In this document: positions 1 through 40,312 of the stretch, one piece after another
Numbering within the stretch: position 1 is the first letter of the stretch
Layout of the letters: each line of letters begins with the position of its first letter
Assembly: GCA_003157385.1 (NCBI GenBank)
Contig: PMJJ01000008.1
Coordinates: 2,130 to 42,441 of the forward strand
Origin: Actinomycetota bacterium
GTDB taxonomy: Bacteria > Actinomycetota > Geothermincolia > Fen-727 > Anoxymicrobiaceae
Length of the DNA: 40,312 bases
Reading direction: 5' to 3'
Notes under the pieces: generated by a model
Told to the model about the DNA's origin: nothing
What the model saw: the letters and a program-made list of their open reading frames with translations, nothing else
Database searches by the model: none
Made by a program: the position numbers and the translations under genes

Positions 1-866
1 GTCGCCCAGGACGAGCCGGGGTTGCTCCAGGACGGGTTGCGCTCCTTCTGCACGATGTTCCAGGCGCCGGGCGGCGAGGGCCAGTCGGGCGAGCCGCAGG
101 CGACCGGGAACTCGACCAGGAGCTTGTCGCGGTTCCAAAGCGAGAGCTTGTGCTCGGCGATGTTTATCTCGATGATCTTGCCGAAGATGGCGTCCGTCAC
201 GTTCGCGGGAGTGCGGCCCGGCTTGACTATGGCGGTGCGGTCGGGCCTCATCAGCGCCGCGTCCACGTCCTTGCGCAGCTGGGCCATGTCGGTATTGCGT
301 CCGTCCTCAGCCGGCATGATCACGGGCTTGCCCGAGGTCGGGTCCACGTAGGCGTCGCGAGGGAAGCGGTTTATCTTGTTGACCACCGTGTCCAGGGAGC
401 TCTGCACCCGGCTGGAATCGCTGGTGGCGACTATGGAGACGTTGATCTGCCTAGGGCGGTTGACGAAGCGCCTGGCCATGCGCTCGACGATGTTGACGTT
501 CCACGCGGCCCGGTAGGCCTCCCCCACCATCCTGGGATAGTCGAGCATGACACCCAGTTCCGCCGGGGAAATCTGGTACGTCTCTTTGTCGACCTTCAAG
601 GTGAGTGGGCGGCTGGCCACTCCGGCGAGGTCGTGCTGCACCCTAACGAGCGCCTCCGTCCGGCTGAGGCCCGCCACGCTCACGCCGACCACCCTGACGC
701 CCTGGGGGAACTTGCCGTTGGCGAGCACGTCCTCCACCAGCAGGTAGCCCGTGAGCCCTACAATGAGCGCGGCCAGGAGCAGCACCCCGAAGATGAGCAT
801 TATCCGCGACAGCTTCTTGGTTCCCAACCATCCCGCCGACCGCGACGGAAGACTTACAGCCTTCAC
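1..866 (-). CDS. L,D-transpeptidase (YkuD-type) with N-terminal TM and peptidoglycan-binding-like region, partial (runs off the window edge)
   Basis: Reverse-strand reading frame open to base 1. GTG start at 866 preceded by AGGAGG. N-terminus MKAVSLPSRSAGWLGTKKLSRIMLIFGVLLLAALIVG; C-terminal part IIEINIAEHKLSLWNRDKLLVEFPVACGSPDWPSPPGAWNIVQ resembles the start of a YkuD domain. Missing from the ORF track because it is truncated. Confidence 0.7.
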   Translation of the reverse strand, partial: MKAVSLPSRSAGWLGTKKLSRIMLIFGVLLLAALIVGLTGYLLVEDVLANGKFPQGVRVVGVSVAGLSRTEALVRVQHDLAGVASRPLTLKVDKETYQISPAELGVMLDYPRMVGEAYRAAWNVNIVERMARRFVNRPRQINVSIVATSDSSRVQSSLDTVVNKINRFPRDAYVDPTSGKPVIMPAEDGRNTDMAQLRKDVDAALMRPDRTAIVKPGRTPANVTDAIFGKIIEINIAEHKLSLWNRDKLLVEFPVACGSPDWPSPPGAWNIVQKERNPSWSNPGSSWA

Positions 867-959
867 CTGACCTCCTCGCCGGCAACCGAACTTCCGTATT
901 ATATGCGGCGGGTCGCGAGCATAACAACGACTTCCGCCCCATGTTCAGCTGGTCCGAGC

Positions 960-1643
960 CTATTCCTTGCCGGCCTGCTGGAGGGAGGCGAGCGCCGCCT
1001 GCCTTATCTTGTCGAGCCGCTGTCCGGCCAGTCCCTCCACGCCGGAGGCGTCCGGCCCATCCAGCCAGCGGAGCAAACCCTCGAGGGCCTGGACGGACTC
1101 CACGCCTTTGATGTTCCCCAGCGCTCTCACCGCCGCGAAGACCTTCCCCCACTGCCGCGGGCTGGCCAGGTCACCCTTCTCGACCCTCTCGCGCAAGTAA
1201 GAGTCGAGCAGCCCCACCGCCACCTTCTGGCGGCTGAGCCCGTAGACCCTGATCGCCGCGTGGTCGAGGCAGCCGTGCGCCAGCAGCCGTCCGGCGAAGC
1301 CGTCCGGGTCGATCGCGCGCAGCATGTCCCGGGCGGCCGTTATGACCTTGCGGTTGTCGCCGGCGATGAATTCGTCCAGGAGGTCCGCATACCTTGCGGG
1401 CTCGGTGACCTTTCCCAGCGACCGCAGCGCGGCTATGCGGATCTCGGGCCGGTAGCCCCACCTGTCGCGCGCCAGGCGAAGGAGCGCCATGCGGGCGCCT
1501 TCGCCCCCGAGCTCACCCAGGCCCTCGACCGCCATTATCCTGTTCTCCAGCGAGGCGTCATCCAGCGCATCGAGCAGATACTGCATGTCGCCACGTTGTA
1601 TGGCTCGCGCTATGTCGCCACTAAGTCCACGACTCGGATCCAA
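960..1643 (-). CDS. HEAT-repeat domain protein
   Basis: 227-aa ORF with repeated helical units (MALLRLARDRWGYRPEIRIAALRSLGKV..., VFAAVRALGNIKGVESVQALEGLL). Confidence 0.7.
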   Translation of the reverse strand: MDPSRGLSGDIARAIQRGDMQYLLDALDDASLENRIMAVEGLGELGGEGARMALLRLARDRWGYRPEIRIAALRSLGKVTEPARYADLLDEFIAGDNRKVITAARDMLRAIDPDGFAGRLLAHGCLDHAAIRVYGLSRQKVAVGLLDSYLRERVEKGDLASPRQWGKVFAAVRALGNIKGVESVQALEGLLRWLDGPDASGVEGLAGQRLDKIRQAALASLQQAGKE

Positions 1644-1950
1644 CTCTTCTCCTGTTCCCCGTGGGGCAGGCTTGAGCCTGACCCGTCAGCGCATTGGCGC
1701 TTCAAACACAGCGCCGGTGGTGACGTCGCGAAGCGATGCACCTCCGGCGAGTTGCTACAGAAGAGATTATTTCATTAACGGCGTCAGGCCGCCCTCCAAG
1801 CAGAACAGGCAAGCGCTTAGTTGCGTTTTCACGATATCTGGAATGGCTTCAAACAGCGATATAGTAGAGCTTGTCCTGCTATAAATGGCTCTATAACAGT
1901 ATTATTCGGGGTCGCCTTTTCACAAATGGCTTAACAAAGCCACGCGACGC

Positions 1951-1980
1951 TTGATTCAAATCCCGGCGTATGTATATAAT
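1951..1980 (+). promoter_or_regulatory. Candidate sigma70-type promoter for the 3D-domain gene
   Basis: TTGATT (1951-1956), 18-nt spacer, TATAAT (1975-1980), 25 nt before the TTG start at 2006 with an AAAGGGTGA ribosome-binding site. Confidence 0.5.
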
Positions 1981-2005
1981 CTACGACACCCAAAGGGTGA
2001 TTTAA

Positions 2006-3064
2006 TTGTTATGCACTCGCTTCAGGAAGAATAAGAGCGCGAAGTTCCCGCCGAAAACCGGCGGGTTTCGTGTCATACGCATAGGCATCGCTTTCGCGGC
2101 GCTTCTGTTGGCCGTCTCGCTGGTCGTGGCAGGTTCGCCGATGGCCGGGCCCGCGGGCCGGGCCCTGGCGCAGGCAGCCGCGTCCAAACCCGCCGCCACC
2201 GACACCATGGTGAAGGACGTCGTCACCCTCGACAGCGAGATCAACGCCTGCAAGTCGACCATCTCACAGCTGCAGTCCAAGTCCGAAGCCCTGGGAGCGA
2301 GGATTCAAGCGCTGGGCCCGCAGATCGCGCAGAACCAGTCCCGGCTGTCGGCCAAGCGGAAGGCGCTCTCGGCCCGCGCCAGGAGCATGTACGTCAACGG
2401 CCGCTACAACACCCTGGAGATGCTGGTCACCTCCAAGGGTGTAAACGACTTCTTCGAGCGCAAGGACATGCTGGCCCAGGTAGCGGCCAAGGACGCGCAG
2501 CTCATCGGCGAGGTCAAGACCCAGGCGGCGCAGCTGCAAGCCTCGATGACGGAGCTGAAGCAGAGCAAGAAAGAGGTCGACCAGGCGGGCGCCGAAGCGA
2601 CCTCGCGCCAGCAGCGGCTGGAGAGTGCACGCGCCGAGAAGTCGGCTCTCATCGCCAAGGCCGGCGCCCAGAGCAGCGCGGTGGTGGCTCAATCGAACAC
2701 GGTGGAGTCGAAGATCAGCCAGATCAATCCACCCTCCTCGGGGCAGACCATCGTGACCGGCCGCCCCACGGGCAACGTCATGATCATGGTGGCTTCAGGA
2801 TATTCACCCCAGGAGCCCGGGCTGGACGACCACACCGCCTCCGGCATGAAGGCCCAGCACGGAGTCGTCGCTGTCGACCCCAGGGTCATACCGCTTGGCA
2901 CCAGGCTCAACGTGGAAGGCTACGGAAACTGCATCGCGGGCGACACCGGCTCCGCGATCAAGGGCAACCGCATCGACCTCTGCTTCGACACCCTCGCCGA
3001 ATGCAACGCATACGGGATGCGCAAGGTCAGGGTGGAGATCCTCAACTGGCGAGCGAATCTCTGA
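2006..3064 (+). CDS. Secreted coiled-coil protein with C-terminal 3D (Asp-Asp-Asp) domain; cell-wall hydrolase-like
   Basis: Signal/TM segment, PcsB-like coiled coil (SKSEALGARIQALGPQIAQNQSRLSAKRKAL), C-terminal VASGYSPQEPGLDDHTASGMKAQHGVVAVDPRVIPLGTRLNVEGYG...GNRIDLCFDT typical of 3D domains. Confidence 0.8.
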   Translation: MLCTRFRKNKSAKFPPKTGGFRVIRIGIAFAALLLAVSLVVAGSPMAGPAGRALAQAAASKPAATDTMVKDVVTLDSEINACKSTISQLQSKSEALGARIQALGPQIAQNQSRLSAKRKALSARARSMYVNGRYNTLEMLVTSKGVNDFFERKDMLAQVAAKDAQLIGEVKTQAAQLQASMTELKQSKKEVDQAGAEATSRQQRLESARAEKSALIAKAGAQSSAVVAQSNTVESKISQINPPSSGQTIVTGRPTGNVMIMVASGYSPQEPGLDDHTASGMKAQHGVVAVDPRVIPLGTRLNVEGYGNCIAGDTGSAIKGNRIDLCFDTLAECNAYGMRKVRVEILNWRANL

Positions 3065-3264
3065 CCCCTTTTCTCAACATCAATTACACGCCAGGAATGA
3101 TTCCTACTGGTCAGCAGTCATCTTTGATTTTCTCTTATAGAGGGAAGTCCTGACGGGGACATGGTGAGCCTTTTGTGAGCGATTCGCAGCGTCTCGGGGA
3201 GTATGGGAAGTCTGCTGATATCAAAGACGCGAGGACCATTGAGCAAAAGGCTCACCCTGCCCCC
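3061..3264 (+). repeat. Copy A of a roughly 200-bp intergenic repeat containing a 92-bp fold-back unit with 12-bp terminal inverted repeats
   Basis: Shares CATTCCTACTGGTCAGCAGTCATCTTTGATTTTCT and GTGAGCCTTTTG(T/C)GAGCGATTCGCA..GTCTCGGGGAGTAT.GGAAGTCTGCTGAT.TCAAAGACGCGAGGACCA..GAGCAAAAGGCT.ACCCTGCCCCC with the reverse complement of 11075-11284. Terminal repeats: 3164-3175 GTGAGCCTTTTG and 3244-3255 CAAAAGGCTCAC. Confidence 0.85.
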
Positions 3265-3302
3265 AACCATTTGATGTTGCTACCACGCCTGCGAGTTAAC
3301 GC

Positions 3303-6206
3303 CTACCGGCCGTGGAAATCGGTTATGGCCCGCTTCAAATCATCCCTCGACACTTTCCTGCGCTTTGCCGCCGGCAACGACCGCAGCAGTATCGGTCCGT
3401 AGCGCTTGGTGTTAATGCGGCTGTCCAGCAGTAGCACCTGGCCTTTGTCCTGGCGGGTCCTGATCAGCCTTCCCACCCCCTGCTTGAGGCGCAGAGCCGC
3501 GAGCGGCAGCCCCAGGTCCATGAAGTCGGAGCCGCCCTCCAGCCTTACCCGCTCGCTGCGGGCCACGAAGACCGGGCGCCCCGGACTCTCGAAGGGTATG
3601 CGGGTGACCACCACCAGCCGCAGCGTGCTGCCGCGGGCGTCCACCCCCTCCCAAAAGCTCGAGGTCCCGAACAGGCTGGAGGTCGGGTCCTCGATGAACT
3701 CCTCCGCCAGGCGGCGGCGCGAGTAGCCGGGCAGCTGGCAGAGCAGGTTGAGCCCCTGCCGCCTCATCTCGTCGACCAGCAGCTCGTAGGTCTTGAGCAT
3801 AAGGCGCCTGTTGGTGAACAGCACCAGCACTCCCCCGCCCGCGGCCGTTATCACCTCGCCGATCACTTCGGCGATGCGCGGCTCGTACTCGCTCGACGAC
3901 GGGTCCGGCATGTCGTGGAGGATTAGGATCTGCATCTGTCGAGAGTAGTCGAATGACGAGTCGAGGATGATCTGCTCGGGCGTGCGGACGCCGGGCAGGT
4001 CGAGGCCGATGCGCGAGCGGAAGAAGTCAAACGACCCGTTGACCGTCAGGGTCGCCGACGTGAGGACGACCGACGAGAGCACCTCCTGGTCGAAGAGCGC
4101 CTCGCTGAGCTCGGGCCCCACGTCTATCGGCGACGCGCGCAGCGCCTGCTGCTCGAAGCGGTCCTCGCCCGCCACGGTCGCCCACCTGACGCGCCCGTCC
4201 GACTCGCCGGAGAAGAATATCGCCAGCGCCAGCATCAGCTCTTCGGTCCGCGCGGACTTCCCGCTGGTGTCGCTCACGAGGTAGTCGATGTCGCTGGAGT
4301 CGTCGCCTCGCTCCTCGAACAGGGTGACCAGCCGCAGGATTCGCGCGTTGAGCTTGTCGAGGCTGGAGGAGAAGCGTTCGGCCTCCATCTTGAGGCGCTC
4401 GTACTCCAGGGACTCGACCTGTCCGTCGCTGAAGCGTATGTCGTTGAAAGAGTACTCGGTGCCCCCCGAGAACTGGCATAGCGCTACGAACATGCGCTCC
4501 AGGTCCTCAATGGCGAGCTCGCACGCCTCCTGCGCTTCGGCTATCTCGTAGCGCGCCGCCTGGTGCGCCTCCTCGGGCAGGCGCCTGGTGGCGTTGCCCT
4601 CCAGGTCCGCGAGGAAGCCGGAGCCGTCGAGCGGGTCGAAGAGGGACTCGAGGAAACGGCGGGTCTCGCGGTAGTCGACCTCGACCGTGTACTGTTCGGT
4701 GGCGACGTCCTCCAGCGTGTGGGCCTCGTCGATGACCGCGGTCTTGAACGCGAGGTTCACGCCCGCCAGCAGCAGGGAATGGTTGACCACCACGATGTGG
4801 GAGCGCTTGGCGCGGTAGAGCGCGCGGCGGTAGAAGCAGCAGCCGTCCTGCGCGAACCTGCACCGCCCGCCCGGGCACTCCCGGTGGTTGGCCATGACCT
4901 GCTCGTCCAGGCCACGCAGGTGAGGGACGTTCAGCAGTGAGATGTCGCCGGTGTCGCTCTCGGTGACCCAGGTCAGCAGCATGCCCAGCGCGCCCAGCTG
5001 GCGCTCGGCGAGCCGCCTCCTGCCGCTCAGCAGCGACTGCAGCTTGCGCAGGCAGAGGTAGTTGCCGTAGCCCTTGAGAACCGAGTACCTGAAAGAGCCT
5101 TTGCCCAGGGCCGCGTCCAGCGTCGGCAGGTCCTTGGTCGAGAGCTGGTCCTGCAGGTTGAGCGTGCGGGTGGAGACGACCACCGGGTAATCCGTCGCCT
5201 TCGACCACATCACGCCGGGCGCCAGGTACGCGAGCGACTTGCCCGTTCCCGTGCCGGCCTCCACCAGCAGGATGCGGTCTGATTCGAAAGCGCTTCGGAC
5301 CGACTCGGCCATCTCGACCTGCTCGTCCCGCTCCTCGTAGTCCTTGAACTGCATCGCCACCGGCCCCTCGGGCCTGAAGATGTCGCGCACCTCGTCGGCG
5401 TGGACCGAGCCGCGCGCGGACGAGCCCTCCAGGGGGAGGATGTCGTCCCAGTACCTGTCCTTGCGCACCACCTGCTCCAGCTTCATCGGCTCGGCCCTGC
5501 GGCCGCCGGTGCGCTCCTCCAACACCCGGCGCAGCAGCAGCGTGAGGCCGCCCGCGTGGGTGGGCGCGTGGTCGGCCAGCGCCCTGATCATGGGCAGTGG
5601 CGCGTTGTAGAGGCCGTTCAGCAGGATGTTGAACACGCTGAAGAGGGTCTCGGCGTCGTCGCAGGCGCGGTGCGCCCGACCGGTGTCTATGCCCCACATG
5701 CGGGCGAGGTCGGCCTGCCGGTGGCTCCTCAGAGAGGGCATCAGTATGGTGGCCAGGTCGAGGGCGTCGATGTAGGGGTTGGTGAACCGGCCGTACCCCG
5801 TGCTGCTGTAGACCGAGCGCAGGAACTCCTCCTCGAAGCGCGAGTAAGCCACCACGGTCGCCTCTCCGATGAACCCGGCGAGGTCGCCCAGGCAGTCCTC
5901 AATCCTGGGGGCGCCAGAGACGGTCTCGTCGTCGATGCCGGTCAGCACCTTGATCTCGGAGGGGATGGGGCAGCCCGGGTCGACAAACGTGGAGAGCCTC
6001 TCGATCACATGCTCGCCCTTGGCGCGGATGGCCCCGATCTCGATGATGCGGTCGCGCTCCGGGTCGAAGCCGGTGGTCTCGATGTCGAGCACGACATAGG
6101 CCATGTCGCCGCCCAGGGTGGCCTGGAGCTCCCGGCCGAGAGACGGGAACGAGAGATATTTCTTTTTCACGTCTTCGCTGCAGCGTATGAACAGGTCCTC
6201 GGACAA
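3303..6206 (-). CDS. Exonuclease (DnaQ/epsilon-like)-DinG family ATP-dependent helicase fusion
   Basis: N-terminal VVLDIETTGFDPERDRIIEIGAI exonuclease motif, Walker A LLVEAGTGTGKSLAYL, DEAH box VIDEAHTLEDVA, Fe-S cysteines (NYLCLRKL..CPGGRCRFAQDGCCFYRRA). Confidence 0.92.
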   Translation of the reverse strand: MSEDLFIRCSEDVKKKYLSFPSLGRELQATLGGDMAYVVLDIETTGFDPERDRIIEIGAIRAKGEHVIERLSTFVDPGCPIPSEIKVLTGIDDETVSGAPRIEDCLGDLAGFIGEATVVAYSRFEEEFLRSVYSSTGYGRFTNPYIDALDLATILMPSLRSHRQADLARMWGIDTGRAHRACDDAETLFSVFNILLNGLYNAPLPMIRALADHAPTHAGGLTLLLRRVLEERTGGRRAEPMKLEQVVRKDRYWDDILPLEGSSARGSVHADEVRDIFRPEGPVAMQFKDYEERDEQVEMAESVRSAFESDRILLVEAGTGTGKSLAYLAPGVMWSKATDYPVVVSTRTLNLQDQLSTKDLPTLDAALGKGSFRYSVLKGYGNYLCLRKLQSLLSGRRRLAERQLGALGMLLTWVTESDTGDISLLNVPHLRGLDEQVMANHRECPGGRCRFAQDGCCFYRRALYRAKRSHIVVVNHSLLLAGVNLAFKTAVIDEAHTLEDVATEQYTVEVDYRETRRFLESLFDPLDGSGFLADLEGNATRRLPEEAHQAARYEIAEAQEACELAIEDLERMFVALCQFSGGTEYSFNDIRFSDGQVESLEYERLKMEAERFSSSLDKLNARILRLVTLFEERGDDSSDIDYLVSDTSGKSARTEELMLALAIFFSGESDGRVRWATVAGEDRFEQQALRASPIDVGPELSEALFDQEVLSSVVLTSATLTVNGSFDFFRSRIGLDLPGVRTPEQIILDSSFDYSRQMQILILHDMPDPSSSEYEPRIAEVIGEVITAAGGGVLVLFTNRRLMLKTYELLVDEMRRQGLNLLCQLPGYSRRRLAEEFIEDPTSSLFGTSSFWEGVDARGSTLRLVVVTRIPFESPGRPVFVARSERVRLEGGSDFMDLGLPLAALRLKQGVGRLIRTRQDKGQVLLLDSRINTKRYGPILLRSLPAAKRRKVSRDDLKRAITDFHGR

Positions 6207-6261
6207 GGTGCCTCGATTCGCTCAAGCGGGCGCCGGCGCTCCGGCCCCGGTCGGTCGGCGG

Positions 6262-7380
6262 TCAGAACTTCTTGGCCAGGGCGCCTTGCGGGCAGACCTC
6301 CGCGCAGCAGAAGCATCGTATGCACTCGGCGCTGTCGCAGCCCAGCAGGTCGTCGTAGGACAGGGCGTCGACCGGGCACGCCTTCAGGCAGAGCCGGCAG
6401 CCGTCGCAGAGCCCGTGGTCTATGAGCAGCTCCCCGGGCTGTGCCGCCTTCTTCCTCACGGGCTCGCCGCCGGTGATCTTCGCCCAGGGGACCCGGACGA
6501 GGTTCCACAGCCGCAGCGATATCCCCGTTATGAGGAACTGGTTCATCTTCGGCGAGCGCGGCAGGTCGCGGCTGGCGGCGACCGATGCCAGGTCGTCTCC
6601 CAGCATCTGGATGCCGTCCATGCTGCCCAGCCCCCGCCGCTCGGCTCCCCTTATGTGGTCTACCTCGGACGGATCGCCTCCCATTATCCTGGTGGCCACC
6701 GAATCGACCTCGACCACATTATCTCCCGCCACTATGACATCCATCTCCACGGCGCGTCCGTTGGTCGGCCCGCCCGTGCCCTCCATGCCGATTATGCCAT
6801 CCACGATCACGAGGTGGCTCTTTACCACCGTGTTCAGGTCGACTATCCCCTCGTCCAGCCCCTGCAGGTGGACGATGTGCTTCTGCTTTCCGACCACGAT
6901 GCCCTTCATGTTCTTCAGGCCCAGGCTCACCACTGTCTGCAGGTGTGTCTTCATCACGGGCATGTTGATGAACTTGTCGCACTGCAGCACGTCGGTAGAC
7001 ACGAACGAGTGCGCTATCGCCTTGCCTCTGGGCACCTGTATCTCGCGGAACGGCGCGTTGTCGATGTCGATGAACTCGAACCCGTACTTCTCGGTGAAGT
7101 CGGCGTAGCCCGGGCGGCTGAACACCCGCTCCGGCTTGAAGGGATAGATCGGGCTCTCGGCGACGACCGGCGTCGCCCCGCACTCGGCCACCATCCGGCA
7201 GACCTCCGCGACCATCTCAGGGTCGGTCACGGCGCCGGTCGAGCTCTCCTTGCCGCAGCACACGTTGGGCTTGATCACGACCTTCTCTCCGCTCGACACG
7301 AACCTGCTCATCCCGCCCAGCAGCTCCACCGCGCGGCGGACGTCCGCGGCCTTGTTGGTCTTCACTATCGATACAGGCAT
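6262..7380 (-). CDS. DUF362 domain protein with C-terminal 2x[4Fe-4S] ferredoxin domain
   Basis: VVIKPNVCCGKESSTGAVTDPEMVAEV and C-terminal GLCDGCRLCLKACPVDAL / CIRCFCCAEVCPQGAL. Confidence 0.9.
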   Translation of the reverse strand: MPVSIVKTNKAADVRRAVELLGGMSRFVSSGEKVVIKPNVCCGKESSTGAVTDPEMVAEVCRMVAECGATPVVAESPIYPFKPERVFSRPGYADFTEKYGFEFIDIDNAPFREIQVPRGKAIAHSFVSTDVLQCDKFINMPVMKTHLQTVVSLGLKNMKGIVVGKQKHIVHLQGLDEGIVDLNTVVKSHLVIVDGIIGMEGTGGPTNGRAVEMDVIVAGDNVVEVDSVATRIMGGDPSEVDHIRGAERRGLGSMDGIQMLGDDLASVAASRDLPRSPKMNQFLITGISLRLWNLVRVPWAKITGGEPVRKKAAQPGELLIDHGLCDGCRLCLKACPVDALSYDDLLGCDSAECIRCFCCAEVCPQGALAKKF

Positions 7381-7406
7381 TGGAGCACCCTTTCAAGAGT
7401 GTGTCT

Positions 7407-7940
7407 TTACGGTTCCCGTCTCGTCCGGGGCGCCGGCGGAGTGACGACGATCTTCTCCATCGGGTGCCGGACGCCGGCCCTCTCTCTATCGGTGGGCCTG
7501 CCGATCGCGACCACCGCGACCAGCTCCAGGTCGTCCGGGACCTCCAGGAGCTCCTCCACGTCGGAGCGCCTCGCCAGTATCTCACCCAGCCAGCACGCCC
7601 CCAGGCCGGCCTCGGTGGCGGCCAGCAGGATGTTCTGGATGGCGGCTCCCGCCGACATCAGGTCCTTGGTCCTGTCGTAGATGTCCTGCGCGTCCAGGAA
7701 CACCGCGATGAGCGCGGACGCGCCGGCTATCACTCCGCGGTATCTGCTCATGTTCGACATCTCGACAATGGTCGAGCGGTCTTGCACCTTCATGAACCGC
7801 CAGGGCTGGTTGTTGAGCCCCGAGGGCGCCCACCTGGCCGCCTCGAGCAGCCGGTCGAGATCGGCGTCCGACACCGGCTCGCCCGTGAACTCGCGCACGC
7901 TCCTCCTGCCGGCGATCGCCTCGAACGTGTCCATCCTCAT
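7407..7940 (-). CDS. Nitroreductase family protein
   Basis: FEAIAGRRSVREFTGEPVSDADLDRLLEAARWAPSGLNNQPWRF is a classic nitroreductase N-terminus. Confidence 0.92.
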   Translation of the reverse strand: MRMDTFEAIAGRRSVREFTGEPVSDADLDRLLEAARWAPSGLNNQPWRFMKVQDRSTIVEMSNMSRYRGVIAGASALIAVFLDAQDIYDRTKDLMSAGAAIQNILLAATEAGLGACWLGEILARRSDVEELLEVPDDLELVAVVAIGRPTDRERAGVRHPMEKIVVTPPAPRTRREP

Positions 7941-7952
7941 ACCTCCCCGCGG

Positions 7953-9254
7953 TCATCCCAGGTAATCCATGACCAGCGGCGCACACTCCAGCGCCGAGCG
8001 GAACGCCACGTCGCCGCCCTGTCCCGGCACCCCCACGGTGTCCCCCGCGAGAAACAGACCTTCTACTCCGTCGGCCACCAGCCCCGGCCTGGCGGGCCAC
8101 GGCTGGGAGACCGATGGGACCGCGCCGTCGATCATGGGAAGCTTCATGGCCCTCTCCCAGAGGATATTCTCCTCCAGCCGCCCGAACATATGAAAGGCTT
8201 TTCTACGAAGCGCCGAAGCTTCCCTCCTGAGGCCGTCGGGGTCATCGAACGCCGAGAGCGGAAGCGGCATGCAGAACGTGGCCAGCTGCTTGCCCGGCGG
8301 CGCCAGTAGGTGGTCGAAGTTAGACGGGAAAGCCCCGATTATCAGCGGGTCGGTGCAGAAAGCCGTGTCGGCCTCCGACACCGGCCGTGCCAGGCCCACC
8401 TCCCAGGTGAGTCCGGCAGTCGGCACTATCTTCGACATCTTCTCCCTGCTCGAGTCCGCCAGGACGCCCTCGCCGACCAGCCGCGCCGCCGCCGGAGCGG
8501 GCAGCGCGAGCACCACCACCCCTGCGCTCACCCGGCCGTCCGCGCAGTCGACGCCTCCCACCACGCCGCTCTCGACCGTGACTCCGCGGACCCTGGTGCC
8601 CGTTCGCACCTCCCCGCTCCTCGCGATCAGAGCGGAGAGACGCCGCACGTGCTGATGGCATCCGCCGCGCGGAAAAGATATCAAGAACCGGGAGCGTGCC
8701 GCCTTTCGCAGGAAAGCCGCGAACTCGCCGGCCGACGTCGTGTTCAGGTCCTCTGATATCAGGCCGAAGCCCGACAGCGCCGAGATGAGCCGCCTGCTGT
8801 CGGCTCCGGCGCTCAGAGGGATCATCCGTGCCAGCGGCACGTCCCATAGCTTCGCCGGGTCCCTGGCCGCAAGCCCGCGAAGCGCGGAGGCCAGCGCGGC
8901 CTTCTCGCGCGTGCTCACGACCCCACTCAGTGCGACCTGGTAGGGCTTGTGCCGAACGGCGTGGTGCTTGCCCCGGTGGAACACGGTTCCCCTGCGGGGT
9001 GTGACCAGGTCGAGCTTCTCGCCGAGGGCCTCATAAAGCGCGGCCGCTTCTCCGGCCTTGCCGAAGCGGTGCGCGTGGATGCCATAATCAAGGAGGAAGC
9101 CGTCCCGCTCCTGGTAGGAAGCCCTGCCTCCGCAGGCGCCGCGCGACTCGAGCAGCAGCACCCTCGCGCCGCGATGCGCCAGCAGCGCGCCAGTGGCAAG
9201 GCCGCCCCAGCCGCCGCCCACGACCACCACGTCGAATGAATCTAGCGCCGGCAT
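7953..9254 (-). CDS. FAD-dependent oxidoreductase, phytoene desaturase/CrtI-like
   Basis: N-terminal VVVVGGGWGGLATGALLAHRGARVLLLESRGACGGRA dinucleotide-binding motif; C-terminal GLFLAGDTVGVPGQGGDVAFRSALECA. Confidence 0.88.
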   Translation of the reverse strand: MPALDSFDVVVVGGGWGGLATGALLAHRGARVLLLESRGACGGRASYQERDGFLLDYGIHAHRFGKAGEAAALYEALGEKLDLVTPRRGTVFHRGKHHAVRHKPYQVALSGVVSTREKAALASALRGLAARDPAKLWDVPLARMIPLSAGADSRRLISALSGFGLISEDLNTTSAGEFAAFLRKAARSRFLISFPRGGCHQHVRRLSALIARSGEVRTGTRVRGVTVESGVVGGVDCADGRVSAGVVVLALPAPAAARLVGEGVLADSSREKMSKIVPTAGLTWEVGLARPVSEADTAFCTDPLIIGAFPSNFDHLLAPPGKQLATFCMPLPLSAFDDPDGLRREASALRRKAFHMFGRLEENILWERAMKLPMIDGAVPSVSQPWPARPGLVADGVEGLFLAGDTVGVPGQGGDVAFRSALECAPLVMDYLG

Positions 9255-9300
9255 CTATTCTTCCCCCGAACCCCGGCGCGGGCCCATCCTCAAGCCGCCA

Positions 9301-10998
9301 TCAGCTCGCCGGCTCCATCACCGGCAGCGTGAGGCTGGAGGGGTGCTCGGCCGTGTGGAACAGCCGGTAGAACGACGCGACCAGCGATGGGAAGACGTAC
9401 AGCGGGTCCGAGGCGCACAGCACCAGCCTGATGGAGTGCCCTGCGGGGAAACGGTGCGCGCAGGCGATGAGCTCGAGGTTGAAGTCCTCGATCGTCTCCG
9501 GCTCCATGTCGTTGCGCATCGCCGCGCAGTGCGTCACCAGGCGGCAGAAGCCGCGCGGGGAAACGTCGTAGAGGAGCCCGTTGACCTGGCACTCGCTCGT
9601 CGATGACGACACGTGCAGGCTCACGCTGGGCGCCCCGACCATCACCAGCTCGTCGTCCAACCTGTGGCTGGTGAACGCGATGCTGTCGCCGGGGATCGAG
9701 ATGGGGATGCCCGGGATTGGTAGGTTGCGGAACACGTTGGGCCTCACCATCGGCGGGCCGGAGGTCGCGAAGTTCGCGACGGTGTTGTTGATGAAAAGCT
9801 CGGCGGCCTCGTGGTTGCCGGGCGCCTCCAGCACCAGCGAGCCCGAGTTTATAGCCTCGGGGTGCTGGCCCCGCAGGAAGTACTTCACGTCGCTCACGTT
9901 CTCCGGCGGCCACTGCTCGGCGGTCGCCATCTTCCTGCTCCAGGGCTCGTAGTACTTTACCGCCGGCTCATTTTCCATGCCGTTGTCTTTGTCGTCCTTG
10001 AGCCAGTAGTCGAACCAGCGGCGGGCGTCGTCCCAGATCATGTTGGGGACGAAGACGTCGCCCCTTCCCGCGTCAAAGCCGTGGATGCCATTGGCCATCA
10101 CCAGCTTCTTGGGCACGTCGAGCTTCTTGTAGAAGTCGAGGATCTGGTTCGGCTCGAAAAGGTCGTCGTTCCAGGAGTGCACGATGAACATCGGGCAGGT
10201 GACCTTGTCCACGTCGTGGATGGCCGAGCGCGCCTTCAGCTCGTCGCTCACCGCGGAGAGGTCGTGCTCGACGATGACGGACTTGAGCCAGCGCACCAGG
10301 TCGTTCTTCAGGTTGAACTTGAGCGCCCAGAACGAGCCGATGAAGAGGACGATGCTCCAGACCGCCTTCCAGCAGCCGTTGGGGGTCAGCGCGAAGTTGA
10401 GGTCGGTCCAGCCGTTCATCGGCGCGGCCGCCTTGATCCGGGGGTCGCGCGTCGCGGCCAGGAAGCTGTGCCCGCCGCCGTAGGAGACCCCGGTGATGCC
10501 GATCCGCTCAGGGTCCACCGGGATGCCGGACTCCGGGCTGCACATCCAGGTGATCATGTCCTCCAGGTCGCAGAGCTCCCGGTCGGGCGCGGCGCAGGAC
10601 ACCTCGCCGCCGGAGCTCCCCCACCCGCGGCAGTCGTAGGTCAGGACCACGTAGCCGTTGCGGGCGAAGCTCGGCGCGTAGAGCAGGTCGCACTGGATGC
10701 GCCAGCCCATCCAGGAGTGGACCATGATGATCGCGGGGAACGGTCCCTCGCCCGAGGGGACGAACACCGTCGCCGTCAGAGGGATGCCGTCGCCTGTCTG
10801 CACCACCCGCCTCTGCCGGTGGTAGGGCGCGGCCTTTGCGAGCTTGCGGTCCGCCTCGAGGAGCTTGTCCTCCCTCTGCCTCATCGCCTTTACCACGCTG
10901 TAGACGGCCTTTGCCACCAGGCTCAACGGTAGCACGGCAAAGAACAGAAGACGGCGCAACTTCTTGTACCGGTTGGTCTTTTCCACGAACACCTCCAT
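9301..10998 (-). CDS. CocE/NonD family (X-Pro dipeptidyl-peptidase S15-like) hydrolase, membrane-anchored
   Basis: GITGVSYGGGHSF nucleophile elbow, FPAIIMVHSWMGWRIQCDLLYAPSFARNGYVVLTYDCRGWGSSGG. The ORF track start (11175) runs into repeat copy B; the Met at 10998 (MEVFVEKTNRYKKLRRLLFFAVLPLSLVAK) is a more likely start. Confidence 0.85.
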   Translation of the reverse strand: MEVFVEKTNRYKKLRRLLFFAVLPLSLVAKAVYSVVKAMRQREDKLLEADRKLAKAAPYHRQRRVVQTGDGIPLTATVFVPSGEGPFPAIIMVHSWMGWRIQCDLLYAPSFARNGYVVLTYDCRGWGSSGGEVSCAAPDRELCDLEDMITWMCSPESGIPVDPERIGITGVSYGGGHSFLAATRDPRIKAAAPMNGWTDLNFALTPNGCWKAVWSIVLFIGSFWALKFNLKNDLVRWLKSVIVEHDLSAVSDELKARSAIHDVDKVTCPMFIVHSWNDDLFEPNQILDFYKKLDVPKKLVMANGIHGFDAGRGDVFVPNMIWDDARRWFDYWLKDDKDNGMENEPAVKYYEPWSRKMATAEQWPPENVSDVKYFLRGQHPEAINSGSLVLEAPGNHEAAELFINNTVANFATSGPPMVRPNVFRNLPIPGIPISIPGDSIAFTSHRLDDELVMVGAPSVSLHVSSSTSECQVNGLLYDVSPRGFCRLVTHCAAMRNDMEPETIEDFNLELIACAHRFPAGHSIRLVLCASDPLYVFPSLVASFYRLFHTAEHPSSLTLPVMEPAS

Positions 10999-11074
10999 GA
11001 ATGCTGACTCAGAAGAGTCTATAACAACGGGGGGCAAAAGGGGCAGTACTGAGAATAGGTAAGCGTGAATGAGA

Positions 11075-11284
11075 GGGGGCAGGGTAAGCCTTTTGCTCGC
11101 TGGTCCTCGCGTCTTTGAGATCAGCAGACTTCCTATACTCCCCGAGACCTTGCGAATCGCTCGCAAAAGGCTCACCCCGCCCCCGTCGGTACATCACCCC
11201 CAACTATATGAAGAAAATCAAAGATGACTGCTGACCAGTAGGAATGATTGTTAGCGTGCAATCAAAGATGGAAAAAAGGGTCAG
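11075..11284 (-). repeat. Copy B (inverted) of the roughly 200-bp intergenic repeat
   Basis: Reverse complement matches 3061-3264. Terminal repeats at 11084-11095 and 11164-11175, again a 92-bp unit. Confidence 0.85.
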
Positions 11285-11307
11285 GCCCCTTCTTTGCGTT
11301 TGGCGCT

Positions 11308-12303
11308 CTAGCAGATGCGGGGGAGCTGCTCGCCCGAGGGCATTCTCAGGAGCCTGCTCGAGCCCATCTCGCCGGTCAGGCTCACGCGGCCCGGCTTGCC
11401 GGCGCCCGCGGCGCCGATTACCGCTGCATTTCTGCCGAGGAGGTGTGCCTTCATGGCCTCGAGCACCGCGGCCGCATCCTCGGGCGCCACCGCCGCGAGG
11501 AGCTTGCCTTCGTTGGCCACGTACAGCGGGTCGAGGCCGAGCACCTCGCAGATCGCCCGGACCTCTTCGCGCAAAGGCACGGCCGGCTCGTCGACCTCGA
11601 GCGAGACAGCGGAGCAGGACGACATCTCCTTCAGCGCCGCGGCGAGCCCTCCCCGGGTGGGGTCGCGCAAGGCGTGCACCCGGCCCGCGCCTAGCATGTC
11701 GGATACCAGACCGGCCAACGGGGCGCAGTCGGAGTCGAGGGCGACGTCGAAGGCGAAGTCGCCGCGGTCCTTGAGCACGGCTATCCCGTGGTCGCCGATG
11801 TACCCGTTGATGAGGAGCGCGTCCCCCGGCGTGACCCGCGTGATGCTCACCTCGACACCGGCGGGTATGACGCCCACGCCCGCGGTGTTGATATAGACGC
11901 CGTCGGCCTTGCCTCTCTCCACCACCTTGGTGTCGCCGGCCACGACCTTCACCGAGGCGTCGCGCGCCGCGCCGGCCACGGAGGCGAGTACGCGCTCGAG
12001 GTCGTCCAGCGGCAGGCCCTCCTCCAGTATGAGCCCCAGAGTTAGGTACAGGGGCCTCGCGCCGACCATGGCGAGGTCGTTGACGGTGCCGCACACGGCG
12101 AGCTTTCCGATGTCGCCACCGGAGAAGAACAGCGGCTTGACCACGAACGAGTCGGTGGTGAAGGCGAGCGTGCCCGGCGGCAGCTCCAGGATGGCGGCGT
12201 CCTCGGCCGCATCCAGCGTCTGCCCGCCCAGCGCGGGAAAGATCATGTCGCGCAGGAGGTCCTGCATCCGGGTGCCTCCGCCGCCGTGCGCCATCGTGAC
12301 CAC
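11308..12303 (-). CDS. hypE: Hydrogenase expression/formation protein HypE
   Basis: VVTMAHGGGGTRMQDLLRDMIFPALGG...AAILELPPGTLAFTTDSFVVKPLFFSGGDIGKLAVCGTVNDLAMVGARP and C-terminal RLLRMPSGEQLPRIC. The start is a probable GTG just after the hypD stop; the longer track ORF (to 12378) overlaps hypD. Confidence 0.94.
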   Translation of the reverse strand: MVTMAHGGGGTRMQDLLRDMIFPALGGQTLDAAEDAAILELPPGTLAFTTDSFVVKPLFFSGGDIGKLAVCGTVNDLAMVGARPLYLTLGLILEEGLPLDDLERVLASVAGAARDASVKVVAGDTKVVERGKADGVYINTAGVGVIPAGVEVSITRVTPGDALLINGYIGDHGIAVLKDRGDFAFDVALDSDCAPLAGLVSDMLGAGRVHALRDPTRGGLAAALKEMSSCSAVSLEVDEPAVPLREEVRAICEVLGLDPLYVANEGKLLAAVAPEDAAAVLEAMKAHLLGRNAAVIGAAGAGKPGRVSLTGEMGSSRLLRMPSGEQLPRIC

Positions 12304-12304
12304 G

Positions 12305-13423
12305 TCACCGGCCAATGTCCGCGCCCTCCCCTCGCTCGTCGGGGCCATCGCTCTCGCTGTAGAGGTAGTAAGAGGCACAGGTCCCCTCGCTCGAGACCAT
12401 GCACGGGCCGACCGGGTTGTCGGGCGTGCAGCGCCCGCCGAAGAACGGGCAGTCCATCGGCTTGATGCGCCCGCACAGGATCTCGCCGCACCTGCAGCCC
12501 TTGGAGCGGGTGGGCTCGGGGAGCTCGACCTCCCACGTTCCGGCGTCCATCGCGGCGAACTCCTCGCGAATCGCCAGGCCGCTGCCGGGGATCGTGAACA
12601 GCCCGCGCCACTGCGCGTCGCACGACTCGAACACCTGGCTCATGACCTCCAGCGCCCGCGGGTTGCCCTCGGGCCGCACCGCACGCGCATACTCGACCTC
12701 CAGCGAGGCCTCCGAAGCGCCCATCTTCAGCAACCGCAGTATGGCCTGAAGGATGTCGGTCACCTCGAAGCCGGTCACCACGCAAGGCATCGAGAACTCC
12801 ACGGGAAGGAAGGCGTAGGCGTCGCTCCCGATGATCACGCTCACGTGGCCCGGCAGGATGAAGCCGTCGACGTCGAAGTCGTCGAGCCCGACCAGCGCTC
12901 GCAGCGCCGGAGGAACCAGCTTGTGGAAAGAGAGCACCCGGAGGTTGTCTATGCCCTGCCTGCGGGCCTCCAGCATAGTGCCGGCGACCGCCGGCGCCGT
13001 CGTCTCGAAGCCCACCCCCAGGAACACGACTTGAGAGCCTGGCTCCTCGGCGGCTATAGCCAGCGACTCCAGCGGCGAATAGACCACGCGGACCCTGGCT
13101 CCACTGGCGCTTGCCGAGGCGAGCGAGTCCTCCGTCCCCGGCACCTTCATCATGTCACCGAAGGTGGTCAGGATGACCCCGGGTTTCCTGGCCACCGCGA
13201 TCGCCCTGTCGATGTCGGCGTCGGCGGTGACGCAGACCGGGCAACCCGGCCCGCTGATGAGGTCGATGCCCGGCGCGAGCAGCGGCCTCAGGCCCGCCCG
13301 GGAGATCGCCATGGTGTGGGTGCCGCACACCTCCATAAAGGTGCCGTGCGCATCGAGCGCGTCTATCTCGCGCAGCAGCTCGCGCGCCGCCGCCGGCACG
13401 CGGAACTCGTCAATGTATCTCAT
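12305..13423 (-). CDS. hypD: Hydrogenase formation protein HypD
   Basis: FMEVCGTHTMAISRAGLRPLLAPGIDLISGPGCPVCVT; FLGVGFETTAPAVA; C-terminal Cys-rich KGCRCGEILCGRIKPMDCPFFGGRCTPDNPVGPCMVSSEGTC. Confidence 0.97.
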   Translation of the reverse strand: MRYIDEFRVPAAARELLREIDALDAHGTFMEVCGTHTMAISRAGLRPLLAPGIDLISGPGCPVCVTADADIDRAIAVARKPGVILTTFGDMMKVPGTEDSLASASASGARVRVVYSPLESLAIAAEEPGSQVVFLGVGFETTAPAVAGTMLEARRQGIDNLRVLSFHKLVPPALRALVGLDDFDVDGFILPGHVSVIIGSDAYAFLPVEFSMPCVVTGFEVTDILQAILRLLKMGASEASLEVEYARAVRPEGNPRALEVMSQVFESCDAQWRGLFTIPGSGLAIREEFAAMDAGTWEVELPEPTRSKGCRCGEILCGRIKPMDCPFFGGRCTPDNPVGPCMVSSEGTCASYYLYSESDGPDERGEGADIGR

Positions 13424-13658
13424 CGAACCCGGCCTCCTGCTCGAGCCGTGCGAGCTCCTGGAGCAGGTCCATCGTCTTTTGCGCCTCGGCCTCGTCGACC
13501 TTGTCTATGGCGAAGCCCGCATGCACCAGCACGTAGTCGCCCACCACCACGTCATCAACCAGCATCAGGCTCACCTGCTTGCGCACTCCGCCGATCTCGA
13601 TGACGGCCAGGTTCGGTTCATCCAGCTCGATCACTATGGCCGGTATGGCCAGGCACAT
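13410..13658 (-). CDS. hypC: Hydrogenase assembly chaperone HypC/HupF
   Basis: MCLAIPAIVIELDEPNLAVIEIGGVRKQVSLMLVDDVVVGDYVLVHAGFAIDKVDEAEA; start at the canonical MCLAIP rather than the longer track ORF. Confidence 0.95.
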   Translation of the reverse strand: MCLAIPAIVIELDEPNLAVIEIGGVRKQVSLMLVDDVVVGDYVLVHAGFAIDKVDEAEAQKTMDLLQELARLEQEAGFDEIH

Positions 13659-13695
13659 GTCTCCTCCAGGTTTTGTCTTCTTCAGTCGCTTTCTT

Positions 13696-15957
13696 TCACG
13701 AGAGCCTCGCGGCCACCACCGCCTGTCCCAGGGAAATGCCACCGTCGTTGCACGGCACGCGACCGTGCACCATCACGGCGAGTCCGCTCGAGGTCAGGCC
13801 GTCGACCGCCCAGGTCGCGAGCATCTCGTTCTGGAAGACACCGCCCGAGAGCGCGACCCTGCCCAGTCCGGTCGCGTCGGCGATCGCCTCACAGGTCGCG
13901 ATGATCGCGAGCGCCATGGTCGCGTGGAACTTGCCCGCGACCTCGGCCGGCGCCTTGCCGCTGTCGATGTCGATCAGCATCTCGCGGAACACGGGCCGGG
14001 TGTCGACCACCCACGGCTCCGCGCTCCTGTCGAGGATGAAATTGTAATACTCCCGGGTGTCGCGCGCGACCGCCTCCAGCTCGCACGCCGCCTGGCCGTC
14101 GTAGGAGGCCTCGCCGCGAAGCCCGGCAAGCGCGGCCGCCACGTCGAACATCCTGCCCGCGCTGGAAGTGATCGGGGTGTTCACTTTGTTCTTGACCTGG
14201 AAGACCAGCGACGCGGCCTCGGTGTCGTCGATGTCGAACCTGGCGCGCAGCCTCTCCATCGCGGTCTCCTCGTCCTCGAACAGCTCGCTCATCACCCCGT
14301 ACACCATGCGGTAGAGCCGGTAGATGCAGGCGTCCGCGCCCGGCATCGGGTACCGGTACAGGTGAGCCGCCCGGCGGAAGGAGGTCTCGTCGCACACCAG
14401 GAACTCACCGCCCCACACGGTCCCGTCCGTGCCGTATCCGGTGCCGTCCCAGGCCACGCCGATGACCTCTCCGGAGGCGGCGTTGTCTGCAAGACAGCTG
14501 ACTATGTGGGCGTGGTGGTGCTGCACCCCCACCATCGGCAGGCCGAACTCCGGCGCCATCTGCGTGGTTAAGTAGTCCGGGTGCAGGTCGTGCGCCACCA
14601 CCTCCGGCTCCAGCGAGAAGAGCCTCAGCACCGCCGCCAGCGCCTCCTCGAAGTGCTCCAGCTCGCCCTCCGACTCCATGTCGCCGATGTGCTGGCCCAT
14701 GAACGCCTGCTCGCCCCGCAGGACGCAGAAGGTGTTCTTGAGCTCCGCGCCCAGCGCGAGCACCTGTACCTCGGCCGGCGGCGTGATCCGTATCGGGTAA
14801 GGCGCGTAGCCCCTCGCCCTCCTGACCGGATACTCCGCCGTCCGGAAGACGCGGCTGACGGAGTCGTCGTAGCGCACCAGTATGTCGCGGTCGTGCAGCA
14901 GGAAGTGGTCCGCGATGTCGCCGAGCCTGTTCATCGCCTCGTCGTTGTCTATCGCGATCGGCTCGTTGGAGATGTTGCCGCTGGTCATGACCAGCGGCCT
15001 GCCGGCCCCGGCCAGGACCAGGTGGTGAAGCGGGGTGTAGGGAAGGAAGACCCCCTGGCGGTCGAGCCCACCCGCGACCTCGCGGGACAGCGGCGAGCCC
15101 TCCAGCTCCTTCAGCAGCACGATCGGCCTGCGCGGGCTTGCCAGCAGCCGCTCCTCCTCGTCGCTCACCCGGCAGATCGCGCGCGCCTCGTTCACGTCCG
15201 AGACCATCACCGCCAGCGGCTTGCCGTACCTGCGCTTGCGCTCGCGCAGGCACGCCACGGCCTCGTCGTCAGTCGCGTCGCATGCCAGGTGAAACCCGCC
15301 CAGACCTTTGATGGCGACGATCCCACCTTCGCTGAGCAGCCTCGCGGCCTCGCCTGCGGCCTCGCCCTCCATCCTTGCTCCGGTGCGGTCGACCAGCCAG
15401 GCCCTGGGCCCGCAAACCGGGCAGGCGTTGGGTTGGGCGTGAAACCGCCGGTCGGACGGGTCGGCATATTCGGCCGCGCACTCGGCGCACATCTCGAATG
15501 GGCTCATCGATGTCAGCGGCCTGTCGTAGGGCGTGTCGCGGATTATCGTGAAGCGGGGGCCACAGTTGGTGCAGTTGATGAACGGGTAGCGGTGGCGCCT
15601 GTCAGAAGCGTCGAACAGCTCGCGGACGCAGTCGTCGCAGGTGGCCAGGTCCGGCGAGATCAGCACCTGCTTCGAGCCCTCGGCGTCGCTTGCCACGATC
15701 TCGAACGGGCCGGTCGCGATCTCGCCGGCCGAGGCCACGTTCACCCGCTCGACCAGCGCCGCGGCCGGCGCCTCGTCCTTCAAGGCCTTGAGGAAAAGGA
15801 ACAGGCTGTCGCCGTCCCCGCTGGCGAGGATGTCGACCCCCTGGGTGTTGTTGGAGACGCTCCCGCTGATGCCGTAGTCGTTGGCGATCCTGTATACGAA
15901 GGGGCGGAACCCCACTCCCTGCACGATGCCGGAGACCTGTATCCTGAGGCTCCTCAT
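13696..15957 (-). CDS. hypF: Carbamoyltransferase HypF
   Basis: Acylphosphatase-like MRSLRIQVSGIVQGVGFRPFVYRIA, zinc fingers CDDCVRELFD..CTNCGPRFTIIRDTPYDR..CPVCGPR, C-terminal VGVQHHHAHIVSCLAD and VALSGGVFQNEML. Confidence 0.97.
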   Translation of the reverse strand: MRSLRIQVSGIVQGVGFRPFVYRIANDYGISGSVSNNTQGVDILASGDGDSLFLFLKALKDEAPAAALVERVNVASAGEIATGPFEIVASDAEGSKQVLISPDLATCDDCVRELFDASDRRHRYPFINCTNCGPRFTIIRDTPYDRPLTSMSPFEMCAECAAEYADPSDRRFHAQPNACPVCGPRAWLVDRTGARMEGEAAGEAARLLSEGGIVAIKGLGGFHLACDATDDEAVACLRERKRRYGKPLAVMVSDVNEARAICRVSDEEERLLASPRRPIVLLKELEGSPLSREVAGGLDRQGVFLPYTPLHHLVLAGAGRPLVMTSGNISNEPIAIDNDEAMNRLGDIADHFLLHDRDILVRYDDSVSRVFRTAEYPVRRARGYAPYPIRITPPAEVQVLALGAELKNTFCVLRGEQAFMGQHIGDMESEGELEHFEEALAAVLRLFSLEPEVVAHDLHPDYLTTQMAPEFGLPMVGVQHHHAHIVSCLADNAASGEVIGVAWDGTGYGTDGTVWGGEFLVCDETSFRRAAHLYRYPMPGADACIYRLYRMVYGVMSELFEDEETAMERLRARFDIDDTEAASLVFQVKNKVNTPITSSAGRMFDVAAALAGLRGEASYDGQAACELEAVARDTREYYNFILDRSAEPWVVDTRPVFREMLIDIDSGKAPAEVAGKFHATMALAIIATCEAIADATGLGRVALSGGVFQNEMLATWAVDGLTSSGLAVMVHGRVPCNDGGISLGQAVVAARLS

Positions 15958-16424
15958 CAGCCGACGCCCGGCCGTTGGTGCTCCAGCTCCGCGAGCACCA
16001 GGTCGCACACCTCAGGGATGACGGCGGCAACCTTCTCGGTGAGCTGGTCGCCGAACTCCACGTTGTCGACCTGGATGGCGAAGATGACGACCTCCTCGGG
16101 ACACTGCCCCATCAGCCTGGCGGTCATGATGAGCTCGTAGAGCCCGAAGTCGTGGACGGACACGGACAGCGCGGCCTTCTGCTTGACCTCCTGCGGCGTG
16201 AAGCGGAACACCGCCCCAGACTCCTCGCCGGCGTCGATGGCGTCGACGAAGATGGCCTTGCTCGGTCCGTCGAGGAAGTTGAAGAGGTCGGCGCAGTAGA
16301 CGCTCCCCTCCACCAGCTCGACGCCGGAGGGCACCCTGCCCTCGAGGCTCCTTATCACGTGAAGGCCCGCTCCGTCGTCACTCTTTATCAGGTTTCCGAT
16401 CCCGATTATCACTACATCAGACAA
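15957..16424 (-). CDS. Hydrogenase maturation protease (HyaD/HupD-like)
   Basis: VVIIGIGNLIKSDDGAGLHVIRSLEGRVPSGVELVEGSVYCADLFNFLDG..AIFVDAIDAG. Confidence 0.88.
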   Translation of the reverse strand: MSDVVIIGIGNLIKSDDGAGLHVIRSLEGRVPSGVELVEGSVYCADLFNFLDGPSKAIFVDAIDAGEESGAVFRFTPQEVKQKAALSVSVHDFGLYELIMTARLMGQCPEEVVIFAIQVDNVEFGDQLTEKVAAVIPEVCDLVLAELEHQRPGVG

Positions 16425-16552
16425 TAGAACCGCCTGGGTGTCCCGGCCTGGATTGCTCCTGCAGCGCTTATCGCGGGTTTAAGAATACACGAAAACCGGC
16501 GTGACGTGACACGCGCAAAACAGGGGTCAAACCTCTTTTTTGCATTTACGTC

Positions 16553-16591
16553 GAAAAGAAGTTGCGCCCCCGGGGATGCCGGAGGCGCAAC
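16553..16591 (-). terminator. Rho-independent terminator downstream of rnfD
   Basis: On the minus strand GTTGCGCC-N15-GGCGCAAC hairpin (arms 16584-16591 and 16561-16568) followed by TTCTTTT. Confidence 0.75.
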
Positions 16592-16617
16592 AGTCTGTCT
16601 ATCAGTATCGTGGATCG

Positions 16618-17778
16618 CTAAGCCTTCTCCTCCACCGGCTTGGGCACCGGGGCGGGCTCGGCATAGATCGGCACCTTGTTGAACCAAGGCTTCTTGACCT
16701 CGCCGAACTTGGGCTCGGCTATGTACCGGTCGATCACCAGCGTACCCACGTTCCAGAGCAGGATGGATATCGCCACGCCTTCGGGCAGCGGGCTCACCAG
16801 CCTGATGAGGGCAATGAAAAGGCCTATTCCAAGCCCATAGATCCACTTCCCTCGTCTGGTCATCGGACTGGTGGTCCAGTCTGTCGCCATGAAGAAAGCG
16901 CCCAGCCAGATGCCACCTCCGAGCAGCTGGTACAGCGGATGGTTCCACGTCACCAGCATGATGAAGATGAACGCGGCGAATATGCCGACCGGTATGCGCC
17001 AGTCGATCGTTCTGCGGTACAGCAGGAACGCGGCGCCGATCAGCAGCGCCAGTATCGAGACCTCGCCGAGGCTACCGGATTTGAAGCCCAGCACCATCGA
17101 CCAGAAGGAAGGCCTTCCGTTGGAGACGAGCCAGGTCGCTCCGACAGGCGTCGGGCCGGTCACCGTGCTGACGAGCATCCTGCCGCTCTTGAGAAGCGAG
17201 AGCGGTGTGGCGTTCGTGACCGTGTTGACGTAAAGCTTCCCGCCGAGCCCCTGGTACACTACCCTGCCGGAAACGGCGTTGTTGATGACGGTCTGCACGG
17301 GCGTGAAGAACCCTGTCGCCCGCCAGAAGAAAGGCTTCACGAACTTGGTCGTATAGAGAGCCAGCGGCGAGATCATCAGCGCCACGCGCCCGAACAGCGC
17401 GGGGTTGAAGACGTTCTTGCCCAGCCCTCCGAACAGCTCCTTCGCGACCGCGACCGCGAGGAAGGCGCCGATTGCCACTACCCAGAGGGGCGTGGTCGGC
17501 GGCAGCAGGAACGCGAACAGGATTCCCGTCACCATAGCGCTCATGTCGCGTAGAGAATGGGGCCTGCGAAGGATCGCGCGCATGATCAGCTCTGAGAGAG
17601 CCGCCACTATGCACGAGACCAGCATCACGTAGAAGGCCTGGAACCCGAACACGATGATCGCCATTATGGCCGCCGGGGTGAGCGCGATCAGGACGTCGGC
17701 CATCCCGCGCTCGATCGTCTGCCCTTTCTCATGGAGATGGGGGGAGACTGTATACATGAATTTTTCTGCCACTTTCAC
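16618..17778 (-). CDS. rnfD: RnfD/NqrB-family membrane subunit
   Basis: SPHLHEKGQTIERGMADVLIALTPA, RRPHSLRDMSAMVTGILFAFLLPPTTPLWVVAIGAFLAVAVAKELFGGLGKNVFNPALFGR, TNATPL, FFMATDWTTSPMTRRGKWIYG. Confidence 0.93.
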   Translation of the reverse strand: MKVAEKFMYTVSPHLHEKGQTIERGMADVLIALTPAAIMAIIVFGFQAFYVMLVSCIVAALSELIMRAILRRPHSLRDMSAMVTGILFAFLLPPTTPLWVVAIGAFLAVAVAKELFGGLGKNVFNPALFGRVALMISPLALYTTKFVKPFFWRATGFFTPVQTVINNAVSGRVVYQGLGGKLYVNTVTNATPLSLLKSGRMLVSTVTGPTPVGATWLVSNGRPSFWSMVLGFKSGSLGEVSILALLIGAAFLLYRRTIDWRIPVGIFAAFIFIMLVTWNHPLYQLLGGGIWLGAFFMATDWTTSPMTRRGKWIYGLGIGLFIALIRLVSPLPEGVAISILLWNVGTLVIDRYIAEPKFGEVKKPWFNKVPIYAEPAPVPKPVEEKA

Positions 17779-17784
17779 CCCTCC

Positions 17785-19110
17785 CTATCTCTTCTTCAAA
17801 GCCGCGATCTCGGCTTTAGCTTTTCTTACGTACTGTACGTGAGGGATGTAGGCCGGGCAGGTGTACGAGCAGCAGCCGCACTCGAAGCAGTCCATCGTGC
17901 CCCACAACTCCGCCTTTGCCCAGTCTTCCTTCTGTACAGCTTCCACGATGTAGTTCGGCATCAGGTACATCGGGCACGCCTCGACGCACTTGGTGCATCG
18001 CACGCATCCGTGCTCTTCGCGGATATCCACCAGTTCGTCCGTCAGGACGAGCACTCCGGAAGATCCCTTCACCACGTTGGCGATGGGCTCTTCCTGCGCG
18101 AAGCCCGTCATCGGCCCGCCCATGATGAGCTTGACCGGTCCGTCCGTCGTGCCGCCTGCGGCCTCGATCAGCGCCGCCACCGGCGTGCCGATCTTGGCGA
18201 GGAAGTTTGACGGGTTCTTGATGCCCTGGCCCGTCACGGTGAGCACCCTCTCATAGAGCGGCTTGCCCGTGGACGCGGCCTCGTGCATGGCTATCGCGGT
18301 CCCCACATTCTGGACCAGGCAGCCGACCTCGGCCGGCAGCTTGCCCGGCGGGACCTTCCGTCCCGTCACCGCGCTGATGAGCTGCTTCTCCGAGCCTTCG
18401 GGGTACTTGACCTCGAGGATCTCGACCTCGATGTTGGGCTCGCTCGACGCGGCGGAGCGGACCTTCTCGACGGCGTCCATCTTGTTCGCCTCGATACCGA
18501 TCACGCCGCGCTCGGCGCCGACGCCCTTCATGAACAGCTTCAACCCGGCCACCAGGTCGGCCGGCCTCTCCAGCATCAGCCTGTGGTCGCAGGTCAGGAA
18601 CGGCTCGCACTCGCATGCGTTGATGATCACCACGTCGACCGGCTTGTCCTTGGGTGGGCTCAGCTTGACGTGCGTCGGGAACGCAGCGCCTCCCATCCCC
18701 ACCAGGCCGGCGTTCTTGGCGATCGCCTTGATGTCGTCCGCGCTGAGCTCGTCAACAGACTTGCCCGGCTTCGGCTCCCACTTGGGCTGGTTCGCGTCGG
18801 TGGTGATGACCACGCTCTTCACCTTAGCACCGGTGAAGTTCGGGATGTCCTCGATGGCCTTGACGACGCCGGCGACCGAGGAGAACACAGGGGCGGACAC
18901 GAATGCTTCGGTCTCCCCGATCTTCTGTCCCACCGACACCCTGTCCCCCACGGAGACGAGCGGGCTGTTGGGAGCGCCAATGTGCTGATTCAACGGTATT
19001 GTCACTTCAGCAGGAACAGGCGCCTGTTCGATAGCTTTGGAGGAGGCAAGTTGCTTGTTGTAAGGTGGGTGGATGCCTCCTTTGAAGCTTTTATAGCGTG
19101 TTTTTGCCAA
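17785..19110 (-). CDS. rnfC: RnfC-family electron transport subunit (FMN/NADH-type, 2x[4Fe-4S])
   Basis: FKGGIHPPYNKQLASSKAIE, AGLVGMGGAAFPTHVKLSPP, INACECEPFLTCDHRLMLE, CVRCTKCVEACPMYLMP, CFECGCCSYTCPAYIPHVQYVRKAK. Confidence 0.96.
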   Translation of the reverse strand: MAKTRYKSFKGGIHPPYNKQLASSKAIEQAPVPAEVTIPLNQHIGAPNSPLVSVGDRVSVGQKIGETEAFVSAPVFSSVAGVVKAIEDIPNFTGAKVKSVVITTDANQPKWEPKPGKSVDELSADDIKAIAKNAGLVGMGGAAFPTHVKLSPPKDKPVDVVIINACECEPFLTCDHRLMLERPADLVAGLKLFMKGVGAERGVIGIEANKMDAVEKVRSAASSEPNIEVEILEVKYPEGSEKQLISAVTGRKVPPGKLPAEVGCLVQNVGTAIAMHEAASTGKPLYERVLTVTGQGIKNPSNFLAKIGTPVAALIEAAGGTTDGPVKLIMGGPMTGFAQEEPIANVVKGSSGVLVLTDELVDIREEHGCVRCTKCVEACPMYLMPNYIVEAVQKEDWAKAELWGTMDCFECGCCSYTCPAYIPHVQYVRKAKAEIAALKKR

Positions 19111-19123
19111 TCAGACCACCTTC

Positions 19124-19615
19124 CTACTCGGACTTCTTGACTACGAGGCTGGGGAAGCGTGAGGACGCGGCCCAGCGAGCGTAGAGGTAGATTACGTTGA
19201 CCAGCACCAGGATCCACAGGAATATCTCGTACGTCTTGAATATCCCGGCCACCCCGCCGAACGCGTTCACCATTCCGTGCAGCCAGCCGAAAGGTACGTT
19301 CACTGCAAATGTGAGGAACCAGAACCAGATGGCTAGTATGGCCAGCACGATCCTGAAGGCGCCAAGCGGCTCGTTCCAGCCCTTGGGCCTTCCGATCAAC
19401 GCGTAATACAGGTAGACGACCGAGATGAGCGCGAACGCCCACACCACGAGCCAGTTAAGGTCTCGCATGAGCGCCATGCTCCAGGGGTACCTCCAACCCG
19501 AAGTGAAAGCGTGAAACAGGTAGAACCCCGAGTAGAGCGTCAGCGCAAGCACGCCGAGGTATGCCCAGTACATGGACTTTGCCGGTCCTGGAATAAAGAC
19601 CTTCTTCTCCTTCAC
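19124..19615 (-). CDS. Uncharacterised 4-TM integral membrane protein, putative hydrogenase membrane subunit
   Basis: 163 aa with four hydrophobic helices; sits between the hydrogenase large subunit and rnfC, 13 nt from rnfC. Confidence 0.75.
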   Translation of the reverse strand: MKEKKVFIPGPAKSMYWAYLGVLALTLYSGFYLFHAFTSGWRYPWSMALMRDLNWLVVWAFALISVVYLYYALIGRPKGWNEPLGAFRIVLAILAIWFWFLTFAVNVPFGWLHGMVNAFGGVAGIFKTYEIFLWILVLVNVIYLYARWAASSRFPSLVVKKSE

Positions 19616-19627
19616 ACGGACACCCCC

Positions 19628-21205
19628 TTAGACTACTCGGAATTCCTTGACGCTGTTGTTCTCGGGATGGATGATGTGCACCGCGCAGGCGATGCAGGGG
19701 TCGAACGACCGCACGCACCTGACGACGTTGATCGGGTTGTTTACGTCGGGCACCGGGATGCCGATGAGAGAATTCTCGATCGGTCCCCTGACGCCGCTCT
19801 TGTCGCGGGGCGAGCCGTTCCACGTGGTGGGCACGACCGCCTGGTAGTTCCCGGTCTTTCCGCCGCTGATGGTGATCCAGTGCCCGAGCGCCCCACGAGG
19901 ACCTTCCACCAGTCCCATGCCGTTGGAGCTGTTCGGGATCTGCTTGCCCTTGGGGTCCCAGATGTCGCTGCCGATTCCCAGCGTGAGCTGGTCCAGCCAC
20001 TTGTCCATCTCCAGGGACACGAGCAGGGCCTCGACCGCGCGCGCGCCGATCCTCGGGATGATCCCGAACTTCACGGGCGGCGTCAGTACGCCGATGGCCG
20101 TGGCCAGCGCCATGAACACCGGGTCCTTCTTTATCAGCTGTCGCGCCAGCGGACCGACCTCCATCGGCTTGCCGTTGTAGCGAGGAGCCTTCAGGAACGA
20201 GTACGCTCCCGACTTGGTGACCTGGGGCTCGGTCTTGCCCACGGCGGGCTTGAGGCCTTCGGTCGAGTCGTTGTACCAGGAGTACTTGACCGACTCTGTT
20301 ATCTGCTGGTTGTTGAACGCGCTGGGTGTGAGATTGTAGTTCTCGATGATGCCCGACGGGAAGTACTTGTCCGTCCCCGCCTGGTTCTGGTCGAACCCGC
20401 CGTAGGCCATGAAGTTGCCGCCCGAGTCGCCGGCCTTGATGAACGCCGAGTAGGCCGGCATCGTCGCGACGGCCTTGACGTCCGCCACGTACACGTCGGC
20501 GATCCAGGCCTGCAGGTCGTGCAGCCTCGAGCGGAACGCCGCGATGTTGGTCAGTGTCGGTGGGGTGGTTACTCCACCCGGGATCGTGCCCACGAACGAA
20601 GGCATGCGGCCGTAGAAGATGGTCAGCATCTCCTGGGCTTTCTTGCGCATCTCGAACGCCTGCACGTAGTGTCCCACCAGCTCGGTCGCCAGGTTGGCGT
20701 CGCCCGGTCCTCCCGGCTCGCCGATGTAGTCCGGCGACGCATAGCGGGGCAGGAACGGGTACAGGTCGTTGTTCTTCGCCAGGACGGCGATATTGGCCTG
20801 CAGCAGCTTGAGCGCCGGATCCGTACCGCTGTACTTCAGCACCGCGGTGACATCGACGTAGTCGAGCGCCACCAGGTGGTAGAAGTGCAGGATGTGCGAC
20901 TGGATGTAGTTCGCGCCCAGTGCCAGGTTTCGGATCAGCCTCGCGTTGTTGGGGAGTTTTACCCCCATCGCCGAGTCGAGGTTGTAAGAAGCCGCTGTGC
21001 CGTGCACCAGCGGGCAGACGCCGCATATGCGCTCCATGACCTGCTGCGCGTCCCAGGGATGCTTCCCTTGGATGAGCATCTCGTAGCCGCGGAACATGGT
21101 GCCCGATGACCAGGCATCTGTGACCACGCCATTGGAGACCTCTACGTCGATGCGCAGGTGGCCTTCAATCCTGGTTACGGGGTCAATGCTTATTACTTGC
21201 GCCAC
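19628..21205 (-). CDS. [NiFe] hydrogenase large subunit (group 1-type)
   Basis: IDPVTRIEGHLRIDVEV, MERICGVCPLVHG (L1), C-terminal DPCIACAVH|IIHPENNSVKEFRVV (L2 motif plus 15-aa cleavable extension). Confidence 0.97.
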   Translation of the reverse strand: MAQVISIDPVTRIEGHLRIDVEVSNGVVTDAWSSGTMFRGYEMLIQGKHPWDAQQVMERICGVCPLVHGTAASYNLDSAMGVKLPNNARLIRNLALGANYIQSHILHFYHLVALDYVDVTAVLKYSGTDPALKLLQANIAVLAKNNDLYPFLPRYASPDYIGEPGGPGDANLATELVGHYVQAFEMRKKAQEMLTIFYGRMPSFVGTIPGGVTTPPTLTNIAAFRSRLHDLQAWIADVYVADVKAVATMPAYSAFIKAGDSGGNFMAYGGFDQNQAGTDKYFPSGIIENYNLTPSAFNNQQITESVKYSWYNDSTEGLKPAVGKTEPQVTKSGAYSFLKAPRYNGKPMEVGPLARQLIKKDPVFMALATAIGVLTPPVKFGIIPRIGARAVEALLVSLEMDKWLDQLTLGIGSDIWDPKGKQIPNSSNGMGLVEGPRGALGHWITISGGKTGNYQAVVPTTWNGSPRDKSGVRGPIENSLIGIPVPDVNNPINVVRCVRSFDPCIACAVHIIHPENNSVKEFRVV

Positions 21206-22362
21206 TATTTCTCACCACCTTCGGCCTCTTCAGGCTTGCTTCCTAGTTGTTTGTACAGGTAATGGGCCCCTATGCCGACCGCGGTAGCGCCGGCGGCCAC
21301 CCACCCGAGTACGTCCGTCGATGGCGAGATGCCCGCGAAGTTGACGTTGGGCAGAGGCTGGTAGAGCGGGGACAGGTCCTTGTAGAACTGGGGTGATGCG
21401 CACCCGTGGCACGGGGCGTTGGCGCCCACGCACCAGTTGACCGCCGAGTTCCAGCGGCGGGTCGGGCAGTCAGCGTAAGTGACCGGCCCTTTACAGCCCT
21501 GCTTGAACATGCAGAGCTTCATGTCGGGGTTCTGGTCGTTCCAGTCTTCCAGGAAGAGGCCCGCGTCGAACGCGGCGCGCCTCTCGCAGTTCTCGTGGAT
21601 GAGCTGGCCGAAGAACGTCTTCGACATCAAGTTGCTGTTGAGGTCCAGCGGCTTGCCTCCCGGGAGCACCTTCAGGGCGATCAGCGCCTGCAGCGCGGTC
21701 CCCAGGAACCAGTCCGGATGCGACGGGCACCCGCCGACGTTGACCATCGGCTTCTTGGGGTCGATCTGCGCGACGATGTCGCTCACCTTGGTCGCCCCCG
21801 TGACACCCGCGTTGGCCGCCGGTATCCCGCCGAACGACGCGCAGTTGCCGTTCGCGATGACGGCCGCCGCGCCGGGCACGAGCTCCTGCATCCACTCGTG
21901 GACTGTCTTGTCTGCGGGGACCTGAACGGAGGTCCCATCCAGGTTCTTCTTCTTGGTGTCGTTCAGGCCGAACGTGCAGTAATCACCATTCTCGCTGAGC
22001 GGGATCGGACCCTCGACCACCAGGACGTAGATGCCCTTTCCGGCCTTGGCCGCGGCTACCGTGTCGTTGATCGCCTGAACCGCCGTCTGTCCGGTACCGC
22101 CCATCACGTTCGGATGATAGCGAACCGAGAGCTTGTCGAGCACTACCTCAGCGACTCCCGGATAGTTGGAGTTCAGGAACGAGACCGAGCACCCCGTGCA
22201 GTTCTGTCCCTGTATCCAGATTATCGGGGGTTTCCCGCTGGTGGAAAGCTGCTCTAGAGCTTTCGCCAGTTGCGGGATCATCGCTTCCGACAGGCCTAAT
22301 AGGGCCGCCGTTGCGCCAGCGTGCTTCAAGAACTGGCGCCTGGTTACCATTTTACCCGTCAA
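21205..22362 (-). CDS. [NiFe] hydrogenase small subunit, Tat signal and C-terminal TM anchor
   Basis: TTG start with AGGAGGTGA; twin-arginine RRQFLK; IIWIQGQNCTGCSVSFLN; GNCASFGGIPAANAG; GGCPSHPDWFLGT; HENCERRAAFDAG; ADCPTRRWNSAVNWCVGANAPCHGC; terminal VLGWVAAGATAVGIGAHYLY. Confidence 0.97.
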   Translation of the reverse strand: MTGKMVTRRQFLKHAGATAALLGLSEAMIPQLAKALEQLSTSGKPPIIWIQGQNCTGCSVSFLNSNYPGVAEVVLDKLSVRYHPNVMGGTGQTAVQAINDTVAAAKAGKGIYVLVVEGPIPLSENGDYCTFGLNDTKKKNLDGTSVQVPADKTVHEWMQELVPGAAAVIANGNCASFGGIPAANAGVTGATKVSDIVAQIDPKKPMVNVGGCPSHPDWFLGTALQALIALKVLPGGKPLDLNSNLMSKTFFGQLIHENCERRAAFDAGLFLEDWNDQNPDMKLCMFKQGCKGPVTYADCPTRRWNSAVNWCVGANAPCHGCASPQFYKDLSPLYQPLPNVNFAGISPSTDVLGWVAAGATAVGIGAHYLYKQLGSKPEEAEGGEK

Positions 22363-22461
22363 GAACCTTCACCTCCTGATGGTCTGACACGTTTACTGAT
22401 TCTTATTCCGCCTGCTCGCGCAGGGATAAGGACGGATAGAAAGTGATGCTGAGCCCTTGAA

Positions 22462-22474
22462 TACAGATTGTATG
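22462..22474. promoter_or_regulatory. Dyad ATACA-GAT-TGTAT in the hydrogenase leader, possible operator
   Basis: Perfect 5-bp arms with 3-nt spacer, 100 bp upstream of the small-subunit start. Confidence 0.25.
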
Positions 22475-22594
22475 TACGAGCCAAAAGTCAAAATAAAGCG
22501 GTTCCTTAAATCTTATCGAAGCACATCGACCAGATGCCGAAGGAAGTGCTCGCCATCTCCACCTTGGGGAACCCAGCGCCCCTCAAATCGCACG

Positions 22595-22625
22595 ATTATA
22601 ATCATTAGAAGCGCGTTCTTGTCAA
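22595..22625 (-). promoter_or_regulatory. Candidate promoter for the hydrogenase operon
   Basis: Minus strand TTGACA (22625-22620), 19-nt spacer, TATAAT (22600-22595). Consensus hexamers, long spacer. Confidence 0.35.
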
Positions 22626-22804
22626 CACGTCCCACGTCCATCTGGCGAGACCACTCGGGGAGCACGTTTAACGGGGCCCGATCTGCTCCGCAATCGCACC
22701 CGCCGGCGCGAGATCGAGCCGTGAGAGTCTGCCCCTCGGCGGCAGCGGCCCCTCCCATCGCCACGCGCCCGTCCTATAATGATTTCAGATATAATTGATT
22801 ACCG

Positions 22805-23110
22805 ATGCTAATGGTAGAGAGGAACGAGAAGTTGGATGAAACCTTCGGCCTGGTCCTCTTCGAGTCGACATCCCAGGCCCTGAAGACTGAGAAAGAGTTG
22901 AGGTCCGCGGGAGTGGCCTGCGCGGTCATACCCACGCCGCTCGAGTTCTCCTCCGGCTGCGGCATAGCGCTGTTGATCTCCGAGGCGGAGATGGACGCCG
23001 CCTCGTCCGCCCTCGAAGGGTGCACCGGGCACAGGTTGAAACATCCGTATGTCCGGGATCGAACGGCGCGGCGTCGGCCAGGCGAGGTGGAGGGGGAATC
23101 TATTGAGTGA
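22805..23110 (+). CDS. DUF3343 domain protein (putative Se/S carrier-like)
   Basis: FGLVLFESTSQALKTEKELRSAGVACAVIPTPLEFSSGCGIALLISEAE; directly upstream of selD. True start may be the TTG near 22832, which has a better ribosome-binding site. Confidence 0.82.
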   Translation: MLMVERNEKLDETFGLVLFESTSQALKTEKELRSAGVACAVIPTPLEFSSGCGIALLISEAEMDAASSALEGCTGHRLKHPYVRDRTARRRPGEVEGESIE

Positions 23111-24155
23111 GGACATCAAGCTGACGAGCTTCGCGCGGATGGCGGGTTGCGCCGCCAAGCTCGGTCCGGCGCACCTCGACGAAGTCCTGGGAAGGCTGCC
23201 GGAGGAGAAAGCCCCCCAGCTGCTGTCCTCCATCCACAGTGGCGAGGACGCGGGCTTATACCTCCTGCAGGACGATCTGGTGCTGGTGCAGACGGTCGAC
23301 TTCTTCCCCCCCATCGTCGACGACCCCTATACCTTCGGGCAGATCGCCGCCGCCAACGCCCTCTCGGACATCTACGCCATGAACGCGAAGCCACTCACCG
23401 CGATGAACCTGGCGGCGTTCCCCTGCGGGCTCGACAAGTGTCACCTGGAGGCGATCCTGCTCGGCGGGTACGACAAGGTGCACGAGGCGGGCGCGATCGT
23501 GATAGGGGGCCACACCATTGAGGACGACGAGCCCAAGTACGGTCTGGCGGTGCTGGGAACCGCGAAGGTCGACGAGATCACGACCCTGCGCGGGGCCCTG
23601 GCCGGCGACGCTCTCATCCTCACCAAGCCGATAGGGACCGGGATAATGACCACGGCCCACAAGGCGGGCATGGCCGGCGAGGCGATCGATGTGGTGATCG
23701 AGTCCATGCGGGAGCTCAATGCCGCATCCGCGTCGACCATCTCATCGAGGGACGTGCACGCCATGACCGACGTCACCGGCTTCGGCCTGGCCAGGCACCT
23801 CTACGACATGATGAAGGCCAGCGGCGTCGCGGCGGAGCTGTGGGCGAAGGAGGTCCCCCTGTTTCCCGAAGTTCTCGCCATGCTGGGTCTCGGCATGGCG
23901 GCGCGCTCGAGCGTGTACGAGAGCCTGAGCGAAGGGAAGGTCGAGGTGGACACGGGCGGGGTGGACGAGCTTCTGGTCCAGTGCATGTTCGACCCGCAGA
24001 CGTCCGGCGGACTGCTGGCCGCCGTACCCCCCGAGCAGGCGGACGAGATCGTCGCCGCCCTGCAGGCGGGCCCGGCACTCCAGGCCGCAGTGGTGGGCAG
24101 GGTCTACGCGTCAGACTTGGCTAAGGTGACCATCAAACATTCGAAGGAAGGCTGA
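23103..24155 (+). CDS. selD: Selenide, water dikinase SelD (Cys form)
   Basis: IKLTSFARMAGCAAKLGP, VQTVDFFPPIVDDPYTFGQIAAANALSDIYAMNAKPLTAMNLAAFP, ATGGHTI-like VIGGHTIEDDEPKYGLAVLG, MTDVTGFGLARHLYDM, DPQTSGGLL. Start may be TTG 23103 or ATG 23049. Confidence 0.96.
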   Translation: MSEDIKLTSFARMAGCAAKLGPAHLDEVLGRLPEEKAPQLLSSIHSGEDAGLYLLQDDLVLVQTVDFFPPIVDDPYTFGQIAAANALSDIYAMNAKPLTAMNLAAFPCGLDKCHLEAILLGGYDKVHEAGAIVIGGHTIEDDEPKYGLAVLGTAKVDEITTLRGALAGDALILTKPIGTGIMTTAHKAGMAGEAIDVVIESMRELNAASASTISSRDVHAMTDVTGFGLARHLYDMMKASGVAAELWAKEVPLFPEVLAMLGLGMAARSSVYESLSEGKVEVDTGGVDELLVQCMFDPQTSGGLLAAVPPEQADEIVAALQAGPALQAAVVGRVYASDLAKVTIKHSKEG

Positions 24156-24156
24156 C

Positions 24157-24756
24157 ATGGAACCCGACATCGATTGCACCGGGCTGCTCTGCCCCGAGCC
24201 GGTGATACGGACCAAGAGCCGGCTGGAGAAAGGGCCGGACCCCTTCACCGTGCTGGTGGACAACGAGACGGCGCGCGACAATGTCACCAGGTTCGCGAAA
24301 ACGATGGGCTGTGAGGTCGGCGTGGAAGCGACAGGCGGGGGCTGGCTGGTCTCCGTCACTCCCTCACCGGCCGGCGGGACCGTGGTCCAGGCAGCGCCGG
24401 AAGGCGAGGGGCCATCCGCTAGGCAGACCGTGTTCCTACTGACGGGCGACGAGATCGGCAGGGGCGAGCCGGAACTGGGGCGCACGCTGATGAAGATGTT
24501 CCTGTTCGCGGCGGCCGAGAGCGACAGCCCGCCCGCTACCCTTATACTCATGAACAGCGGCGTCAGGCTCGTGACCGAAAACGAGGAGACGGCCGCCAGC
24601 GTGAAGAGGCTCGAGCAGGCCGGAACCGAGGTCCTGGTGTGCGGGACCTGTCTCGACTACTACGGCCTCAAGGAGGCGCTGAAGGCGGGCACCGTAAGCA
24701 ACATATACGAGATACAGGGCAAGCTCATTGGCGCGAGCCTGCTCGTTTCCCTATAA
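24157..24756 (+). CDS. yedF: Sulfurtransferase-like selenium metabolism protein YedF
   Basis: DCTGLLCPEPVIRTKSRLEKG (TusA-like) and C-terminal VCGTCLDYYGLKEALKAGTVSNIYEIQ. Confidence 0.9.
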   Translation: MEPDIDCTGLLCPEPVIRTKSRLEKGPDPFTVLVDNETARDNVTRFAKTMGCEVGVEATGGGWLVSVTPSPAGGTVVQAAPEGEGPSARQTVFLLTGDEIGRGEPELGRTLMKMFLFAAAESDSPPATLILMNSGVRLVTENEETAASVKRLEQAGTEVLVCGTCLDYYGLKEALKAGTVSNIYEIQGKLIGASLLVSL

Positions 24757-24766
24757 TTAGTGCACT

Positions 24767-26173
24767 ATGAATCCCCCCGACAATAACGCAAGAGGACTCC
24801 TGCGCCTCATACCGCAGGTGAACGAGTTGGCCGCAGAAGCGGAGCAGGCTCCAGGCTGCGGCGGCGTCCCGCGTCAGGTGATAACGCGGGCGGCCCGCGA
24901 GCTCACCGAACGTCTCCGGCTCGACATACTGGCGGGTCGGGATCTCTCGGATGAGGATCTCTCGATGGAGAAGCTCGCCGGCGAGGTCGGCGCGGCCGCC
25001 GCCAGGCTGATGCGGCCGTCGCTGCGAAGAGTCATCAACGCGACCGGGGTGGTGCTCCACACCAACCTCGGCCGGTCTCCCCTTTCGCCCGACGCGCTCG
25101 CCGCGGTGCTGGCTGCGTCGGAGGGTTACTGCAACCTGGAGTACGACGTCCAGGCCGGGGAACGCTCCTCGAGACAGGCGCACGTGGAGGACCTGCTGCG
25201 GTCACTGACCGGGGCGGCCGCCGCCTTCGCCGTGAACAACAACGCTGCGGCCGTCCTGCTGGTCCTGACCGCGCTCGCCAGGGAGCGCGACGTCATCGTC
25301 TCCCGGGGCGAGCTGGTCGAGATCGGCGACTCGTTCAGGCTGCCCGACATCATGCACCAGAGCGGGGCGCGACTGGTGGAGGTCGGCACGACCAACAGGA
25401 CCAGGCCATCCGACTACCTGAACGCGATCGGGCCGGACACGGCCCTCATCATGAAGATACACCAGAGCAACTTCCGCATCGTGGGCTACAGCGAGGACGT
25501 ATCGCTGGCGGAGCTGGTAGCGATCGGCAGGCAGCAGTTCGTCCCGGTGGTCGAGGACATGGGCAGCGGCTGTCTGGCCGACCTCGCGCCCGCGGGCCTT
25601 GCCGGCGAGCACACCGCCGCGCAGAGCATCGAGGCGGGGGCCGACCTGGTGACCTTCAGCGGCGACAAGCTGCTGGGCGGGCCGCAGGCCGGCATCATCA
25701 TCGGCTCGTCGGACTACATGGAGTCGGTTCGCAAACACCCGCTGGCGCGGGCGGTGCGCATCGACAAGATGTCTGTTGCCGCCCTGGAGGCCACGCTGCG
25801 CGCGTACCTCGATCCCGAGAAAGCCTTCGCGGACATCCCCGCCCTGCGGATGCTGTCCGAGCCCGCGGACGCGGTCCGCGCCCGGGCGCGTCGCCTCAAG
25901 CGCATGCTGGGCACGACTTGCGAGGTCGCCTGCGAGATAGTCAGCGAGGAGTCGCGTGCGGGCGGTGGGTCGCTTCCCGTAGCCGACATACCGACATGGT
26001 GCCTGCGCCTGACGCACGCCTCCCGGCCGGCAGAGGCGCTGGAGCAGGAGCTGCGAGCCGCCGACACCCCGGTCCTGGGGCGGGTCAAAGACGGTGCGCT
26101 TCTTCTCGACCTGCGAACCGTCGCCGACGCCGAACTCCCCGCGCTGGCGAAAGCGATTCGGGACCTCGACTGA
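24767..26173 (+). CDS. selA: L-seryl-tRNA(Sec) selenium transferase SelA
   Basis: [39 protein letters not shown]-lysine motif, [22 protein letters not shown]. Confidence 0.96.
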
Positions 26174-26189
26174 TCCATCGGAGGACTGC

Positions 26190-28109
26190 TTGTCACCCAA
26201 CACCCCCCGGCGCAACCTGATCATCGGCACCGCCGGACACATCGACCACGGCAAGACGGTGCTGGTAAAAGCTCTCACCGGCCGCGACACCGACAGGCTC
26301 GCCGAGGAGAAGGAGCGCGGCATCTCAATCGACCTGGGCTTCGCCCCGCTCACCTTGTCCGACGGCTCGGTCATCGGCGTGGTGGACGTTCCCGGCCATG
26401 AGAACTTCGTGCGCAACATGATGGCCGGGGCCACCGGTGTCGACCTCGCGCTGCTGGTGGTGGCGGCCGATGACGGCGTGATGCCGCAGACCAGGGAGCA
26501 CCTGGCCATCCTCGAGCTCCTGGGCGTCCGCCGCGGCGTCGTCGCGATAACCAAGATAGACACCGTGGACTCCGAGATGGTCGAGCTGGTAGACGATGAG
26601 GTCGCCGAGCTGCTGGAGGGCACCCCGCTCGAGAGCTCCCCCATCGTCCCGGTCTCCGCGGTCACCGGCGAGGGGATCGACGAGCTGAGAGGAGCCATCG
26701 AACGCGAGGCCGCTTCGGTGAGGCTGCGGGACGAGAAGCTGCCGGCGCGCATGCCCATCGACAGGGTGTTCACGCTGCGCGGGATAGGCACGGTGGTGAC
26801 GGGCACGCTGTGGAGCGGCTCCCTCTCCGTGGGGCAGAGGCTGGAGCTCCTCCCACAAAGCGAAGAGGTGCGGGTCCGCTCGCTCGAGGTCCACGACAGC
26901 GAGCGCGAGGAGGTCTTCGCGGGGGAGCGCGTGGCGGTCAACCTCGCCGGCACGCCCAGGGAGAGCGTGTCTCGAGGCGACGTGCTGGCCGAGCCCGGCG
27001 TGCTGCGTCCGACCTGGATGGCGGACGCGCACGTGCGCGTGCTGGCCGACTGGCCCAAGGCGGTGAAGCGCGGCGCCAGGGTAAGGTTCCACCACGGCAC
27101 CCGCGAGGTGCTGGGCCGGATATATCCGATGGAGGGCGAGCGGATCGCCCCGGGCAAGGGCGTGCCTTCGCAGCTGAGGCTCGAGGAAAAAGTGGTCCTG
27201 GTGCCGGGCGACAGGTTCGTGATGAGGAGCTACTCGCCGGTCACCACCATCGGTGGCGGGACCATCGTCGACACCCATCCGGTGAAGCACCGGCTCCACG
27301 ACCCGCAGGCGCTCGACCAGTTCGCGAAGCTGGAGTCGGGCGAGGCGGACGCGTTGGCGGCGGTTCACCTCCAGCGGGCCGGCAGGCCCCTGTCGGCTTC
27401 GGCTCTGGCGCAAGTATCGGGCATCCCGCTCTCTATAATAGATGAGGGGTTGGAGGCGCTGGCCGGCGACGGGCAGGCGGTGACTTTCGCCGAAGGGCAG
27501 TCGCGACTGTATCTCCTGCGCGACCGCTACCTCGAGCTCCAGGAGACGACCCTGGCGGCGCTGGAGAAGTTCCACGCCGAGAAGCCCCTGGCCGCCGGCA
27601 TCGCGAAGGAGACCTTGAAGAAGCAGCTGGTGCCCGACTGGGATGCCCGCTCCGCCGACGTGTTCATGGACTCGCTGGAGAAGGCCGGCGCGGTCGAGGC
27701 CGAGGGCAAGCTGGTGAGGCTTCCTGGGGCCAGCGCGTCGGTGACCAGCGAGCAGGAGAGAGCCCTGAACTCGATAGTCGACCGCATTCAGGCCAGCCCC
27801 TTCGCTCCCCCCACCGTCAGCGAGCTCTCCGCCGAACTGGGCCAGCCGAAGCAGGCGACCTCCGAGCTGCTGGCGCTCGCGGAGAAGGACGGCCGGCTGG
27901 TGCGCGTGTCCGGCGAGCTCTATTTCTCTCGCGCGGCGGTGGCCGACGTCGAGGCGAAGCTGCGCGCCGGCGTGAGCCCCGAGGGCATCACCGTCGGCGA
28001 CTTCAAGAATATGATTTCCACCAGCAGGAAATACGCGCTCCCGCTGCTCGAATACTTCGACCGGACACGCGTCACCGCGCGGGTCGGCGACGTCCGGAAG
28101 CTGAGGTAA
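26190..28109 (+). CDS. selB: Selenocysteine-specific elongation factor SelB
   Basis: [61 protein letters not shown]-terminal winged helices. TTG start at 26190 after GGAGGA. Confidence 0.96.
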
Positions 28110-28137
28110 TCGTGTATCATATTCTGCGCGGGACACA

Positions 28138-28233
28138 GGAGGTGGATCCGTCCTGGTGGGCGGCGCGGTCTTCAAAACCGTTGTGGCGTCTTGATCGGCG
28201 CCGGGTAAGTTCGATTCTTACGCACCTCCGCCA
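28138..28233 (+). tRNA. selC: tRNA-Sec (anticodon TCA)
   Basis: GGAGGTGGATCCGTCCTGGTGGGCGGCGCGGTCTTCAAAACCGTTGTGGCGTCTTGATCGGCGCCGGGTAAGTTCGATTCTTACGCACCTCCGCCA. 6-bp D stem CCGTCC/GGGCGG, anticodon loop CTTCAAA, long variable arm TGGCGTC/GGCGCCG, T-arm GTAAG-TTCGATT-CTTAC, encoded CCA. Confidence 0.95.
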
Positions 28234-28254
28234 ACAAGACTGAGGTGGCTTCGC

Positions 28255-29148
28255 TTGGGCCTCGATATATCACTACTGGAGACGTTCACACTGGTGGCCG
28301 ACCTCGGCTCCTTCAGCGGCGCTGCCCGCAGGCTGGGCCTCACCCAGCCGGCTGTCTCCTTCCAGGTCAAGGCGCTCGAGAAAGAGCTCGGCGCTGACCT
28401 CATCGACCGCTCCCGGGGCAAGGTACAGCTGACCCCGGCGGGCAGGACCGCCTACGCCCACGCCAGGAAGATACTCGCCGACCGCGAGGAGATGATCGCC
28501 GACATACCCCGCACCACCGGGGAGGTCGCCGGGCAGCTGCGGATCGGTGCGAGCACCATCCCCGGAGAGTTCCTGCTCCCGCCCGTACTGGCCGAGTTCA
28601 AGCGTCACTACGGCGAGGTCACTGTCTCCCTGGACATCGGCGATTCGGTCGGAGTCGTCGGCATGGTCGCCGAGGAGCACGTCGAGCTCGGGTTCGTTGG
28701 GATGAAGCCCGACGGCCCGCTGAAGACCAGGAAGTTCGCAGAGGACATGCTGGTGGTCATCGCGCCGCCGCACCACCCACTGTCCCGCAAGAAAAAAATC
28801 GAGCTTGCCGACCTCGCGGGCGAGCAGTGGGTCTTCCGCTCCGAGTCCAGCGGGACCAGGCGCAAGGCGGAGAAAGCGTTGCGCAAGGCCGGCCTGGCGC
28901 CGGATGAGATCGCCGTGGTCGCGGAGATGGGGTCGAGCCAGTCGGTGATCTCGGCGGTCGCCGCCGGAATGGGCATATCCCTGGTCAGCGACAGGGCCGC
29001 GGGCGAGCCGGCCAAGTGGGGCGTCGTCTCGATCATCAACCTGGGCGGCGAGAATCTGGTACGCGAGTTCTACGCGGTCTACGACGGCGAGCACCCTCTC
29101 TCGCGTGCGGCCGAGGAGTTCCTCAAGGCCACCTGCGGTGCCTTCTGA
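28255..29148 (+). CDS. LysR family transcriptional regulator, selenium-metabolism-associated by context
   Basis: LLETFTLVADLGSFSGAARRLGLTQPAVSFQVKALEKELGADLIDRSRGKVQLTPAG winged HTH; adjacent to selB and tRNA-Sec. Confidence 0.92.
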   Translation: MGLDISLLETFTLVADLGSFSGAARRLGLTQPAVSFQVKALEKELGADLIDRSRGKVQLTPAGRTAYAHARKILADREEMIADIPRTTGEVAGQLRIGASTIPGEFLLPPVLAEFKRHYGEVTVSLDIGDSVGVVGMVAEEHVELGFVGMKPDGPLKTRKFAEDMLVVIAPPHHPLSRKKKIELADLAGEQWVFRSESSGTRRKAEKALRKAGLAPDEIAVVAEMGSSQSVISAVAAGMGISLVSDRAAGEPAKWGVVSIINLGGENLVREFYAVYDGEHPLSRAAEEFLKATCGAF

Positions 29149-29149
29149 C

Positions 29150-29731
29150 ATGCCGCGGCGCATCATCTCGGTGGGGGCGTCATCCAAGAAAGCCGGCAAG
29201 AGCAAGGTCGCCTCTTTCCTGGTGAGCGCGTTGCAGCCAACCTGCGCCCTGAAGGTCTCCAGCGGCAGCCACACCCCTTCCGCGATCGTCACCGACCCCG
29301 AGCTGCTGGGGCGGCCCGGCACCGATACCGGCGCGCTGATCAAGGCGGGGGCTGCCAGAGTCCTGTGGGTCAACGCGTCGGGGACTCGCCTTGCCTCCGA
29401 GCTGAAGCGGGCGCTGGAGATGTTCCCCGCTGACTGCACCCTGGTCATCGAGGGCAACAGCGCGCTCGAGCACATCAACGCCGATTTCTCGGTCTTCGTC
29501 ATGACCGTGCCCTTCGACGAGTTCAAGCCTTCGGCCGAGCAGGCGCTCACGAAAGCGGACCTGGTGCTGGTGGATATGCGCTGGAACCTCAAGGGACGAA
29601 AGCAAGACTCGATAGCGCAGGGATTGGCGAAACGCGCCCCGGGCGCACAAGTCGTCTACTACTCCAACGAGCCAGGCTTCGCCTCGGCGCTCCAGCGGGC
29701 CGCCACGATGGCCAGACGGGCGCTCGCCTGA
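29150..29731 (+). CDS. P-loop NTPase, MobB-like (uncertain family)
   Basis: IISVGASSKKAGKSKVASFLVSAL near Walker A, CTLVIEGNSALEHINADFSVFVM; start ATG 29150 immediately after the LysR stop. Confidence 0.55.
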   Translation: MPRRIISVGASSKKAGKSKVASFLVSALQPTCALKVSSGSHTPSAIVTDPELLGRPGTDTGALIKAGAARVLWVNASGTRLASELKRALEMFPADCTLVIEGNSALEHINADFSVFVMTVPFDEFKPSAEQALTKADLVLVDMRWNLKGRKQDSIAQGLAKRAPGAQVVYYSNEPGFASALQRAATMARRALA

Positions 29732-29808
29732 ACCACATCAAAGCCTGTCCGCGCGCGGCGAAAAACACCGTACGTCAATACATGGATTCAGGATGATTCA
29801 GGATCGTT

Positions 29809-30570
29809 CTATTGCGCCTCGGCCTCGAGCGCCGCGGCGGCATCGGCGGCGGCGGCTGCCGCCCTGCGTTTTCGCGTGGTGAACTTCGCCAGCAGGATGC
29901 TCAAGAGATAGAGGATGCCCATCGGGATCGCGACCAGGGTCATGGTCACCGGGCTCCAGTCGGGCGTGATCACCGAGGCCACGATCAGGATGACGATGAT
30001 CGCCCACCGCCACTGCTTGGTCAGCTGCTCCGGCGTCACCACGTGGAGCCCCACCAGCATCCAGATGAACACGGGGGTCTCGAAAGATATCCCCAGGCCG
30101 ATCATGAACCATCCCATGAATGTCACGTACTGGTTCGCCGAAAGCACCGGCCTCATCTGGGTGCCCGCCACGTTGAAGAGCCAGCGGATGCCCGGAGGCA
30201 TGACCACGCGGTACCCGAAGACCACCCCGATGGCGAAGAACGCCACGATCATGATCAGGATGCCTATTGTGTACCTTCGCTCTTTGGTCTTGAGCGCGGG
30301 CGAGACGAAGGAGAGTATCTCGAACAGCACGACCGGAAGAGCCAGGATGACGCCCCCGAACATGGCCAGCTTGAACCTGACCAGGAAGGGCTCCATGGGG
30401 CTCATGTAGTTCAGGGTCACCCCGCCGGCCGGACCTTTCAGGATGGCGAGGATCTGCCACGCGAATATCCATGCGACAGCGAATGCGACCACTAAGGCAA
30501 TCGCGCTGACAATTATCCTGCGTCGAAGTTCCTCCAGATGATGGAGGTAGGACATATGGCCGGTTGCCAA
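29809..30570 (-). CDS. tatC: Sec-independent protein translocase TatC
   Basis: MSYLHHLEELRRRIIVSAIALVVAFAVAWIFA, FVSPALKTKERRYTI, FFAIGVVFGYRVVMP, PDWSPVTMTLVAIPMGILYLLSILLA. Confidence 0.96.
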   Translation of the reverse strand: MATGHMSYLHHLEELRRRIIVSAIALVVAFAVAWIFAWQILAILKGPAGGVTLNYMSPMEPFLVRFKLAMFGGVILALPVVLFEILSFVSPALKTKERRYTIGILIMIVAFFAIGVVFGYRVVMPPGIRWLFNVAGTQMRPVLSANQYVTFMGWFMIGLGISFETPVFIWMLVGLHVVTPEQLTKQWRWAIIVILIVASVITPDWSPVTMTLVAIPMGILYLLSILLAKFTTRKRRAAAAAADAAAALEAEAQ

Positions 30571-30586
30571 TTAAACCCCTCGGGGC

Positions 30587-30793
30587 CTAAGACTTCTGCT
30601 CGGTGCCGGAGTCTGTTGGCTCAGGTGTGTCGAGGCTCTTCTGGACCTCGGCCGTGACCTTGTCGGTCGATTCGCGGAACGCATGGAGCGCCTGGCCGAC
30701 CGACTGCCCAACCTTGGGAAGCCGGGAAGGCCCAAAAATGACGAGCGCGATGATCAGTATGACTATCAGCTCTGTCGGTCCCAGTCCAAACAT
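30587..30793 (-). CDS. tatA: Twin-arginine translocase subunit TatA
   Basis: MFGLGPTELIVILIIALVIFGPSRLPKVGQSVGQALHAFRESTD. Confidence 0.94.
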   Translation of the reverse strand: MFGLGPTELIVILIIALVIFGPSRLPKVGQSVGQALHAFRESTDKVTAEVQKSLDTPEPTDSGTEQKS

Positions 30794-30964
30794 TTGAAAA
30801 ACCCCTTCATCGGTTGCGGTTCAAGGAATCTCACATTGATGTTAATGAGGGTTCCGCCGGGTGTCAATGTCGTACCAGAGCAGGCGGACGCCTGACAACC
30901 GGCTTCTTGCGCTGCCGCGCCACCGCCTCGGCGGGGCCGGCGTGTATCCGGCATCCGGCCCGGT

Positions 30965-32365
30965 TCAGGCCCTGCGGTAGACGAAATCGGCCAGCTGCTT
31001 CAGGTTCCTGACCTCCTGGACCTCGTCGCAGTGCGCGGAATAAGCCCCGATCACGCTGTCCCCGGTGTCCCAGCGCTCGCGGGACTCGGGGTTGAGCCAG
31101 TACACCTTCCTGGACCGCTCGCTGATGAGCTCGAGCGCGTCGGCCCGCGGGTCCCTGCCGTTGTTCCTGGCGTCCGACAGTATGAGCACCGTCGAGCGCG
31201 GCCCCAGCAGGCTCGAGAAGTCCTGGTCGAACATCTCCAGGGCGGCGCCGATGTCGCTGTGCCCGTCCCCGTCCACCACGGTCGCCCCCCGGTAGACCTC
31301 CTCCACCGCCTCGCCGACGTCGAGGTTCGCGAAGCAGTCGGTCACCTCGTCCATGCGGTCGATGAAGGCGAAGCTCCTCACGGCCTTGAACTGCTGATGC
31401 AGGCTGTAGACCAGCTGGAGCGTGAAGGTGCTGAAAGTCCGGACCGAGCCCGACACATCACACAGGATCCACAGCTCCGGCTTGGAGGGGATACGTTTCT
31501 TGTACTTGACCTCCAGGGGCACACCTCCGGTCGAGATGCTGTGCCGCAGGGTGTTCCTGATATCCACGCGCCCGCGCCTTCCGACGCTGTTGCGCCTGGC
31601 GATGCGCGCGGCGAGCTTGCGCGCGAGCATCGGCAGGATGCGCCGCATCTCCTCGACCTGCTTGAGGGAGGCGCTGAGGAACTCGACCTCCTCGGGGCGC
31701 GCCGGCATCCGGTCGCTTCGCCGCACTATATCCGTCCCCCGCTCGATGGCTATCAGGCGCCTGATCTCGCGGTCCATCAACCGGCGGAACTCCGCCACCC
31801 TCTCCTGAAGCTTCTCCAGCGCCAGGGCGGGAGGCACGTCCCGGCCCAGCTCGCCCTCGGCCGCCATCCCCTCGAGCTCGGCGCTCATCCTCTTGAAGTC
31901 GAGCATCTCCATGCCCTTGAACATGTAGTAGCCGGCGCCGGCCATCATCGGCAGCGGGCGCCCGCCACCGCCGAAGCCGCCCTCCATGTTGCCGACGGCG
32001 AAGGCCGCCATGCGCGCCATCGCGGCGACGTCCTCCGCGTTGCCCGCCATCAGGGCGTCGCGGACCATCTCCGCCAGCTCGGCGGCGTCCGGAGCCGGAC
32101 TGTCGTCTTGCTCGCCGGGCTCGGCGGGTTGGTCCAGCAGCGCCTCTGAGCCGGAGAAGAAATCCTCGAAAAGCGCGTCGAACAGGGGAAAATCGGAGTC
32201 GCTCTTGATGAGCGTGGCGCGAAGAGCCATCTTGAAAGGGAGCATGGCGTCCATCGGCACGACCTTGAGCGCCTCGAAGGCGTCGATGCTCTCGGCGAGG
32301 GACACCTGCATCCCGGAGTCCCGGAGCGTGTCTATGAAAGATAGGACTTTTTCATCGATCGCCAT
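30965..32365 (-). CDS. VWA domain-containing CoxE-like protein
   Basis: MIDAS-type WILCDVSGSVRTFSTFTLQLVYSLHQQF; paired with MoxR ATPase. Confidence 0.87.
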   Translation of the reverse strand: MAIDEKVLSFIDTLRDSGMQVSLAESIDAFEALKVVPMDAMLPFKMALRATLIKSDSDFPLFDALFEDFFSGSEALLDQPAEPGEQDDSPAPDAAELAEMVRDALMAGNAEDVAAMARMAAFAVGNMEGGFGGGGRPLPMMAGAGYYMFKGMEMLDFKRMSAELEGMAAEGELGRDVPPALALEKLQERVAEFRRLMDREIRRLIAIERGTDIVRRSDRMPARPEEVEFLSASLKQVEEMRRILPMLARKLAARIARRNSVGRRGRVDIRNTLRHSISTGGVPLEVKYKKRIPSKPELWILCDVSGSVRTFSTFTLQLVYSLHQQFKAVRSFAFIDRMDEVTDCFANLDVGEAVEEVYRGATVVDGDGHSDIGAALEMFDQDFSSLLGPRSTVLILSDARNNGRDPRADALELISERSRKVYWLNPESRERWDTGDSVIGAYSAHCDEVQEVRNLKQLADFVYRRA

Positions 32366-32383
32366 GATCGTGCCGCTCGATTA

Positions 32384-33277
32384 TCATCCGGTCGCGCGGT
32401 GGGCGATGCGCCTGATGTTCGCCTGGACCTTCTCCAGGTCCCTCTGCTCCTTCACCAGCAGGCTCAGCGTGCTGGACAGCATCTGCTCGTCGATCGTGTC
32501 GCTCGCCAGCACCTTCACGGCTGACGCCCAGTCGAGCGTCTCGGAGATGCTCGGCACTTTCTTGAGGTCCATCTGCCTGATGGAGCGCACCACGGCGAGC
32601 ACGCGCCGCGCCAGGTCTTCGTCGATCCCCGGCACGCGCAGCCTGATTATCTCCAGCTCGCGCTCCTGGTCGGGGAAGTCTATATAGAGGTACAAGCAGC
32701 GCCTGCGCAGCGCCTCGGAGAGGTCGCGGGTGCGGTTGGAGGTCAGCACCACGAAGGGCATCTGCCGCGCCGTCACCGTGCCCAGCTCGGGCACCGAGAC
32801 CTGGAAGTCGGAGAGGACCTCGAGCAGGAACGCCTCGAACTCGACGTCGGCTTTGTCCACCTCGTCGACCAGCAGAACGACTCTCTTCTCGCTGGTGATC
32901 GCCTTCAAGAGCGGCCTTGGCAGCAGGAACTCCTCGCTGAAGAGGTCCTCCTCCAGGTCCTCCCAGGACGCGCCCGAGCCGGAGTCCGCCTGGATCCGCA
33001 GCAGCTGCTTCTTGTAGTTCCACTCGTAGAGGGCTTTGGCCTCATCGAGGCCTTCGTAGCACTGCAGTCTGATCAGGTCGAAGCCGGTCGCGCGGCTGTA
33101 GGCCTTGGCCAGGTCGGTCTTGCCCACGCCCGCCGGCCCCTCGGCCAGGATCGGCTTACCCAGCTTGTCGGCCAAAAACAGCGCCGTGGCGATCGAGTCG
33201 TCGCAGAGGTAGTCGGCGCCTTTCATGTCCGCTCTGATCTTCGCGATCGCGTCCGAGCTCATGTTGCTGCCAGCCAT
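32384..33277 (-). CDS. MoxR-family AAA ATPase
   Basis: ILAEGPAGVGKTDLAKAYSRATGFDLIRLQCYEGLDEAKALYEWNYKKQLL, VVLLVDEVDKADVEFEAFLLEVLSDFQVSVPELGTV. Confidence 0.94.
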   Translation of the reverse strand: MAGSNMSSDAIAKIRADMKGADYLCDDSIATALFLADKLGKPILAEGPAGVGKTDLAKAYSRATGFDLIRLQCYEGLDEAKALYEWNYKKQLLRIQADSGSGASWEDLEEDLFSEEFLLPRPLLKAITSEKRVVLLVDEVDKADVEFEAFLLEVLSDFQVSVPELGTVTARQMPFVVLTSNRTRDLSEALRRRCLYLYIDFPDQERELEIIRLRVPGIDEDLARRVLAVVRSIRQMDLKKVPSISETLDWASAVKVLASDTIDEQMLSSTLSLLVKEQRDLEKVQANIRRIAHRATG

Positions 33278-33955
33278 TCAATCAGCCTTCTCTTCTTTTG
33301 CGGGCGGCTCCAGGGCGCCCTTTCCCGCCTCGATCAGCGAGGCGAGCTCGCCGACCCTGAACGCCATCGAGCGCGCTGAAGCCATGCCGATGGGGTCGAT
33401 GGCGACCAGGTGCTTGTCGCCTCGGATGGTCTTGCCTTTGCCGTCGAGGCTCGAGAAAGCCGAGCCGCCGAATACTCCCAGGTCCGGCGTGGCCACCACC
33501 ATGCCCAGCACGTTGAACGCGGTGTTGATGGTCATGAGCGTCATCTCGACACCGGCGTTGCGGAACCAGGCCACCGCCAGCGAGCCCCCGACCTTGTTGC
33601 GCAGGGCGCTCCGGGTGACGTTGCCGTGGACGAAGACCCGCAGCCTATCGATGAAGTCGGCGGTGGTGCCGGAGAGCCTGCCGAAGTGGACCGGCGAAGC
33701 GATGATTATGCCGGAGGCCTCGAGCAGCTCGGGGTAGATGCCTTGCATGCCGTCGTCCTGGCTGCAGTAACGCCCGGGCTCCTGCTTCTTGAAGCACCAG
33801 TTGCACTGCCGGCAGGGGCCGATCTCCATGCCCGAGAGGTCGAAGCGCGTGACCTCGAACCGCTCCTCACCGTCGTACTCGGCCAGCGCGTGGTCGAGGA
33901 GCACCGCCACGTTCCCATCCGAGATCAGACTGCCGTTGATCGCGACTATCTTCAA
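33278..33955 (-). CDS. Flavodoxin-fold iron-sulfur flavoprotein / NAD(P)H-dependent FMN reductase family
   Basis: KIVAINGSLISDGNVAVLL, CRQCNWCFKKQEPGRYCSQDDGMQ, SGIIIASPVHFGRLSGTTADFIDR. Confidence 0.88.
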   Translation of the reverse strand: MKIVAINGSLISDGNVAVLLDHALAEYDGEERFEVTRFDLSGMEIGPCRQCNWCFKKQEPGRYCSQDDGMQGIYPELLEASGIIIASPVHFGRLSGTTADFIDRLRVFVHGNVTRSALRNKVGGSLAVAWFRNAGVEMTLMTINTAFNVLGMVVATPDLGVFGGSAFSSLDGKGKTIRGDKHLVAIDPIGMASARSMAFRVGELASLIEAGKGALEPPAKEEKAD

Positions 33956-33971
33956 TCCGCATCCTTCCCCG

Positions 33972-34349
33972 TCAGTAGCCCAGCTCTCGCAGGCGCTCGT
34001 CCGGGAGGCCGAAGTGGTGGGCTATCTCGTGGAGCACGACCTCGCGGACCACGTCGTCGATCTCTCTCCCGTTCTGTCGCGCGTACATCTCCACGGGCTG
34101 TCTGTATATGGTTATGTTATCAGGTAGGACCAGTGAGTATCCAAGGCCGCGCCTGGTCGGCGGCACCCCGTGGTAGAGCCCCAGCAGGGTCATCCCCCTG
34201 GCGCTTATGCCCAGCGTGCTGAGGTCCTCGGCGCTGGGGGCCTCCTCGACCATGACCCCGATGTTGCCCTCCTCGAGCGCCTTGGCGAAGTCATGAGGAA
34301 GGGTGTCGAGCACCTTCTGCACCTGCTCCTCGAAGGCGGCGCGGTCCAT
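33972..34349 (-). CDS. Metallopeptidase family protein (zincin-like, PF06262-type)
   Basis: VVREVVLHEIAHHFGLPDERLRELGY; start MDRAAFEEQVQKVLDTLP at 34349, ATGA overlap with the upstream MBL gene. The track ORF to 35018 is an extension in the wrong frame of the MBL gene. Confidence 0.88.
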   Translation of the reverse strand: MDRAAFEEQVQKVLDTLPHDFAKALEEGNIGVMVEEAPSAEDLSTLGISARGMTLLGLYHGVPPTRRGLGYSLVLPDNITIYRQPVEMYARQNGREIDDVVREVVLHEIAHHFGLPDERLRELGY

Positions 34350-34978
34350 CACTGCCCGGCGAGGAACGGGTTCGTGCGGCGCTCCAGGCCGACGGTCGTC
34401 GAGCCCATGTGGCCAGGGTAGATCCTGGTCTCCGGTTCCAGGACGAAGACGTGCTCTCGCACGGAGTTCATCAGCGCCTCGAAGTCGCCGCCCGGGAAAT
34501 CGGTGCGGCCGATGGAGCCGCGGAACACCAGGTCGCCGTCGAACAACGCGTCGTCGATAAGGAAGCTCACGCTTCCGGGCGAGTGGCCCGGCGTGTGCAG
34601 CACCTTGATCTCCAGCCCGGCCAGCTCGAGGGTCTGCCCTCCCGACAGAGGCTTCATGCCGGTGGGCTTGCGGAGGTCCTCGATTCCCAGCATCGCCAGC
34701 ATCGCCTGAGGCATCATCTCCAGGGCCTGTATCTCGATCTCGTGCAGGTAGACGTCGGCACCGGTGGCATCGGCCAGGTCGGCCGCTCCGGCGATGTGGT
34801 CGGGATGGGCGTGGGTGATGAGTATGGCCTCCAGCTTCAGCTCCTGGCTCTTGAGGAACTCGATGATCGCCTGGGTCCCCAGTCCGGCGTCGATGAGCAC
34901 GGAATCGTGTGAGCCCTCGTTCCACACCAGGTAACAGTTGGTGCCGAACGACAGGTCGGTGAAAGTCTCTATGTTCAA
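34349..34978 (-). CDS. MBL-fold metallo-hydrolase (glyoxalase II-like)
   Basis: AILITHAHPDHIAGAADLADATGADVYLHE, VLHTPGHSPGSVSFLIDDALFDGDLVF. Confidence 0.93.
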   Translation of the reverse strand: MNIETFTDLSFGTNCYLVWNEGSHDSVLIDAGLGTQAIIEFLKSQELKLEAILITHAHPDHIAGAADLADATGADVYLHEIEIQALEMMPQAMLAMLGIEDLRKPTGMKPLSGGQTLELAGLEIKVLHTPGHSPGSVSFLIDDALFDGDLVFRGSIGRTDFPGGDFEALMNSVREHVFVLEPETRIYPGHMGSTTVGLERRTNPFLAGQ

Positions 34979-35116
34979 GGCGAATCCTCCTATTCGGTAG
35001 CCCCCAGAAGTATAGCAAAACGCACCGCGAAGCCCATATCAGGCCGGGTAGGGATAAAGCATGCGCTCTAAGAGGTCAACCGTCCGCACAAAACCGTCGG
35101 GACGCCTGCGCTACGA

Positions 35117-35151
35117 CATGCACCACGGTCCTGTCACCATGGTGCGTTTTT
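35117..35151 (+). terminator. Intrinsic-terminator-like hairpin on the plus strand, with no plus-strand gene upstream
   Basis: ATGCACCA-c-GGT-cctgtc-ACC-a-TGGTGCGT followed by a T-run. Confidence 0.45.
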
Positions 35152-35163
35152 CCCGACGCGGCC

Positions 35164-35238
35164 GGTTCTTGCTTCTCGCCTAGGGTTGGGCAAAGGCCGG
35201 TGTTACCCGGCCGGAGCAGTTAGCAAGAAGCAAGGACC
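35164..35238. repeat. Long nested inverted repeat / candidate structured RNA
   Basis: Outer GGTTCTTGCTTCT (35164-35176) pairs with AGAAGCAAGGACC (35226-35238), 13 pairs including one G-T; inner GGCCGG-tgttac-CCGGCC (35195-35212). Confidence 0.6.
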
Positions 35239-35266
35239 CGCCACGCTGATCTCGAGGACTTCGAGC

Positions 35267-37429
35267 TCAGCCCAGGTCGATCAGGTGCACGCCATCGGTC
35301 AAGTCATCATAGCGGTCGGTGCAGGTGAACACCAGCACCTGCTCTTCGGAGGCGACCTCCTTGAGAAAGTCCCAGAGCAGGGCGAGCCTGTCCTCGTCAA
35401 AGTATGAGAACGAGTCGTCGAATATCAATGGCGGCTTGCGTCCCCTGGAGAGCAGGTCTACCAGCTCCAGCCGGGCGGAGAGATAGAGCTGGCTGGCGGT
35501 GCCCTTGCTGAGGGTGCTCAGAAGCTCGTCCGCCCCTATGGTGTCGCCCTTCTCGGGCGAGTAGACCGAGATGGCCAGGTCGCTCTCGCTGACCTCGACG
35601 TCCTGGTAGCGCCCGCCGGTCAGACGGGCGAAGGTGCGGCCCACGCTCTCGGCGAGCACCGGCACGGCCGAGGCGAGCATCTCGCCCGAGGCCTGGCGCA
35701 TGCAGTCGCGCGCCAAAGTGTAGACGCGCAGGCGCCGCCGGGCCGACTGCTCAGCCTCCCACAGCCAGGTCACTATCTCCTCGATCTTGGCCGCCTCCTC
35801 GGGGTCGGAGGCCGTCTTTATCAGGTGGAACGACAGGCCGTCACGCTCTGTGGCCAGCTCATCGACCTCGCGGGCCAGCGACTTCAGCTCGCGGCCCAGC
35901 GCCTCGAGCTTGTCGGGGGCGACACGGTAGGCCTCGATCTCCTCTATTGTCTCCTCGCAGGCGGACACGTCGAGGGCGGCCTTGCGGCGCTCCACCACGA
36001 GCTGCTTGAACGACCTTCCGCCCAGCAGCGCCTTGAGGGCCGCCGCCGCTTCCTTGCGCTCCGCCATCAGGTCCTCGAAATCGTCGAACCTGTCGAAGAA
36101 CTCATCGGCGTCCTTGCATCCGACAGATTCCAGGAACTCGACCTCGCGGTCCTCCAGCTTGGCCACCTCCGCCTCGGCCCGGCTGAGGGGCTCCTCCAGC
36201 GACTCGGTCTTCCCGGTCTCCTCTGTCGCGACAGGGTTAGCCGCCCTGTCCCGGGCAAGCATGTAGGCGCCCGCGGCAAGCGCCAGCGCCGCGGGCAACG
36301 CGATGGCGAACAGGCCTGCGTTGACCGCGCTGCCTAGCGCGATGGCAAGCACCAGAAGAACCACCCCGGCCGCCAGGCAGCCGATCGCCAGCCGCCGCGA
36401 GCCCTGCTTGACCGGCTCGGGCTCAGGCTCCGGCTCCGGCTCGGGCTCTTCCGCCTCCTGCGCCAGGTCCGCGCGCAGCGAATCCAGCGACTCGCGCACC
36501 CCGATCGCGCGGCGCAGTTCGGCCGCCGCACCTGGGTCGAGGTCGCGGAAGCCATCAAAGCGAGCGTCGATCTCGGCGTCCAACTTCTCCAGCTTCACGC
36601 CGGCCTCGCGCGCACGGTCGGCGGCGTCGAAGCGGTTGCTGGACTCGTTCAGCTTGCGGGCGGCATCCGATAGCCGGTGGTTTTTCTCTATGAGCTCCGA
36701 GAGGTCGGCGACCCTTGCCGACTTCTGCTCGATCGCGCGCTGGACCTCGGCGAGCCTCGTCTCCTGCTCGTCGAAGTCGCTGCTGGAGAGCGTCAGGTCT
36801 TTCTGTCGCGTCATATAAACCTCTCGCTCCTCCTGCAGGCGCTTTATCGTGCCCGGGTTGTTGGTCGGCCGCTCCAGCCCGCGCTTGAGCTCGTCGACCT
36901 CGGCGCTGAGCTCCTTGACGGCGCGCTCCATCACCGCGCTCTCGTTGCTGCCCACGACTATCTCGCGCAGCATGGCAGCGAGCTTCTTCGCGCCACCGTC
37001 CTCCCCCAGGCTCACCATCTGGTCGTGGGTGACGCAGGCGGTACGCAGGTAGAGCGACGGGTCGCGGAAGCCAAGCGCGTCGGCTATCTTGGAGTCGACC
37101 GCGCGGGCGCTGCCCAGCCGCTTGGCGTCGCCGGGCTGCTCCAGGTAGACCTTACCCTCGCCGAAGTCCTTGACCAGCCTGTACTCGCCGTCGTCATCGG
37201 TGAACTCGAGCATCACGAACGGCTCGCGCGACGAGCCCCAGCGCCTGTGCGCCCTGCCCTTAGCGGTGGAGGCGCCAGCCTTCTCGAACATCGCGGCCAG
37301 CAGCGCCCGCACTATGGTGGACTTGCCCGACTCGTTCGGCCCGCGGATGAGGTTCAAGCCGGGAGCGAACTCGATGTCGACGTCGGCGAACCTGCGGAAG
37401 TGCTCGGCGTGCAGCCGCTTCAATCGCAT
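35267..37429 (-). CDS. SMC/Rad50-like AAA ATPase with internal TM hairpin (YhaN-like)
   Basis: MRLKRLHAEHFRRFADVDIEFAPGLNLIRGPNESGKSTIVRALLAAMFEK Walker A, coiled coils, central LAIGCLAAGVVLLVLAIALGS..NAGLFAIALPAALALAAGAYML, C-terminal LSTLSKGTASQLYLSARLELVDLL signature and PLIFDDSFSYFDEDR. Confidence 0.88.
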   Translation of the reverse strand: MRLKRLHAEHFRRFADVDIEFAPGLNLIRGPNESGKSTIVRALLAAMFEKAGASTAKGRAHRRWGSSREPFVMLEFTDDDGEYRLVKDFGEGKVYLEQPGDAKRLGSARAVDSKIADALGFRDPSLYLRTACVTHDQMVSLGEDGGAKKLAAMLREIVVGSNESAVMERAVKELSAEVDELKRGLERPTNNPGTIKRLQEEREVYMTRQKDLTLSSSDFDEQETRLAEVQRAIEQKSARVADLSELIEKNHRLSDAARKLNESSNRFDAADRAREAGVKLEKLDAEIDARFDGFRDLDPGAAAELRRAIGVRESLDSLRADLAQEAEEPEPEPEPEPEPVKQGSRRLAIGCLAAGVVLLVLAIALGSAVNAGLFAIALPAALALAAGAYMLARDRAANPVATEETGKTESLEEPLSRAEAEVAKLEDREVEFLESVGCKDADEFFDRFDDFEDLMAERKEAAAALKALLGGRSFKQLVVERRKAALDVSACEETIEEIEAYRVAPDKLEALGRELKSLAREVDELATERDGLSFHLIKTASDPEEAAKIEEIVTWLWEAEQSARRRLRVYTLARDCMRQASGEMLASAVPVLAESVGRTFARLTGGRYQDVEVSESDLAISVYSPEKGDTIGADELLSTLSKGTASQLYLSARLELVDLLSRGRKPPLIFDDSFSYFDEDRLALLWDFLKEVASEEQVLVFTCTDRYDDLTDGVHLIDLG

Positions 37430-38541
37430 GGGGCATCACCGCCCAGTAGCATGGCCAGCCCGATCTGCATCGCGTCGGTGATCTCGTCCTTCTCGGATTC
37501 CGATGCGCCGCCGATCATGTCCTGTAACGCCTGGAGATAGATACGCGCGGGCGACCCCTCAGGGTAAGCAACAGGCTCCAGCGTCGAGGGGGCGGCCCAG
37601 GAGCGGTCGGTGAGCGAAATGTGGAAGAAGCTGTCCGCGAGCGGCGCCACGACCTCTTCCATGTCGGGATAGCCGGGGCGCCTCGCGCCTTCTATCACGA
37701 TGTGAAGCACCTTCTCCATGTCCGCCCTGGACTCGATCATCGCCGCGAGCCCGGCCGCGCCGGCGTCCTCGGCCTTGATGGTGAGCTCCTCGTAGGAGCG
37801 CTTGCCGATCCTGACAGGCTGGACCTTCACCGTGGTCTCGTCGATCTCGACCAGCAGCACGTTGCCGAAGTCGCCCTTCTGCACCCTGACCATGTCGGGG
37901 CTGCCGGGATAGAACGCGGTGACGTCGCCGGCCGACTTGTCGGACAGGGAATGGTAATGGCCCAGCGCGATGTAATCGAGGCCGCTTGCCGCGATCTGCG
38001 CGGGCGTAACCACGTAGGTGTCGTCCACCACGTCCGGGATCTCGAAGCTCGCGTGAAGCATGCCCAGGCGCCACCGGCTCTGGTCAGCGGCGTCGAGGCC
38101 CGCCAGCGGGTATTTGTTGGCGAACGGCTTCACGTTGGCGTTGCCGTAGACCACGCAGTCCAGCTCGGGGAACCTGGCCGGGAGCATCTCCTCGCTCTTG
38201 AAGACCGTGAGGTTGTCCATCTCGGCGAACTCGGCGGCCCGCCAGATGGAGCGTTCGCCGTAAGGGTCGTGCGTGCCCGGCGAGACGACCACGGGGATCC
38301 CGACAGCGGCCAGGTCGTGGAAGCGGTAGGCCACCCGGCCCAGCAGGGACCGCGACACGCTGGCCGAATCGAACAGATCGCCGGCGATGAGCACCAGGTC
38401 GACCCGCTCGCGTATCGCGAGGTTCACGGTATCATCGAAGGCCTGCAGAAGCTGCGCCCTCTGGTACTCGCCTTTGCGACCGAGACCCAGGAACTTGGCC
38501 CCCAGGTGTACGTCGGCGGTATGAAGGATCTTCAGCGGCAT
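37420..38541 (-). CDS. Metallophosphoesterase, SbcD/YhaO-like DNA repair exonuclease
   Basis: ILHTADVHLGAKFLGLGRKGEYQRAQLLQAFDDTVNLAIRERVDLVLIAGDLFD; overlaps the YhaN-like gene. Confidence 0.92.
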   Translation of the reverse strand: MPLKILHTADVHLGAKFLGLGRKGEYQRAQLLQAFDDTVNLAIRERVDLVLIAGDLFDSASVSRSLLGRVAYRFHDLAAVGIPVVVSPGTHDPYGERSIWRAAEFAEMDNLTVFKSEEMLPARFPELDCVVYGNANVKPFANKYPLAGLDAADQSRWRLGMLHASFEIPDVVDDTYVVTPAQIAASGLDYIALGHYHSLSDKSAGDVTAFYPGSPDMVRVQKGDFGNVLLVEIDETTVKVQPVRIGKRSYEELTIKAEDAGAAGLAAMIESRADMEKVLHIVIEGARRPGYPDMEEVVAPLADSFFHISLTDRSWAAPSTLEPVAYPEGSPARIYLQALQDMIGGASESEKDEITDAMQIGLAMLLGGDAPCD

Positions 38542-38664
38542 GTCAGTCCGTCCGGTCCGGCCACACAGGTGGCGCTGGTCGCGTCGTCCTCGGGGTGTTA
38601 CCAGCAGTGATTATAACAGAGGGGCCTGACAGACTTGCGGGGGAACCGATCCCGCCACGCTTGC

Positions 38665-39009
38665 CTAGCGGCGCCGCCCGCGCAGCGGGCTGTGGCAGAA
38701 CTGGCAGGTCTCGAACCCCGATGGGACGGACTGCCCGCATCCCGGGCAACGGACTATCTCCGGCATGTCGTAGTGGTGACCCGCGCCGTAGCGGATTCTG
38801 CGGTGCCGTTCGCCGGACAGCCTGAAGTATGCCCAGGCGGCGCCCAGCCCGATCGGGCCCGTTGCCAGTCCGATGACAAGCCAGAGCGTGTAGTTCTCGC
38901 CGTTGGTGCGCGCCATCGCGGCAGCGGAGTACCCGCAGAATATCCACAGGATTATCCCGCACGAGACGAGCGCCGCTACCATGATGGTGTTAGTTGCCGC
39001 GAAGTTCAT
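38665..39009 (-). CDS. Small 2-TM membrane protein with C-terminal zinc ribbon
   Basis: Two hydrophobic helices then VRCPGCGQSVPSGFETCQFCHSPLRGRRR. Confidence 0.72.
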   Translation of the reverse strand: MNFAATNTIMVAALVSCGIILWIFCGYSAAAMARTNGENYTLWLVIGLATGPIGLGAAWAYFRLSGERHRRIRYGAGHHYDMPEIVRCPGCGQSVPSGFETCQFCHSPLRGRRR

Positions 39010-39021
39010 TACTTCTCCTCT

Positions 39022-39879
39022 TCAGGCGCCCTCGCCCTCGAAGCGGGCGCCCGTGACACGAACCGTGCACGATTCGAAGGAGCCGAGGCCCGGGATTTCG
39101 ACGGCGACCACGAGGGAGACCCCGTCGAAAGCGCCTTCATCGGCCCCTCTCTGGATGATATCAGCCAGGAGCGAACGGTCAAGGTGTTTCATCACTCCGA
39201 GGTAGAAGTCGGGGTATTCGTTGAAGATGCCCGCGAAGAAGGCGGGGTCGAGCGTCCTGACCAGGTCCGTTATCCACTCGCGGTTCCCCTCCAGCACTTC
39301 GCTCACGACGGCATGGTCGTAGAGCCCCATTACCTGCGTCGCGAACTCGACGTTGTCGTTGATCATCGTGGCCACCGCCACCGGGTCCAGGTGCCCGACC
39401 AGCCGGCTGACCCAGTCGATCGTGCCGTTTGCGACCGCCGCGAAGCTGCGCGGGTTGAGCGCGTTGGTGACCTTGACCATGAACTCGGGGATGTTGTTCA
39501 TAACCTCGGCGATCATCTCGGGGTTCAGGTTCTGCATGAACCCCAGGATGAAATCAGGGTTCTGGCTCGAGGCGCGCGCGATGACCGCCGGGTCGAGCTG
39601 GGTCATTATCTCCTCGAAGAACTTGGGGTTCTCGTTGACCGTGTTCGATATGACCTCGGTGGACAACTCGCCCAGCAGGCGCGCGTAGAACTCGGGGTTC
39701 TCGTTGAACGCCTCCGCGAGCACCTTGGGTGACAGCGTCGACAGCGTCCCCGAGATCATCTCCTCGCTGGACATGATCTTGCCCGCCGCCGCCCCCATCG
39801 CCTTGAGGACTTTCTTGCTGGTGGTCGGCTCGGGAGGCTTCGGCTCGGTTCCTTGCTTTTCTTTCTTGTCTTCCGGCAT
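39022..39879 (-). CDS. Hypothetical protein built of 23-residue tandem helical repeats
   Basis: 285-aa ORF; residues 49-232 form eight in-register 23-mers (consensus L-[DSN]-P-x-x-[VIF]-A-x-x-x-N-x-N-P-[ED]-F-x-x-x-[LIV]-[LM]-x-x) plus a ninth partial unit. Confidence 0.85.
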   Translation of the reverse strand: MPEDKKEKQGTEPKPPEPTTSKKVLKAMGAAAGKIMSSEEMISGTLSTLSPKVLAEAFNENPEFYARLLGELSTEVISNTVNENPKFFEEIMTQLDPAVIARASSQNPDFILGFMQNLNPEMIAEVMNNIPEFMVKVTNALNPRSFAAVANGTIDWVSRLVGHLDPVAVATMINDNVEFATQVMGLYDHAVVSEVLEGNREWITDLVRTLDPAFFAGIFNEYPDFYLGVMKHLDRSLLADIIQRGADEGAFDGVSLVVAVEIPGLGSFESCTVRVTGARFEGEGA

Positions 39880-39906
39880 AGCTCCTCTTATATGTGTCGT
39901 GGTGTC

Positions 39907-40312
39907 TTACGCTTTACGCTCCTCTACAATCTTCACGATATCCAGCGGTTCGCCCTTCGACGGGTCCAGCACCAGCTCGATCGCTCCCACCTCGCACGCG
40001 CCCTCGCAGACCCCGCAGCCCATGCACTTGTCCTCGAGCACCACCGCCACGTCGTCCGTCTCGATCGCGAAGAACGGGCAGAGCTCGGCGCAGTCGCCGC
40101 AGCCGGTGCAATCGTCGGACATTTCCGCGCGGAAGCCGCTCGCGCAGACCATCGGCAGGTGCACGGCGTTCCAGACCTGCATCGCCAGGCAACAGCAGGA
40201 GCAGCAGTTGCAGATGGCGAAGAAGCGCCCTCCGGCCACGTCCTTGAAGAACGCGTTGTGCACGTGGCCCCGCTTGTGCTCGGCCCGCAGTATCTCGACC
40301 GCCTCGTCCTGG
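39907..40312 (-). CDS. 2x[4Fe-4S] ferredoxin-domain protein with N-terminal Cys cluster, partial (runs off the window edge)
   Basis: FFAICNCCSCCCLAMQV, DDCTGCGDCAELCPFFAIETDD, DKCMGCGVCEGACEVGAIEL; frame open to base 40312. Confidence 0.88.
   Translation of the reverse strand, partial: QDEAVEILRAEHKRGHVHNAFFKDVAGGRFFAICNCCSCCCLAMQVWNAVHLPMVCASGFRAEMSDDCTGCGDCAELCPFFAIETDDVAVVLEDKCMGCGVCEGACEVGAIELVLDPSKGEPLDIVKIVEERKA

Follow-up and report, generated by a model that had tools for sequence, protein, structure and literature searches.

We consider it probable that five adjacent genes on the minus strand, encoding the small and large subunits of a [NiFe] hydrogenase, a protein with four transmembrane helices (the 4-TM protein), RnfC and RnfD, specify a membrane-bound, extracytoplasmic H2:NAD(+) oxidoreductase, for which we infer the assembly, the electron path, the NAD+ acceptor and the reversibility of the reaction. 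The operon suggests an undescribed route between extracellular H2 and intracellular NADH. The features on which this reading draws are as follows, with their identifying evidence in brackets.

21205 to 22362, minus strand: [NiFe] hydrogenase small subunit (TIGR00391, PF14720, PF10518)
19628 to 21205, minus strand: [NiFe] hydrogenase large subunit (NF033181 above cut-off, PF00374)
19124 to 19615, minus strand: 4-TM protein, HyaC-type cytochrome b homologue (hhalign, AlphaFold, Foldseek)
17785 to 19110, minus strand: RnfC, modular type (TIGR01945, alignment to solved RnfC, tree)
16618 to 17778, minus strand: RnfD, hydrogenase type (TIGR01946, PF03116, motif alignment, loop lengths)
16561 to 16591, minus strand: intrinsic terminator of the operon (13-pair stem and T-rich tail)
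15957 to 16424, minus strand: HycI-type hydrogenase maturation protease, accessory (PF01750)
13696 to 16008, minus strand: HypF, accessory (PF07503, PF17788, PF22521)
12305 to 13423, minus strand: HypD, accessory (PF01924)

From the small subunit to RnfD the intergenic gaps are -1, 12, 13 and 6 nt, and the terminator pairs 13 bases in its stem (16591-16561) ahead of the tail TTCTTTT, with a folding z of -3.6. One flank of the operon holds the HycI-type maturation protease, HypF and HypD; the other holds a Se/S carrier, SelD, a TusA-like protein, SelA and SelB, with TatC further out. RnfA, RnfB, RnfE and RnfG are absent from the 40 kb window (the whole stretch of DNA analysed, 40,312 nucleotides). 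An earlier note on this DNA had described a tight minus-strand tandem closed by a terminator, with hyp and selenium genes rather than rnfA/B/E/G at its flanks, and that description is borne out. The genome also holds a second hydrogenase-like pair (L165).

The operon is not a chance arrangement, since the same gene order, without rnfA/B/E/G, recurs in 23 of the 24 genomes that have this hydrogenase among 31 sampled from an uncultured class of Actinomycetota, whose relatives have been named Ca. Solincola; the arrangement is thus shared by relatives, a point on which the earlier note had made its reading depend. Searches of the window and of 13 homologous loci for RnfB and RnfG gave no match, and the RnfA/E family (PF02508) gave none at any hydrogenase locus scanned. 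In one genome, G002, the hydrogenase genes are gone and a leftover RnfC sits on a very long branch, which we counted as support for the H2:NAD(+) reading. Beyond the class, one contig scan returned hydrogenase matches in Firmicutes, a Zixibacterium and other lineages, with no adjoining RnfC or RnfD.

RnfCD also stands behind other exported enzymes. At 18 loci in the class, the alpha and beta subunits of formate dehydrogenase-N are followed by RnfC-RnfD, the alpha subunit passing the cut-off of TIGR01553 and the beta subunit bearing a C-terminal transmembrane helix; these loci have no 4-TM protein. At one class locus RnfCD occurs with a PhsA-like enzyme. Its association with a hydrogenase, formate dehydrogenase-N and a PhsA-like enzyme therefore marks RnfCD as a portable module for exported oxidoreductases. 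We likewise counted it as support that formate dehydrogenase-N is another exported enzyme with an outer-face electron exit, followed by RnfCD.

The hydrogenase itself is assigned from its sequence to group 1, with two CxxC nickel motifs and a Tat-exported small subunit predicted to carry an Fe-S relay. The small subunit scores 259 bits against the hydA model TIGR00391 (cut-off 179.5), also matches NiFe_hyd_SSU_C (PF14720) and carries the Tat signal TRRQFLK, for which TAT_signal (PF10518) is barely above its cut-off. It has ligands for three [4Fe-4S] clusters, with Cys311 at the medial-cluster position, and ends in a C-terminal helix (GWVAAGATAVGIGAHYLYKQLG). The ligand cysteines are kept in all 24 class sequences, save that C55 and C58 are found in 23 of the 24 (one is truncated). 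The large subunit scores 668.6 against NF033181 (cut-off 600), and its nickel motifs, RICGVC and DPCIACAVH, are conserved and contain Cys, not Sec; its best PDB matches are NiFeSe hydrogenases.

At the other end of the operon, RnfC scores 530 against TIGR01945 (cut-off 246), aligns over its full length with solved RnfC, has the NAD/FMN domain and motif, and carries eight conserved cysteines for two [4Fe-4S] clusters. RnfD scores 273 against the rnfD model TIGR01946 (cut-off 207) and keeps the conserved FMN threonine T191 (NTVTNAT-PL); it matches PF03116 alone, the NAD module being the separate RnfC. The outer loop of hydrogenase-type RnfD is about 45 residues longer and includes a degenerate second FMN motif at T210 (STVTGPT-PVGATW), and the AlphaFold model of RnfD (pLDDT 57) is too poor for placing either the loop or the second motif. 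There is no FMN_bind domain in the five operon proteins and no RnfG-like match in the window; one weak FMN_bind match lies elsewhere in the genome, which also encodes ApbE.

The 4-TM protein is a homologue of HyaC-type cytochrome b without the heme-ligand histidines. It matched no HMM in the profile search used for the other four proteins, and by sequence its family gave chance matches only in Pfam and the PDB. Profile comparison by hhalign with HyaC-type cytochrome b gave a probability of 97.4 and a score of 75.6 (controls at most 23), and the best Foldseek matches of its AlphaFold model (pLDDT 79) are chains A and B of 6g94, the cytochrome b of E. coli hydrogenase-1. NrfD-, TatC- and RnfD-like identities were rejected on profile scores of at most 15.5. 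Tyr16, Asn53, Tyr129 and Tyr143 stand where cytochrome b has its four invariant histidines, and relatives outside the class carry a heme cytochrome b at this place in the operon. For this protein, a cytochrome b homologue lacking heme ligands, a role as adaptor or anchor is likelier than one as electron carrier, and it is more likely that electrons pass directly from the small subunit to RnfD, bypassing it. The passage of electrons through the 4-TM protein, suggested in the earlier note, is probably wrong for the same reason.

In the mechanism that we propose, the hydrogenase heterodimer would be exported by the Tat system and seated on the outer face, where the 4-TM protein, a former cytochrome b that would have lost its hemes, would anchor or dock it to RnfD. 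From H2, electrons would pass along the three [4Fe-4S] clusters to the outer-face, covalently bound FMN of RnfD, and the riboflavin of RnfD would take them across the membrane; the two [4Fe-4S] clusters and the FMN of RnfC would then deliver them to cytoplasmic NAD+. Such a path would correspond to the latter half of the Rnf circuit, the hydrogenase taking the place of RnfABEG; in solved Rnf the path runs from the outer FMN of RnfG to the FMN of RnfD, riboflavin, RnfC and NAD+ (PMC12174285). We counted it against the H2:NAD(+) reading that Rnf delivers electrons to RnfD by the FMN of RnfG, the equivalent donor flavin here being putative. If electrons flow inward from H2, the reaction would be electrogenic and would conserve energy; when H2 is scarce, or when the membrane potential contributes, the complex could run in reverse and evolve H2 from NADH. 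What stands of the modular H2-to-NAD+ complex first put forward is the conserved operon without RnfABEG and the presence of predicted ligands as far as NAD+; the path via the 4-TM protein probably does not.

An ordinary uptake hydrogenase that reduces quinone via the 4-TM protein, with RnfC and RnfD co-transcribed for a separate role, seems to us unlikely. Such an enzyme would be in keeping with the homology of the 4-TM protein to the cytochrome b by which hydrogenases reduce quinone, and with the UbiA-family prenyltransferases of most class genomes. However, with all four invariant histidines replaced, the protein shows no heme path to quinone, and the futalosine menaquinone family is almost absent from the class (a search that did not extend to the classical men genes). 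In addition, the formate dehydrogenase loci have RnfCD without any 4-TM protein, and the leftover RnfC evolves fast once the hydrogenase is lost. It is very improbable that RnfC and RnfD are surplus copies working for, or modulating, a complete Rnf in trans, even though RnfA/E is present in 27 of the 31 class genomes. The complete rnfCDGEAB operons examined each carry their own, distant C and D, and modular RnfC is separated in the tree from the RnfC of full Rnf on a branch with support of 100/100. Furthermore, four class genomes have the RnfCD module and no RnfA/E gene, namely this one and three others, two of which are 91% and 99% complete. The present draft is 85% complete, at which a missed RnfABEG set is possible for this genome alone; the search of the genome for a complete rnf operon, called for in the earlier note, found no RnfA/E family member in it.

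The same complex might instead work mainly in reverse, with NADH driving the release of H2 (and formate) assisted by the membrane potential, as an electron sink in a syntrophic or fermentative life, and to this we give a small probability. In its favour, the cysteine at the medial cluster implies three [4Fe-4S] clusters, the solved enzymes closest to this one are NiFeSe hydrogenases, and at low H2 the H2 couple lies above the NAD couple, at about -296 mV at 10 Pa, a value calculated here from E0' values of -414 mV (H2) and -320 mV (NAD) (PMC9430772). The cysteine is not specific, however, since six of eight outgroup group 1 enzymes also have it, and the direction of flow is not given by sequence. 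Finally, RnfC of the modular type might accept NADP, ferredoxin or a protein partner rather than NAD(H), making a transmembrane H2 oxidoreductase with another inner partner. RnfC-type subunits have been recruited elsewhere, as with RnfC2 in MetVF (PMC9430772), and cysteines 166, 174 and 264 of modular RnfC are mostly missing from the canonical RnfC of the class, but the full alignment of the NAD/FMN domain with solved RnfC makes this a poor prospect.

The proposed H2:NAD(+) oxidoreductase resembles Rnf (RnfABCDEG, ferredoxin:NAD+ oxidoreductase) in its RnfC and RnfD, with FMN threonine, cluster cysteines and NAD/FMN domain, and would share with it the half path from the outer face to NAD+ (PMC12174285). 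It differs in the absence of RnfA, B, E and G, in an exported hydrogenase that would feed electrons on the outer face, in the longer RnfD outer loop with its second motif, and in that the RnfA/RnfE pair with its intramembrane [2Fe-2S] is missing from the draft genome (no PF02508). The Tat-exported small subunit, large subunit and HyaC-homologous membrane protein recall group 1 [NiFe] uptake hydrogenases of the HyaABC type, except that the HyaC homologue is without heme ligands and the predicted acceptor is RnfCD/NAD+, not quinone. The sister loci are like formate dehydrogenase-N (FdnGHI) in alpha and beta, with RnfC-RnfD replacing the FdnI-type cytochrome b. Soluble NAD-reducing hydrogenases (Hox, group 3d) perform the net reaction proposed for the operon but are cytoplasmic, with a complex-I-type NAD module and no membrane crossing. 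MetVF-RnfC2 methylene-THF reductase also uses an RnfC homologue as a portable NAD(H) module, but is cytoplasmic, without RnfD or membrane crossing (PMC9430772). Partial Rnf systems in which the RnfD/NqrB path alone crosses the membrane, linking NAD(H) with the outer face, are known as NQR/RNF-like single-path systems and reported mainly from Actinobacteria and CPR (Meheust et al. 2021, PMC8238504); there the membrane domain is joined in one protein with an NqrF-type NAD domain and has an FMN-binding domain as its outer partner, whereas here RnfC is separate and the partner is a hydrogenase or formate dehydrogenase.

The literature searched, with partial coverage, held no prior description of RnfCD with a hydrogenase or formate dehydrogenase, only complete Rnf or unrelated uses. 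We tentatively suggest that RnfCD, or 'half-Rnf', may form a so far undescribed family of modules that give varied exported oxidoreductases a transmembrane link to NAD(H), with a heme-stripped cytochrome b as docking subunit in the hydrogenase version and a duplicated FMN motif (Thr191, Thr210) in RnfD, possibly for another covalently attached FMN in place of the RnfG flavin. If the proposed complex is real, flavins would link the oxidation of H2 and formate outside the cell directly to the NAD pool of the cytoplasm, without quinones or cytochromes, which would be an unrecognised means of conserving energy, or of disposing of electrons from NADH, near thermodynamic equilibrium. The complex would also show the latter half of the Rnf circuit functioning by itself; whether ions are pumped at RnfD or at RnfA-E, which is disputed, could then be tested where RnfD alone is present. 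It would further provide an example of how a cytochrome b may become a heme-free adaptor.

The earlier note had described genes for a [NiFe] hydrogenase small subunit, large subunit, 4-TM protein, RnfC and RnfD in tandem, and all five are present where it placed them, on the minus strand and separated by gaps of -1, 12, 13 and 6 nt. Its observation of a five-gene operon is therefore confirmed.

22362-16618, minus strand: five-gene operon
19110-17785, minus strand: RnfC
16618-17778, minus strand: RnfD
16591-16561: strong terminator closing the operon

The small subunit carries a Tat signal, the large subunit contains both nickel motifs, and the 4-TM protein is a membrane protein of 163 residues. 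One flank encodes the HycI protease, HypF and HypD, and the other a Se/S carrier, SelD, a TusA-like protein, SelA and SelB, followed by TatC; no RnfA, B, E or G was found in the window. The draft genome to which it belongs (2.58 Mb in 128 contigs, 85% complete) encodes a single RnfD, a single full-length RnfC and the flavin transferase ApbE, and within this draft there is no member of the RnfA/E family. Elsewhere in this genome lies another hydrogenase-like pair of large and small subunits (L165:4724-7103) in which an export signal is not evident, and which is probably cytoplasmic and group 3-like.

The arrangement is conserved in relatives. Among 31 genomes sampled from the class, in which the named relatives are Actinomycetota MAGs including Candidatus Solincola species, 23 have the hydrogenase followed by 4-TM, RnfC and RnfD in unchanged order (20 complete loci and three that end at a contig end). 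The exception among the genomes with this hydrogenase is G004, which retains a large subunit alone (L051:3483-5039), with the small subunit, 4-TM, RnfC and RnfD absent from the contig, reflecting either decay or an assembly fault. Conversely, genome G002 has RnfC-RnfD at the usual place beside the Se/S carrier gene and selD (L103:4989-7522), having apparently lost the small subunit, large subunit and 4-TM genes; its RnfC lies on a very long branch (0.92), as expected if the partner was lost.

These modular RnfC and RnfD proteins are not part of Rnf. RnfA/E is also present in 27/31 class genomes, and the full operons examined there (10 complete and two more ending at a contig end) are rnfCDGEAB, with a C and a D of their own. 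RnfC from these operons is 43-50% identical to that of the window, versus 58-81% for modular RnfC, and a maximum-likelihood tree splits the two sets with support of 100/100. Four genomes have modular RnfCD without RnfA/E: the window's own (85% complete), G005 (77%), G018 (91%) and G015 (99%). Beyond the class, all 15 of the RnfC loci examined are canonical rnfCDGEAB.

Most other modular RnfC-RnfD pairs are partnered by formate dehydrogenase. This sister module, with genes for the alpha and beta subunits ahead of RnfC and RnfD, was seen at 18 loci from 17 genomes (L093-L108, L110, L148). The L104 alpha subunit scores above the cut-off for formate dehydrogenase-N alpha (TIGR01553, 939.6 vs 814.2), and that of L093 is read in two pieces, with the Tat signal on the first, as a putative selenocysteine TGA would do. 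The beta subunit keeps its C-terminal TM helix and is directly followed by RnfC, at the place expected for an FdnI-type cytochrome b. A third partner type is found at L109:1366-6890, where RnfC-RnfD has an Fe-S protein on one side and a PhsA-like, Tat-type molybdoenzyme on the other, and at L146:5-1832, which starts in the same way with RnfC next to the Fe-S protein. Judged by identity, 31/31 class genomes have one or more modular RnfC; for the second copies of G014 and G029 and the split ones of G030, this assignment goes by identity.

The earlier note had routed electrons through the 4-TM protein, and this is the part of its reading that we correct. In relatives beyond the class, the large-subunit gene is often followed by one for a cytochrome b, about 200 residues long. 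When the profile of the 4-TM family was compared with seven such cytochromes, the probability was 97.4 and the score 75.6 over 141 columns, with all controls (30 column-shuffled alignments, the alignment in reverse and three unrelated families of membrane proteins) at or below 23.3. An AlphaFold model (pLDDT 79, pTM 0.69) has its two best PDB matches in 6g94, to the chains of cytochrome b from E. coli hydrogenase-1 (probability 1.00, TM-score 0.62, E 0.015 and 0.029). Where the cytochrome alignment has its four invariant histidines, the 4-TM protein has Tyr16, Asn53, Tyr129 and Tyr143. Based upon the profile score, the fold match and the replaced histidines, we conclude that the 4-TM protein is homologous to cytochrome b but lacks histidine heme sites. 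Electrons are thus unlikely to pass through it, and docking or anchoring is a better guess for its role. In 297 genomes sampled from the phylum, the family occurs only with this hydrogenase, except for six weak matches, at least two of which (G058, G063) are cytochrome b genes.

The cofactor sites of the other subunits are largely retained. The FMN threonine of RnfD (NTVTNAT191-PL, matching the A. woodii stretch TVTTATPLALLK) is invariant in 21/21 hydrogenase-type sequences, and the outer loop that bears it spans 104-110 residues in this type vs 58-64 in the formate dehydrogenase type. Within residues 185-216 the attachment motif is repeated in tandem, 19 residues apart. Gly208, Thr210 (21/21) and Pro211 of the second motif are invariant; since proline replaces the flavinylation-motif alanine in most sequences, a second covalent FMN here is possible only as a hypothesis. 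One canonical-Rnf RnfD in the class (L111:5774-6820) reads GGASPL, vs xxATPL elsewhere, the FMN threonine being replaced by serine. RnfC can be aligned over its full length with the solved protein. Its NAD/FMN motif and all eight of its cluster cysteines are retained, except that the regular expression for the glycine motif failed to match in one or two cases. Residues 166, 174 and 264 are cysteines in most or all modular RnfC and mostly not in canonical RnfC of the class. In the small subunit, Cys311 occupies the medial-cluster position (24/24 class and 6/8 outgroup sequences), which is proline in some group 1 enzymes, and three [4Fe-4S] clusters are therefore predicted from sequence.

In the solved Rnf complex, the path runs from the RnfG FMN on the outer face through the RnfD FMN and RnfD riboflavin to RnfC and NAD+ (PMC12174285). 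An exported hydrogenase would supply electrons on the same side as the RnfG FMN. We infer that the five proteins assemble into an active complex, for which the simplest reading would be transfer from H2 outside, via the [4Fe-4S] relay, RnfD and RnfC, to NAD+ inside. With E0' values of -414 and -320 mV for the H2 and NAD couples (PMC9430772), this reaction would be exergonic at high H2, and negative charge would go inward. At 10 Pa H2 we calculate about -296 mV for the H2 couple, such that NADH can drive H2 evolution; at low H2, this reverse reaction would be helped further by the energy of the membrane potential. The direction in nature may be either H2 uptake or H2 evolution.

The literature searched contains no description of hydrogenase- or formate dehydrogenase-linked RnfCD, although Jiao et al., 2021 (Wood-Ljungdahl, Actinobacteria) lay outside that search and an earlier mention is possible. 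Closest in concept are the single-path systems of the NQR/RNF-like type (PMC8238504) and the RnfC2 subunit of methylene-THF reductase (PMC9430772). While each protein family is already known, their combination appears to be new within this literature. The main line of the earlier interpretation, a candidate H2:NAD+ transmembrane oxidoreductase, is supported, and the system is wider than was proposed, because it includes formate dehydrogenase. Given the several partner enzymes beside them, modular RnfC and RnfD are a portable pair for exported oxidoreductases.
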